A DNA stretch of 50,371 nt from Terriglobia bacterium. Its GTDB lineage: Bacteria; Acidobacteriota; Terriglobia; Bryobacterales; Bryobacteraceae. The DNA is taken from NCBI GenBank assembly GCA_021324185.1, contig JAJPJN010000089.1, positions 1 through 50,371 of the forward strand, read 5' to 3'. A program made the translations under genes and the position numbers. Numbering within the stretch: position 1 is the first letter of the stretch; each line of letters starts with the position of its first letter. Below, in pieces: positions 1 to 50,371 of this stretch. Under the pieces are notes generated by a model. It had not been told where the DNA came from. It saw only the letters and a program-made list of their open reading frames with translations, and did no database searches.

Positions 1-62
1 GAGCCTCACCGCTCTCCGGCGTTTTTCTTTTTCCAACACCACAAAGAAAGGAATTTTCAAAA

Positions 63-677
63 ATGGCGACAGCCGCACAAGTCAAAGCAAACCGCGAGAA
101 CGCAAAGAAGTCATCCGGACCCACCAGCGAGGCCGGCAAAGAAGCTTCCAGCCTGAACAATTTCCGCTACGGCCTTACGGGACATGCATTTCTTTTCCTG
201 GAATGGGAAAATCCGGAAGTTTTCGACGCCATGAAAGCGGCGCTCACTGCAGAACACAAGCCTGCTACGGTAACCGAACACATTCTTGTTGAAAAAATGG
301 CCCAGTATTACTGGCTCAGCCAGCGCGCTGTGGAATTGCAAACGGTGGAAATGTTCCAGGATCCTTACGATGCGGAAAGGCACCAGCGCATCGCCAACTT
401 CGCGCGCTACCAGGCGATGCACGAGCGGCTCTTCAAAAGTGCCCTCCACGACCTGCTAAAGCTAAGAGCCGAAAGGCGCAAAGAGCAAATTGGGTTTGAA
501 TCGCAAAAACGCGCTGCAGCCGAAGAAGCACGCCGCGCCGAACTTCAGCCGTACAAGCTGGCCACTGCGAAAACGTGTGCCGGGCGTGCGCAATCGCACA
601 CAACCACCCCAGCAAGGAAGGCCACAGCCGCAATGGAGCGCATGGAAACACCCCAAAACGTCCCCATCGCCGCCTGA
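63..677 (+). CDS. Hypothetical protein of the ANR..K(S)SGP family
   Basis: A 204-residue soluble protein of unknown function. The N-terminus (residues about 8-42) has the pattern A-N-R-x-N-A-x-K-S-S-G-P..GK..SS.N..YGLTG, which I recognise from a family that occurs in many copies in acidobacterial genomes; no biochemical role is known to me. The middle (residues 60-160) is charged and probably helical, with an Arg/Lys/Ala-rich stretch (residues 135-165). The last 35 residues look unlike a folded domain, and the +1 frame stays open to 789, so a late frameshift is possible. A purine-rich AAAGGAA lies 9 bases before the ATG. No partner gene is visible; the next gene is 157 bases away with its own promoter. 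Confidence 0.7.
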   Translation: MATAAQVKANRENAKKSSGPTSEAGKEASSLNNFRYGLTGHAFLFLEWENPEVFDAMKAALTAEHKPATVTEHILVEKMAQYYWLSQRAVELQTVEMFQDPYDAERHQRIANFARYQAMHERLFKSALHDLLKLRAERRKEQIGFESQKRAAAEEARRAELQPYKLATAKTCAGRAQSHTTTPARKATAAMERMETPQNVPIAA

Positions 678-785
678 AGTCGCGCCGAAATCAAGTCTCG
701 TTGTGACGCTCACACCCGTGCTGCGCCCGATTCCCTGGCTGGCCCGCCGAAAGTCGACTGCTGGCACATACCCCACGAAAAGTTC

Positions 786-814
786 TTGACAGCGAGCCGG
801 AGTCACTTTATAGT
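786..814 (+). promoter_or_regulatory. Sigma70-type promoter of the nucleoside-uptake operon
   Basis: TTGACA at 786-791 and TATAGT at 809-814 are separated by 17 bases, a near-perfect sigma70 promoter. The expected transcription start is near 821, inside the operator at 821-834, so the leader before the first ATG (835) would be only about 14 bases. Confidence 0.75.
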
Positions 815-820
815 TTCCGA

Positions 821-834
821 TTGAAACGTTTCAA
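821..834 (+). promoter_or_regulatory. LacI-family operator palindrome TTGAAACGTTTCAA
   Basis: A perfect 14-base palindrome with central CG, the form bound by LacI/PurR-family regulators. It sits at the predicted transcription start and ends at the base before the ATG of the TonB receptor, so a bound repressor would block initiation. The obvious candidate regulator is the LacI-family gene at 8426-9442, at the far end of the same gene group. The pairing is inference. Confidence 0.75.
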
Positions 835-3800
835 ATGGCGGGAAACTTCAAAATGCGGCTTTTGACTCTGGCGAGCGCAGCCATGGCGCTGCTGCTCTTA
901 CCGGCTATGTCGCCGGCGCAAGCAGTGGGCGTGATCTCTGGAACCGTTACCGATGCAACCGGGGCGGCAATGGTGCACGTACAGGTGAACGTCAAAAATC
1001 AGGGCACCGGCGAAGACCGGACCGTCACCACCGACGAGAGCGGGCACTATACCGTTCCGCTACTGCCGGTAGGAACTTACAGCATCACGGCTAGCGCCAG
1101 CGGCTTCCGGCCGAGCGAAGACCGCGACGTCATTCTGGAAGTGCAACAGAACCGCACAATCGATCTGGTCCTCCAGCCCGCCTCTGTAGGCACGGAGATC
1201 ACCGTATCGAGCCAGGAGGCCCAAGTCGAGGTGCAGCGTACCGATGCGACGCTGGGCCAGACGATCCATTCCGAGCAAGTCGCTCAGTTGCCTCTGAACG
1301 GGCGCAACTTCGTTCAACTCGCGCTGCTGGGACCGGGAACCGTACGCGGCCAGCGACCCGGTGATTTCTTGAATCAGGGCGGCAGCAGTGAGGTTTCTTT
1401 TCGCGGCAGTGTTTCCTTATCGGCACAGGGAATGCGGGAGAACGCCAACGACTGGCTGTACGACGGCGTGGACGACAACGAGCTCACCGCAGGCGGGGTG
1501 GGATTTCTACCGCAGATCGATGCCATTCGCGAATTTCGCGTGCTGACATTCAATTACTCGGCCGAATACGGGAGCCGCGGCGGCACGACGGTCTTGGTCA
1601 GCAGCAAATCCGGAACAAACCAATTTCATGGAACGCTCTTCGAGTTTCTTCGCAACCAGATTTTCGATGCGCGCAATTTCTTCGATGGAGCGCACAAAGC
1701 CAAATACAACCAGAACGAGTTTGGAGGATCGCTGGGTGGCCCGGTTTGGAAGAACAAGACCTTCTTCTTCACAGATTTTCAGGTGAATAAAATCCGGCAG
1801 GGCCTGACGATTCTCTCCACGGTTCCGACGGCCTTGGAGCGCCAGGGCATCTTCACGGAGTCGTTTCCGAATGCGCCTTATCAAACGATTTACGACCCCA
1901 ACTCGCTGCACACCGACCCGGTGACGGGAGCCCTGGTACGGAACGCATTTCCGGGAAATCAGATTCCAGCGGCGGAGATCAGCCCCATAGGCCAGGCGAT
2001 TGCGAACCTATATCCACTGCCAATTTTCACCAACCGGCTGGCAGGAAATTATCTTTCGAATCCCGTGAAATCTATTGACGACGGGCAGTGGGACTTTCGC
2101 ATCGATCATAGTTTCCGGGATCAGGATCACCTGTTTGCGCGCTTCAGTTGGGATGACGCCTCCGAATTCATTCCTTCGGGATTGCCGGGATTCGGTGCGG
2201 CGAGCGCTTTCTCCAGCACAGAGAGTTTCGCCACGCACGCGCGCAACGTAGCGCTCTCGGAAACCCATATTCTGTCTCCCACGCTGATCAATCAGATCAC
2301 GGGAGGCTATAACCGCGATTTCAACTACATTCAATCCTACGGGTACGGCAGCAATGAATCCGCGCGTCTGGGCATTCCAGGGGCGAATCTTGGAACACCC
2401 GAAACATCGGAGATGACGCAGATCAGCATCACGGGATATAACCCGGTTGGCGACCGGCAGTTTTCGCCCTTCCAGGGCGGCACAGATATCTATCAGGCCA
2501 GCGATGTTCTGGATTGGATCCACGGCAATCAATCACTGCATTTTGGTTTTACGTATCGCGCCATGGAGGAGAACACGCTCGGGGATAATGCCTTTGCCGG
2601 CGCGTTTACCTTCAACAGTCTGTTCACCGCGGCGATCAATCCGAATGGCACATTGAACGGATCTACCGGGAATGCGATCGCCGGCCTGTTGATTGGGTAT
2701 CCGACATCCGGCTCGCGGAACAACGAACTGAATGGCTCGACACGCGGGCGGCGCTGGAAGGAGTATCGCGGCTTCGTGCAGGACGACTGGACGGTGAATA
2801 AGAAGCTGACATTAAATCTTGGGCTGGCATACGACGTGACGACGCCCGAATACGAAGCCCATAACCGCTTCAGCAATTTGATATTCAAGACCGGGCAGAT
2901 TTTGATTGCGGGCCAGAACGCCGGACCCACAGTTGGAGTTAACACGGACTATAGCGGAATAGAGCCGAGGATTGGATTCGCCTGGACGCCATTCAGCCCG
3001 AACACGGTGTTGCGCGGCGGGTATGGAATTTTCCACGACACGTCCGCACAAGGAGGCACGACGGGGCCGTACCAAAATCCACCGTATGCGAACGCCTATG
3101 CATTTACTTCGAACAACATCACGCCGGTGAGGACACTCGCAACCGGGTTTCCCGATAATAGCCAGCCGATCAATCCGGCGACTGCATACCACGGCGATTG
3201 GCATGTGTTCGATCCAAATTACAAGCTGGGGCGCATACAGCAATGGAATTTCAATATCCAGCAATCGCTTCCGGCAAGCACTGTGCTGACTGTTGCGTAT
3301 GCGGGCACCCATGGAGACCGGCTGATGGAGAAAAATTTCAATTTCAATTCCGCGCCTCCAGGTCCTTACAACAATCCGGCCGCTCTGCGGCCATACCCGC
3401 AGTACAACAACATTCTGCTTACCGATAGCCATGGCTGGCTGCATTACCAATCGCTGCAGGTGAAAGCTGAGCGGCGGACAGCAAAGGGACTGTATGTGCT
3501 CGCCGCCTACACTTACAGCAAAGCGATCACGAACGGGCTCGTGCAGGAAATTACTTCTGATCCGGGCCAGGATTACTATCCTTTATTGCCTTTTCCGAGC
3601 GCCGATAAAGGGCTGGCTTCTACCGATCTACGGCAGAACGTTACGTTGAGCTATCTTTATCAGCTTCCGTTCGGCAAAGGCCAGACCTATGGCTCCAACA
3701 TGAATGGGTTTGAGCAGGCGCTGTTGGGTAGCTGGCAGGTAAACGGCATCGTGATTGTTCATACGGGTTTTCCGCTAGGAATGACGATGGCTTCGAATCA

Positions 3801-4161
3801 ATCGGGCACAGGTATTGGGAACCGGCCCAACCGGGTTTGCGATGGCGCCTTAGGCAATCCGAGCGTATTTGAGTGGTTCAATACTTCGTGTTTCGTTGCT
3901 CCTACGCCAGGCACGCTGGGTAACGCCGCGCGTTCGGAGCTTTACGGACCGGGGCAAGTAAACTTCGACTTCTCGGTTTTCAAGAATTTTCCGGTAACGG
4001 AGCACAGCGAATTCCAGTTCCGTTCTGAATTCTTCAATATCTTCAATCACCCGCAATTTTCCGTTCCGGCGACGGCGCTAGGCAGCGCCACGTTCGGCCA
4101 GATACAATCGACCGTGAATTCGCCGCGGCAGATTCAATTCGCGCTGAAATATGTTTTCTAA
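835..4161 (+). CDS. TonB-dependent receptor, Oar-like, with carboxypeptidase regulatory domain
   Basis: Outer-membrane beta-barrel transporter of 1108 residues. A signal peptide covers residues 1-30 (cut after SPAQA). A carboxypeptidase-type Ig-like domain follows (about 33-115: ISGTVTD, GHYTVPLLPVGTYSITASASGF), then a plug with LPLNGRNF at 152-159, and a long barrel ending in phenylalanine as outer-membrane proteins do. The receptor heads an operon with nucleoside hydrolases and ribokinase (13 bases to the next gene), so its likely cargo is nucleosides or nucleoside-containing oligomers, taken up with TonB/ExbBD energy. Start: ATG 835 abuts the operator and has no clear ribosome site, so ATG 853 (MRLLTLASA) is a real alternative that still keeps a signal peptide. 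Control by promoter 786-814 and operator 821-834 is visible in the sequence. The substrate is inference. Confidence 0.9.
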   Translation: MAGNFKMRLLTLASAAMALLLLPAMSPAQAVGVISGTVTDATGAAMVHVQVNVKNQGTGEDRTVTTDESGHYTVPLLPVGTYSITASASGFRPSEDRDVILEVQQNRTIDLVLQPASVGTEITVSSQEAQVEVQRTDATLGQTIHSEQVAQLPLNGRNFVQLALLGPGTVRGQRPGDFLNQGGSSEVSFRGSVSLSAQGMRENANDWLYDGVDDNELTAGGVGFLPQIDAIREFRVLTFNYSAEYGSRGGTTVLVSSKSGTNQFHGTLFEFLRNQIFDARNFFDGAHKAKYNQNEFGGSLGGPVWKNKTFFFTDFQVNKIRQGLTILSTVPTALERQGIFTESFPNAPYQTIYDPNSLHTDPVTGALVRNAFPGNQIPAAEISPIGQAIANLYPLPIFTNRLAGNYLSNPVKSIDDGQWDFRIDHSFRDQDHLFARFSWDDASEFIPSGLPGFGAASAFSSTESFATHARNVALSETHILSPTLINQITGGYNRDFNYIQSYGYGSNESARLGIPGANLGTPETSEMTQISITGYNPVGDRQFSPFQGGTDIYQASDVLDWIHGNQSLHFGFTYRAMEENTLGDNAFAGAFTFNSLFTAAINPNGTLNGSTGNAIAGLLIGYPTSGSRNNELNGSTRGRRWKEYRGFVQDDWTVNKKLTLNLGLAYDVTTPEYEAHNRFSNLIFKTGQILIAGQNAGPTVGVNTDYSGIEPRIGFAWTPFSPNTVLRGGYGIFHDTSAQGGTTGPYQNPPYANAYAFTSNNITPVRTLATGFPDNSQPINPATAYHGDWHVFDPNYKLGRIQQWNFNIQQSLPASTVLTVAYAGTHGDRLMEKNFNFNSAPPGPYNNPAALRPYPQYNNILLTDSHGWLHYQSLQVKAERRTAKGLYVLAAYTYSKAITNGLVQEITSDPGQDYYPLLPFPSADKGLASTDLRQNVTLSYLYQLPFGKGQTYGSNMNGFEQALLGSWQVNGIVIVHTGFPLGMTMASNQSGTGIGNRPNRVCDGALGNPSVFEWFNTSCFVAPTPGTLGNAARSELYGPGQVNFDFSVFKNFPVTEHSEFQFRSEFFNIFNHPQFSVPATALGSATFGQIQSTVNSPRQIQFALKYVF

Positions 4162-4174
4162 CGCCGGCTAAATC

Positions 4175-5329
4175 ATGCGAACAAAAAACAGCGAACGCGG
4201 CAGCTTACGCCGGGAATTTATAAAACGCGCGAGCGTGGGTGCGGCGGCACTGCTGAATCCGGCGCTTATACGCGCCAACGGCGGGGAACTCAACATGTAT
4301 ACGCAAGAGGAACGGAACGGCAAGCCGCGGCGCGTCATCATTGACACCGACCCGGGCACCGACGATGCATTGGCGGTTTTTTTGGCGCTGCGTTCGCCGG
4401 AATTGAAGGTCGAAGCGATTACGCCGGTGGCGGGCAATGTGCCGTTGTCGCTAACGCTGCCGAACGCGCTGCGCTTGGTCGAAATCGCCGGGCGCACCGA
4501 TATTCCGGTGGCAGCCGGAGCCGATCGCCCGCTGAAGCGGCGGCTCGTGACGGCCGCTTATGCGCACGGAGAAAACGGGCTGGGAGGCGTGCAGTTTCCC
4601 GAACCGAAAGTACGGCCGGTGAACGAACGCGCTCCGGCCCTCATAGATCGGATCGTGCGGGATGCGCCGGGTGAGATTTCGATCATCGCTATCGGGCCAT
4701 TGACGAATCTGGCGCTGGCGTTTCACGAGAACCCGCAGCTTCCGCGTATGTTGGCTGGCATTACGCTGATGGGCGGCTCGCTCTCCGGCGGCAACGTGAC
4801 ACCCGCGGCAGAGTTCAACATGTACGTCGATCCAGAAGCAGCGCAAGCGGTATTTCGCTCCGGTGTTCCCATCACGATGGTGGGGTTAGACGCGACGCGG
4901 CACGCTGCTTTAAGCGAAGAACACATCTCCACGCTGGAGAAAAGCAGCGATCCGGTAGCTCATGCAGCAGGCCAGATCACGCGCGCCGTAATGAACCACA
5001 GCCGGAAGGCTGGATACAGCAGTGGACCCGTGATGCACGATTCCCTTGCAGTCGCCACTTTTCTCGATCCCAGCCTGGTGAAGCTGCAGGAATACTATGT
5101 GGAGATCGAAACCCAGGGCGAATTCACGGCGGGTGAAACGCTCGGATACAGGCGAGCGCCGGTACGCCGCTCCGCGCCATTCGAAGACAGTGCCGCGGGC
5201 GAAAGCGCTGCGGAAACGTTCCAGCCGAATTGCAAAGCCGCTCTCGACGTAGATGCGGGACGCTTCTTCAGCCTGTTGATCGGCCGTCTGACGGGAACGC
5301 AAACGGCGGTACCGGCCGGGCGAGTGTAA
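4175..5329 (+). CDS. Nucleoside hydrolase (IU-NH family), Tat-exported
   Basis: Splits the N-glycosidic bond of ribonucleosides to give base and ribose. The 384-residue protein starts with a twin-arginine signal (L-R-R-E-F-I-K at 11-17, then a hydrophobic run to about 35), so it probably works in the periplasm. The family signature DTDPGTDDA is intact at 57-65; its first Asp is the general base and the DD pair binds Ca2+. EFNMYVDPEAA in the middle and HDSLA near residue 285 give the remaining active-site parts. Residues past about 335 (Ala/Arg-rich, then LLIGRLTGTQ) are less typical. It lies 13 bases after the receptor and 4 bases before a permease, consistent with hydrolysis in the periplasm and import of the products. 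Confidence 0.92.
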   Translation: MRTKNSERGSLRREFIKRASVGAAALLNPALIRANGGELNMYTQEERNGKPRRVIIDTDPGTDDALAVFLALRSPELKVEAITPVAGNVPLSLTLPNALRLVEIAGRTDIPVAAGADRPLKRRLVTAAYAHGENGLGGVQFPEPKVRPVNERAPALIDRIVRDAPGEISIIAIGPLTNLALAFHENPQLPRMLAGITLMGGSLSGGNVTPAAEFNMYVDPEAAQAVFRSGVPITMVGLDATRHAALSEEHISTLEKSSDPVAHAAGQITRAVMNHSRKAGYSSGPVMHDSLAVATFLDPSLVKLQEYYVEIETQGEFTAGETLGYRRAPVRRSAPFEDSAAGESAAETFQPNCKAALDVDAGRFFSLLIGRLTGTQTAVPAGRV

Positions 5330-5333
5330 CCGC

Positions 5334-6326
5334 ATGTATTCTCCTGCTACGTTCTCGGCTGCGCTTCTGATGACAATTCTGAGCGCAGTTTTTTGGGGCT
5401 CCTGGGCCAACACTTACAAAGGCGTCAAGCGCTACCCCTTTGAGCTGTTCTATTGGGACTACATCGTGGGCGTCGTGGTGTGTGCCTTTGCCTTCGCTTT
5501 TACGCTCGGCAGCTTGGGGCCGCGAGGCGAACCGTTTCTCTTGAATCTGCATTTGACCGATGCCAGCAACATCGTCTTTGCGCTCATCGGCGGATTCATT
5601 TTCAACGCGGCGAACCTGTTGTTAGTGGCCGGAATCGATATTGCGGGCCTGGCGATTGCGTTTCCGATTGCAATCGGTATTGCGGTCGTAGAAGGAGTCC
5701 TGCTGAGCTATGCGTTGCAGCCGAAAGGGAGCGCCGCCTACCTGGCGGTCGGAATTGTGCTCGCAATCGTTGCGATTTTGTGCGACGCCAAGGCATATCA
5801 GCGCCAGAGCGCCGGAATGAAGGGCGGAGCAAGGGGTGTTACCGGGAAAGGCATCGTGGTGAATGTGGTTTCCGGTCTGCTGATGGGAGCATTCGCGCCT
5901 TTTGTGACGCGCTCGCTGACCTATGGCCATCCATTGACACCCTATTCGATTGCCGCCATGTTCAGCCTGGGCGCGTTTCTTTGCTGCTTTGTGGTGAACG
6001 TTTATTTCATGAAGCATCCGCTCGTGGGCGCGCCGGTCGCGTTCGCGGGCTTCCGCCGCGCTGGTGCCGGCAATCACTTATTGGGAATATTAGGCGGAAT
6101 CCTATGGGGCGCCGGAGGATGCTTCAACTTTATCGCCGCGGGATTCGTTGGAGTTCCGATCTCATACGCGATCGGGCAATCGGCGCCAATGATTGCGGCG
6201 CTGTGGGGAGTTTTGGTCTGGAAAGAGTTTGCCGGCGCGGATACGAAAGCGCGGCTGTATCTGACGTTCATGTTTCTCAGTTACATCGGCGCGGTGAGCG
6301 TGATTGCACTGGCTTACCACAGGTAA
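5334..6326 (+). CDS. Ureide-permease-like / GRP-type DMT transporter
   Basis: Inner-membrane transporter of 330 residues with about ten hydrophobic spans. The N-terminal FWGSWANTYKG (residues 20-30) is the mark I associate with plant ureide permeases and bacterial GRP-type sugar permeases of the drug/metabolite superfamily. A long hydrophilic loop near residues 155-170 divides two five-helix halves. The gene is wedged between two nucleoside hydrolases (gaps of 4 and 9 bases) and followed by ribokinase, so the best guess is uptake of ribose, nucleosides or freed bases. I cannot tell which from sequence alone. Confidence 0.85.
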   Translation: MYSPATFSAALLMTILSAVFWGSWANTYKGVKRYPFELFYWDYIVGVVVCAFAFAFTLGSLGPRGEPFLLNLHLTDASNIVFALIGGFIFNAANLLLVAGIDIAGLAIAFPIAIGIAVVEGVLLSYALQPKGSAAYLAVGIVLAIVAILCDAKAYQRQSAGMKGGARGVTGKGIVVNVVSGLLMGAFAPFVTRSLTYGHPLTPYSIAAMFSLGAFLCCFVVNVYFMKHPLVGAPVAFAGFRRAGAGNHLLGILGGILWGAGGCFNFIAAGFVGVPISYAIGQSAPMIAALWGVLVWKEFAGADTKARLYLTFMFLSYIGAVSVIALAYHR

Positions 6327-6335
6327 GGAAGAACG

Positions 6336-7478
6336 ATGAAGAAGTTCGCTCGGTTTGTATTTTTCGCATGCGCAGTGCTGGCGCTAAGCAGCACGGCGGC
6401 AGCGCAGGAGAAGCAGTATGTCGTGATAGATCAGGATGCGGCCGGGCCCGGCGGCACCGACATGTTGTCGATCCTGATCCTGCTGCAATCGCCCAAAGTG
6501 GAACCACTGGGAATTACTGTAGTCACGGGCGACGCCTGGCGCGATGAAGAAGTAGCGCATGCGCTGCGGCTGCTCGAGTTGATCGGGCGGGCGGATATTC
6601 CGGTTGTTCCAGGCGCCGCGTTTCCGTTGGTTCGAACAGAACAGTGGACGCAGTTATGGCAACAGATGTACGGCAAAATCGTTTATTTAGGAGCCTGGAA
6701 TCAGCGCCCCAACCGGCATGGACCCTACGAAGTTCCCACACTGCGCGAAGGCAATCCATCCACCAGGCCCTTGAATGAAGATGCGGCACACTTTCTGGTG
6801 CGAATGGTTCGTAAGTACCCGCATCAGGTCACCATCTATGAAGGAGGACCGATGACGAATCTGGCATTGGCGCTCACTCTGGATCCGGAGTTTGCGGAGC
6901 TGAGCAAGGGGCTGGTCTTTATGGGGGCAAGTTTAAATCCGCAAACCGATAATCCGGAGTTTGCCAACAATCCGCGCCACGAGTTCAATTTGTGGTTTGA
7001 TCCGGAAGCGAGCCACATCGTGTTGCGGGCGCATTGGCCCTCCATTGTCGCGACCACAGTGGACGTCTCCGTAAAGACGCGGCTCACAGATGAGATGGTG
7101 GCGGAAATCGCCAAGACCCAGTCTCCGGTGGCTCAGTATGTGGCGCGCTATTCGCGGCCCGGGCGGAGTTACTTGTGGGACGAGCTTGCTGCTGCGGCAT
7201 GGCTGGAGCCTGCCCTGATTACTGGGGAAAAGCAGGTCTATATGGATGTCAATCTGGATCACGGCGCCGGTTACGGCGATACACTGACGTGGTCGGAAAG
7301 AGTAAAGCCGGCGCTCGATGTTCAACTGGTCCGTGCGCAGATGGACGTCAATATGCCGAAATTCGCAGACATGCTGATTCATTTGATAACGGCGCCGACT
7401 CCCAATGCGCGAAATCCGCTGATGCTGAAGGAGCCGGCCGCAACGCGCCCGGAGCAATCGCTTAAATCGAAAAATTAA
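6336..7478 (+). CDS. Divergent secreted nucleoside hydrolase-like protein
   Basis: A second IU-nucleoside hydrolase paralogue, 380 residues, with a Sec signal peptide (1-23, cut around AAAQ). The metal site is altered: the usual DTDxGxDDA reads D32-Q-D-AAGPGG-T41-D42, so three residues are inserted and the first Asp of the DD pair is Thr. The general-base Asp, the second metal Asp, EFNLWFDPEAS and a late WDELAAA are kept, which suggests an active but altered enzyme rather than a decayed one. It probably takes a different nucleoside or a modified sugar. It lies 9 bases after the permease, and its stop overlaps the ribokinase start by one base (TAATG), which points to translational coupling. 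Confidence 0.87.
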   Translation: MKKFARFVFFACAVLALSSTAAAQEKQYVVIDQDAAGPGGTDMLSILILLQSPKVEPLGITVVTGDAWRDEEVAHALRLLELIGRADIPVVPGAAFPLVRTEQWTQLWQQMYGKIVYLGAWNQRPNRHGPYEVPTLREGNPSTRPLNEDAAHFLVRMVRKYPHQVTIYEGGPMTNLALALTLDPEFAELSKGLVFMGASLNPQTDNPEFANNPRHEFNLWFDPEASHIVLRAHWPSIVATTVDVSVKTRLTDEMVAEIAKTQSPVAQYVARYSRPGRSYLWDELAAAAWLEPALITGEKQVYMDVNLDHGAGYGDTLTWSERVKPALDVQLVRAQMDVNMPKFADMLIHLITAPTPNARNPLMLKEPAATRPEQSLKSKN

Positions 7479-8458
7479 TGAGCAAAATTGTCGTAATCGG
7501 CAGTTTAAATATGGACGTGGTTGCGATTGCGCCGCGCATTCCTGTCACAGGAGAAACGATTATCGGCAGCAAGTATTTCACCGAACCGGGAGGCAAAGGC
7601 GCAAACCAGGCCTATGCGGCCGCCAAACTGGGTGGCAGTGTTGCCATGCTGGGCCGCGTGGGCGATGACGAATTCGGCCGCGCCATGCGCAACAATCTCG
7701 TGGAAGTGGGCTGCGATGCCGGCATGCTCGAGACAGTTCCGGGGACCAGCGGCGTCGCCCTGATATTTGTTGCAGAAAACGGGCAGAATTCGATCATTGT
7801 CGTTCCTGGCGCAAATAATGAGTTGCGGCCGTGCGATGTAGAAGCGCAAAGCAGCCGCATCAGCGCAGGCGACATCGTGCTGCTGCAGTTGGAGAATCCA
7901 GTAGAGACGGTGCTGGCAGGCGCGCGGGCGGCCCGCCAACAGGGCGCGCGCGTGATTCTCGATCCTGCGCCCGCGCCCGGAGTTCCGTTGCCGGACGAAT
8001 TATTTTCATTGGTTGACCTTTTGACGCCGAACGAAACCGAGGCAGCTATACTCGCCGGGTTGCCTCCCGGAAGGATCACTCCGGAGCGCGCGGCAATCAT
8101 CGCCAGGGACTTGCAGCAGATGGGCGCACCGGCCGTGATCATGAAGCTGGGGGAGCAGGGCTGTCTGCTGCTCGACGAAGGCGCGCAAACGACTCTGGTG
8201 AGAGCTCCGGAGGTGAATGCCGTCGATACAACCGCGGCGGGAGACGTGTTCAACGGCGCTCTCGCGGTGGCATTGTCCGAGGGCGCGGAGTTATTGGATG
8301 CTTGCCGCTTTGCCGTGAATGCGGCGGCGCTGTCGGTGACCCGCCTCGGCACCCAGATTGCCACTCCGTCGCGGCAGGAAGTGGAGGAGTTTGCAGCTTC
8401 TCGAGAAGCACAGCAGCGCGAGACTTCATTCGGCGGCGCGGAGCCGGGCGCTGCGTAA
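7478..8458 (+). CDS. rbsK: Ribokinase (PfkB family)
   Basis: Cytoplasmic kinase that makes ribose 5-phosphate from ribose and ATP, feeding the pentose phosphate pathway. Of 326 residues: GSLNMD at 8-13 and GGKGANQ at 38-44 form the substrate site; LTPNETEA is the PfkB middle motif; DTTAAGD at 250-256 is the second PfkB signature with Asp256 as catalytic base (Ala replaces the common Gly). As last gene of the operon it would trap ribose released by the two nucleoside hydrolases. The C-terminal 15 residues (Glu/Gly/Ala-rich) are extra. The 3' end overlaps the convergent LacI gene by 33 bases with no visible terminator. Confidence 0.93.
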   Translation: MSKIVVIGSLNMDVVAIAPRIPVTGETIIGSKYFTEPGGKGANQAYAAAKLGGSVAMLGRVGDDEFGRAMRNNLVEVGCDAGMLETVPGTSGVALIFVAENGQNSIIVVPGANNELRPCDVEAQSSRISAGDIVLLQLENPVETVLAGARAARQQGARVILDPAPAPGVPLPDELFSLVDLLTPNETEAAILAGLPPGRITPERAAIIARDLQQMGAPAVIMKLGEQGCLLLDEGAQTTLVRAPEVNAVDTTAAGDVFNGALAVALSEGAELLDACRFAVNAAALSVTRLGTQIATPSRQEVEEFAASREAQQRETSFGGAEPGAA

Positions 8459-9442
8459 AGCCGCTGTGGAACCTCGAATCTTGAGTTCAGTCGGAAGAAC
8501 GATGTTTTGGGAAGCGTCGGTTGCGCCCTGCAGCCGTCGAACGAGAAGCGTTGCTCCTTTCGCGCCCATTTGATAACCGGGTTGGGCAACGGTTGTGAGA
8601 GGAGGGTTGACGAGTTCGGAAAATTCGAGATCGTCAAAACCAACCAGGGACATATCTTCGGGACAGCGCAATGCCGCTTCGCGTAAAGCCGATAAGGCGC
8701 CGAGCACGATGAGATCGTTGGTTGCGAAGACGGCGGTGGGCCGCGGCTGCAGGTGGAGCAGGAAGCGCATTTTTTCGTAGCCGCTGGCGCGATCGAAACG
8801 GCCTTGCTGGATATAAGCGGGGTCGATTATGATTCCTGCTTTGCGCAGTTCGGTACAGAATCCCTCAACCCGGCTGGCCGCCGGGGCGAGTTTGAGGTTG
8901 CCCGTTATGATACCGAAGGTGCGATGGCCGAGCGAAAGAAGATGTTTGGCGGCCGAAGCGGCGCCGCCGGCATTATCGACCGTGACGGTGTCGCTTCCCC
9001 AACGCGCCGGTTTACGGTCCAGGCAGACGACGGGTGTAGAGCTTTCTATTTCTTTGAGAATGCGCGGCTCGCTGTTTTCCGAAGGAATAATGATGAGTCC
9101 GGCCATGCGATAGGCCTGCAACTGTTGCAAATAGGCGCGTTCTTTATCCGTGTCGTTATCGGCATTACAGAGGACGAGACGATAGGAATGATGGTAGGCC
9201 ACGTCTTCGGCGCCCCGGACCACGGCAGGAAAAAACGGATTCGTGATGTCGGGAACGATCATGCCGACAATGTTGGTTTGATTGCGTTTTAGATCGCGAG
9301 CGATCTGGCTGGGCTGATAACCAAGCTGCCGGATAGCGTCCAGGACACGGCGGCGCAACGGCTCCCGGACCCGGGCGCTGCCATTAATCACGTGCGAGAC
9401 CGTGCCGATAGAGACACGCGCCAGCGAGGCGATGTGTTTCAT
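8426..9442 (-). CDS. LacI-family transcriptional regulator
   Basis: DNA-binding regulator with an N-terminal helix-turn-helix (MKHIASLARVSIGTVSHVIN) and hinge ARDLKRN, then a periplasmic-binding-protein-like sensor (NIVGMIVPDITNPFF through LVGFDDLEFSELVNPPLTTVAQP). From ATG 9442 it is 338 residues with the helix-turn-helix at the very start, as is normal. A GTG at 9514 would add 24 residues of no known type; neither start has a clear ribosome site. The family binds palindromes with central CG, and a perfect one (TTGAAACGTTTCAA, 821-834) lies at the promoter of the operon this gene converges on. Ribose or a nucleoside is the likely inducer. That assignment is inference. Confidence 0.9.
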   Translation of the reverse strand: MKHIASLARVSIGTVSHVINGSARVREPLRRRVLDAIRQLGYQPSQIARDLKRNQTNIVGMIVPDITNPFFPAVVRGAEDVAYHHSYRLVLCNADNDTDKERAYLQQLQAYRMAGLIIIPSENSEPRILKEIESSTPVVCLDRKPARWGSDTVTVDNAGGAASAAKHLLSLGHRTFGIITGNLKLAPAASRVEGFCTELRKAGIIIDPAYIQQGRFDRASGYEKMRFLLHLQPRPTAVFATNDLIVLGALSALREAALRCPEDMSLVGFDDLEFSELVNPPLTTVAQPGYQMGAKGATLLVRRLQGATDASQNIVLPTELKIRGSTAALRSARLRAAE

Positions 9443-9650
9443 GGTGACAGCTTCGGTCTGGCGGGAAGGGGGCACGGGAGCGTTTTCTTTGGCCGAATCG
9501 ATTATTGTACGCACTCGCCGGACCGGAGTCCGGCTGGCAAAGCGGAGCAGCCAAAGTGCTTGGAGTTTTCGTCAAACCCTTGTAACCTAACAAGTTGCCG
9601 GAGCGCCTTGTCGATCAAAGGCAGACAGGTTCCCGGCGATATAGCCGGTT

Positions 9651-10226
9651 ATGCTTGTCGAGCGGGAAACGATTGAAAAGGCGCGGGCTGGCGATTCAGC
9701 CGCGTTTAATGAAGTCGTCCTCGCATACCGAAAGCGTATTCTCGGTACCGTCTCGCGGTTGATCGGACGTCCAGAAGACGTCGAAGATGTAGCGCAGGAG
9801 GTTTTCGTCCGGCTGTACTATTCGCTGGACCAGCTTAGGACTCCAGAAGTTTTCGAGCCGTGGCTGTATCGGCTGACGGTGAACGCATCGTATGACTACT
9901 TGCGGCGGGCCAAACGCCGAAGTGAATCGCGGATGGCGGACCTGAGCGAGCAGCAGGTGATGATGGCGGATTCCCTGGCCGGCGGAAGACAGGAAGATGA
10001 GGAACGGCAGAAAAGCCAGACGCGGGAGTTCATGGACGCGCTGTTCCGGCATGTTTCGGAAGAGGACCGGCTTCTACTCACATTAAAGGAAGTGGAAGGG
10101 CTTTCTTTGAAAGAGTTAGAGAAGATTTATGGAGTCAACGAAAACGCTTTGAAGGTGAGATTGTTCCGCGCCAGGCAGCGCGTCCTCAAGGCGTACGAAA
10201 AGGCAGTTGCGAACGGCAGTTTTTAG
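9651..10226 (+). CDS. ECF-type RNA polymerase sigma factor
   Basis: Sigma70-family factor of 191 residues with only regions 2 and 4. Region 2 (about 10-85) includes PEDVEDVAQEVFVRLY, the core-binding and -10 segment, and WLYRLTVNASYDYLRR. Region 4 (about 128-180) ends in GVNENALKVRLFRARQRVL, the -35-binding helix-turn-helix. The next two genes encode a single-span membrane protein and a Spy/CpxP-like periplasmic protein, so it probably responds to an envelope signal, with the membrane protein as the anti-sigma partner. The ribosome site is weak. Confidence 0.92.
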   Translation: MLVERETIEKARAGDSAAFNEVVLAYRKRILGTVSRLIGRPEDVEDVAQEVFVRLYYSLDQLRTPEVFEPWLYRLTVNASYDYLRRAKRRSESRMADLSEQQVMMADSLAGGRQEDEERQKSQTREFMDALFRHVSEEDRLLLTLKEVEGLSLKELEKIYGVNENALKVRLFRARQRVLKAYEKAVANGSF

Positions 10227-10251
10227 TTGGGAAGAAGTGGGGAATATGCAG

Positions 10252-10665
10252 ATGACGAACGACGACGGTTTTTCCAGCGCGCAGGGCCCGACCCAGGCCT
10301 CAGGGCCCGGGAGTACTGGGACCAGCGCGCCTGGGCTCAATGACCTGTTCCAGAAGTATCGGGCCGCTTGCCCCGACGTGGAGCCGGGCGCGAATTTCAT
10401 GCCGGGTATCTGGCAGCGCATCGAATCACGGCACAGCTTCCGCTTTGTGTTTCAACAAATTGCCCGGCCGCTGATGGCTGGTTCGGCGGCTCTGGTTCTG
10501 CTTCTGCTCTTGCTGAATATCGTTTCAAGCCAGCATACGCGGCTGACTGCGCCCAGCTATGTCGACGCGCTGATGGCCGATCATACGGCTGAGAAAACGT
10601 ACTATACCGAGGCAATCCGCAGCGGCCCATCGGCTGAGGAACAGCCTGTGTTCGATCGGCGTTAA
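10252..10665 (+). CDS. Single-span membrane protein, candidate anti-sigma factor
   Basis: About 137 residues: a Gly/Ser/Thr-rich start, a soluble part with GLNDLFQKYRAACPDVEPGANFMPGIWQRIE, one hydrophobic span (MAGSAALVLLLLLLNIV) and a short outer tail. The layout of cytoplasmic domain, one span and short periplasmic end, directly after an ECF sigma gene (26 bases), is that of an anti-sigma factor, but I see no zinc-type HxxxCxxC motif. GGGGA 8 bases upstream favours ATG 10252; ATG 10246 and an upstream in-frame GTG/ATG are possible. The function is inferred from position. Confidence 0.65.
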   Translation: MTNDDGFSSAQGPTQASGPGSTGTSAPGLNDLFQKYRAACPDVEPGANFMPGIWQRIESRHSFRFVFQQIARPLMAGSAALVLLLLLLNIVSSQHTRLTAPSYVDALMADHTAEKTYYTEAIRSGPSAEEQPVFDRR

Positions 10666-10680
10666 AGGCAGGCGGCGGAT

Positions 10681-11109
10681 ATGAAACCGAATCGGTGGGC
10701 TGCAATTGCGCTGGGCGCGCTGCTGTTTGTCTGCGGCGCTATCTTCGGCGCTCTGGCGATGAGCCTGCATCATCCGGCGCTGGCGAACGCGGAAGACTAC
10801 CGGCAGCGCTATGTCAACGAAATGCAATCGAAACTGAAGTTGACGCCTGCGCAGGTCAGTCAACTTCAAGACATTCTCGACGACACCAAGGCGAAGGTAA
10901 AGGCGGTGCGCGACTCTTACCATCCGCAGATGATCAAGATCAAGGACGAGCAGATCAGCCGCGTAAAATCGATCCTGACGCCGCAGCAGGTTCCGGCTTA
11001 CGTGCAGCTTGTGGCGGAACGCGAGCGGCGCGCCAAAGAGCAGGAAGAGCGGGACCGCGAAGCCGACCAGCGGCGGGTGGCCGCGCGGCACGCTAATCGC
11101 GCGCAGTGA
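10681..11109 (+). CDS. Spy/CpxP-like periplasmic LTxxQ protein
   Basis: A 142-residue protein with an N-terminal membrane segment or uncleaved signal (residues 6-28) and a helical, highly charged periplasmic part. Two LTxxQ-type motifs (LTPAQ at 54-58 and LTPQQ at 99-103) mark the CpxP/Spy/CnrX family of periplasmic chaperones and metal or stress sensors. The C-terminus is Arg/Glu-rich and likely a coiled helix. With the ECF sigma and candidate anti-sigma upstream (15 bases), the three genes look like one envelope-stress unit. The last 17 bases overlap the convergent membrane-protein gene. Confidence 0.8.
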   Translation: MKPNRWAAIALGALLFVCGAIFGALAMSLHHPALANAEDYRQRYVNEMQSKLKLTPAQVSQLQDILDDTKAKVKAVRDSYHPQMIKIKDEQISRVKSILTPQQVPAYVQLVAERERRAKEQEERDREADQRRVAARHANRAQ

Positions 11110-12628
11110 TTCGCCGGGCAGCTTTCATCCGGGTAAGGCTCGCACCCAGTAGCCAGGTCTGAACGGCCAGAATCAACAGAAAAAGTCCAAGCAACACAAA
11201 CAGAACCAGGGGTGGAGCGAGCGCCACTGTTTTCAGATCCTGCGCCGGGTGTGTCGTCCACCAGGTCCACACGCGTTTCAGCGTGGCACGCTCGAAACCC
11301 GTGCTGTAGAGCGGAAACAGTTTCCCAACGTAAGTGACTGCGGCTACCCACGCCGTCAGAAGAACGGTAGCGAGCGCAAGCAAACGGCCCGGGAGGGCAC
11401 TCGATTGAAAGCCTCGAAAGGCCAGCACCCAAAGGAAGCAGACAATCCCTTGCCAGTACCATGGTTCGGCGAACAGGGATGCGCCGTGCGTATGGATATA
11501 GGTGACACAAGTCTGATAGACGAGCGCGGCAAGGAAGCAGGCGTATGCTGCTAAGCGCCACCAATCCAGCGGGCTGATGGCGCGCCATCGGAGGAAATAC
11601 AGAATCAGGCCGATGCCGGCGAGGATCAGCTCGAGGTTTAGCGTCGCTTGCGAAAACGACAGGAAGGACCAGTTGCCGGTCCACAAAGACCAATGCAGAA
11701 AGGCCACAATGCTGGCAGGCCATGGGATTTTGGGCAGCGCTGAAAGCGCCTGGCGGAAGCTGATTCCGGTAACGGACTGCTGCGTCCCCGAAAGACTGCC
11801 GTAAAGCAGGTAATTGCGCCAGTACCAGGGCCCGGCGATGAGCAGCGGAATAAAGACGGTAAGCCACCGGCGGCGAATGAAGACAAAAGCAATGAAAACT
11901 GGCGTGAAAGCCAGGAAGTAGGCCTTGGTGAGAAGACCGAGACCAAGCACAATCGCAAGGAGGAACGCGCGGCGGCTCCCGAGCAAAACGAGGAAGAAGA
12001 CCGTGAGCGGGACGGCAAGATAATCGTTGCCGATGTGCGCGACGGTAGCCCACAGCATCTGAGAGCAAAAAACGCAGGCCATGGCAGACCACAAAAACCG
12101 AGCATCTGTCCCGTCGAACTTGCTGATTGCGAAGAAGAGCAGTAGTGCCGATGTGACTGCGGCAAGCAGTCGCAAGGCGAGAATCCGGTAGCGCAACTGC
12201 ACCTGTGAGAGCGCCAGATCAAACGGAACGAGAAGCATATAGGCGAGTGGGGCCTGCTGCGCTTCGTAATTATTGAGATTCGATTCTTGATAGCGCAAAG
12301 CCGGATCGACCCAACGTGAAATGCGGGCCAGCCTCTCGCTTGCGGGAAGAATCCACCATTCTTCGAAGGAGAGCATGCCTGTTGGCCCGCTTAAAAAGCG
12401 TGATAACGGCACATTCTGGAACGAAGACACAATCTCCTGCGACACTTTGGCCTTGCCGAATACCGGAAGGTGACGGGTAGCGAGGCTTTGGACGTAGGCG
12501 TAATGAAAGGGCTCGTCGAATCCTTCCCAAAGCGGAAGGAAGCAGGCGTACAGGCAGGCGTTAACCAACCCGAATGCCAGTACGAGTCTTTTCCAGGGCA
12601 GAGAACGCGCTCGAAGCGTCCGTGTCAT
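11093..12628 (-). CDS. Polytopic membrane glycosyltransferase (ArnT/PMT-like or DUF2142-like)
   Basis: Integral membrane protein of 511 residues with about ten to twelve spans. The first outer loop has GFDEPFHYAYVQSLATRHLPVFG, an acidic D-E-x-x-H pattern typical of polyprenyl-phosphate-sugar-using GT-C enzymes. WWTTHP and other aromatic loops near the C-terminus fit the same fold. It overlaps the upstream glycosyltransferase 2 gene by 4 bases (ATGA), so the two are translationally coupled. The usual scheme is that the GT2 enzyme makes a lipid-linked sugar and this protein transfers it outside the membrane. The exact sugar and acceptor are unknown. Confidence 0.75.
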   Translation of the reverse strand: MTRTLRARSLPWKRLVLAFGLVNACLYACFLPLWEGFDEPFHYAYVQSLATRHLPVFGKAKVSQEIVSSFQNVPLSRFLSGPTGMLSFEEWWILPASERLARISRWVDPALRYQESNLNNYEAQQAPLAYMLLVPFDLALSQVQLRYRILALRLLAAVTSALLLFFAISKFDGTDARFLWSAMACVFCSQMLWATVAHIGNDYLAVPLTVFFLVLLGSRRAFLLAIVLGLGLLTKAYFLAFTPVFIAFVFIRRRWLTVFIPLLIAGPWYWRNYLLYGSLSGTQQSVTGISFRQALSALPKIPWPASIVAFLHWSLWTGNWSFLSFSQATLNLELILAGIGLILYFLRWRAISPLDWWRLAAYACFLAALVYQTCVTYIHTHGASLFAEPWYWQGIVCFLWVLAFRGFQSSALPGRLLALATVLLTAWVAAVTYVGKLFPLYSTGFERATLKRVWTWWTTHPAQDLKTVALAPPLVLFVLLGLFLLILAVQTWLLGASLTRMKAARRITARD

Positions 12629-13347
12629 GGGAGGTCACGGTAGGACCGCTTGAGAGTGCAGAAGAGATTGTAACGAAGGATGTACCAAACTGCCGCGATG
12701 GCATCCAGCGCGCCGACCTTTTTCCCCTGCTCGTAGGTGCGTCCGTAGTAGCTGATGGGCACTTCATAGATGGCGCATTTCCGTTTAACCAGCTTTGCCG
12801 TGACTTCCAGTTCGAAACCGAAGCCGGTGGAGTTGAGAATCATGGCTCGAATGACATCACCGCGAAACGCCTTATAGCCGGTCTCCACGTCGCTGAGATT
12901 GATATTTGTCAGCAGATTGGAAAGAAATGTAATCCACTTGTTCGCCAGGTAGTGATAAAAGTACAGCACGCGGGCGGCCCGGCGCACCAGAAATCGCGAG
13001 CCGTAAACGGCATCTGCGACTCCCTCCACAATGGGCCGGATCAGCTCCGGCATTTCCTCGGGATCGTACTCCTCGTCGGCATCCTGAATCACCACGATGT
13101 CACCGCGCGTAGCGGCGATTCCGGCGATCACGGATTGTGACTTGCCACGATTGCTGTGGAAAGAGATGATACGAACCTGCGAGTGTCTGCCCGCGAGTTG
13201 CGCAGCAATTTGAGGCGTGCGGTCGGTGGATGCGTCATCCACGATGACAACCTCAAACAGGTTGGCGAGGCGCAAGAGCTTTTCAATCACTCTCGCGAGC
13301 GTCGGTTCTTCGTTATAGACCGGGACGACGACGGAAAGCCGGAGCAA
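12625..13347 (-). CDS. Glycosyltransferase family 2 (dolichyl/polyprenyl-phosphate sugar synthase type)
   Basis: A 240-residue GT-A enzyme without C-terminal membrane spans. SVVVPVYNEEPTL opens the nucleotide-binding fold, VDDASTDRT and QDADEEYDP supply the metal-binding Asp residues, and VETGYKAFRGDVI with ISYYGRTYEQGKKVG is typical of DPM1-like polyprenyl-phosphate mannose/glucose synthases. It probably loads a sugar from a nucleotide donor onto polyprenyl phosphate at the inner membrane face, for use by the coupled membrane glycosyltransferase downstream. Confidence 0.88.
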   Translation of the reverse strand: MLRLSVVVPVYNEEPTLARVIEKLLRLANLFEVVIVDDASTDRTPQIAAQLAGRHSQVRIISFHSNRGKSQSVIAGIAATRGDIVVIQDADEEYDPEEMPELIRPIVEGVADAVYGSRFLVRRAARVLYFYHYLANKWITFLSNLLTNINLSDVETGYKAFRGDVIRAMILNSTGFGFELEVTAKLVKRKCAIYEVPISYYGRTYEQGKKVGALDAIAAVWYILRYNLFCTLKRSYRDLP

Positions 13348-13395
13348 TCCTCATCGTAAGATAGCGAAAAATCCGCGGCTCGGGTCCAGTCACTC

Positions 13396-14433
13396 TTATG
13401 AAGCAGCGGAGGCGGATGCTGCCGTGGATTGAGCGCGCTCGTCATATTTGCCGAAGATCATTTTCCCGGCGGTGGTTTGAAGAACGCTTGTGACGGTAAT
13501 GTCTATCGTCTTCGAAATGAGCCGGCGCGCGTTATCGACTACGACCATGGTGCCGTCGTCCAGATAGGCCACGCCTTGGTTGTATTCCTTGCCTTCTTTC
13601 AAGATGAAGACGCGCATCGTCTCTCCAGGCAACACAATGGGTTTCAGAGCGTTGGCAAGTTCGTTGATGTTCAGGACTTCGACACCTTGCACCTGAGCCA
13701 GCTTGTTCAGGTTGAAGTCATTGGTCATGATTTTTGCCTGTTCGGCTTTAGCCATTTCGATCAGTTTCAGGTCGACTTCGCGCAGGGCAGGATAATCGGC
13801 GCTCGAGACCCGAACCTCGAGATGCGGCATTTTCTGCAGGCGCTGTACGACGTCCAGCCCGCGACGGCCGCGGTTGCGCTTGGCCGAATCGCCCGAGTCG
13901 GCCACCAGTTGCAGCTCATGCAGCACGAACTGAGGGATAACCAGAACGCCGTCGAGAAAGCCCGATTCGGCGATGTCGGCGATGCGGCCGTCAATCAACA
14001 CGCTGGTGTCGAGGATTTTGAGACTGGTTCGTTTCTTTGAATCGGAGGTGAGGAAGCCGAAAGCGGCAAGATCGAGCCGATCGGCTCTGGCGATACCCGC
14101 CAGAAGGCCGAGGAAGCCGGTAAACAGCGGAACAGCAAGCCGGAGGAAGCGGGCGGTATCTCCGTTGCTACCCGCAGCGGGGGTAATCAGAGCGACGAAA
14201 ACGATTCCGAGCACACCCCCGATCGCCGCGCCGGCGCAAGCGCCTAGAAGTGTAGAAAGTGCGGCCTTACGAATGCGCAGCTCAACGAGATTCACCGCGA
14301 TGGCAGCCAAAGCCGCGTAGCCGGCCGCCCTCTCAAACGAGAGACCGAACGGCCTGACGACACCGGCGATAGCGGCCATCACGGCGACAAACCCGGCGCG
14401 AAGAAAAATAGTGTCCCAATTCGGACGACTCAT
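13396..14433 (-). CDS. PIN-TRAM domain membrane protein (YacL-like)
   Basis: About 345 residues from ATG 14433: four hydrophobic spans (to about residue 120), a PIN domain with the acidic centre of an RNase fold (KILDTSVLIDGRI, ...LKLIEMAKAEQAKIMTNDFNLNKLA) and a C-terminal TRAM domain (VLPGETMRVFILKEGKEYNQGVAYLDDGTMVVVDNARRLI) that likely binds RNA. The family is widespread (YacL in Bacillus), but its substrate is not well defined. GGGAGGGG 8 bases upstream picks ATG 14433 over an upstream ATG that adds 17 residues. The C-terminal tail is Ala/Ser-rich. Confidence 0.88.
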   Translation of the reverse strand: MSRPNWDTIFLRAGFVAVMAAIAGVVRPFGLSFERAAGYAALAAIAVNLVELRIRKAALSTLLGACAGAAIGGVLGIVFVALITPAAGSNGDTARFLRLAVPLFTGFLGLLAGIARADRLDLAAFGFLTSDSKKRTSLKILDTSVLIDGRIADIAESGFLDGVLVIPQFVLHELQLVADSGDSAKRNRGRRGLDVVQRLQKMPHLEVRVSSADYPALREVDLKLIEMAKAEQAKIMTNDFNLNKLAQVQGVEVLNINELANALKPIVLPGETMRVFILKEGKEYNQGVAYLDDGTMVVVDNARRLISKTIDITVTSVLQTTAGKMIFGKYDERAQSTAASASAAS

Positions 14434-14591
14434 GGCATGCACCCCTCCCAGGGAGTGTCCAGCGGTCCGCCGGATGTGCAGCAAAAACTAGGGAACGAAC
14501 CTAGAATTAAGTTACTATTACAGCGCTGGGAAGTGTAGCAGAATCTTGCGGCTGTTGGAAGAAGGCAGGGGTGTTTGAGGGCAGAGCCGAC

Positions 14592-15029
14592 TTATAGCGC
14601 CTTGGCAAGTTCCTCAGCAAATGCGCTTTGGCGCGTCTGCTGCTGGCTACCGGAACGGCGGTTGTTGTGGCCTGCGGGTTTGCGGTTTTGTTGTGACGAC
14701 TGGGGCTGCGTGCTGCCGGCGCCAGGACGTTTATTGCGGTCAGAGGGAACGGCGGCCTTGCTCGCGCCTTTGCCGGATTTCGGAGGCTGAGCGGGATTGG
14801 CGCGCAAGAGGCGGTCTTCGAGAGGGGCGCGATCAAAGCGTCGAATAATGGCGTTCATTTCTTCCTGATTCGGCGATTCGATGAAAGCGAAGCCCTTCGA
14901 TTCTTGTGTTTCCGGGTTGCGGATCACCTTCACATCGTCCGCAACTAAGTTTTCCGACGAGAGCCAGGACTTGATATCGTCCTTGGTTACCCAGCTAGGG
15001 AGATTTCCGAGGAAAACGGTAAAGCTCAT
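14592..15029 (-). CDS. RRM-type RNA-binding protein
   Basis: A 145-residue protein with one RNA recognition motif in residues 3-80: RNP2 is VFLGNL (5-10) and RNP1 is KGFAFIES (45-52). The C-terminal half is a disordered basic tail rich in Gln, Ser, Arg and Pro. This layout resembles the bacterial Rbp proteins linked to cold response and RNA handling. The gene has its own leader with a stable hairpin at 15073-15100. Role in this organism is unknown. Confidence 0.9.
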   Translation of the reverse strand: MSFTVFLGNLPSWVTKDDIKSWLSSENLVADDVKVIRNPETQESKGFAFIESPNQEEMNAIIRRFDRAPLEDRLLRANPAQPPKSGKGASKAAVPSDRNKRPGAGSTQPQSSQQNRKPAGHNNRRSGSQQQTRQSAFAEELAKAL

Positions 15030-15072
15030 TTAATAGTTGTTATTTGCTCCGTGAGGAAAGTTGAGAGGCCAA

Positions 15073-15100
15073 GCCTTGAGGGGTGTGTTCCCCGCGAGGC
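15073..15100 (-). promoter_or_regulatory. Hairpin in the leader of the RRM gene
   Basis: Two stacked stems, GCCT/AGGC (73-76 with 97-100) and GGGG/CCCC (80-83 with 90-93), separated by a small internal loop. The hairpin lies 43 bases upstream of the RRM start in a 159-base divergent region shared with rsmB. It could be part of the RRM 5' leader; RRM and cold-shock-type messages are often controlled there. Function is not shown. Confidence 0.4.
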
Positions 15101-15188
15101 CATTAGCATACTAACATAGGCTGCGCAAACAGGTAAACAGCGAAATCGAGTTAATCTGTTGGTACGCAACGCTTAGCTAGTTTATTGG

Positions 15189-16367
15189 ATGCCTGTGCCC
15201 GGCAGTTTAGTCGCGCGAATTTCACCGGGGCGCGCCATTGCCTTGGAAGTCTTGACGCGGGTGGCCCAGGGCGGCTATGCATCTGACACTCTGCGCGAAA
15301 TGGCGGCGCCGTTGGCGGCCCGCGATGCGGGTCTGGCATCACAAATCGTGTTTGGCTGCCTGCGATTTCAGAAGCAGCTCGACTTTCTGATCGAGATGTA
15401 TTCCGGCCGGTCCGTGGCGAAGCTCGATGAACCGGTTTTGTTGTCCTTACGCGCAGCTATTTTTCAGGTGCGTTATTTGGAGCGCGTGCCGGCGCATGCT
15501 GCCGTTCACGATGCAGTGGAATGGGTAAAGGCGCGCGCCAGGTCTGCGGCGGGATTCGTGAACGCGGTCCTGCGAAAAGTGAACCGCCAACCCGTCGTAT
15601 GGCCGGATCTTGCGACAGAATTGTCAATTCCGGAATGGATGCTGGCGCGCTGGACGGCGCATTTTGGGTCGAAAGCGGCGCGCAACATTGCAGCAGCGGC
15701 GCTGCGGGAGCCGCAGGCGTATGTCCGGGCTTCCGGCAAAGCCGTCCCGAGGAACGAAATACCGGACGGCACAGAACAATCGTCTGTGGCGCTGAGGCTG
15801 CAGGATATCAGCTCGCAGACAATTGTTCCTTTGCTGAGGCTGGAGCCGCGGAACAGCTATCTGGATCTGTGCTCGGCGCCGGGAAACAAGACGTTGCAGG
15901 CCCTCGAAACAAAATTAAGCCTGGCGGTGGCGTGCGATATCAGCTTGGCGCGGATTCGGGAAATTCCGCCGGTTTGCGCGCGCGTGGTGCTGGATGCAGC
16001 AGCTCCGCTACCGTTCGGGCGCACTTTCGATCGGATTTTGATAGACGCACCCTGTTCGGGTACTGGAACTCTCGGACGCAACCCGGAAATCAAGTGGCGC
16101 GTCCAAAGCGAGGATTTTGAGCGGTTTGGGGAAAAGCAGTTTCGGATTGCCGAACAAGGCATCCAGTGGCTCGCGCCGGGCGGGGTCCTGGTATATGCCA
16201 CCTGTTCGCTCGAAAAAGAGGAAAATGGGGCGGTTGTGCGCAAGCTTTTGACCCGCCATCCTGAATTGCGCTGCGAGCGGGAGGTATGGCGGCTGCCGGG
16301 AAGGGACGAGGGGGATGGATTTTACGCCGCTGTAATGAGCAGGATTGCGGTATCACCGCCGGCCTAA
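15189..16367 (+). CDS. rsmB: 16S rRNA (cytosine-967-C5)-methyltransferase RsmB
   Basis: Adds a methyl group from SAM to C967 of 16S rRNA. The 392-residue protein has an N-terminal NusB-like RNA-binding domain (about 10-140, with ERVPAHAAVHDAVEWVK and AGFVNAVLRKV) and a C-terminal Rossmann methyltransferase: LDLCSAPGNKT binds SAM, DAPCSGTGTLGRNPEIKW holds one catalytic Cys and ATCSLEKEEN the other. It is slightly shorter than E. coli RsmB. It starts a run of housekeeping genes with rpe; the ribosome site is weak. Confidence 0.93.
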   Translation: MPVPGSLVARISPGRAIALEVLTRVAQGGYASDTLREMAAPLAARDAGLASQIVFGCLRFQKQLDFLIEMYSGRSVAKLDEPVLLSLRAAIFQVRYLERVPAHAAVHDAVEWVKARARSAAGFVNAVLRKVNRQPVVWPDLATELSIPEWMLARWTAHFGSKAARNIAAAALREPQAYVRASGKAVPRNEIPDGTEQSSVALRLQDISSQTIVPLLRLEPRNSYLDLCSAPGNKTLQALETKLSLAVACDISLARIREIPPVCARVVLDAAAPLPFGRTFDRILIDAPCSGTGTLGRNPEIKWRVQSEDFERFGEKQFRIAEQGIQWLAPGGVLVYATCSLEKEENGAVVRKLLTRHPELRCEREVWRLPGRDEGDGFYAAVMSRIAVSPPA

Positions 16368-16406
16368 TCATGTTACGATCAAAGGGTTTCCAGCCGGTTT
16401 TGAGTA

Positions 16407-17090
16407 GTGTTGGCTCCTCAGATTGTTCCCTCCATTTTCGCGGCAGATTTTACCCGTTTAGGCGAAGAAGTCGGGAAAGTTGTGGACGCCGGGGTTCAGA
16501 TGATCCATGTCGACATCATGGATGGCCACTTTGTCCCCAACTTCACGATGGGTACGCCAATTACCGAATCGCTGCGCCGGCGGTTTCCCCATTTGAAGCT
16601 GGATCATCATTTGATGATCGAAGATCCCGACACTTACGCTCCCATTTTTATCGACGCGGGCGCGAGTTGCGTGAGCGTACATTGTGAGGTTTGCCGTAAT
16701 TTGGACCGCACGCTGCATATGATTCGCGATCAGGGGGCGCTCGCGGGAGTGGTGATCAATCCGGCGACACCGGTGGGGCTGCTCGAAGACGTGCTGGACA
16801 TTGTGAATTATGTGCTGGTAATGAGCGTGAATCCGGGTTACGGAGGCCAGCAGTTCATCCCCAATGCCTTGAACAAAGTGCGGCGGCTTTACCGGATGCG
16901 TTCCGAGCGGCGGCTGAATTTTGCCATCGAGATTGACGGCGGCGTAGGACCGGAAAATATCGCTGAAGTGGCAAAGGCGGGTGTCGACTGGGTGGTTGCC
17001 GGTTCGTCCGTTTTCCACGCGAGCGATGCCGGAAAGGCTGTGCGGGAATTGCAAAGTGCGGCAGAGGAGGCAATATCAATAAGGGTTTAG
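16407..17090 (+). CDS. rpe: Ribulose-phosphate 3-epimerase
   Basis: Interconverts ribulose 5-phosphate and xylulose 5-phosphate in the pentose phosphate pathway. The 227-residue TIM-barrel has PSIFAADF (strand 1), HVDIMDGHFVPNFTMG (metal ligands His and Asp), the LDHHLMIEDP second site, MSVNPGYGGQQFIP and EIDGGVGPEN, with the catalytic Asp pair all present. GTG 16407 followed by TTG is the likely start, giving the usual length. It sits 39 bases after rsmB and 5 bases before bamD. Confidence 0.95.
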   Translation: MLAPQIVPSIFAADFTRLGEEVGKVVDAGVQMIHVDIMDGHFVPNFTMGTPITESLRRRFPHLKLDHHLMIEDPDTYAPIFIDAGASCVSVHCEVCRNLDRTLHMIRDQGALAGVVINPATPVGLLEDVLDIVNYVLVMSVNPGYGGQQFIPNALNKVRRLYRMRSERRLNFAIEIDGGVGPENIAEVAKAGVDWVVAGSSVFHASDAGKAVRELQSAAEEAISIRV

Positions 17091-17095
17091 AGGGT

Positions 17096-18505
17096 ATGGT
17101 TTTGTTTGGTTCATTTTCTAAGCGTGCGTTGGTAGCGGCACTCTCGCTGGGGCTGCTGGCATCCTGCATCCATAAGAAGTACGAAACGCCGATTGCGAAG
17201 AACACGCAGCAACCGGACAAAGTACTGTTCGACCAGGCAGTCAAAGACATCGAACACGGCCGCTATGAGGTGGCCCGAATCTCGCTACAGACTCTAATGA
17301 ACACATACGAATCGAGCGAGTACATGGCGAAGGCGAAGCTGGCCGTAGCTGATAGCTGGTATCGCGAAGGCGGCGCAAACGGGCTGGCGCAGGCGGAAGC
17401 CGAGTACAAGGATTTCATTCTCTTCTACCCGAATATGGAAGAAGCGGCGGAGGCCCAGCATCGGGTTTGCGAAATCCATTACAAGCAGATGGAGAAGAGC
17501 GATCGCGATTGGACGCAGACCCTGCGGGCAGAAGACGAATGCCGGCAGTTGCTGGTGCAATTTCCGAACAGCAAGTTCGCGCCGCAGACGGCGCAGCTTC
17601 TGCGCAACATTCAGGAGAGCCTGGCGCAACACGAGTTTGTGGTCGGTAACTTTTATTGGAAGCGCGACATGAATCCGGCGGCTGCCAACCGGCTACAGGC
17701 GCTGGTGGATCAATACCCGCTTTACAGCAACGCGGGCGAGGCGCTATATGAAGCCGGCGACGCTTACTCGAAGATGGGACCGCGGTTCCGCAAGCAGGCT
17801 GGGGAAGAATTTGCGCGCGTCGTGCGCGAATATCCACTCAGCAGCCGGGCAGACGATGCCAAGAAGCGGCTGGAAGAAATGGAACTGCCGGTGCCGCAAG
17901 CCGACCCGAAAGCTTACGAACGCGAGAAGTATGAGATCGCGAATTACCGTAAACCGGGCCTCTTTACGCGTTCGACAGAATGGCTGCGCGGATCACCGGA
18001 TGTGAGCCACGCGGCTAAATCGGGAACGCCGACGATGACCGATCCGAAGCCGACCATTCCCGTTAGCGTTCCGGTGGTTGCGGCAGAGAATACGAGCAGC
18101 GCGGGTGGAAGCACGGGCACAAATGAAGTGAGCATAACTAAATTGCCCGATAGCGGTAGTGCTTTGGACAAGCAGCCGGATGCGCGCAGCGGACAAGGCG
18201 GCGCACAGAATACCGCGGCCGAGCAATTTGTGCCGCTGCCGACGAACCGCGATAAAGACCTGAAGAAATTGCGCGAGCAGCAGGCCAAGAAACAGGCCAA
18301 GCTGGAAAAGAAAAAGAAGAAGCAGGATCAGCAGAACGGCACGATTACGCAGCAGAACGGCACGCAATCGCAACCGAATCAAAGCAACGCCACGCAAGGC
18401 GCGCAGACGCCGGCAGGTACGCCTGCCGCTTCGACACCTGCTACCGCTACTTCTACGCAACCGGCCACCAAGCCGCCCGGACAGAATCCGCAACCGAATC
18501 AATGA
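17096..18505 (+). CDS. bamD: BamD-like outer-membrane assembly lipoprotein with long tail
   Basis: Lipoprotein of 469 residues. The lipobox LLASC places the acylated Cys at 24. Residues about 40-270 are tetratricopeptide-like repeats (DKVLFDQAVKDIEHGRYEVAR, YPNMEEAAEAQHRVCEI, YPLYSNAGEALYEAGDAY) matching BamD/ComL, a member of the beta-barrel assembly machine at the inner leaflet of the outer membrane. From about 290 an unusual tail begins: low-complexity, with KKKKK-rich, QQNGT repeats and a Thr/Pro/Ala-rich end, almost doubling the protein. AGAGGGT precedes ATG 17096. Its stop overlaps the response-regulator start by 4 bases. Confidence 0.85.
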   Translation: MVLFGSFSKRALVAALSLGLLASCIHKKYETPIAKNTQQPDKVLFDQAVKDIEHGRYEVARISLQTLMNTYESSEYMAKAKLAVADSWYREGGANGLAQAEAEYKDFILFYPNMEEAAEAQHRVCEIHYKQMEKSDRDWTQTLRAEDECRQLLVQFPNSKFAPQTAQLLRNIQESLAQHEFVVGNFYWKRDMNPAAANRLQALVDQYPLYSNAGEALYEAGDAYSKMGPRFRKQAGEEFARVVREYPLSSRADDAKKRLEEMELPVPQADPKAYEREKYEIANYRKPGLFTRSTEWLRGSPDVSHAAKSGTPTMTDPKPTIPVSVPVVAAENTSSAGGSTGTNEVSITKLPDSGSALDKQPDARSGQGGAQNTAAEQFVPLPTNRDKDLKKLREQQAKKQAKLEKKKKKQDQQNGTITQQNGTQSQPNQSNATQGAQTPAGTPAASTPATATSTQPATKPPGQNPQPNQ

Positions 18506-19023
18506 GGCGGATTCTGCTGGCGGATGATAGCCCGCAGGCACTCCGTTTAGGCGAGCAGATTCTCACCTCCCAAGGTTTCGAAGTGGTGAGTGTGAGTGAC
18601 GGCGCTGTCGCTCTGCGGCGCCTCGGAGATGTCAACCCGGATGTTCTGATTACGGACGTTTACCTGCCGACGAAGAACGGCTTCGAGCTGGCGCGTTTCC
18701 TGCGATCGCAAGCGCAATACCGTCATTTGCCGTTGATTTTTGCCGCTGCTCCGGCGGATCAATTTGAAGAGCAGGATGCGAAGAACGCGGGCGCGGACGT
18801 GATTCTGCGCAAGCCGTTTGAGGCGTCCGCGCTGCTGGCGGCTATCCAGGAGTTGCTCGAAAAGCGCCCGGCTGCGGTGGGGGATGGTCATGAGCCGGCG
18901 AAGATAACTCTTGACCGGAGTAGTATTCGCGCGGCCGTCACGCTTGCGCTTGATAGCGCCATGCCCGTACTCATCGAAGAACTGACCGAGCGCGTGGTTC
19001 TGGCGCTATCGCATAAAGCGTAA
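18502..19023 (+). CDS. Single-domain response regulator with helical C-terminal extension
   Basis: A 173-residue receiver protein. Acidic pocket D8-D9, phospho-acceptor Asp52 (LITDVYLP) and Lys104 (LRKPF) are present. The usual switch Ser/Thr after strand 4 appears to be Ala (IFAAAPA), which may change how phosphorylation is read. After the receiver comes an amphipathic stretch (IRAAVTLALDSAMPVLIEEL) rather than a DNA-binding domain, so it probably acts by protein contact. A 4-base overlap (ATGA) couples it to bamD. No histidine kinase is in the window. Confidence 0.88.
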   Translation: MRRILLADDSPQALRLGEQILTSQGFEVVSVSDGAVALRRLGDVNPDVLITDVYLPTKNGFELARFLRSQAQYRHLPLIFAAAPADQFEEQDAKNAGADVILRKPFEASALLAAIQELLEKRPAAVGDGHEPAKITLDRSSIRAAVTLALDSAMPVLIEELTERVVLALSHKA

Positions 19024-19033
19024 ACTGACCTTC

Positions 19034-19534
19034 ATGCCCGATAACAGCTTTGATATTGCATCCAAAATTGATATGAACGAGGTGCTGAATGCGGTACAGC
19101 AGGCCTCAAAAGAGATACATACGCGCTATGACCTGAAGGACAGCAAATCGTCGGTTGAATTGAACGAAAAAGACCATAAGATTCTGCTGGCGACCTCGGA
19201 TGAGTACAAACTGAAAGCCGTCACCGAGATACTCGGACAGAAACTGGTGAAGCGCAACGTGCCTCTGAAAGGGCTGCAATATGGCACGATCATTCCTTCG
19301 GCGGGCGGCAGCGTGAAACAGGAGATCACGTTGCAGCAGGGCATTCCCACTGACAAAGCGAAAGAGATCGTTAAGGTCATCAAAGACAGCAAGCTGAAGG
19401 TGCAGGCCAGCATTCAAGGCGATGTGGTGCGGGTGGCGGGGAAGGATCGCGACACGCTGCAACAGGTGATCGCGCTGCTTCGCGGCAAAGACTTCGGAAT
19501 AGATATGCAGTTCATCAACTACCGAACGATATGA
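19034..19534 (+). CDS. yajQ: YajQ-family nucleotide-binding protein
   Basis: A 166-residue soluble protein matching YajQ over its full length: SFDIASKIDMNEVLNAVQQA at the start, KEIHTRYDLKDSK, LKGLQYGTIIPSAGG, and GKDRDTLQQVIALLRGKDF..QFINYR at the end. The fold is two ferredoxin-like halves. Some members bind cyclic di-GMP and act with transcription factors; others have only been described as nucleotide binders. It starts 10 bases after the response regulator. Confidence 0.93.
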   Translation: MPDNSFDIASKIDMNEVLNAVQQASKEIHTRYDLKDSKSSVELNEKDHKILLATSDEYKLKAVTEILGQKLVKRNVPLKGLQYGTIIPSAGGSVKQEITLQQGIPTDKAKEIVKVIKDSKLKVQASIQGDVVRVAGKDRDTLQQVIALLRGKDFGIDMQFINYRTI

Positions 19535-19577
19535 AACGCGCACAACGGCAACGAACGCCTGTGCGCTTAGAGTACTG

Positions 19578-20237
19578 ATGCCGCGGCGCATCGAAAGCCT
19601 GTTTCTGACTGGGCCGGAAGGGCGGCTCGAGGCGCTGCTCGAAGAGCCGGAACTGGATGCGCCGGTAGAAGCAGCGGTGGTGTGCCATCCACATCCTCAG
19701 TTCGGCGGCACGATGCATAACAAAGTCGTATACCGGCTGGCGCGCGGCCTTCGAAAGAGCGGCTGCGTGGTGCTGCGGTTTAATTTTCGCGGGGTAAATC
19801 TGAGTGAAGGCGAGTACGCGGACGGCATCGGCGAGACGGAAGATGCGCGGGTGGCGCTGCGGGAGATGCAGGCCCGTTATCCGGATTTGCCGCTGCTGGC
19901 GGCCGGATTTTCGTTCGGATCGCGAGTCGCCCTGCGGTTGACTTCGCAAGAGAGCGCGATCTGGCGCGTTGTGGCTGTGGGGTTTCCGACCCGGGTTGAA
20001 GAGCGTGAGTTTGTATACGCGGTACATGTGCCGAAGTTCTTCGTGCAAAGCACCAACGATGAGTTCGGACCGCGACCGCAACTGGCCGAGTTCTTCGAGA
20101 CATTGCCTGGACCGAAAGAGTTGCATTGGATCGACGCGGCGGATCATTTCTTCAAAGACAACCTGGACGGACTGGAGAGCGTAATCGAGAAGATTGGCTC
20201 AGCACGCAGCTCGAGCGCAGCGGGTCCCCTGCGATAG
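19578..20237 (+). CDS. Alpha/beta hydrolase of the CHPHPQFGGTM type
   Basis: A 219-residue serine hydrolase. VVCHPHPQFGGTMHNKVV supplies the oxyanion region, RFNFRGV and GFSFGSRVAL hold the nucleophile Ser in G-x-S-x-G, and Asp (STNDEF) and His (ADHFF) complete the triad. The family is broadly conserved but the substrate is unknown. No signal peptide is visible, so it acts in the cytoplasm. It follows yajQ by 43 bases. Confidence 0.88.
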   Translation: MPRRIESLFLTGPEGRLEALLEEPELDAPVEAAVVCHPHPQFGGTMHNKVVYRLARGLRKSGCVVLRFNFRGVNLSEGEYADGIGETEDARVALREMQARYPDLPLLAAGFSFGSRVALRLTSQESAIWRVVAVGFPTRVEEREFVYAVHVPKFFVQSTNDEFGPRPQLAEFFETLPGPKELHWIDAADHFFKDNLDGLESVIEKIGSARSSSAAGPLR

Positions 20238-20278
20238 CGTACTGGCTGCCAGGAGAAACGCGCGGCGAAGGACGTCCG

Positions 20279-22420
20279 TTATCTTTGCGGATCCAAGTTA
20301 GCTGAAAAGAACTTATCTACTCTGGTCCAGGCGTCGCGCAGGACAAACTCGCGGTCGAAATAGTGGAATTCGCCCGGATACATCATGAACTGCACCAAGT
20401 TGCCTTTGTGATTTCTTAGGATGGCATCGATCAGGCGAACGGATTCGAGATAGGGAACATTGACGTCCGCGGTACCGTGCAGAATGAGGAGCGGGCGTTC
20501 GAGCCGGTCGATATGGGAGATCGGGGATGCATTTTTGTATACATCCGGATGCTCTTCGGGAGTGCCGATCCGGCTTGCAGTCCACGCGCCATGATACGGA
20601 TCTTCGTAGTACATGGCGTAATCGACAACTCCGGCCACGTCCACGGCTGCGCGGAACAGGGTGGGTTGATCCGTCACAGCGATCAACGTGAAGAATCCGC
20701 CGTAGCTCAATCCCCAAACCCCAATGCGATCGGGATCGACGTACGGCAAGCCCTTGAGATAGTTTGCCGACATCCAGGCGTCTTTGGCATCTCTGCCGCC
20801 GACATCCATATACACGGCTTCGCGCCATGCGCGCCCATAGCCGATGCTGCCGCGATAATCGGGCGCGAAGACAATATAGCCCTGCTGGAGCAGATATTGG
20901 TGAAAACTGTAATACACGGCGTAGTTACGCTGGACATGCCAGCCGTCGTAGTTCTGATTGATGCCGTCACCATGAATCCAAACGATGGCGGGATGTTTCT
21001 TACTGCGATCCAGATTCCTGGGGACGAACAACCAGCCGGGAACGATCTGGCCGTCCGCACCGGGAAAGTGGACAAACTGCGGCTCCACAAAATCGGAGTG
21101 ATTCAAGTCGTCCGGCATCGATTCGGTAAGGCGCACCGGCTTCGCATTGCTCTGCGCCGCGATCAGAAACAGGTCGGCCGAATTCTGCGGATCGGTGTGT
21201 TGGTAGACCAGGGAGCGATCGTCAGGCGACCAGCGCGGCGCAATGTTGGTCCCCTTTCCTGAGGTAAGGCGGATAAGCGAGGCATGGGCCGGATCGCCGT
21301 TGATTTTGGCGACGAATAGCTGGCGGTCTCCCGGGTGTTCGGGAGAATTCGCATCAAATGCGATGCTTTTGCTGTCGTGCGACCACTCGGGGCGCCACGC
21401 TTCGAATTTTCCATCGGTTATTTTGACCGCCTCCCCGCCGGATGCAGGCATTACGTAAATGTGATCCCAGCCATCGCGGTCACTGACGAACAGTATCCAT
21501 TTGCCGTCCGGAGAAGGCTGCGGCGCGGAGCCCGCCTCGCCAGGCATGCTCCAGAACTTGTCTTCCACGTCCTGGTGCAAGATGTGCGTCTTTCCGTGCG
21601 CGATATCAGCCGCATAGATCGTGTGGGTTTTGAAATCGGCGGACTGCCGGTCGAGAGCAAGATGCGAAGCATCGACCCAGCGCACTGCACCGAATCCGGG
21701 AGGAGCATCGATTACGACCGTGTTGGCCGGCCCGGTAACGGCAGCAACTTCCATGCGGCCGCTGGTTCGTTCTGTTATCGTGTAAACAATTCTTGCGCCC
21801 GAGTATGCGGGTGTCTGGTTGTGAATAATTGTTTTGGAGCCGGCGTTGAATGCAATGTGCTGGCTGTCCGGCGACCAGACCAGCCCGCCGATGCTGGCCG
21901 GATCGTGCACAATGCAGGTTTCCTCGCTGGATTCGACGCCCCGGATGCAAAGGTCCGCTCCGCCGGCCTGTGAAGATCTCACAAAGGCAATCTGCGTGCC
22001 CGCGGGCGACAACGCAAAATTGCTACTGCGGCCCAGCGATTCAGAGGCGGCGCTTGTCTTGCCATCGGAAACTGTGATCTGCCAAAGTTTGCCCTGATGG
22101 GGATAGAAGAGCAGGCTTCCATCCTTGTTCCAGAAAGCTCCTGTGATCTGCCCTTCGTTTAAGCTTGTGAGGCGGCGGGGCGCCGAATCGGGAGTGGCCG
22201 TGTCCAGCAGGTACAGATTGCCGATGCCACCTTCATCCCAAACAAATGCCAGGTGGCGCCCGTCAGGCGACCACAGCGGATTCGACGGATGCTTGATCTC
22301 CATCAAGCGATCGATAGTCAGCCGGCTGGAGTTGCCGGCGAGGCCGCTTGCGCCGAACGAACAAACAGAGGCCGGCGATGCTATCAGAGAGATGAGAATC
22401 CAGTTCCGTAAGCAGCGCAT
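20279..22420 (-). CDS. Secreted S9-family (DPP IV-like) prolyl oligopeptidase
   Basis: Serine peptidase of 713 residues from ATG 22420, which opens a signal peptide (MRCLRNWILISLIASPASVC). Residues about 30-440 form a beta-propeller with TolB/WD-type blades (NPLWSPDGRHLAFV, GGLVWSPDSQHIAF, PQPSPDGKWILFVSD, PRWSPDDRSLVY). The C-terminal hydrolase has GLSYGG with the catalytic Ser, TADVNVPY with Asp and GEFHYF with His. It likely trims proline-containing peptides in the periplasm or outside. The open frame extends to 22639 but would run across the ppa start, so 22420 is preferred. Confidence 0.93.
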   Translation of the reverse strand: MRCLRNWILISLIASPASVCSFGASGLAGNSSRLTIDRLMEIKHPSNPLWSPDGRHLAFVWDEGGIGNLYLLDTATPDSAPRRLTSLNEGQITGAFWNKDGSLLFYPHQGKLWQITVSDGKTSAASESLGRSSNFALSPAGTQIAFVRSSQAGGADLCIRGVESSEETCIVHDPASIGGLVWSPDSQHIAFNAGSKTIIHNQTPAYSGARIVYTITERTSGRMEVAAVTGPANTVVIDAPPGFGAVRWVDASHLALDRQSADFKTHTIYAADIAHGKTHILHQDVEDKFWSMPGEAGSAPQPSPDGKWILFVSDRDGWDHIYVMPASGGEAVKITDGKFEAWRPEWSHDSKSIAFDANSPEHPGDRQLFVAKINGDPAHASLIRLTSGKGTNIAPRWSPDDRSLVYQHTDPQNSADLFLIAAQSNAKPVRLTESMPDDLNHSDFVEPQFVHFPGADGQIVPGWLFVPRNLDRSKKHPAIVWIHGDGINQNYDGWHVQRNYAVYYSFHQYLLQQGYIVFAPDYRGSIGYGRAWREAVYMDVGGRDAKDAWMSANYLKGLPYVDPDRIGVWGLSYGGFFTLIAVTDQPTLFRAAVDVAGVVDYAMYYEDPYHGAWTASRIGTPEEHPDVYKNASPISHIDRLERPLLILHGTADVNVPYLESVRLIDAILRNHKGNLVQFMMYPGEFHYFDREFVLRDAWTRVDKFFSANLDPQR

Positions 22421-22550
22421 ACAATTTTGAGTTTCCCTTGCCGTCGCTTTGCTATCTGCCGGGAGGCGGATGTGTTGTGCAGTTCTGATTGTAGATGGGA
22501 AGCAAGGGTTTTCGATACCGAGATGCGGCGCGGGCTTACAATGCGGAGAC

Positions 22551-23090
22551 ATGGACCTATCGAGCCTTCCGGCTGAATTGGACAAGAAGAAAAGGGAATG
22601 CCGGGTTGTGATTGAGACTCCGAAAGGCCGGCGTAACAAGTTCGATTACGATCCTAAACTCGAGGCTTTTACTCTAGCCGGTTTATTGCCGGAAGGTCTG
22701 AGTTTTCCCTACGACTTCGGTTTTGTGCCATGCACAAAAGCGGATGATGGCGATCCCATCGACGTAATGGTGCTGATGGACGAGCCCGCGCACGTCGGCT
22801 GCGTGCTTCACGTAAGGCTGATTGGAATTATGGAAGCCGACCAGACCGAGGATGGCCAAACGACGGAGAACGACCGGCTGATCGCAGTGGCAGTACACTC
22901 CTACAGTCACCAAGAATTGCAATCGATTGCAGATGTAAGCAAGTCTCTACTCGAACAGGTGGAAGAGTTTTTTGTCTCCTATAACAAGAGCCACGGGAAG
23001 AAATTCAAAGTTAAGGGTCTACACGGCCCCGCCAAAGCCGTGAAGCGATTGCAGCGAGCCATGGACGCCTACCAGGAGAGCAAGCCCTAG
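22551..23090 (+). CDS. ppa: Inorganic pyrophosphatase
   Basis: Hydrolyses pyrophosphate to phosphate in the cytoplasm. From ATG 22551 (GGAG 4 bases upstream) the protein has 179 residues, the normal family I size. ETPKGRRNKFDYDP, LPEGLSFPYDFGFVP and the signature DGDPIDVMVL with its metal-binding Asp residues are present, and E-N-D-R-L and the late FKVKGLHGPAKA also fit. It is transcribed away from the S9 peptidase, 130 bases apart. Confidence 0.95.
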   Translation: MDLSSLPAELDKKKRECRVVIETPKGRRNKFDYDPKLEAFTLAGLLPEGLSFPYDFGFVPCTKADDGDPIDVMVLMDEPAHVGCVLHVRLIGIMEADQTEDGQTTENDRLIAVAVHSYSHQELQSIADVSKSLLEQVEEFFVSYNKSHGKKFKVKGLHGPAKAVKRLQRAMDAYQESKP

Positions 23091-23122
23091 CCTTTAAACC
23101 GCGTCTCTGCAAACCTGGATGC

Positions 23123-23542
23123 ATGAACTGGCTCATCTGGGCGCTTTTTTCTGCCTTGTTTGCCGCTGCGACGGCTATTCTCGCGAAGCTTGGTGTTGAA
23201 GGCGTAGATGCGAATTTCGCTACCGCCGTACGGACGTCTGTCGTGGTCGTTTTCACCTGGTTACTGGCGGTCCTTACGCGCGGGCCAGGCGGCTTCTACG
23301 TACAGTCAAATAAGACGTGGCTGTTTCTGGCACTGTCCGGCATCGCCACCGGCTTTTCCTGGCTGTGCTACTTCCACGCTCTTCAAGTTGGGCCGGCATC
23401 GCGCGTTGCGCCCATCGATAAATTGAGCGTGGTTTTTGTGATCGTATTCAGCGCCTTTTTTCTGGATGAGAGATTAACTCCCGGCAAGGTGATCGGTGGC
23501 GTTCTGATTTCGGCCGGAGCAATTGCCGTCGCTCTGGATTGA
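23123..23542 (+). CDS. Half-size EamA (DMT) membrane protein
   Basis: A 139-residue protein with a single EamA unit of about five spans: WALFSALFAAATAILAKLGV at the start and VAPIDKLSVVFVIVFSAFFLDERLTPGKVIGG near the end, which is the conserved DMT motif. Full DMT carriers have two such units, so this one may work as a dimer. Such single-unit genes are common and it does not look truncated. The substrate is unknown. Its last 160 bases lie antisense to the 3' extension of the CocE-type hydrolase. Confidence 0.85.
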   Translation: MNWLIWALFSALFAAATAILAKLGVEGVDANFATAVRTSVVVVFTWLLAVLTRGPGGFYVQSNKTWLFLALSGIATGFSWLCYFHALQVGPASRVAPIDKLSVVFVIVFSAFFLDERLTPGKVIGGVLISAGAIAVALD

Positions 23543-25308
23543 CTGCGCTGCCGTGTTCCATGCGGCCCTGTGTGCGGAATTACGGGTAGCAGGATTTCAG
23601 AAGGATAGCCCTTGGCGTGCAGAACGGTTTGCCGCGCCTTTGTGAATTTTGTCTCATAGGCGTTGGGACGCAGCGAATTCATGTTGCGGTCGAAGCGCGG
23701 GAAATTGCTGCTCGAGACTTCGAGACGGATGCGATGGCCGGCAGCAAACAAATAACTCGTGACGCCGGCATCAATACTGATCTGATAGGGCTCGTTCTTT
23801 TTAACAAAGACGGGCTGCGATAGCGATAGCCGATAGCGCAGGCGTTCAATACCGTCAGTAACAAGCAGCGGGCGGCCGTCGGGCTGAACATCCACCAACT
23901 TGGCTGTGAAATCGCTATCGTTAACGGTAGTCGAGACATACAACACGACGCGAATGGGACCGGTCACTTCCATATCGGCGGTGAGAGGAACAGAAGTGTA
24001 AACAAGAACATCCTGGCGTCTTTCGACTCCGCTTTGATCGAGGGGACCGGGTGGCAGGAGGACGGGGTCGCAGCAGATGGCTCCGCCGCGCGTGGGAACA
24101 GGATTCTTGGGATCGTAGGTGAATTGATCAGCGGGCGCTTTCCGCACCGGCTGCCATTGCAGAATGCCGTCACCAGTGATGGAATTGGCGTGGCCGTGGC
24201 TATTCAGGTAAAGCGGGGTGAGGCGCATACGGGCGAGCGGCCATTCGTGCTCGTCGCGCCAGGCATTCGCGCCCATTACGAAGATGTGCAGCAGGGCCGC
24301 GCCGGGTTGGATTTGGTCCGGGGCAGGGATACCTCTGATCCAGCGATCGAACCAGGCAAGCTGCTTGGCGCGAATAGGTAGAGCGGCTTCCGGACCGAAA
24401 TCTACCGTTGGGAATCTTGTGCCCGGATTATGACTCCAGGGCCCGATCCAGGTCTCAATGGTCTGATGGCGCTTGGCGAGACGCGAAAAGGCATCGAGAT
24501 CGCTTTGAACGTACTCGTCAAACCAGCCGCCGAACGACAGTACGGGAATTGAGATCTGGTTTAGCCTCTCGCGAATGCTGAGCGCTTTCCAGTACGCGTC
24601 GTAAGACGGATGGGCAAGGGCGGTGCGCCACTGCGGCAATACGACACCGGTGGCGGCAACGTCTGCGGTGAGCAGCGGAACGTGATCGATGTAACTGCTA
24701 AATGGCGGCCGAACTTGATTAGGCGGAGTTAGATTTTCCGCCAGCCACGACAGTCGGTGTCCCACTTGCAACGCGCCGCCGGATGAGTAGAAGCGGTCGA
24801 GGTATTCGTCATCGCCCGAACTCATGGGAGAAATGGTGATCAGTTTAGGATCTTGCTCGCTGGCGGCCCACCATTGAGCCATGCCGAGATAAGAGCTACC
24901 TACCATGGCGACCTGTCCATCGGACCACGGCTGTTGAGCGATCCAGTTGATGGTGTCGCGTCCGTCCGGGCCTTCCTGCCGGGTGGTGCTTAGCACGCCC
25001 TGAGATGCATACCGGCCGCGGACATCTTCGATCACGACTGCGTATCCATGGCGCCGGAAGTAGCGATAACTTTGCATGGGCTGCGCTTTACGGCTGTAGG
25101 GAGTGCGGACGAGAATGGTAGGCCAGCGGCCGCCTGCCCGGGGTAAGAAAATATCTGCCGCCAGATTGATGCCATCGCGCATTGGGACAAAGACACCCAA
25201 CTGATCGACAGGCGAAGTGCCGGGCGGCCTTTTGGGCGGACCTTGGGCAAAAGCGCAGGCGGCGCCGAGCAACAGCGCGAGAGTGAGTTTGTGAGCGCCC
25301 CGGCTCAT
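23383..25308 (-). CDS. Secreted CocE/NonD-type alpha/beta hydrolase
   Basis: A 641-residue serine hydrolase with a signal peptide (1-22, ACAFAQ). The N-terminal hydrolase has RDGINLAADIFLP, EDVRGRYASQG and G-S-S-Y-L-G with nucleophile Ser139; GGWFDEY and GPWSHNPG carry Asp and His. The C-terminal jelly-roll follows (PLTADMEVTGPIRVVLYVST, RLEVSSSNFPRFDRN). The family includes cocaine esterase, X-Pro dipeptidyl peptidases and glutaryl-7-ACA acylases. The family fold should end near SEILLPVIP (residue 578). The last 63 residues are unrelated, basic, and mostly antisense to the EamA gene, so an older stop codon may have been lost. The 5' end overlaps yggS by 4 bases. Confidence 0.88.
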   Translation of the reverse strand: MSRGAHKLTLALLLGAACAFAQGPPKRPPGTSPVDQLGVFVPMRDGINLAADIFLPRAGGRWPTILVRTPYSRKAQPMQSYRYFRRHGYAVVIEDVRGRYASQGVLSTTRQEGPDGRDTINWIAQQPWSDGQVAMVGSSYLGMAQWWAASEQDPKLITISPMSSGDDEYLDRFYSSGGALQVGHRLSWLAENLTPPNQVRPPFSSYIDHVPLLTADVAATGVVLPQWRTALAHPSYDAYWKALSIRERLNQISIPVLSFGGWFDEYVQSDLDAFSRLAKRHQTIETWIGPWSHNPGTRFPTVDFGPEAALPIRAKQLAWFDRWIRGIPAPDQIQPGAALLHIFVMGANAWRDEHEWPLARMRLTPLYLNSHGHANSITGDGILQWQPVRKAPADQFTYDPKNPVPTRGGAICCDPVLLPPGPLDQSGVERRQDVLVYTSVPLTADMEVTGPIRVVLYVSTTVNDSDFTAKLVDVQPDGRPLLVTDGIERLRYRLSLSQPVFVKKNEPYQISIDAGVTSYLFAAGHRIRLEVSSSNFPRFDRNMNSLRPNAYETKFTKARQTVLHAKGYPSEILLPVIPHTGPHGTRQRSQSRATAIAPAEIRTPPITLPGVNLSSRKKALNTITKTTLNLSMGATRDAGPT

Positions 25309-26024
25309 GCCTGAATGGCTGATGAATCGGGTTGTGGTTTAGGCCGCGGGCCAAATAGGGCGGTGCCGATGCGAATGATGGTAGCGCCTTCTTCAATCGC
25401 GACCTCGAAATCGTTCGACATGCCCATGGAAAGTTTCGGCAGGTTGTATTGTGCGGCGAGGGCGGCGAGTTGCTTGAAGTAAGGCCGGGATTGCTCGGCG
25501 TCCTCTGACCACGGCGGCATTGTCATGAGCCCTGAAAGCTGCAGGTGGGGGCATTGCGCAGCCGTTTCGAGGAGTTGCGGTATGGCCTCGGGAGTTGCCC
25601 CTGATTTGCTTTCTTCGGCAGACAACTTCATTTCAAGCAGCACTTCGATGGACGACACGCGAAGCGCTGCGGCGGCATCGAGGCGTTGCAACAGTTTCGG
25701 AGAATCGGCGGTTTCGATCACATGAAACAATTCTGCCGCCAGCCGGGCCTTATTTGTCTGCAGATGGCCAATGAGGTGAAAACGGGCATCAGGCAGGTCG
25801 TTCAAAAGCGGGTGTTTAGCTGCAAACTCCTGGACGTAGTTTTCGCCGAACTCGCGCAGGCCGGCATGGTAGGCCTCGCGAATGCGATCGGCAGAAAATT
25901 TCTTCGAAACGGCCACTAAGGTTATTTCGGACCGCTTGCGGCCGGCTCGCTGTACCGCCTTTTCAATACGCGATTCGACTAGCTGCAAGCGAGCTTCAAT
26001 TGTGGATACTTCAAGTGGCAACAC
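25305..26024 (-). CDS. yggS: YggS/PROSC-family PLP homeostasis protein
   Basis: A 239-residue fold-III PLP-binding protein. LVAVSKKF has the Lys that binds pyridoxal phosphate; [56 protein letters not shown] are family marks. It has no known catalytic activity but balances vitamin B6 levels and amino-acid pools. It is the first gene of a minus pair; its stop overlaps the CocE-type hydrolase start (ATGA). Confidence 0.94.
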
Positions 26025-26074
26025 TTCATCATAAAAGGACCGCTAAATCCGGCATCCCGCAAGACGCTGCTACG

Positions 26075-27325
26075 ATGCAAGCAGCCATCACTACGTTTCT
26101 AAGCACGTGCCGCAGGCCGGCGCTGCTGGAATATGGGGAGCCCATCCAATCCCTCACGTCCGGCCAGTACTGGTTGGAAGACCGCGGCGGCCGGCTGTGG
26201 ATTGAAGTTTGCGGCGAGACCCGCACCATCTCACGGCGAATTCTTTCGATTGACAAGCATGCGACCGGCTCGCTGGAGTGTTCAATCCAGCGCTTTGGCG
26301 GCAAACCGGGCAGCCTCAGCTTTCTGGATCTGGAGCGGCCGCAGACGGCCTATAAAGCGATCTCGGGAACGCGCCGGAATTTCGGAGAGCAGTTCCGGCG
26401 AATGTTATGCCGGCAGTTTCCAGGCTGGGAAATCACCACGTTGACTTCGTCGATGGATCTGAGGCGCTCGTTTTCTTCCGTGTTTCCCCGCGCTTGCCTG
26501 GTTGGCGGCCATCAGCAGATAGCCGCTCTCGCTTGCCCCAGCAGTGCGGATGAGCCGGCGTTTCTTACGTTCGCCCTGATCTGGCTCGATCACCTCCGTG
26601 CTCATGCCAGAGCCGATGCGTGCACGTCGCTGGCGCTTTTCCTGCCGGATCAAGCCGGCAACCTGACAGCGCACAGAGTTCGCTGGCTGAACGGTGAAAC
26701 GGAAGTTCGCCTGTTCCGGTTTAACGAGCATGGCTCAGCCGGAGAAGTGGACCCGCGTGACCTGGGCAATCTGGATACGCGTGTGCAGAAATCCTCATTC
26801 ATTGCGGAAGATGACCCTTTAATTGGACCCGATGACGCATCGGAACGGGCCTTCGAGATGGCCGTGCGGAGAAACGTGGAATTGCTGGATGCGACGCTTT
26901 TCAACAAGCCGGTTTATTCGCAAGTGCTGGCATTTGCGGCCGGAGACCGTGACCTGATCGATCTGATCGCCGCCGGGCGATCAGGCCGGCTGAGTGTATT
27001 GGAGCTAAAAATCTGCGAAGACATTCACCTTCCGGTACAAGCGCTGGATTACTGGATGCGTATCAAATGGCATGCTGAGCGTGACGAACTACAACATCTG
27101 TTTCCCGCAGTTCCTCTGGGGCGTGTGCCTCCCAAACTTCTGCTTGTGGCGCCGGCGATGGCTTTTCATTCATCGTGTGCAACAGTCCTGCGGTATTTTT
27201 CGTCCGAAATAGAGATTGAAAGAGTGGGCATCAACTCCGAATGGCAAGATCACTTCCGGGTTGTGCTGCGCCTGGAGGGCGCCCAACAGCCCATTTCTCA
27301 CCGGGAGCAGATAGATGCCATTTGA
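26075..27325 (+). CDS. Hypothetical protein with PD-(D/E)XK-like C-terminal domain
   Basis: A 416-residue protein with no clear named relative. The start is taken at ATG 26075 because longer frames run into the divergent yggS gene. The N-terminal half (Trp/Arg-rich, RRPALLEYGEPI, WLEDRGGRLWIEVCGE) is unassigned. In the C-terminal half, DLIDLIAAGRSGRLSVLELK followed by Q-A-L-D-Y-W reads as D-x13-E-x-K...Q, the catalytic pattern of PD-(D/E)XK nuclease folds, with Glu in the preceding helix (SERAFEMAVRR). It may be a nuclease or a nuclease-derived DNA-binding protein. It overlaps the next gene by 11 bases. Confidence 0.72.
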   Translation: MQAAITTFLSTCRRPALLEYGEPIQSLTSGQYWLEDRGGRLWIEVCGETRTISRRILSIDKHATGSLECSIQRFGGKPGSLSFLDLERPQTAYKAISGTRRNFGEQFRRMLCRQFPGWEITTLTSSMDLRRSFSSVFPRACLVGGHQQIAALACPSSADEPAFLTFALIWLDHLRAHARADACTSLALFLPDQAGNLTAHRVRWLNGETEVRLFRFNEHGSAGEVDPRDLGNLDTRVQKSSFIAEDDPLIGPDDASERAFEMAVRRNVELLDATLFNKPVYSQVLAFAAGDRDLIDLIAAGRSGRLSVLELKICEDIHLPVQALDYWMRIKWHAERDELQHLFPAVPLGRVPPKLLLVAPAMAFHSSCATVLRYFSSEIEIERVGINSEWQDHFRVVLRLEGAQQPISHREQIDAI

Positions 27326-28247
27326 AGGACTGATGAACATAAAAAAGGCCCTGACCACGCTGAATTCGAAGCAAGTGCGCGAGATGAGTGAACGGCCGGT
27401 TCGTGTGGCGCTGCACGCCGGCAGCCAGGAAGCGTACCAGCGAATGGAGAACTTCTTTCTCCGCGATCTGAGCCCTGCCCGCAGGCGCCAATCTGCGGTT
27501 TTGCTGACCCGCGCGCCTGTTGCGCCCGGCACTCCGGTAGATATCCAGGTCTATGATGAGGGCGTCCCCGCGCCGTATGGCGCCCTTGTGTTCCGGCTGC
27601 ATCACACACAGCAATTCGTGTTGAAAACATTGGCCGCGTATCCACATCTTGGCGTTTCGCTGGCGAGATCGTTTCTACCTTTTCGCAAGCCGTTTATTGA
27701 AAAGACGATTTCAAAGATTGCGCGCGAAAACATGTTTTTTTCTCTGACCACGGCTTTGCCGGATGTGATCCCGAGCCTTATCGAGTTGCCCTGGGCTCTG
27801 GCTGAGTTTGCGTCGGACACTGCGTTTTTGACAATGAATCAAGTGCGCATGGCGTTTCTGATTGCAGCGGCAAGCGACCGGGAAGTGGGGTATCTGGAAC
27901 AAAAATCGGAGATCGCTATGGTAATCGGCAGCGCCTTTGGCTGGCGGGCGCTGGCCCGTCAACTGGTGGGAAAAATTCCCTTTGGCGGCGGGCTGATCGC
28001 GAAAGCGGCTGTCGCCTATGCGGGCACCAAAGTCCTGGGACTTTCGTTGGACCACTATCACAGCATCGGTTTCACATACACGCGCGAAGAGCGGGACCGG
28101 CTCTACGCGGATGCATTCCGGCACGGCAAACAGGCGGCGTTGAAAATTCTGCGGCGCGTGCGGCCGGAACTTGCGGCAAAGTTCGCGAATGAAGCGCCAC
28201 AGCCGCTTCCTCCAGCACTCCCGCCTCAAGTGCACACGCAAGCATAA
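27315..28247 (+). CDS. DUF697-like membrane-associated protein
   Basis: A 310-residue protein with a soluble first part (residues 1-150, with APVAPGTPVDIQVYDEG) and a helical C-terminal part containing two weak hydrophobic hairpins (VIGSAFGWRALARQLVGKIPF and GGGLIAKAAVAYAGTKVLG), similar to DUF697 in YcjF-type proteins. It then runs into a charged helix (YTREERDRLYADAFRHGK) and a Pro-rich tail. It overlaps the PD-(D/E)XK-like gene by 11 bases, so the two are likely made together. Function unknown. Confidence 0.7.
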   Translation: MPFEGLMNIKKALTTLNSKQVREMSERPVRVALHAGSQEAYQRMENFFLRDLSPARRRQSAVLLTRAPVAPGTPVDIQVYDEGVPAPYGALVFRLHHTQQFVLKTLAAYPHLGVSLARSFLPFRKPFIEKTISKIARENMFFSLTTALPDVIPSLIELPWALAEFASDTAFLTMNQVRMAFLIAAASDREVGYLEQKSEIAMVIGSAFGWRALARQLVGKIPFGGGLIAKAAVAYAGTKVLGLSLDHYHSIGFTYTREERDRLYADAFRHGKQAALKILRRVRPELAAKFANEAPQPLPPALPPQVHTQA

Positions 28248-28302
28248 GAAACCGGCTTACCTGCGGCGTACGTCTGTTTCGAAGTAAAATTCAAATCACA
28301 CG

Positions 28303-29193
28303 ATGACACGCACAATTTCGTTATTGTTGGCTGCTGCAGGTCTGCTCAGCGCGGACACGTTATTTCTGCGCAGCGGCAGCCGCGTGGAAGGCAGCTTTCT
28401 GGGCGGCGATGGCAGGTCGATTCGCTTTCTGGTGGGCAGCCAGGTGAGTACGTATTCGGTTTCCGACATCGACTCGATCCGGTTTTCGAGTAACGACACT
28501 GGAACGGCGGCTAATACGAACCCGCCGCCACCGCCGAGCAATCCGCAGCCGCAGAACATTCCCCAACCACAGAACAATCCGCCGCCACAGAACAATCCGC
28601 CCGCGCCCAACAACCCGCCGCCGGCCGCGAATTATCCTGCGAATCCGAACTACGCTTCTTCCGGCGCGCCGGCGCCGCCCCCTAATGCAGGGCTGGAAGT
28701 GCCTGCGGGTATGCAGATCGTTGTGCGTTTGATCGACCCGGTGAACTCGGAGCGCGATAGTTTGGGGCAAAGCTATCGTGCAAGCGTAGATCAACCGGTT
28801 GTAGTGAACGGGCAGACCGTTATCCCGCGTGGAGCAGACGCAGTAGCAACTCTAATCGATGCCCAGAAATCCGGCAAAATTGAAGGCCGAACGGTCCTCA
28901 CACTGGATCTGAAAACGATTACGGTGAATGGCCGCAGCTACGATATCGTGACGACGGGAGTGCCGGAAGCCAGCAGTTCCCGCGGCGCGCGCTCGGCCAA
29001 AGTGATCGGAGGTGCGGCCGCTTTGGGCGCCATCATCGGGGCTGCTGCAGGTGGTGGGAAAGGCGCGGCAATCGGGGCGGGGGCCGGTGCCGGCGCTGGA
29101 ACAGCCGCAGAAGTGGCGACCTCCGGGCAGAAGGTCAAGGTGCCGGCTGAAACAAGGCTGACATTTACGATACAAAACCCAATCGTCTTTTGA
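28303..29193 (+). CDS. Secreted Pro-rich, glycine-zipper protein
   Basis: A 296-residue exported protein. A signal peptide (1-17, GLLSA) leads into a small domain (DTLFLRSGSRVEGSFLGGDG, SDIDSIRFSS), a disordered Pro/Asn/Gln linker (about 66-126), a beta domain (GMQIVVRLIDPVNSERDSLG ... GRTVLTLDLKTITVNGRSY) that resembles TrbI-like beta modules, a glycine zipper of Gly/Ala repeats (about 228-268) and a closing strand (VKVPAETRLTFTIQNPIVF). The zipper suggests membrane contact or assembly. The function is unknown; the pattern is common in acidobacteria. Confidence 0.75.
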   Translation: MTRTISLLLAAAGLLSADTLFLRSGSRVEGSFLGGDGRSIRFLVGSQVSTYSVSDIDSIRFSSNDTGTAANTNPPPPPSNPQPQNIPQPQNNPPPQNNPPAPNNPPPAANYPANPNYASSGAPAPPPNAGLEVPAGMQIVVRLIDPVNSERDSLGQSYRASVDQPVVVNGQTVIPRGADAVATLIDAQKSGKIEGRTVLTLDLKTITVNGRSYDIVTTGVPEASSSRGARSAKVIGGAAALGAIIGAAAGGGKGAAIGAGAGAGAGTAAEVATSGQKVKVPAETRLTFTIQNPIVF

Positions 29194-29224
29194 TAAGCTT
29201 ACGGCCATAGCCGGCTGTAACCTG

Positions 29225-29269
29225 GAGGGGCCGGTTTCTAGTACTCCGAGCTAGAAGCGCCGGCCCCTC
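29225..29269 (+). promoter_or_regulatory. Large hairpin ending 2 bases before the SDR start codon
   Basis: The left arm at 29225-29241 (GAGGGGCCGGTTTCTAG) pairs with the right arm at 29251-29269 (CTAGAAGCGCCGGCCCCTC) except for a small bulge, with a 9-base loop. The purine run GGAGGGG at 29224-29230 is locked in the stem and the right arm abuts ATG 29272. It could act as a terminator for the upstream gene (but has no T run) or as a translation control element. Confidence 0.5.
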
Positions 29270-29271
29270 AA

Positions 29272-30024
29272 ATGCGAGCGAAACAAACTTCCCCACCAGT
29301 GGCCCTTGTCACGGGCGGCAGCCGCGGAATTGGCCGCGCAATCGTCGAGGCACTTTCCCGAACGCATCACGTGATTGCGACCTACAACACCAACCGTTCT
29401 GCTGCAGAGGAAGTCGCTTCGGCTACGGGCGCCACAATCCTGCCGTGCCAGCTAGCCGATGCCAGCTCGCGGCGCGAACTTCTGGACGTGATCAGGGGTA
29501 AGTTTGGTTTCATCGAACTGCTGGTGAATAATGCGGGAATGGCGCCGCGCGAGCGCCGGGACATTCTGGAAGCCACCCCAGAGAGCTTTGATGAGCTGTT
29601 TGCAACCAATCTGAAAGGCCCCTATTTTCTGACACAGGAAATTGGCCGCTGGATGCTTGAACGCGAATCGGGCCGCATCGTGTTTGTCGGTTCCATTTCC
29701 AGCTTCACTGCCTCTACAAATCGCGGCGATTACTGCATGAGCAAGGCGGCTATCAGCATGGCTGTGAAGCTGTTTGCGGCGCGCCTGGCGGCGCACAACA
29801 TTCAGGTGTTTGAGATTGAGCCCGGCATCATTCGTACGGACATGATTGCATCCGTAACAGCGGCGTACGACAAAAGAATTCAGGAAGGCTTGTTGCCGCA
29901 GCGGCGCATGGGCGAACCGGCGGATGTAGCACGCGCGGTACGGGCCATTGCGGATGGGCTGCTGGATTATTGCACCGGGCAGGTGCTTCACGTCGATGGC
30001 GGATTTCATCTGCGGACGTTGTGA
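29272..30024 (+). CDS. Short-chain dehydrogenase/reductase (FabG-like)
   Basis: NAD(P)-dependent oxidoreductase of 250 residues. TGGSRGIG (14-21) is the dinucleotide-binding loop, NNAG is present, and the catalytic set is S (SISSF), Y-x-x-x-K (DYCMSKAA), with N (ATNLKG). The end QVLHVDGGFHL is typical of FabG-like classical SDRs. The substrate is not readable from sequence. No ribosome site is open upstream: a strong hairpin covers the leader, and a downstream GTG (29299) is a possible alternative. Confidence 0.88.
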   Translation: MRAKQTSPPVALVTGGSRGIGRAIVEALSRTHHVIATYNTNRSAAEEVASATGATILPCQLADASSRRELLDVIRGKFGFIELLVNNAGMAPRERRDILEATPESFDELFATNLKGPYFLTQEIGRWMLERESGRIVFVGSISSFTASTNRGDYCMSKAAISMAVKLFAARLAAHNIQVFEIEPGIIRTDMIASVTAAYDKRIQEGLLPQRRMGEPADVARAVRAIADGLLDYCTGQVLHVDGGFHLRTL

Positions 30025-30086
30025 GAAGCTGCTATTGTGCTCGCCGCTTGACAGTACCACCTTTTTTGCGCGAGCTTCTCTAAAGC

Positions 30087-30722
30087 ATGGAGATTTTGGA
30101 TGCTGCCGAAGTGCGCGTGCTCGGGTCGTTAATGGAAAAAGAAGCGGCCACGCCGGAGTACTATCCGCTGTCGCTGAATGCGCTGGTCAATGCGTGCAAT
30201 CAGAAATCGAATCGCGATCCTGTAGTCGAATACGACGAAGATACTGTGTATGATGCGGCCACCCGCCTGCGCGAAAAAAAGCTGGTTTTGTTAAACACCG
30301 GCAGCGGCCGCGTGAACAAGTATTCGCAGCGTATTTCCGAGACACTCAACCTGGGCCGGAGGGAAACGGCCGTGCTTTGCACGCTGCTGCTGCGCGGCCC
30401 GCAGACGCTGGGCGAGATCAAAGACCGGACCGAACGCATGTTTCACTTTTCCGATCTGGCTGAGACGGAATCCGTTCTCGAAAAACTGGCGCAATGGCCC
30501 GGCGGAGCGCTGGTAAAAAAGCTGCCGCGTCAAGCCGGCCAAAAAGAGGCACGCTATGCGCATTTGCTGTCTGGCGAACCCGCCTCTGATGCGGAAAGTG
30601 AAACGAACACGCCGGCTGCACCCACGAAAGTGGCGCAGCTCGAAGCAGAACTCGTACGGCTGCGCGCGGATTTCGAAGATCTCAAGCAAAGATTTGACGC
30701 GCTCGAACAACAACTGCGCTAA
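30087..30722 (+). CDS. yceH: YceH-family (DUF480) protein
   Basis: A 211-residue soluble protein: EVRVLGSLMEKEAATPEYYPLS, NACNQKSNRDPV, and L-L-L-R-G-P-Q-T-x-G-E-I match the two winged-helix units of YceH. The C-terminal 30 residues form a coiled coil (KVAQLEAELVRLRADFEDLK). The biochemical role is unknown. It ends in a 4-base convergent overlap with the DUF1634 gene. The 62 bases upstream hold an 8-base inverted repeat (30023-30030 with 30073-30080). Confidence 0.9.
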   Translation: MEILDAAEVRVLGSLMEKEAATPEYYPLSLNALVNACNQKSNRDPVVEYDEDTVYDAATRLREKKLVLLNTGSGRVNKYSQRISETLNLGRRETAVLCTLLLRGPQTLGEIKDRTERMFHFSDLAETESVLEKLAQWPGGALVKKLPRQAGQKEARYAHLLSGEPASDAESETNTPAAPTKVAQLEAELVRLRADFEDLKQRFDALEQQLR

Positions 30723-31102
30723 ACTGCCCCGGCTGCTCCGCTGATGAGGCTATAAAGCAGGACCGCTAAAACAATCGTCGTCACGATTACAAATTTCCGG
30801 TCCTTTTCTATCGCAAACCCAATCAGGCACAGCGCGACTCGCGCAATTGGAGTTGCGATCAGAAGCAGCATTCCAAGCTGGATGACGGAACGCGGGCGGC
30901 CCGAAAACGCTCCCTGAACGATCTGGAGAAGATGCCGGTCGATTGCCGGCTGTCCGGCGAATTCCCGGTAATTTACCTGCTCGCCGCCATGCTGCAAAAG
31001 AAAATAAATGCCGCCTCCGAGCACGACTGCCGCGGCCAGCAATACTCCCGTACGAAGCAGAATACTTACCATTTGTTCGATATCTGTATCGCTGATTCTC
31101 AT
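30719..31102 (-). CDS. DUF1634 membrane protein
   Basis: A 127-residue protein with three hydrophobic spans (VLLAAAVVLGGGIYFLL, LGMLLLIATPIARVALCLIGF, IVTTIVLAVLLYSLISG). ILLRTGVLLAAAVVLGGG and RSVIQLGMLLLIATPIARV are DUF1634 marks. In many genomes this family is paired with a TauE/SafE permease, as here (7 bases), so it is likely a partner subunit. Function is inferred from this link. Confidence 0.87.
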   Translation of the reverse strand: MRISDTDIEQMVSILLRTGVLLAAAVVLGGGIYFLLQHGGEQVNYREFAGQPAIDRHLLQIVQGAFSGRPRSVIQLGMLLLIATPIARVALCLIGFAIEKDRKFVIVTTIVLAVLLYSLISGAAGAV

Positions 31103-31109
31103 TTGGCTA

Positions 31110-31946
31110 TCACAGCCTTCCGTTGATGCCGCTATAGATCATTTGCACGGCGATGATGCCGACAATAATTGCGAAGCTCCGGCGCAGCACAACAACCGGA
31201 AGCCGCGCCAGAAATCGAGCGCCCGTTAGCGAGCCCGCCAGCACTCCGAGCATCACCGGGAAAGCGATCGCCGGGTTCACATAGCCGCGGCTCAGATAGA
31301 GGCTTGCGCTGGCTGTGGCCGTCACGCCGATCATGAAGTTACTGGTGGCCGTCGAAACTTTGAACGGAATCTGCATAGCGCGATCCATCGCGATCACTTT
31401 TAGCGAACCGGAGCCGATTCCGAGCAGGCCGGAGAGTGTTCCAGCACCGAACATGAGACCAAATCCGGTCTTGACGCGATGAACCTGATAGTGCTCCGCG
31501 CCGTGTGGGGTCCTGTAAACGCCGTTCAACTTCAGACGCTCGGCGAGCGGGTCCGGCGGCAGCGGCGCTTTTCTTGCTGTGCGCTCGCGGGCCGCTTGCC
31601 ACGCGGACTCAAGCAGTACAACGCCAAAGATGATGGCGAGGGCGCCCGTCGCAATGTGCGCAGCCAGGAATGCGCCGAAGACAGCACCCAGCGTGGTGGC
31701 AATTTCAAGAAACATGCCGATTCGCACACTTGAATATCCATCCCGGACGTAGGCGGCAGCGGATCCCGAAGATGTCGCGATAACCGAGACTAAGCTGGCG
31801 CCAATGGCATAGTGCAGATCGACACCCAAAAACAGCGTCAAAACCGGCGTGATAATTACGCCTCCTCCGAGTCCGGTGAGCGAACCGACAAAGCCGGCCA
31901 ATAACGACGCGCCAAAAACGATGGGAGTGAATTCGGCGCTGGTCAT
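31110..31946 (-). CDS. TauE/SafE-family sulfite or organosulfur exporter
   Basis: Inner-membrane permease of 278 residues with about eight spans. It carries the family repeats: GFVGSLTGLGGGVIITPVLTLFL near the start and TLSGLLGIGSGSLKVIAMD in the second half, each with Gly-rich reentrant loops. Such proteins move sulfite, sulfoacetate or other small anions. With the DUF1634 gene it forms a two-gene unit on the minus strand. The substrate is not known. Confidence 0.9.
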   Translation of the reverse strand: MTSAEFTPIVFGASLLAGFVGSLTGLGGGVIITPVLTLFLGVDLHYAIGASLVSVIATSSGSAAAYVRDGYSSVRIGMFLEIATTLGAVFGAFLAAHIATGALAIIFGVVLLESAWQAARERTARKAPLPPDPLAERLKLNGVYRTPHGAEHYQVHRVKTGFGLMFGAGTLSGLLGIGSGSLKVIAMDRAMQIPFKVSTATSNFMIGVTATASASLYLSRGYVNPAIAFPVMLGVLAGSLTGARFLARLPVVVLRRSFAIIVGIIAVQMIYSGINGRL

Positions 31947-32005
31947 TTGCCGCGCAGCCGGACTGCCGAATTATTCTTGTTCATAATTGATTACCGGGAC
32001 ACCCT

Positions 32006-33148
32006 ATGAGAGCTTTCTTATTTTGCTTTATCGCCTCTATGACACAGCTACAGGCGCAGCAAACTCATATCCAATCGCCGGAGATAGCGAGCGATGGGCG
32101 CGTCACATTTCGCTTTCGGGATGTGAACGCCCAGAAGGTGATCGTGAACATTGCAGGGGCGCCGCAGCCATTGACTATGGAGAAAGATTCCAGCGGTATC
32201 TGGTCGGCTACTACCGGACCGATGCCGCCGGACCTGTACAGCTACACCTTCAATGCCGACGGAGTCACGTTGCTGGATCCGTCGAATTCCGCCATAGTTC
32301 CCAATTTGCTCAATCCCAGCAGCGTGTTGCATGTTCGTGGCCGCACGCCCGAACCATGGGAGCAGCAGGATATTCCTCATGGCGAAGTCCATCACCATTT
32401 CTACAAATCAGCGATTGTTGGCGATAACCGCGATTTCTACGCCTACACACCGCCCGGCTATGATGCGCGGAGCAAGACGCGCTATCCGGTTCTGTACCTG
32501 CTGCATGGGTACAGCGACGATGCAAGCGCCTGGACCGCGGTCGGGAAAGCGAATTGGATTCTGGATTCTCTGATTGCCTCCGGACAAGCGCATCCCATGA
32601 TCATTGTGATGCCGCTCGGCTATGGTGCGCCGGCGATTTTGCAACGTAATCCGGCCGCGGGCGGAGCATTCTCCAACCCGGAGCTTCGCGCGAAGAACTT
32701 TGATAATTTTCGCGCGGCACTGATCGATGAAATCGTTCCGATGGTGGAGAAGCAGTACCGCGTGATAGCAAAACGCGAGTCGCGAGCCATTGCGGGGTTA
32801 TCTATGGGCGGCGCGGAATCGCTGCTGACTGGATTAAATCGTCTGGACAAATTTGCCTGGGTAGCTTCCTTCAGCGCCGGCGGGCTGAGTGACGATTTCG
32901 CAGGCGATTTTCCGCAACTGAATACGTCTGCAAACCAGAAGCTCAAATTACTCTGGATTGCGTGCGGTACCGAGGACCGCCTCATTACGCTGAATAGAAA
33001 TCTGGTTCAGTGGCTGAAGACGAAAGATATCCGTGTGACACTCATCGAAACCCCGGGAATGCATACCTGGATGGTCTGGAGACGTGACCTGATTAGCCTG
33101 GCGCCGTTGTTGTTCCGCAGCAATGCGCCGGCACAATCCGCACAATAA
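32006..33148 (+). CDS. Secreted feruloyl-esterase-like carbohydrate esterase
   Basis: A 380-residue serine esterase. After a signal peptide (1-18, LQAQ) comes an Ig-like domain close to CBM48/E-set esterase N-termini (about 28-110, VTFRFRDVNAQKVIVNIAG, PDLYSYTFNADGV), then an esterase D-type hydrolase with YPVLYLLHGYSDDASAW, the Ser nucleophile in GLSMGG and a His in PGMHTW. Similar two-domain proteins free ferulic acid or acetyl groups from plant xylan. It is a single-gene unit closed by a terminator at 33151-33188. Confidence 0.9.
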   Translation: MRAFLFCFIASMTQLQAQQTHIQSPEIASDGRVTFRFRDVNAQKVIVNIAGAPQPLTMEKDSSGIWSATTGPMPPDLYSYTFNADGVTLLDPSNSAIVPNLLNPSSVLHVRGRTPEPWEQQDIPHGEVHHHFYKSAIVGDNRDFYAYTPPGYDARSKTRYPVLYLLHGYSDDASAWTAVGKANWILDSLIASGQAHPMIIVMPLGYGAPAILQRNPAAGGAFSNPELRAKNFDNFRAALIDEIVPMVEKQYRVIAKRESRAIAGLSMGGAESLLTGLNRLDKFAWVASFSAGGLSDDFAGDFPQLNTSANQKLKLLWIACGTEDRLITLNRNLVQWLKTKDIRVTLIETPGMHTWMVWRRDLISLAPLLFRSNAPAQSAQ

Positions 33149-33150
33149 GG

Positions 33151-33188
33151 AAAGGGCCAGACAGGAGGAATCTGCCCAGCCCTTTTTT
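33151..33188 (+). terminator. Intrinsic terminator of the esterase gene
   Basis: AAAGGGC (33151-33157) pairs with GCCCTTT (33179-33185), with an inner CAGA/TCTG stem and a 4-base bulge, followed by a T run. It lies 3 bases after the esterase stop. The convergent OmpA gene ends at 33223 and may use it from the other side more weakly. Confidence 0.75.
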
Positions 33189-33222
33189 CCCGGAGCGGTG
33201 GGTTTGTCCGAGAAATAACCGG

Positions 33223-34248
33223 TTACTTAATCTGATCGGGTGAACCGGGTTGGTGCGGCGCTGTCCCATTACTGGAAGCGACAACACCCTGGTTCACGTA
33301 AATCGTGACGTCGACTCTGCGGTTTTGCGCACGGTCCTGCGGCGTCCGGTTAGTGCCCTCCTGATGCGTGGTTCCCAAACCGGCGGGGGTGAGTATGCGG
33401 ATAATCGGGATGTTATCTTGCTCCTCGAGGTAAGTTCTGACGGCCTGCGCGCGCTTTTCACTGAGCGTCTGATTGCGATCCGCTTTGCCCGTGGGATCGG
33501 CGAACCCGGCAATCTCGATTACATATGCCTTCTGATTCTGCGCTTCCTGCGCGATCTGATCCAATTTCTGTTTAGCTTCCGGTGTTAATGCGGAACTGCC
33601 GTATTTGAAGTGAACCGTCGTGCCGCCAACCTTTGTGTAAGTGTCCAAATTAGATACGCGCTCATTCACGTTTGAGACGCCTTGATTCGCCTGGTCAGCT
33701 TCCGTCTTGACCTGTCCCACTTGTTGCTGCGTCTGTTTTTCCTGATCTTCCAACTGGCCCTGGCGCGTTTCTATTTGCCCGGTGCGATTCTCGAGTGTAC
33801 CGGTCCTGCCTTCGAGGCTTCCCGTTCTGGCTTCGAGCGGCGCCACGCGGGTATCAATCTGACGCGATGCGCGCATCGAATTTGGATCGAACATCACGCG
33901 TTCGGCCACCAGTTCGCCTTTGTCATTGCCTTTGCCCTGCGCTTCTATTTGCAATCCCGGAAGCAAAGCGTTGGCGTCCATGGGCGTCTTGCGGCCGAAG
34001 CTCTTTCTGAGTTGAATCTTGGTCGTATTGGTGAGGTCGACAGTGCCGATCGACTCGTCGGAGGTGCGAATCTTGAGCATGTCGCCGTCTCTCGAGACAA
34101 TCACGCCCTGCACCTTTACCTCTTGTCCCGCCGTGAAGGTGTGCGTCGTGGGCTCGACTCTCGCCCATGCTAGACCTGCGGCCATTAGGGTAGAAACGGA
34201 AAGGCCGGCCATTATTCGGCCTGATCTGGTTTTGAATAGCGGTGTCAT
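33223..34248 (-). CDS. OmpA-family peptidoglycan-binding protein with DUF5666-like domain
   Basis: Envelope protein of 341 residues: signal peptide (about 1-29), a small beta domain (QEVKVQGVIVSRDGDMLKIRT, GLQIEAQGKGNDKGELVAERVMF) similar to DUF5666, a helical coiled region with heptad-like repeats (LEARTGSLEGRTGTLENRTG) and a C-terminal OmpA domain (VHFKYGSSALTPEAKQKLDQI, EIAGFADPTGKADRNQTLSEKRAQAV, NRRVDVTIYVN) whose Asp and Arg bind diaminopimelate. GGAGAG lies 8 bases before the ATG. Its role is to link the envelope to the cell wall. Confidence 0.88.
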   Translation of the reverse strand: MTPLFKTRSGRIMAGLSVSTLMAAGLAWARVEPTTHTFTAGQEVKVQGVIVSRDGDMLKIRTSDESIGTVDLTNTTKIQLRKSFGRKTPMDANALLPGLQIEAQGKGNDKGELVAERVMFDPNSMRASRQIDTRVAPLEARTGSLEGRTGTLENRTGQIETRQGQLEDQEKQTQQQVGQVKTEADQANQGVSNVNERVSNLDTYTKVGGTTVHFKYGSSALTPEAKQKLDQIAQEAQNQKAYVIEIAGFADPTGKADRNQTLSEKRAQAVRTYLEEQDNIPIIRILTPAGLGTTHQEGTNRTPQDRAQNRRVDVTIYVNQGVVASSNGTAPHQPGSPDQIK

Positions 34249-34417
34249 TTTATTCTCTCCATCCGAAAACTACTTGGAGTTACCCCAGTCCATCTCGTAT
34301 TCTTGCGTGGACTTGCCTATTAGACGCGGTCGGGTTGAGGCTGTGACTCGATTTCTGCGTTCAATACAAGAGGAAGATCTACGAGTACCGAAAATTCTGT
34401 GAGTGTTATAACGAAAC

Positions 34418-35692
34418 GTGCCCGGCGGAACCCGTTTTTACGGTTGGTGGGTGGTTGCGACGGCCTTTATTACGTTCGGCATCGCTGTCGGGATTCCTTA
34501 CTATAATCAATCCTTCTTCTACGATTATTTTCAGAAGAGCTTCCACTGGCAGCTCCGGCAGATTACACTGGGCTTCCCTCTCGCCGCGATCCTGACCATA
34601 TGGGTCGGGCCTGTTTTGATTCCTCATTTCAGTCCCCGCAAGCTTATCGTTGTGGGTACAGGCCTGACTGCTATTTCGTTTTTCGGCTTCAGTGCCATGA
34701 AGGGATCGCTGGCTGTCTATTATCTGCTGTATTTCATTTATACGGTCGGTTACATATTTAGCGGGCCGATTCCTCATCAGATACTGGTTTCCTATTGGTT
34801 CCGAAAAAAGCGCGGCAGGGCGATGGGAATTGTATATGTCGGGATTGGGCTGTTCGGTGGTCTGGGTCCATTTCTCATCCGGCCCATCACGGCGAAGTAC
34901 GGCTTCCAAGCGGCACTGGTGGCGGTTGGCGCCATCATGTTCCTCACTTGGCCGCTTGCAATTTTTCTTTTGAAAGATAAGCCCGGCGATATTGGCCAGC
35001 ATCCGGACGGCCTCGCGGTCCCCCCGCCCGATATCTCTGCACCCGCGCACAGCTTTCGCGAATTATTGCGGAGCGGTCCTTTTTGGCTGTTACTGATCGG
35101 AAGCATCTGTTCTATCGGGTCGATCGGCTCTATTAACTTCCATATGAAATTCGTTTTCCGCGATGAGGGATATAGCAGCCAGAAAACGCTTGACGCGACC
35201 TGGGCAACTGCTACCACCGTGATTCTTTGGTCGAGCATTATAGGGCGTTTGGGAATCGGCTATCTTGCCGATCTTTTTTCGAAGAAGCTCGTAATGACTG
35301 CGACCTACTTTGTAGTAGCGGGAACAATTCTGCTTCTTTTGTGGGTTAGTCCTGCGCGCCCGTATTCTCTTTTCGTCTTTTCGGCTGTTTTCGGGTTTTC
35401 CATGGGCGCCGATTATTTTCTGATCCCGCTGATGGCTGCTGAACAGTTCGGAATCAACACGCTCGCGCGTGCGATGGCCATTATTCTGCCAGTGAATACC
35501 ATTGGGCAGACGTGGTGCCCCGAGTTAGTTTCTATTTTGCGCGAGCACTATCCGACTTATGTGGCGCCGATGGAATTTGTGCTGGCGATCAGTCTTGCGG
35601 GCGCGATCGCAATTGCATTGATGCCGAAGCAAAAGGATATGAATGGGACGGCGCATAGCCAGTTGCCGGCCTCCTCTCAGGCGAAAATGTAA
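34418..35692 (+). CDS. Major facilitator superfamily transporter (OFA-like)
   Basis: A 424-residue carrier with 12 spans. GWWVVATAFITFGIAVGIPYYNQSFF is the usual first helix of the oxalate/formate antiporter-like branch, VSYWFRKKRGRAMGIVYVG is the MFS loop 2-3 motif, and the same loop in the second half reads IIGRLGIGYLADLF. The likely substrates are small carboxylates, but this is a guess. GTG 34418 is the likely start; TATAAC at 34407-34412 lies too close to leave a normal leader. The stop is followed directly by msrA (ATG on the next base). Confidence 0.85.
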   Translation: MPGGTRFYGWWVVATAFITFGIAVGIPYYNQSFFYDYFQKSFHWQLRQITLGFPLAAILTIWVGPVLIPHFSPRKLIVVGTGLTAISFFGFSAMKGSLAVYYLLYFIYTVGYIFSGPIPHQILVSYWFRKKRGRAMGIVYVGIGLFGGLGPFLIRPITAKYGFQAALVAVGAIMFLTWPLAIFLLKDKPGDIGQHPDGLAVPPPDISAPAHSFRELLRSGPFWLLLIGSICSIGSIGSINFHMKFVFRDEGYSSQKTLDATWATATTVILWSSIIGRLGIGYLADLFSKKLVMTATYFVVAGTILLLLWVSPARPYSLFVFSAVFGFSMGADYFLIPLMAAEQFGINTLARAMAIILPVNTIGQTWCPELVSILREHYPTYVAPMEFVLAISLAGAIAIALMPKQKDMNGTAHSQLPASSQAKM

Positions 35693-36169
35693 ATGATGAG
35701 TGAAAAAGCGACATTTGGCGCCGGATGCTTCTGGGGAGTGGAGGCAACATTTCGGGAAATAGACGGTGTGACGGAGGCGGCGGTCGGCTATGAAGGCGGC
35801 CACACTTCGAATCCAACGTACAAAGATGTTTGTACGGATCGGACCGGGCACGCCGAAGTAGTGCAGGTGGAATATGATCCGGCAAAGGTCAGTTACGAAA
35901 AACTGCTCGAGGTATTCTGGAACGCTCACGACCCGACCCAGGTAAACCGGCAAGGTCCGGACGTGGGCACCCAATACCGGAGTGTGATTTTCTACCATAG
36001 CCCGGAGCAGGAGCAGATTGCGCGAGCTTCCAAAGCGAAACTGGAAGCATCCGGCCGTTACCGCCGCCGGATTGCCACCGAAATTGTGCCGGCGCAAACC
36101 TTCTACCGCGCGGAAGAGTACCATCAGCAGTACCTCGCCAAGCGAGGACTGCGGCATTGCCACATTTAG
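35693..36169 (+). CDS. msrA: Peptide methionine sulfoxide reductase A
   Basis: Reduces Met-S-sulfoxide in proteins. The 158-residue enzyme has GAGCFWG with catalytic Cys12, [24 protein letters not shown], and [13 protein letters not shown]. The Glu and Tyr of the active site are present. A Cys near the C-terminus (LRHCHI) could serve as the resolving residue. It starts on the base after the MFS stop, so the pair is coupled. Thioredoxin would be its reductant. Confidence 0.96.
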
Positions 36170-36189
36170 CGCGAAGCAGCCACGTTCTG

Positions 36190-37164
36190 TTACGCGCTTA
36201 TCGCGGAGGGCTGAGTGCTGATCGCTTCCTTGAAATACTCGATGGTCCGCTGCAAGCCTTCGTCTAATCCGACCTTCGGTTCCCAACCAAGCAACTGCTT
36301 CGCTTTCGTGATGTCCGGACGGCGAAGCTTCGGATCATCCGACGGGAGCGGCTTGAATTCGATGCCGGCGCGATTGTCGAATTTTGCGCGAATGCGATTC
36401 GCAAATTCGAGAATCGACATCTCTGCCGGATTGCCCAAATTTACCGGATAAGGCTCATCGGATTTGCTCAGCAGAAGAAGGCCTTCCACCAGATCTGAGA
36501 CGTAGCAAAAACTGCGCGTCTGCGAACCATCCCCGTAGACTGTGAGATTCACGCCGCGTAAGGCCTGGTCGATGAATGCCGGAACGACCCGGCCGTCATT
36601 CAGAGACATGCGCGGGCCATATGTGTTGAATATGCGCGCGATGGTAGTTCGCAAACCGTAGACGCGATGATAGGCCATGGTCAACGCTTCCGCATAGCGT
36701 TTGCTCTCGTCATAGCAGGAACGTACGCCGACCGGATTCACGTTGCCCCAATACGTTTCCGATTGTGGATGCTGCAAGGGATCGCCGTAACACTCAGACG
36801 TGGAAGTTAGCAGAAAGCGCGCGTTATGAACACGCGCGATCTCGAGCATGTTCCTCGTGCCCGACGACCCGGATTCCAGCGTTTCCAGCGGATGTGCGAG
36901 ATAATCAACCGGGCTGGCAAGCGAAGCGAGATGGAACACATGATCGACTGGAGCATGAACCTCAAACCGTTCGCAAACATCGTGCTGCACGAATTCAAAT
37001 CCAGGCCGGCCGATCAGATGATCGATGTTTTCGCGCCGGCCGGTGATCAGGTTGTCGAGCGCAAGAATCTGATCCCCGCGCTCCATAATGCGATCACACA
37101 GGTGTGATCCAATGAAGCCAGCGGCCCCCGAAATGACATATCTCACGCTTTTTATGAATAGCAT
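36190..37164 (-). CDS. UDP-glucuronate decarboxylase-like nucleotide-sugar epimerase
   Basis: Extended SDR of 324 residues. The NAD site is [13 protein letters not shown] (12-24), TSTSECYG marks the catalytic Ser/Thr and YDESK the Tyr/Lys pair; [11 protein letters not shown] and [18 protein letters not shown] are typical of UDP-xylose synthase and close relatives. It probably makes UDP-xylose or a related sugar from UDP-glucuronate for surface polysaccharide. No other sugar genes adjoin it. GTG 37146 is a possible shorter start (VRYVISG). Confidence 0.87.
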
Positions 37165-37217
37165 GTGCTATTGCGATCTCGAATGGGACGCGCACAACAG
37201 CAGCCAAACGGCGCTCG

Positions 37218-39080
37218 GTGCGTCATTGCTCCAAAATGGCTAGCGCAATCGGACTCAGAGTCCTTCTTTTTGCGCTGATTGCAGTTGCCGTTTGGTTGTT
37301 TTGGTTGCGTTTTGGTTCAGTGCTGGAGCGCATCAGAAAGGCGCGCAAAGATCCCGATTTCAGACTTCATCCGGTCAGCCGGCGCGTGTGGGACTTTTTC
37401 TGGGAAGTATTATGCCAGGCGAAAGTCATCCGCGAACGGCCGCTGCCGGGAATCGCGCACGCATTTGTATTTTGGTCGTTTTGCGCTTTCGCCCTGGTGA
37501 CGCTGAACCATATTGCTACCGGATTCGGGATCGGATTTCTGGATCTGCACTCAGGCTTCGGGGCTTTTTATTATTGGTTCGCGTTCGCCTTTGCAGTTCT
37601 TTGCGCCGTGTCCATCGCGGGGCTGGCCTTGCGCCGGTTTGTCATCCGGCCGCGCTGGCTCGGGCCCTTATCGCCCGAATCGGGCTTAATCGCCTTATTT
37701 ATCTTTTTGTTGATGGTGACCTACATCCCAAGATGGTGGGTATCGGAGGGCACAATCGCTGGGGATTTTCTTTGGTGGAGTCATACATTGGTGCTGCTTG
37801 CATTTCTTCCACTCATCCCGCACACCAAACATCTGCACTTAGTGCTCAGCCCGCTGACCATCTTTCTCGAGCGCAGTGGATTCAGCCATATTCCACCGCT
37901 GGCAGGCGATGAAGATTTCGGACTTGTGACCGGCAAGGACATCACGCAGATCACCGCATTACAGGCGTACTCGTGCGTAGAGTGCGGAAGATGTACTGAA
38001 CACTGCCCGGCAAATAATACAGGCAAAGAACTGAATCCCAAGCTGATCGCGCTCGGGGTGAGAAGTTATCTCAACCAGTACGGCAATAACAGCGAGACCC
38101 AAATTCTGGAAGCGACGGTTCCGCAAGTGATGATCTGGCAATGCACCACGTGCGGATCCTGCGAATACCAGTGTCCGGTTGGCATTCAGCATCTACCGTT
38201 CATCATCGGGTTGCGGCGCGGCGCAGTGAATACAGGCGCGTGGGAGGACGAGCACGGCACCAAACTGTTTCTGAACCTGGAGCGCAACGGCAACGCTCTG
38301 GGGTTCTCGCAATCGGAGCGGGACAAGTTTATAGCCAGGCAGGAGCTTCCTCTTTTCGACGGATCGCAAGAGTATTGTCTGTGGCTTGGCTGCATGGGCG
38401 CCTATGATCCACAAGGGCGCGAAATCATCACTGCCTTCGCAACTGTAATGAAGCACCTGGAGGCCTCTTTCGGAGTTCTGAAAAAAGAGCGCTGCACAGG
38501 AGATCCGGTGCGCCGGCTGGGCAATGATCTCCTTTTCGGACAACTCGCGGAAGCGAATCTTTCCAACCTTCAAACGGCCGGCGTGAAGAAGATTGTTTCT
38601 ATTTGCCCGCATTGCGTTCGCACTATTGCGGAAGATTGGCGCGAGTACGGGGCCGAAGTCGCCATTGAGCATCACAGCGAATTTATGGCCCGCCATCGGG
38701 ATAAGCTCCCTTCGCACAATGATGGGCAGCGCATCGTCTATCACGACCCGTGTTATCTGGGGCGGTACCGCGGGGTATACGATCAACCACGCCAAGTCAT
38801 TGGCCGCACTGCAACGGTCGTAGACCCGCCGCGCGCGCGCGAACGAAGCTTCTGCTGTGGCGCCGGAGGTGGACTGGTCTTTTTGGGCGAAGAGACCGGA
38901 CAGCGCGTCAATGAGACACGTGTCAAAGAGCTCGCTGCGACAGGCGCCCAAACGATCGGCGCCGCCTGCCCGTTTTGCAAAAGCATGTTTCGCGATGCAC
39001 TTGCGACTACGTTGCCTGAGAACGCGCCGCGGCTGCTGGATATTGCGCAGATTGCGGCCGAATCGCTCGTCCGTTCGTAG
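37218..39080 (+). CDS. Membrane Fe-S oxidoreductase, ETF:menaquinone-oxidoreductase/HdrDE-like
   Basis: A 620-residue fusion. Residues about 10-215 hold some six membrane spans of the NarI/HdrE type with several His (H81, H98, H111, H189) suited to b-type heme. Next come two 4Fe-4S sites: C253-x2-C256-x2-C259-x3-C263-P and C309-x2-C312-x2-C315-x3-C319-P. Two CCG domains follow (CLWLGCMGAYD ... CPHC and HDPCYLGRYRG ... FCCGAGGG ... CPFC). This layout is that of EMO/DUF224 proteins, which pass electrons from ETF to menaquinone during acyl-CoA oxidation; HdrDE is the relative. No etfAB lies here. ATG 37236 is an alternative start. Confidence 0.87.
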   Translation: MRHCSKMASAIGLRVLLFALIAVAVWLFWLRFGSVLERIRKARKDPDFRLHPVSRRVWDFFWEVLCQAKVIRERPLPGIAHAFVFWSFCAFALVTLNHIATGFGIGFLDLHSGFGAFYYWFAFAFAVLCAVSIAGLALRRFVIRPRWLGPLSPESGLIALFIFLLMVTYIPRWWVSEGTIAGDFLWWSHTLVLLAFLPLIPHTKHLHLVLSPLTIFLERSGFSHIPPLAGDEDFGLVTGKDITQITALQAYSCVECGRCTEHCPANNTGKELNPKLIALGVRSYLNQYGNNSETQILEATVPQVMIWQCTTCGSCEYQCPVGIQHLPFIIGLRRGAVNTGAWEDEHGTKLFLNLERNGNALGFSQSERDKFIARQELPLFDGSQEYCLWLGCMGAYDPQGREIITAFATVMKHLEASFGVLKKERCTGDPVRRLGNDLLFGQLAEANLSNLQTAGVKKIVSICPHCVRTIAEDWREYGAEVAIEHHSEFMARHRDKLPSHNDGQRIVYHDPCYLGRYRGVYDQPRQVIGRTATVVDPPRARERSFCCGAGGGLVFLGEETGQRVNETRVKELAATGAQTIGAACPFCKSMFRDALATTLPENAPRLLDIAQIAAESLVRS

Positions 39081-39097
39081 CTGGTGAAAATGCACCA

Positions 39098-39119
39098 CAG
39101 CGGCCGAACTTAGCCGCTG
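39098..39119 (+). other. Inverted repeat after the Fe-S oxidoreductase
   Basis: CAGCGGC (39098-39104) and GCCGCTG (39113-39119) form a 7-base stem with an 8-base loop, 17 bases after the stop codon. It could end transcription, but no T run follows, so this is only a candidate. Confidence 0.35.
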
Positions 39120-39230
39120 CCCTGCAATAGTGAACTCCTTATCTTTCCGTCACTTACGGTTGGCAAGCTGGTTGCAATGTTGTGAAGTGTGACACGGCAG
39201 CGTGTTTAGGGAAGAGAGGAGGAGACAAAA

Positions 39231-39539
39231 ATGAAAACAAAATTAATGGTCCTTTTACTTTTGGCTAGCAGTTCCATGTTCGCAGCGGGGCGCGTATTTT
39301 TCGGATTTAGCGTTGGCGTGCCGATCGCAGTGGCGCCGCCTCCACCGCCCGCGTATGTAGCGTACGTTCCGCCCGCTCCAGCCTACGGTTACACCTGGAT
39401 CAGTGGCTACTGGTACCCGGTTGGACCCCGCTGGTATTGGCATCCGGGTTATTGGGCGCGCCCGCCCTACATAGGGGCTCGTTGGTATGCGGCGCGCTAT
39501 TACAGAGGCCGCTACTACGCAGGCTACTGGCGCCGTTAA
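39231..39539 (+). CDS. Small secreted Trp/Tyr/Gly-rich protein with WxxGxW motifs
   Basis: A 102-residue exported protein. A signal peptide (1-19, SMFAAG) precedes a Pro/Ala/Tyr-rich stretch (APPPPPAYVAYVPPAPAYGY) and repeated W-x-x-G-x-W units (WISGYW, WHPGYW), ending in Tyr/Arg-rich turns. Such YXWV/WxxGxW repeat proteins are common outside the cell in acidobacteria and proteobacteria; their role is unknown. A strong ribosome site (GAGAGGAGGAGA) precedes the ATG, and an intrinsic terminator follows, so it is a highly expressed single gene. Confidence 0.85.
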   Translation: MKTKLMVLLLLASSSMFAAGRVFFGFSVGVPIAVAPPPPPAYVAYVPPAPAYGYTWISGYWYPVGPRWYWHPGYWARPPYIGARWYAARYYRGRYYAGYWRR

Positions 39540-39572
39540 ACCTAACCTGGAAGCGCACAGTTTTCTTATCAT

Positions 39573-39607
39573 TGGCCCACGGTTCTGAGGAATCGCGGGC
39601 CATTTTT
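39573..39607 (+). terminator. Intrinsic terminator of the WxxGxW gene
   Basis: TGGCCC (39573-39578) pairs with GGGCCA (39597-39602), with CG/CG pairs further in, then TTTTT at 39603-39607. It separates the small secreted-protein gene from scpA. Confidence 0.75.
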
Positions 39608-39638
39608 GTAGCTGTTTTGGATGCTATCGTGTACCTAG

Positions 39639-40424
39639 GTGTCATCGCCCCTTAGCTTTCATCTCGAACAGTATGAGGGCCCGCTGGATCTGCTGCTGGA
39701 CCTGATTCGCAAGCAGCAGATCAATATCTACGACATCCCGATCTCAAAGATCACGGCGCAGTATCTGGATTACATGCAGCGGGCCGCTGAGCTTGATATC
39801 GAACTCAGTTCCGAGTTCGTTTTTATGGCCGCAACGCTCATCCACATCAAAAGCAAAATGCTGCTGCCCAAAGATCCGGAACTCGACAAGATTTCGCCCG
39901 AAGAGGACCCGCGTCAGGAACTGGTAGAACGCCTGATTGAACACGAGCGCTTCAAGAATGCCGCGGAGATGCTGCAGCAGAAGCGCGTGGTCGAAGAGGC
40001 CATGTGGTCGAATCCGCAGATTCAGCAATTTCTGGCGGAAGATGAAGGCCCTGCGCTCGCCGTCACCATCTTCGATCTGGTGAAAACCTTTCAGGGCGTT
40101 TTAGACCGCGCGAAAAACCGGCCGGTATACGAGGTCGGCAAAGAAGATGTCAGCGTTCCCGATATGATCCGGTTTTTAAAACACCAGCTCACGCGTATGC
40201 GCCGCAACCAGGCGATTTCGGCAACCGAACTTTTCGAAAAACAGCGAAGCCGGCGCGCCATGATCTGCCTGTTCCTTGCCATTCTGGAATTGGTTAAGCG
40301 GCAGAGTGTGGAACTCACGCAAGGCGAAGCATTCGGAGACATCGGCCTGCGACCGGGACCCGGGTTGTCCGAAGCAGGAGAGGACGTCGAGGAGCTTGCC
40401 GCGGTAGAAGAGGAATATCACTGA
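39639..40424 (+). CDS. scpA: Segregation and condensation protein ScpA
   Basis: Kleisin subunit of the SMC condensin that compacts and separates chromosomes. The 261-residue protein has the N-terminal kleisin helices (YEGPLDLLLDLIRKQQINIYDIPISKIT), the middle EFVFMAATLIHIKSKMLLP, and a C-terminal winged helix (RRAMICLFLAILELVKRQSVEL). GTG 39639 is the start. scpB follows after 13 bases. Confidence 0.95.
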   Translation: MSSPLSFHLEQYEGPLDLLLDLIRKQQINIYDIPISKITAQYLDYMQRAAELDIELSSEFVFMAATLIHIKSKMLLPKDPELDKISPEEDPRQELVERLIEHERFKNAAEMLQQKRVVEEAMWSNPQIQQFLAEDEGPALAVTIFDLVKTFQGVLDRAKNRPVYEVGKEDVSVPDMIRFLKHQLTRMRRNQAISATELFEKQRSRRAMICLFLAILELVKRQSVELTQGEAFGDIGLRPGPGLSEAGEDVEELAAVEEEYH

Positions 40425-40437
40425 AATTACAGAGAGC

Positions 40438-41136
40438 ATGGAAGAAGTAGAGCAGCATTCCGGCGACGATCAGGAAACGCTTTTTGTCGCCGAAGCAGTT
40501 ACGGAACCCCCTCCCACGCCCGAAGCCGCCGCTGATTTGAAAGCCGTAATCGAGGCGGCCATCTACATCACCGACGAACCGCTTGCGGCCGAGCAGATTG
40601 CCGCGGCCCTCGAACAGCCCTTGGATCGCGTCAAGGAAGTGCTCGCGCAGCTCGTTGCGGAATACTCTGCGCCCGATCGCGGTCTGTCCGTTCGCGAAAT
40701 CGCAGGCGGCTACAAAATGGCGACCAAGCCCGAACACCACGAGGCGATTCGTAGATTCGTCAAAAACTTGCAACCGCCGTTAAAGCTGTCGCTCGCCGCG
40801 CTTGAGACACTGGCCGTCATTGCCTACAAGCAGCCGATCACTGCTCCTGAAATCATGGACATTCGCGGCGTACAAGGCGCAGGCGTTTTGAAAACGCTGC
40901 TCGATCGCAAGTTGATTGCGACTGCAGGACGAAAGAATGTCCTCGGCAAACCGATCATGTACAAAACGACGCGCGAGTTTCTGCTGCAGTTCGGTTTGGG
41001 ATCGCTTGCGGAGTTGCCGACACTTAAGGAATTCGAGGAACTCAGCCGTTTTGCGCTTAGCGATTCCGAAGAGATGCCGGCCGCAACTGCGGAACAGCCA
41101 CCTGAAGCCGCCGGCTCGGAAAGCTCGAATGCCTGA
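40438..41136 (+). CDS. scpB: Segregation and condensation protein ScpB
   Basis: Kite subunit that dimerises on ScpA in the SMC complex. Of 232 residues, two winged-helix domains (VIEAAIYITDEPLAAEQIAAAL; LSLAALETLAVIAYKQPITAPEIMDIRGV) and YKTTREFLLQFGLGSLAELP mark the family. Both ends are acidic and likely disordered. The last 8 bases overlap the rluB start. Confidence 0.95.
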   Translation: MEEVEQHSGDDQETLFVAEAVTEPPPTPEAAADLKAVIEAAIYITDEPLAAEQIAAALEQPLDRVKEVLAQLVAEYSAPDRGLSVREIAGGYKMATKPEHHEAIRRFVKNLQPPLKLSLAALETLAVIAYKQPITAPEIMDIRGVQGAGVLKTLLDRKLIATAGRKNVLGKPIMYKTTREFLLQFGLGSLAELPTLKEFEELSRFALSDSEEMPAATAEQPPEAAGSESSNA

Positions 41137-41977
41137 GGAGCGTCTTCAGAAAATCCTTGCAAACGCGGGCGTGGCGAGCCGCCGCAAAGCCGAAGAACTG
41201 ATTCGCGCGGGGCGTGTTTCGGTCAACGGCGCAACCATCACCGAGCTTGGTTCAAAGGCAGATCTCGCCGTAGACAAAGTGAAAGTGGACGGCCGCGTTT
41301 TGTCGGCCCCGAAGCATCATCTCTACTTCGCGTTTAACAAGCCCAGGAATGTAGTCAGCACAGTGCATGATCCGGAAGGCCGCCAAACCGTGCTCTCGTT
41401 TTTTAAGGGCTTGCGGGATAGGGTTTATCCGGTTGGCCGCCTCGATTACGCAAGCGAAGGCTTGTTGCTGCTGACGAACGACGGCGAATTTGCGAATAAG
41501 ATGATGTCGCCCGCCAGTCACATTACAAAGACTTATCTGGTGAAAGTGAATGGCCCTTTGCTGCCGGAGCAGGAAGAACAATTCCGCCAGGGCATCCCCA
41601 TGCACGGCCGCAAGACAGCGCCGGCGGGTCTGCGGCTCCTTCGCAAAGCCGAAAACCCCTGGTATGAAGTCAAGCTGATGGAGGGCAGGCAGAATCAGAT
41701 CCGCATCATGTTCAAACACTTCGGCCGGTTGGTGGAAAAGCTGAAGCGGGTGAAGATCGGCTTTCTGGATCTGGGGTCGCTGAAACCGGGCGCGTACCGC
41801 ACGCTGACCAATGCGGAAGTGGCGCATTTTCGCCGCTTGCTACATCTGGATGTTGCAATAGAACAAGGGGATGCCCACGAGCACAAGCATGATGAACGAT
41901 CAGCAAATGACGGACCTGTTTCGAAACGCCAAGACCATCGCCGTCGTCGGGCTATCCAGCAATCCGGCGCGCGCTAG
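41129..41977 (+). CDS. rluB: 23S rRNA pseudouridine synthase RluB family
   Basis: Makes pseudouridine in 23S rRNA. From ATG 41129, 282 residues: an S4 domain (ERLQKILANAGVASRRKAEELI, GRVSVNG) and the RsuA/RluB catalytic domain with VGRLDYASEGLLLLTNDG (catalytic Asp) and EGRQNQIRIM. The core ends near FRRLL. The last 35 residues (QGDAHEHKHDERSAN, then Arg-rich) are read in a frame that overlaps the next gene by up to 107 bases, so the tail may be an added extension. It overlaps scpB by 8 bases. Confidence 0.92.
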   Translation: MPEERLQKILANAGVASRRKAEELIRAGRVSVNGATITELGSKADLAVDKVKVDGRVLSAPKHHLYFAFNKPRNVVSTVHDPEGRQTVLSFFKGLRDRVYPVGRLDYASEGLLLLTNDGEFANKMMSPASHITKTYLVKVNGPLLPEQEEQFRQGIPMHGRKTAPAGLRLLRKAENPWYEVKLMEGRQNQIRIMFKHFGRLVEKLKRVKIGFLDLGSLKPGAYRTLTNAEVAHFRRLLHLDVAIEQGDAHEHKHDERSANDGPVSKRQDHRRRRAIQQSGAR

Positions 41978-42293
41978 CTTCGGGGTCTCGCGATTTCTGC
42001 AGCGCCACGGATACCGGATCATTCCTGTCAATCCTCAGGAGACGGAAGTACTGGGTGAAAAGGCATACCCCTCTGTAAAGGACATTCCGGGTCCGGTCGA
42101 TATTGTCGATATATTTCGCCGTCCGGCGCGTGTGCCGGAAGTGATTGATGACGTGCTGCAGAAGGAGGGCATTCGCTGTATCTGGATGCAGGAGGGCGTG
42201 GTCAATCCGGAAGCTGCGAGAAAGGCCGAAGCCGCCGGGCTCCCTGTCGTGATGGACCGATGCATTCTGAAGGAAATGGCACGTCTGCTTTAG
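41871..42293 (+). CDS. CoA-binding domain protein (YccU-like)
   Basis: A 140-residue Rossmann protein: TIAVVGLSSNPARASFGVSRFLQ binds CoA, GYRIIPVNPQETEVLGEKAYPSV and VDIVDIFRRPA continue the fold, and IWMQEGVVNPEAARKAEAAGLPVVMDRCI ends it. This stand-alone CoA-binding family is broadly conserved without a firm function. ATG 41871, 41889 or 41892 may start it; all overlap the rluB 3' end (86-107 bases), and its own 3' end overlaps the SH3 lipoprotein gene by 34 bases. Confidence 0.9.
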   Translation: MPTSTSMMNDQQMTDLFRNAKTIAVVGLSSNPARASFGVSRFLQRHGYRIIPVNPQETEVLGEKAYPSVKDIPGPVDIVDIFRRPARVPEVIDDVLQKEGIRCIWMQEGVVNPEAARKAEAAGLPVVMDRCILKEMARLL

Positions 42294-43537
42294 TCAAGCT
42301 GTTATTTGCATCTGTTGCGCTCCTGATTCTGGCTGCCTGCAGCAGAGACACCGCCGACGTGATTGGGCGCGCCTATGTCGCTCCCGAAAAACTGAATCTG
42401 CGCCGGGAGCTGACTCAAAAAAACGGCAGTGTTGCGGTGCTGAATCACGGTGAACCAGTCGATATCATCGACGTGCGCCGCCGCTTCGTAAAGGTGCGAA
42501 CGCGCAAAGGTCAGGAAGGATGGGTTGATTCGCTCCAGCTCCTTAGCCAGGAGCAGATGGATCAGATCCGGCAGGACGAACAGCAGTATCTCGCTCTGCC
42601 GTCTGAAGGCAGTGCCGGCGTATACGAGCCGCTGAACATACATATCGAGCCAAACCGGCAATCTCCCGCGTTCGCAAGAATTCCGGAGGGTGGCTCGGTT
42701 GCTGTGCTGGCCTATAAGCTGGAGCCGAAGACAGCCGCGCCAGTTCGGCCGCCGAAGTTTGAACGCCCGCAGCCCGAGCGCCGTTTGCGAAAGCAGCGGG
42801 CCGTCCAAAATTCATTTCTGCCGCCGCCTCCCCCACCGCCGAAGCCACCGGAAAACTGGCAGGAGCTCTCTACCGAGAGAGTCGATGGCGCTCAAAGCAT
42901 CGCCGAATTGAAAGCGCAACGAGATAAGCAAGCTGCTGAAAGAAAAACCGCTGAGCTGAAGAAATCGGCCGTTATGGAGGAATGGGCGCTGGTCCGCACC
43001 AAGGACAATCAGGTGGGCTGGGTGCTCGCACGCAACCTGGTGATGTCTATTCCCGACGAGGTGGCGCAGTATGCGGAAGGCAAACGCATCACCTCCTACT
43101 TTGATTTAGGTGCGATCCACGATGAGGAAAAGGGCACTAAACACAACTGGCTTTGGACCACCGCCTCTGAACCGGAGCCGTACGATTTCGATAGCTGGCG
43201 TGTCTTCCTATGGAACCGCCGGCATCACCGGTACGAGACCTCTTACCGGCAGCGCGATGTGGAAGGATATTTTCCAGTTCACGTCGATCCAGCCGGCGCG
43301 AATACGTTCGATCGGACGTTCGAGATCATCACCAAAGATGACGACGGTAAAATGCGCCGGCGCAAATATTCCTTCGATGGCGTACGCGTTCATCTCATCG
43401 CAACCGAGGATTACCACCCCGGACAAGGCGCCGAATCGGCCCGGGCCGGGGGCGTCGATACCGATCAATTGAAATCCAAAATGCCGCGCGCAGGTTGGTT
43501 TAAACGCCTGAAGGCGCAGATTTTTTCGCACCGGTGA
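42260..43537 (+). CDS. SH3-domain lipoprotein
   Basis: A 425-residue lipoprotein, acylated at Cys27 (LLILAAC). Bacterial SH3-type domains lie at about 37-95 (AYVAPEKLNLRRELTQKNGS, WVDSLQLLS) and about 118-150, then a Pro-rich hinge (FLPPPPPPPKPP), a helix (AELKAQRDKQAAERKTAELKK), a third SH3-like part (EWALVRTKDNQVGWVLARNLVM) and a beta-rich end of unknown type (DSWRVFLWNRRHHRYETSYR). SH3 modules often bind peptidoglycan, so an envelope role is likely. It converges with the unknown gene at 43539, leaving 1 base. Confidence 0.8.
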   Translation: MHSEGNGTSALVKLLFASVALLILAACSRDTADVIGRAYVAPEKLNLRRELTQKNGSVAVLNHGEPVDIIDVRRRFVKVRTRKGQEGWVDSLQLLSQEQMDQIRQDEQQYLALPSEGSAGVYEPLNIHIEPNRQSPAFARIPEGGSVAVLAYKLEPKTAAPVRPPKFERPQPERRLRKQRAVQNSFLPPPPPPPKPPENWQELSTERVDGAQSIAELKAQRDKQAAERKTAELKKSAVMEEWALVRTKDNQVGWVLARNLVMSIPDEVAQYAEGKRITSYFDLGAIHDEEKGTKHNWLWTTASEPEPYDFDSWRVFLWNRRHHRYETSYRQRDVEGYFPVHVDPAGANTFDRTFEIITKDDDGKMRRRKYSFDGVRVHLIATEDYHPGQGAESARAGGVDTDQLKSKMPRAGWFKRLKAQIFSHR

Positions 43538-43538
43538 G

Positions 43539-44372
43539 TTATCTCAATCCCGCTACGCTGTCGGGCGATGCGCAGTTTTCGCCCGGATCGAGCCATTCTC
43601 GAATCAGCTTGCGTATCGACTCCATATCAGAGCGTACGCCGGTTAAGGTGTAATAAACGTGCCGCCCCGACCAGCGGTTCAACTTCATATTTGCAACTGC
43701 GCGCGGATAATCTACTTTCGCGTCCCGTAGCGGCTTATTCACGACGTAGTGTGAGAAAGGCGCGAAGTGGTAGGGAGATGGTGAGCCTGCCTGCGCAACA
43801 TGATCCTGACTATTCAGCCAACCTACCGGCCAGTGGTCCCAGCGTACGGCGCCCCACCCCCAGCCGCCCGTATCCTGGAATGAGTGGTCCACGGCCTGAC
43901 TTTTGTCGCTCGGAAAGCCACTGGCGGGACCCAGAATGGTGAACAAATGCCCGGCCCTAAACGACACAACCATGGCCAGGCCGCGCGAACGTGAAATTTC
44001 AAGTAACAGCTCGGCGTTGCCGTTTCGCCGCGGGTTACCCGCGTCATCCCAAAATTTGTCATATCGCTTGTTCGAGTAACCATCGATAACTGAACCTACA
44101 AAATAGTCACCGTGATCAGTGTCGCGGGTAAATACATCAGCCCAAGTAAGTCCGTTGCGAACGGGCGAGAAGAAATCGACCGGTTGCCAGCTATATCCGG
44201 CAGGCCTATCCGGCTTGAGGCTCTCGTAAGTCAAACGTCGCCACACCAGGCCATTCGGATACGCCACGTAGTCTTCCGTCCCGCGCAGTGCCGGATCCGG
44301 GAACGGGGTACGCGCAAACAGAGGCTTGGCAATTGCGCGCGACAATGCTTTGAGAAATGCTCGTTTGTTCAC
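43539..44372 (-). CDS. Hypothetical protein downstream of the PmoB-like gene
   Basis: A 277-residue protein that I do not recognise. The first 20 residues (GTG start, MNKRAFLKALSRAIAKPLFA) are basic and amphipathic, perhaps a weak export signal. The rest is rich in Trp, Tyr, Asp and His (DTDHGDYFVGSVIDGYSNKRYD, DTGGWGWGAVRWDHWPVGWLN, YHFAPFSHYVVN), which suggests a folded extracellular or redox-type protein. It lies 52 bases after the PmoB-like gene on the same strand, so it may belong to that unit. No function can be given. Confidence 0.6.
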   Translation of the reverse strand: MNKRAFLKALSRAIAKPLFARTPFPDPALRGTEDYVAYPNGLVWRRLTYESLKPDRPAGYSWQPVDFFSPVRNGLTWADVFTRDTDHGDYFVGSVIDGYSNKRYDKFWDDAGNPRRNGNAELLLEISRSRGLAMVVSFRAGHLFTILGPASGFPSDKSQAVDHSFQDTGGWGWGAVRWDHWPVGWLNSQDHVAQAGSPSPYHFAPFSHYVVNKPLRDAKVDYPRAVANMKLNRWSGRHVYYTLTGVRSDMESIRKLIREWLDPGENCASPDSVAGLR

Positions 44373-44424
44373 GGAGTGAGTTACTGAACAACGATATCGA
44401 AACGACGCAGGAAGCGGCGGAGAA

Positions 44425-45993
44425 TTACTGAACCGTAGTATCGAAAACGCCGGTTTCCACTGTATGTCCGTGCTTCATCTGCACGAAAATGCGGTAGCGG
44501 CCGGGCGCCGGGAATCCGTAGGGAAAGCTGACCTCGTTCGGAAGCGTTGCCGCATGCATATCCATTGCGGGCATGTTGCTCATGTCCATCGTAGACATGT
44601 CCATGTTTGGCATGTTCATGCCCGGCATGGTGTCGGAACCGGCCGCGCTCGCGCCCGCATGGTTTTGTGCTAGATTCATCGCAGCCATGGACGCCGTGCC
44701 CATGGGATGAATATGGGCAAACACGCTCCCATCCGTTTTCACAAATGCCGCATGCCCCAGCATGCCCATATAAAGCGCCATGTCTTTCGGGGCATGCCCT
44801 TGCGCATCGACAAGGCGGAAACGGAAAGGCCTTCCCTCGCGCGCTCGAAAGGCCCGGCCGTCGCGAAGCCACTCCATGCGGTAGCCGTCCGGCAGTGTAA
44901 AGGAGTTTGCGTCAGTGGACGCCTGCATCCAATCCGGCGCGCTGCCGCTCGAATCGTCACCAATAAGAGGGCGTGACGGCAGACCTGGGGGAACCGTCAC
45001 AATCGCGACCGGCGTTTCGGGGAATCCGTTGGCGTGCACAATGTCGGCATATAAACGATAGGTGCCCGGCCGCATCGCGGGCAGCTGCAAATGAAACACA
45101 CCTGTTTCTACCTGATCCGGATGGAGATGATACACGACATCGAGGCCGGGTTCGCGAATGGCATACAAGTGCATGATGTGGTCGTGATCGGGCACAAGAT
45201 CTTCCAGGCCGTGCCGTACGTAAAACAGCTTGAGACGGGACGGCGCATTAGGTCGTGGTTTCAGCCAGCCGGAATCGGTGAGTCGCAAGGTTAACAATCC
45301 ATCGCGCGCAAGCGAAGCATTCATTTGCACAGGCCGGTACACGGTGTCGCTGTAACTTCTCGCTTCGCTGTTCCACCATGTGTTAGCTGCCCAGAGCACA
45401 GCAACCAGAACAGCGCCTGCCACTGCCATTGCAAGCTGCCCTTTTCTTCGAGCTGCGGAGGAAGGTTGAACTCCGGGATTCAATTTCGCTTCGCGCACGG
45501 ATGCCCCGGCGATCGCCACTAAACCGCCCACCAAAAAGAGTCCCAGAGCTCCCAAAAAAAGACCCATGCCGAGTTGCATTTTCTTTGTTGCGACCGCAAC
45601 GGATGCGACGGGCGCCGATACTGTCCCTTGGCCTTTATCGCCCAACGCCGTAATGCGCACCTGCCAGGAGCCAGGCGCCATCATCCACAGTGATCCAGTA
45701 AAAAATTGCGGGTCCGTTTTCGACTGCGTTAGCTGGTCCGGCAATGGAGCGAATTGCGCTCCCGGGCCGGCAATGGGAACGGGAACGGCGCGCAGCTCGC
45801 GGACGCCAGGAGTCTCGCTTCGGATTTCGAGAGCCGCCACGCCGGGAATGACCTGCGGCGGCCGAATCGTGATGAACAGTTGATACGGGCCGGCATTGGC
45901 ATCCAGATAAACATCGGAACTGCCGACATGCGCGCGGGCAGCCAAAACGAACAGGGCGGCAACGGACAATCTGCTGAGCGTTCGAAATTTCAT
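44425..45993 (-). CDS. PmoB-like copper-binding membrane protein with Met/His-rich tail
   Basis: A 522-residue envelope protein. The signal peptide ends ARA, so the mature chain starts with His22, as in PmoB and CopC where this His binds copper. A beta domain (about 22-137, PGSW at 107-110), two membrane spans (about 142-164 and 187-205) and a long periplasmic part follow, the same layout as PmoB. Where PmoB has W-H-V-H (CuB ligands) this has W-Q-V-R (110-113). The second part is full of His: DHDHIMH (269-275), YHLHP (288-292), HIHPMG (427-432), KHGH (507-510), and a Met-rich segment (456-480, MPGMNMPNMDMSTMDM...). Subunit B of a copper monooxygenase, or a copper chaperone for the adjoining PmoC-like protein, are the two readings. 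The gap to that gene is 6 bases. Confidence 0.65.
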   Translation of the reverse strand: MKFRTLSRLSVAALFVLAARAHVGSSDVYLDANAGPYQLFITIRPPQVIPGVAALEIRSETPGVRELRAVPVPIAGPGAQFAPLPDQLTQSKTDPQFFTGSLWMMAPGSWQVRITALGDKGQGTVSAPVASVAVATKKMQLGMGLFLGALGLFLVGGLVAIAGASVREAKLNPGVQPSSAARRKGQLAMAVAGAVLVAVLWAANTWWNSEARSYSDTVYRPVQMNASLARDGLLTLRLTDSGWLKPRPNAPSRLKLFYVRHGLEDLVPDHDHIMHLYAIREPGLDVVYHLHPDQVETGVFHLQLPAMRPGTYRLYADIVHANGFPETPVAIVTVPPGLPSRPLIGDDSSGSAPDWMQASTDANSFTLPDGYRMEWLRDGRAFRAREGRPFRFRLVDAQGHAPKDMALYMGMLGHAAFVKTDGSVFAHIHPMGTASMAAMNLAQNHAGASAAGSDTMPGMNMPNMDMSTMDMSNMPAMDMHAATLPNEVSFPYGFPAPGRYRIFVQMKHGHTVETGVFDTTVQ

Positions 45994-45999
45994 ACTGGG

Positions 46000-47229
46000 T
46001 TACCGCTGAATCGCTTTAAACCACTGGGCGCGCGCAAAACCCCAGCGCGTGACGATTGTAGCCGCGACAAACGCGATCAGGAAACCGGACGCAAGTTCTG
46101 CTGCGCCGCCATTTGAGAAGAACTGATTGCGGGCCATGTATGACGTCGGAGGCAACCCGTACCAGAGATATGCGGTGCCGAAGAAGCGATTGCGCGATGC
46201 CGGTGACATCAAAAAATCCGCAAAAGGCCATTCCACCGCAACCAGGGCAATCACATAAATAGCCGCGCTTATGGCCGCTTTCGCCCAGGCATTCCAGTCG
46301 CGTGACTTCTGCCAGAACAGATCGAGCAGGAAAGCAGGGACGATCAGCAGCAGCGGGAATTCCGGTGGAATAAAGTGCGTCACATTCTGATACACCGGCC
46401 CTAGTTTCGGTTGCGCCGGAAACAATGGCAACACCAGAATCAGCCCGATAACAAACAGCATGTAAAAACCGGCAATGTGAGTTGCGGCGAACCGGGCGCC
46501 GGTCACGCCTGAGCCCACGGCGAGGATCAAAGGCGTCACAGAACACACAAGCACGTAAGGCAATGCCGTATGCAGCGCTGAGCGTTCCGTGTACTCCATG
46601 AAGATGACCATCGTCATTACCAGCATCATGCCCGCCAAATAAAGAAACAGCCAGCGATAGGCGGCGCGATGGCTCACAGCAGGCGTGTTCAGTGATCCGG
46701 CAGCGGTCTGCGCGCCTGATTTGGGCTCGCGATTCATGTGGCCGCAAATCAACACCATGGTTCCGAGAAGCACCGCATAGCCGCCGATAAAGAGCAGAAT
46801 ATGAGGCGGGCTCACGATCTTGACATCCAGCCCATAGGCGTTGTGCCACCAGTTATCGAACGGCGCCGATGTCAACATCGCGATGCCACCCCAGGAGGCG
46901 ATAAAGGCGCCCAGCGGCGCGCGAAATCCCCAGATGTGAACGGAGGCGGCCGCGAGCGGCGTAGTACGCGAAAACGTCGTGTGCAGAATGAGGTATCCAA
47001 ACGCGACTCCCGCCAGCACCCCGCATAAATAGATCGCCATGTGCGCGGGTGTCCAGAACGTGTCCCGCCCGATAGAACTGTGCCAGGAGATGTCCCAGTG
47101 ACCGCCGACCATCAATGACGTGCCCGCCAGCACGGCGCACCAGATATACCAAGGGACGCCGGCCGAGCGCTTTGACACAGCTTCCGTGCGCGCCGTCCGT
47201 ACGGCGGGCGAAGTCGTCAGCGTAGCCAT
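46000..47229 (-). CDS. PmoC/AmoC-like (possibly fused C-A) copper membrane monooxygenase subunit
   Basis: A 409-residue protein with about ten spans. DISWHSSIGRDTFWTPAH at 46-63 gives D46-x3-H50-x12-H63, the same spacing as the copper C site of PmoC (Asp156, His160, His173), with the surrounding W-H-x4-R-D-T-x2-T-P-x-H also shared. A second block (D125-NWWH129...VSPPH143) matches the later W-G-H...APLH block of AmoC, again with 14 residues from His to His. From about 220 to 409, FP..L..PAFLLD (291-303), DW (311), EWP (333-335) and Y..GLPPTSYMAR (354-367) recall PmoA/AmoA in order. GGGAGGA sits 5 bases before ATG. It may belong to one transcription unit with vanZ-like, rseP and dxr. By-eye homology; substrate unknown. 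Confidence 0.65.
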   Translation of the reverse strand: MATLTTSPAVRTARTEAVSKRSAGVPWYIWCAVLAGTSLMVGGHWDISWHSSIGRDTFWTPAHMAIYLCGVLAGVAFGYLILHTTFSRTTPLAAASVHIWGFRAPLGAFIASWGGIAMLTSAPFDNWWHNAYGLDVKIVSPPHILLFIGGYAVLLGTMVLICGHMNREPKSGAQTAAGSLNTPAVSHRAAYRWLFLYLAGMMLVMTMVIFMEYTERSALHTALPYVLVCSVTPLILAVGSGVTGARFAATHIAGFYMLFVIGLILVLPLFPAQPKLGPVYQNVTHFIPPEFPLLLIVPAFLLDLFWQKSRDWNAWAKAAISAAIYVIALVAVEWPFADFLMSPASRNRFFGTAYLWYGLPPTSYMARNQFFSNGGAAELASGFLIAFVAATIVTRWGFARAQWFKAIQR

Positions 47230-47245
47230 GTGTTCCTCCCTGAAC

Positions 47246-47593
47246 TTATGCTGTAAGCTCTATTTTCTTACGAACCAGACCGGCGATCGCAAACCCGAGC
47301 ACGATTCCCAAAAAATCGATCCAAACGTCGGGCCACTCAAAGCGGTTACCGTAAACAATTGCCTCAAGCCCTTCGAGTGCAAGCGCCAGGAAACAAGCTG
47401 CAAAAGCGCAGAGCAGTCGCCGTCGCGCGCTGCCCGGTTTCCAGCAAAAGAGAAGTGCGGTCACCATAAACGCAATCAGATGACCGGCGTAATGGAAGCC
47501 GCCTTTGGTCCCCAGTTCGTATTTCACCGGTTCGGGTGCAAGCGATAAAGCGAATAGAATCGCGAGCCAGACCGGCAGGATGACTCGGATCAT
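47246..47593 (-). CDS. VanZ-like membrane protein
   Basis: A 115-residue protein with four hydrophobic spans. The pattern LGTKGGFHYAGHLIAFMVTALL (His after the first loop) and DVWIDFLGIVLGFAIAGL resembles VanZ-family proteins, whose role in teicoplanin resistance and outer-surface chemistry is not well understood. It lies 10 bases after rseP and 16 before the PmoC-like gene, so it is probably part of the same unit. Confidence 0.8.
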   Translation of the reverse strand: MIRVILPVWLAILFALSLAPEPVKYELGTKGGFHYAGHLIAFMVTALLFCWKPGSARRRLLCAFAACFLALALEGLEAIVYGNRFEWPDVWIDFLGIVLGFAIAGLVRKKIELTA

Positions 47594-47603
47594 GACGGGA
47601 TGT

Positions 47604-48908
47604 TTAGCTCGTCAAAATGCGGCTGATGTCGTTCCAGATGGCGAATACCACGATGGCCATGAGACAGACAAAGCCGATCTTCAAAACTGTCTCTTTCACT
47701 TGAACGCTCACTTCGCGCTGCAGCAGCATTTCAACAATCAGCAGAAGCAGCGTACCGCCATCGAGAATCGGTATGGGAAGCAGATTGAACACTGCCAGAT
47801 TCAGGCTGATGAGAGCCATCATGGTGAGATAGCTGATAGCGCCTTCCTGGGCAGCATCGCCGGACATCTTTGCCATTTCGACGGGCCCGGCCAGCGCGGA
47901 TTTCGGCGAGACACGGCGTTCCAAAATGCTCCCAAGCAGTTGATAGATCAACAGGGCGTTTTCTCTGCTGAATCGCAACGATTGCACCAGCGCCGGTCCC
48001 AGCCCTAGCTTGACAAACTCCGCGCGTTGAAAATAGATGCCGATCTGGTAGGGCGTTCGGGGGTCGTTCGATTTTTGCGGCGTAACGATGACGTCTTTGA
48101 ATTCGCCGGAACGGTCAATATAAAAATCGATGGGTTTGCCGCCGGATTTCAGGATGACCTGCCGGACGCTATCGGGCGACGTCACGGGCTGGCCGGCCAC
48201 TTTGATGAACAGATCGCCGGGCCGAAGGCCTGCGGCCGCTGCCGGCGTTCCTTTTACAACCGCCGCGACTTGCACCCCTCCATTCCAACCGGCGGTTCCA
48301 ATCCCTTCTTTTGCATCCATCGCCGGTGTGATGGTCAAATTCAACGTCTGATTCTGGCGTTCGATCACTACTGGCAACGGGTGATTTGCGCTCATGGCCG
48401 TCTTCATAAGCACATCCGGCCAAGTGGGATTTGTTTGTCCGGCAATACTGACGATTTTGTCCCCCGGTTGTACGCCGGCGTTGGCCGCAGGGGATCCGGG
48501 AGTGACACTGCTCACTATCGCTTTGCTTTGATCGACCTCCATCTGCACGCCGTGCATGTAGAGCCCGGCGACAATCGCAATCGCCAAAACCACGTTCATC
48601 AGCGGGCCCGCGATGATGACAATCGCTCGCTGCCAGCGCTTTTTGGCTTGAAAAGATCGCGGGTCGGACGCCTTCTCATCGCCGGGCTGCTCGCCCAGCA
48701 TGCGCACATAACCACCCAAAGGAATGGCGGAAACGCGAAAATCCGTCTCGCCGCGCTTAAATCCGAACAGGCGCGAGCCGAATCCGATACTGAACGTTTC
48801 GACCTTGATTCCGACCGAGATAGCTGCCCAGAAATGCCCCAGCTCATGAACCAGGATCATGATGCCGAGCAGAACAGCGAACCAGAAAATATAGTGCAGA
48901 AAAGACAA
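47604..48908 (-). CDS. rseP: RseP-family site-2 protease
   Basis: Intramembrane zinc metalloprotease of 434 residues. HELGH at 21-25 gives the zinc ligands and catalytic Glu in the first span; NLLPIPILDGG near the C-terminus supplies the third ligand. Two PDZ domains sit between (SSVTPGSPAANAGVQPGDKIVSIAG and KGTPAAAAGLRPGDLFIKVAG). It cuts anti-sigma factors or signal-peptide remnants during envelope stress, and may thereby serve the ECF unit at 9651-11109. It follows dxr by 88 bases, the usual order in many bacteria. Confidence 0.95.
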   Translation of the reverse strand: MSFLHYIFWFAVLLGIMILVHELGHFWAAISVGIKVETFSIGFGSRLFGFKRGETDFRVSAIPLGGYVRMLGEQPGDEKASDPRSFQAKKRWQRAIVIIAGPLMNVVLAIAIVAGLYMHGVQMEVDQSKAIVSSVTPGSPAANAGVQPGDKIVSIAGQTNPTWPDVLMKTAMSANHPLPVVIERQNQTLNLTITPAMDAKEGIGTAGWNGGVQVAAVVKGTPAAAAGLRPGDLFIKVAGQPVTSPDSVRQVILKSGGKPIDFYIDRSGEFKDVIVTPQKSNDPRTPYQIGIYFQRAEFVKLGLGPALVQSLRFSRENALLIYQLLGSILERRVSPKSALAGPVEMAKMSGDAAQEGAISYLTMMALISLNLAVFNLLPIPILDGGTLLLLIVEMLLQREVSVQVKETVLKIGFVCLMAIVVFAIWNDISRILTS

Positions 48909-48996
48909 ACGCTAAAACCTTTCGCGAGCTGCTGCCGCAGGCCCCCGCCGCCTACCCATTCTTTGGACGCAACCGGAAACCGTTCGATTCATTGCG

Positions 48997-50172
48997 TTAG
49001 CCCGCTTTCGCCGCCACGATCTGCCGGGCGGTTTGCCGGCTGGCCGCATCGACTTCAATAACTTCTTCTATTGTCGCTGCTTCCCTTCGTTTTTGCTGGG
49101 CTAACGTCTCTTCGACCACTTCCGCGATTTCAGTGAACCCGAGGCGGCCTTCGAGGAATGCTTCCACTGCAATCTCATCTGCGGCATTGAGGGTGCAGCA
49201 GGCTGTCCCGCCGGCTTTCTGGCACTCATAGGCGAGCCGGAGAAGCGGGAATTTCTCGAAATCGGGCGCACAGAAGTTCCACGTTCGCGGCTGAGTCCAG
49301 TCAATCCGCGATACCGGCGCCCGGTCCCGATCGGGATATGTCATCGCATACTGAATCGGCATGCGCATATCGGTAGCCGAAACTTGCGCGATGACGCTGC
49401 CGTCATTGAATTCGACCATAGCATGAATGGAAGACTGCGGGTGCACTACCACGTCCACCTGCGAGGGCGATAGATCGAATAACCAGCAGGCCTCTATCAC
49501 CTCGAATCCCTTGTTCATTAAGGTAGCCGAATCGATCGTGATGCGGCGCCCCATTTTCCAGGTTGGGTGATGAAGAGCTTGCTCCGGAGTCACGCTTTTG
49601 AGCGCCGCGCGCGGGGTCTCGCGGAACGGCCCTCCGGAAGCAGTAAGAAGCAGGCGCGTCACTTCGCAACGGCGTCCTGCCCGGAAGCACTGGTGCGCGC
49701 CGTTGTGTTCACTATCAACCGGGATCAATTCGGCCCCCGACTGGCGCGTGGCTTCCATGACGATACGCCCGCTCGTCACCAGGGCTTCCTTATTTGCCAG
49801 CCCAACTCGTTTTCGCGCCTGGAGGGCGGCATAGGTGGCCGGAAGACCTGCGATTCCGACTATGGCCGACATAACAAAAGTCACTTCGGAAGCCGTTGAA
49901 GCGGCGACCGTTGCCTGCGGGCCGGCACCCAGTTCAGGCCATTCCTTTTGTGGAAACCCGGATTCCCGAAGACGACTCCGCAGCCGGTCCAGACAGGCTT
50001 CATCAGCGACAATTGCTACTCGAGGACGGAATTCCAGAATTTGGGAGCACAGCAGATCCACATTCCTGCCGGCCACGAGAGCGAATACTTGGTAGCGGGG
50101 AGTATGCTGGCGCACTACATCCAACGTATTAGTTCCAATGGAACCCGTTGATCCTAAGACGGTTAGGGTCAT
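48997..50172 (-). CDS. dxr: 1-deoxy-D-xylulose 5-phosphate reductoisomerase
   Basis: Second enzyme of the MEP isoprenoid pathway; turns DXP into MEP with NADPH and a divalent metal. The 391-residue protein starts with GSTGSIGTNTLDVV (NADPH site), has LANKEALV, VDSEHNGAHQCF (metal-binding Asp and Glu; Asn-Gly replace the common Ser-Ala), LLTASGGPFRE, HPTWKMGRRITIDSATLMNKGFEVIEA and HPQSSIHAMVEF. Full length. Dxr followed by rseP is a common acidobacterial and general order. Confidence 0.96.
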   Translation of the reverse strand: MTLTVLGSTGSIGTNTLDVVRQHTPRYQVFALVAGRNVDLLCSQILEFRPRVAIVADEACLDRLRSRLRESGFPQKEWPELGAGPQATVAASTASEVTFVMSAIVGIAGLPATYAALQARKRVGLANKEALVTSGRIVMEATRQSGAELIPVDSEHNGAHQCFRAGRRCEVTRLLLTASGGPFRETPRAALKSVTPEQALHHPTWKMGRRITIDSATLMNKGFEVIEACWLFDLSPSQVDVVVHPQSSIHAMVEFNDGSVIAQVSATDMRMPIQYAMTYPDRDRAPVSRIDWTQPRTWNFCAPDFEKFPLLRLAYECQKAGGTACCTLNAADEIAVEAFLEGRLGFTEIAEVVEETLAQQKRREAATIEEVIEVDAASRQTARQIVAAKAG

Positions 50173-50254
50173 GGCCGACGTTCGCTGGTCCGGTATTCAT
50201 TCCGGTCGTGATGTGCCGGTTCGAAAAAAATTTGATTTTTTGTAGACAATTCGC

Positions 50255-50283
50255 TTGCCTTCCGCAAATTCATATCCTAATAT
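50255..50283 (+). promoter_or_regulatory. Sigma70-like promoter at the right edge
   Basis: TTGCCT at 50255-50260 and TAATAT at 50278-50283 are 17 bases apart. The start point would be near 50290, just before the structured element at 50293-50365. Transcription would run out of the window, away from dxr. Confidence 0.55.
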
Positions 50284-50289
50284 TGGAAG

Positions 50290-50371
50290 TAAGCCAGGGA
50301 GGCAACTCCCACCAAAGCGAGACTAACCTCATAGAAAGACCCCTGAAGCAACAATCCTCCCTGGCGCCCGA
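50290..50371 (+). ncRNA. Structured RNA or leader, unassigned (runs off the window)
   Basis: GCCAGGGAGG (50293-50302) and CCTCCCTGGC (50356-50365) form a perfect 10-base long-range stem around about 53 bases; GGGAG (50298-50302, with G at 50298) can instead form a small hairpin with CTCCC (50306-50310) closed by a GCAA-like loop. The enclosed part is A/C-rich with AAAGCGAGACUAAC and GAAAGAC. No open frame starts here. A small RNA or riboswitch is likely, but I cannot name the family, and the element continues past the end. Confidence 0.45.

Follow-up and report, generated by a model that had tools for sequence, protein, structure and literature searches.

A probable fusion of a PmoC-type copper core and a PmoA-like subunit in soil Acidobacteriota

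We describe a 409-residue protein in which a PmoC/AmoC-type copper core is, very probably, fused to a subunit with the PmoA/AmoA fold. Its gene, hereafter the C-A gene, lies in a 50,371 nucleotide stretch of DNA from Terriglobia bacterium (the window). An earlier note on this DNA had proposed that C and A subunits are joined here in one polypeptide, and our analysis supports that proposal: a PmoC-like N-terminal half with both copper sites is followed by a C-terminal half that is predicted to have the PmoA fold. That this architecture also belongs to an oxygen-activating enzyme is, in our estimate, an even call. The features of the locus are listed in Table 1. The open reading frame, and all the residues that had been quoted from it (V231-T232-P233, F291...D303, R310-D311-W312, W334-P335 and G358...R367), were found where the note had placed them.

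Table 1. Features of the C-A locus in the window. Residue numbers refer to the protein concerned.
Feature	Position	Strand	Basis or remark
VanZ-like gene, 16 nt upstream of the C-A gene	47246-47593	minus	E 1.1e-5, below cut-off
C-A fusion gene, ten model helices	46000-47229	minus	ORF, 409 aa
AF2 model of the C-A protein	46000-47229	minus	pLDDT 92.2, pTM 0.91; built on alignment A1
PmoC-like module, residues ~22-168, four helices in two hairpins	46726-47166	minus	profile, Pfam, structure
CuC-type site D46-x3-H50-x12-H63 with R55, D56	47041-47094	minus	invariant in 110/110
CuD-type site D125-x3-H129-x13-H143 with D135, P141	46801-46857	minus	spacing as in PmoC
PmoA-like module, residues ~176-409, six helices	46003-46704	minus	VIA-align and hhalign
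F291-P292...P298-A299...D303 motif	46321-46359	minus	conserved; P-x10-D as in PmoA
W334-P335 motif	46225-46230	minus	conserved; pairs with PmoA N-W-P
B-like partner gene, 522 aa, start 6 nt past the C-A stop codon	44425-45993	minus	AF2 model
Partner layout: probable signal peptide, beta domain 28-131, beta regions 223-334 and 348-521			
Partner helices of TM length, 141-168 and 179-215			AF2 model
Partner His22, likely first mature residue	45928-45930	minus	putative cleavage
Met-rich stretch of partner, residues 456-480	44554-44628	minus	Cu(I)-binding type by composition
277-aa ORF downstream of the partner gene	43539-44372	minus	no Pfam match at E<=10

Direct assignment of the C-A protein to a family was rejected, because Pfam, NCBIfam and PDB sequence searches yielded nothing useful. 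There was no Pfam match at E<=10, the sole NCBIfam match was a permease model (E 2) and the PDB gave no sequence match, either to the single sequence or to a profile. A search of BFVD produced no meaningful match. The comparisons below use 110 homologous proteins of 379-412 aa, each encoded by one ORF closed at both ends. These were taken from 114 loci, with the actinobacterial loci L031-L034 left out. The 110 include near-identical copies; the 99 that remain below 92% identity form alignment A1.

The PmoC-like half and its copper sites

To judge from its sequence, the N-terminal half is homologous to PmoC. Comparison of residues 1-175 with a profile of nine canonical PmoC, using hhalign, gave an E-value of 4.3e-5 (score 39.2, probability 69%). 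As a control we used helix-preserving decoys, in which columns were shuffled within each helix and loop; none of 150 reached 39.2 and the best scored 23.9. Such decoy controls cover the C half, the A half and the swapped hhalign comparisons. The profiles were small and mostly plasmid-derived (PmoC 9 sequences, PmoA 6, PmoB 6), which limits their power. AmoC was also the commonest Pfam family among the 99 members of A1 (23 matched, best E 9e-5; the next family matched seven), and the NCBIfam AmoC models matched 23 and 17 of them. Over 396 genomes of the window's phylum, the AmoC model gave nine matches at E<=0.01: one over the cut-off, seven to members of the C-A family and one to an unrelated histidine kinase. 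A match below the cut-off was also seen in one of 14 control genomes (Haloferax volcanii). At E<=0.01, PF04896 matched nothing in the genome that the window comes from.

In PmoC of M. capsulatus, the CuC ligands are D156, H160 and H173 and the CuD ligands are N227, H231 and H245 (PMC12576850). The offsets within each site, +4/+17 for CuC and +4/+18 for CuD, are the same in the C-A protein. The protein has in common with PmoC/AmoC (PF04896, TIGR03078, NF041641) two helical hairpins, a CuC motif D-x3-H-x12-H and a CuD motif [ND]-x3-H-x13-H. Also shared are H-x4-R-D, an acid six residues past the first CuD His and a P-x-H end. The six CuC and CuD positions, together with R55, D56 and D135, did not vary in any of the 110 homologues and were invariant in A1. 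In an alignment of 52 sequences (37 family members, six actinobacterial relatives and nine canonical PmoC), D46, H50, R55, D56, H63, H129 and H143 were identical throughout. Conversely, two positions separate the groups. Position 125 is Asp in all 110 homologues and Asn in all nine canonical PmoC, so the CuD ligand equivalent to N227 is not kept. Position 135 is Asp in the 110 and Glu in the nine. The C-A protein further differs from PmoC/AmoC in being fused to an A module and in scoring below the family cut-offs.

PmoC chains were recovered on the N-terminal half by VIA-align (7s4m_C on model residues 17-180, Z 7.3; 7yzy_C on 16-177, Z 7.0, 19% identity). Foldseek placed six PmoC/AmoC chains after its top two hits, at probability 0.66-0.93 and 20-24% identity. 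The structural match does not rise above the Z background, and hence the PmoC assignment rests on sequence. The part of PmoC that is matched starts at residue 96 or 121; thus, the N-terminal helices of PmoC seem to be absent. When 52 sequences of the C module were placed in a tree (146 columns), canonical PmoC lay on a long branch with support 0.76; support was 0.73 for the family clade and 0.04 for the actinobacterial clade, and the tree as a whole is too weak for rooting.

The predicted PmoA-like half

In the AF2 model, residues 176-409 appear to adopt the PmoA/AmoA fold. Eleven PmoA/AmoA entries took ranks 1-11 in VIA-align (Z 12.8-13.7, 198-214 aligned residues, 11-12% identity), and ten of them align on model residues 171/176-409. 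Two further PmoA entries scored Z 8.3. The best unrelated chain scored Z 9.0, which leaves a gap of 3.8-4.7 Z units below the eleven. The predicted structure, to which the earlier note had looked for evidence, thus matched PmoA/AmoA over nearly the whole of the C-terminal half. Mostly helical models may reach Z ~13-14 through a common arrangement; we favour the PmoA match despite this caution because of the gap to unrelated chains and the coverage. The top two of 350,542 chains in Foldseek were the A subunits of pMMO (9cl1_Ca, E 0.07) and AMO (9cl6_B, E 0.10), both with probability 1.00 although the E-values are weak. The same half (model residues 185-408) also resembles the S components of ECF transporters (4dve, Z 7.7; 4rfs, Z 7.0), a likeness that may bear on how the PmoA fold arose.

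At the sequence level, the A half could be aligned colinearly with the PmoA profile over 185 columns (score 25.9, E 0.0056, probability 6.5%), and one of 150 decoys scored as high. The swapped hhalign comparisons were at decoy level, with 50/60 and 6/60 decoys as high. Neither of the results that the note had named as refuting its proposal was obtained: no other family recurred for this half, and its model did match the PmoA fold. PF02461, the PmoA model, does not match the C-A protein at E<=10, is absent among the best 25 of 53 Pfam families for the 99 A1 members, and matched none of 99 genomes from the phylum of a genome titled Binataceae (G538). The earlier note had seen no separate pmoA near the gene. 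This holds for the whole of the window's own genome, in which PF02461 found no match at E<=10; as a positive control, the model found its target in four of four plasmid records carrying pmoA, amoA or hmoA.

The AmoA-like motifs proposed in the note fared unevenly across the 110 homologues. The F-P..P-A..D segment is conserved (F291 in 109, P292 in 109, P298 in 105, A299 in 107, D303 in 110), as is W-P (W334 in 107, P335 in 101). V-T-P survives in part, through P233 (105; V231 in 27 and T232 in 12). Conversely, R-D-W and G-x-P..Y-x-x-R are not conserved. R310 occurs in 18 and W312 in 73, and D311 is not within the five commonest letters at its position; the counts for G358, P360, Y364 and R367 are 20, 59, 29 and 60. 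The two conserved motifs have counterparts in PmoA: P-x10-D was present in all six PmoA compared and N-W-P in three, with a distance from D to W of 29 residues in PmoA and 31 in the C-A family. Thus, PmoA/AmoA (PF02461) and the C-A protein would share the fold over nearly the full length, P-x10-D and, for part of PmoA, W-P in the same order. They differ in that identity is ~12%, the family model misses the C-A protein and A stands in one chain with C. The window's protein has nothing that visibly corresponds to the segment H-I-H ... D-W-D-F-W found in PmoA of M. capsulatus. The A-half assignment is made mainly because of fold, order and attachment to the PmoC module. An identity of 12% is ordinary between CuMMO lineages, since mean subunit identities between lineages are ~8-21% (PMC9038741).

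The possibility that homologues elsewhere are split into two genes at the module junction was answered both ways. All 110 homologues are single ORFs. However, one genome (G1157) has a lone A half that starts at the junction (locus L167, 519-1250, minus strand of G1157:C129) and covers profile positions 174-395. There is no C half within 450 bases upstream and a full-length fusion is found elsewhere in the genome. The first possible start codon is just inside the A module, and so the lone half may be a remnant; it does mark the border between the C and A modules that the note had predicted. Other copies are disrupted. L121 has an in-frame TAG stop after ~residue 115, L163 a frame break near residue 250, and at L164 the copy is rearranged beyond residue 145, its pieces lying ~7 kb from each other and on different strands. 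Partial copies in G008 and G1161 (loci L166 and L168) are cut by contig ends.

The partner gene, its neighbours and the spread of the family

The C-A gene is followed by a partner that is probably a secreted, membrane-anchored protein of copper type, with the place and topology of PmoB. This view draws on an AF2 model with pLDDT 90.8 and pTM 0.87. PmoB consists of an N-terminal helix, a beta domain, two TM helices and a further beta domain. With PmoB/AmoB (PF04744) the partner shares the third place in the order, a probable signal peptide, a likely N-terminal His, and the succession of beta domain, two helices of TM length and beta domain. It differs in having no sequence match to PmoB, an extra beta region, seemingly no conserved counterpart of CuB H137/H139, and first and last domains that resemble CrdA. 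Identification of the partner as PmoB by sequence was rejected (hhalign score 22.5, against 21.0 for a reversed control). PF04744 did not match the window's partner at E<=10, and PmoB was not among the best 50 structural matches listed for the model, though the topology agrees. On our reading of the G-S-W-Q-V-R segment, the H-x-H that provides two of the three CuB His has no conserved counterpart there. The CuB site is also not conserved in verrucomicrobial PmoB (PMC6215863).

His22 of the partner is H in 85 of 86 complete partner sequences. In 81 it is preceded by a small residue at -1 and a small or aliphatic residue at -3, mostly as A-x-A. In PmoB the mature protein begins with His33 (PMC12576850). 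Given its place after A-x-A and its retention in 85/86, His22 probably begins the mature partner in the same way. Seven His are near-invariant in the partner, and 36 of the 86 sequences have at least five Met in the region of the Met-rich stretch. A structure search matched the partner to CrdA and CopC (Z 10.9, 10.6 and 8.7, the last being CopC 5icu), interleaved with unrelated beta sandwiches of similar Z. Pfam matches were to YtkA in 3/78 and to CopC in 1/78 (E 0.029). Foldseek hits, which were unrelated multi-domain beta proteins with query TM-scores of 0.11-0.21, were not used. Beta-sandwich domains are thus common to the partner and to copper proteins of the CopC, CrdA and YtkA-like kinds; the partner differs from these in having several domains and a two-helix membrane anchor, and in travelling with the C-A fusion.

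The partner gene lies downstream on the same strand at 103 of 110 loci, and within 60 nt at 95. It is missing at seven. For L010 and L030 the DNA ends too soon. At L068, L082, L083, L086 and L102 it is absent within at least 3.7 kb downstream, and the six ligands are kept. The genomes of these five have, judged from record and contig names, another copy with a partner (L091, L071, L070, L074 and L061). Lone pmoC copies occur besides pmoCAB operons (PMC6688271), and the five partnerless C-A copies recall this.

Clustering of neighbours at 80 loci, with all ORFs included, gave best clusters of 8/80; solely the partner recurs near the main family. The gene caller found C in 76/80 of these loci and B in 56/75. 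Of the 129 ORFs selected for the Pfam census of neighbours, 86 were scanned; those left out were the longer ORFs and a number of others. Among the neighbours examined, no electron-transfer gene or methanol or hydroxylamine gene was recurrent beside the C-A gene, and this context points to no particular electron donor or substrate. No copper family was among the 25 commonest of 128 Pfam families in the 86 main-family neighbours. The VanZ-like gene is possibly co-transcribed with the C-A gene in the window, and it is absent from the neighbour clusters of at least four loci. The 277-aa ORF had no tblastn match in the 110 loci, many of which have little downstream DNA.

The C-A lineage is common in soil Acidobacteriota and Gemmatimonadota. 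Among 150 genomes of the window's kin, 43 had a relative, a count that includes the window's genome; so did 41 of 150 from the phylum of a genome titled Gemmatimonadetes. Among 145 genomes from the phylum of one titled Verrucomicrobia, a relative was seen solely in that genome. The named genome set held 118 relatives, of which 80 were kept for analysis. Most are titled Acidobacteria or families of it, with Gemmatimonadetes besides, and single ones are titled Verrucomicrobia, Eisenbacteria, Binataceae, Myxococcales, Rhodanobacteraceae and Betaproteobacteria. The carriers include culturable species such as Granulicella mallensis (L078) and Acidipila rosea (L048). The Rhodanobacteraceae title (L066, a MAG, G539) seems wrong, because its phylum set is identical to that of the window's genome. 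The Myxococcales and Betaproteobacteria titles (perhaps L058 and L074) may be mislabelled likewise. No C-A relatives were found on viral contigs.

More distant relatives are carried by actinobacterial plasmids. Eight plasmid records matched and seven loci were examined, Streptomyces sp. FR1 being left out. The relatives from Mycolicibacterium, Streptomyces and Leifsonia are single chains, 475-496 aa long. An alignment of five of them matched the fusion with E 2.3e-25 over 227 columns, up to ~residue 305. The same five matched the first domain of the partner with E 2.5e-4 (probability 43%, 88 columns) and gave no match to the PmoA and PmoB profiles (E 0.68 and 0.17). From these profile comparisons, the plasmid chains appear to run through C, A and then a B-type domain, following the gene order of the operon; the links are weaker for the B-type domain and for the later part of A. 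The positions of both copper sites are kept in six of the relatives. At L162 (5725-7575), Mycolicibacterium vanbaalenii has a 616-aa variant, extended at the N-terminus and carrying both copper motifs, that adjoins a CopC gene. Plasmid pMYCCH.01 of Mycolicibacterium chubuense NBB4 (L032, L143) has a canonical three-gene CuMMO operon as well as a single-chain relative.

Copper or heavy-metal genes lie clearly beside four of the seven plasmid loci, L162 among them. The neighbours at L034 are a P-type ATPase and a cupredoxin; at L160, two P-type ATPases, YHS, a multicopper oxidase and a metal-sensitive regulator; at L161, a multicopper oxidase and a cupredoxin. Weaker hints were seen at L031 (YHS and a BlaI/MecI/CopY regulator) and L032 (a heavy-metal-associated domain and a BlaI/MecI/CopY-class regulator). 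At L033 there is no copper gene nearby, and the match to the relative is not covered by any single intact gene.

Candidate functions and significance

We lean towards an enzyme rather than a copper-handling protein. A copper-dependent oxygenase would account for the retention of both sites, of their second sphere and of the precise spacing across very distant groups. The protein would be a single membrane protein, made of a PmoC-type copper core (~22-168) and a PmoA-fold subunit (~176-409), and the fusion and its partner would form a minimal two-gene relative of the CuMMO with the usual C-A-B order. The two membrane sites may receive their copper from His and Met residues of the partner, and the Cu(I) there would bind O2 and oxidise a small hydrophobic substrate between the C and A helices. 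Electrons would come from the quinol pool, the source that has been proposed for pMMO. Monooxygenase activity of the C-A complex is itself inferred.

Copper handling without oxygenation is distinctly short of even but is a substantial alternative. The fusion and its partner would bind, store or move copper, much as CopC does with CopD. Such a complex would explain the actinobacterial context and the partner, with copper or heavy-metal genes beside 4/7 plasmid loci and weaker hints at two more. It would also suit the resemblance of the partner to CrdA and CopC, the few YtkA and CopC Pfam matches, the near-invariant His and the often Met-rich stretch. However, L033 shows no copper gene, the actinobacterial sample is plasmid-only and may be enriched in metal islands, and copper families are missing from the commonest families near the main-family genes. 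In addition, R55, D56 and the acid at 135, all second-sphere residues, are as invariant as the ligands. CopD was not among the Pfam matches of the window's C-A protein.

Two further explanations concern the nature of the protein. It is improbable that only the N-terminal half is related to CuMMO and that the rest is an unrelated membrane domain, for instance one like an ECF-transporter S component. The failure of PF02461 on protein and genome, the HH-suite probability of 6.5%, identities to PmoA of 11-12%, a Z of ~13 that the tool's own note puts within the chance range for helical models, and the matches to 4dve and 4rfs would all fit. Yet the eleven PmoA/AmoA entries fill the first eleven ranks well above any unrelated chain, the sequence alignment is colinear and was equalled by 1/150 decoys, and chance would have to produce, in the right gene order, a likeness to the very subunit that accompanies PmoC. 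Still less probable, to a degree that we regard as slight, is a functionless relic of a degenerate monooxygenase. The scattered distribution (43/150) and the broken or partial copies at L121, L163, L164 and L167 are what a relic would leave; against it, the six ligand positions are invariant in 110/110 proteins from several phyla by record title, and the partner is kept at 103/110 loci.

The CuMMO are described as encoded by three genes, usually xmoCAB (PMC6215863). We do not file the C-A family as pMMO or AMO, because the PmoA and PmoB models do not recognise it, the CuD Asn is replaced and the three-gene layout is lacking. Rather, the family looks like a new, deep CuMMO-like branch. The divergent archaeal CuMMO of Ca. 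Angelarchaeales is encoded by separate genes in the order C-A-X-B (PMC9038741). It is alike in being a deep lineage, with mean identities to known subunits of ~8-21%, and the text of that paper contains neither "fused" nor "fusion". We found no description of a C-A fusion in the open literature searched, from which most subscription papers and bioRxiv fall outside. A wider reading, for which we put the chances just short of even, is that of a further deep CuMMO lineage whose C and A subunits form a single protein, which in Actinobacteria takes in a B-type domain as well. The lineage would have been overlooked because standard family models hardly reach its proteins. Equally tentative is the remainder of that reading, namely the oxidation of a substrate that may be a trace gas or small hydrocarbon, at a reduced active site made of the CuC and CuD regions alone.

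The location of the active site of pMMO has been controversial (PMC12576850). The C-A protein keeps the CuC and CuD positions without a recognisable PmoB and, seemingly, without the N-terminal part of PmoC, and is thus a natural minimal version. Such a version could be used to address the active-site question, and a single chain may be easier to express. CuMMO-like proteins would extend further into soil phyla, with relatives in 43/150 and 41/150 genomes, and this wider spread bears on what soil bacteria may do with methane, ammonia, trace gases and copper. Should the C-A protein instead prove to be purely a copper protein, this would suggest that these monooxygenases arose from copper-binding proteins or lived on as such.
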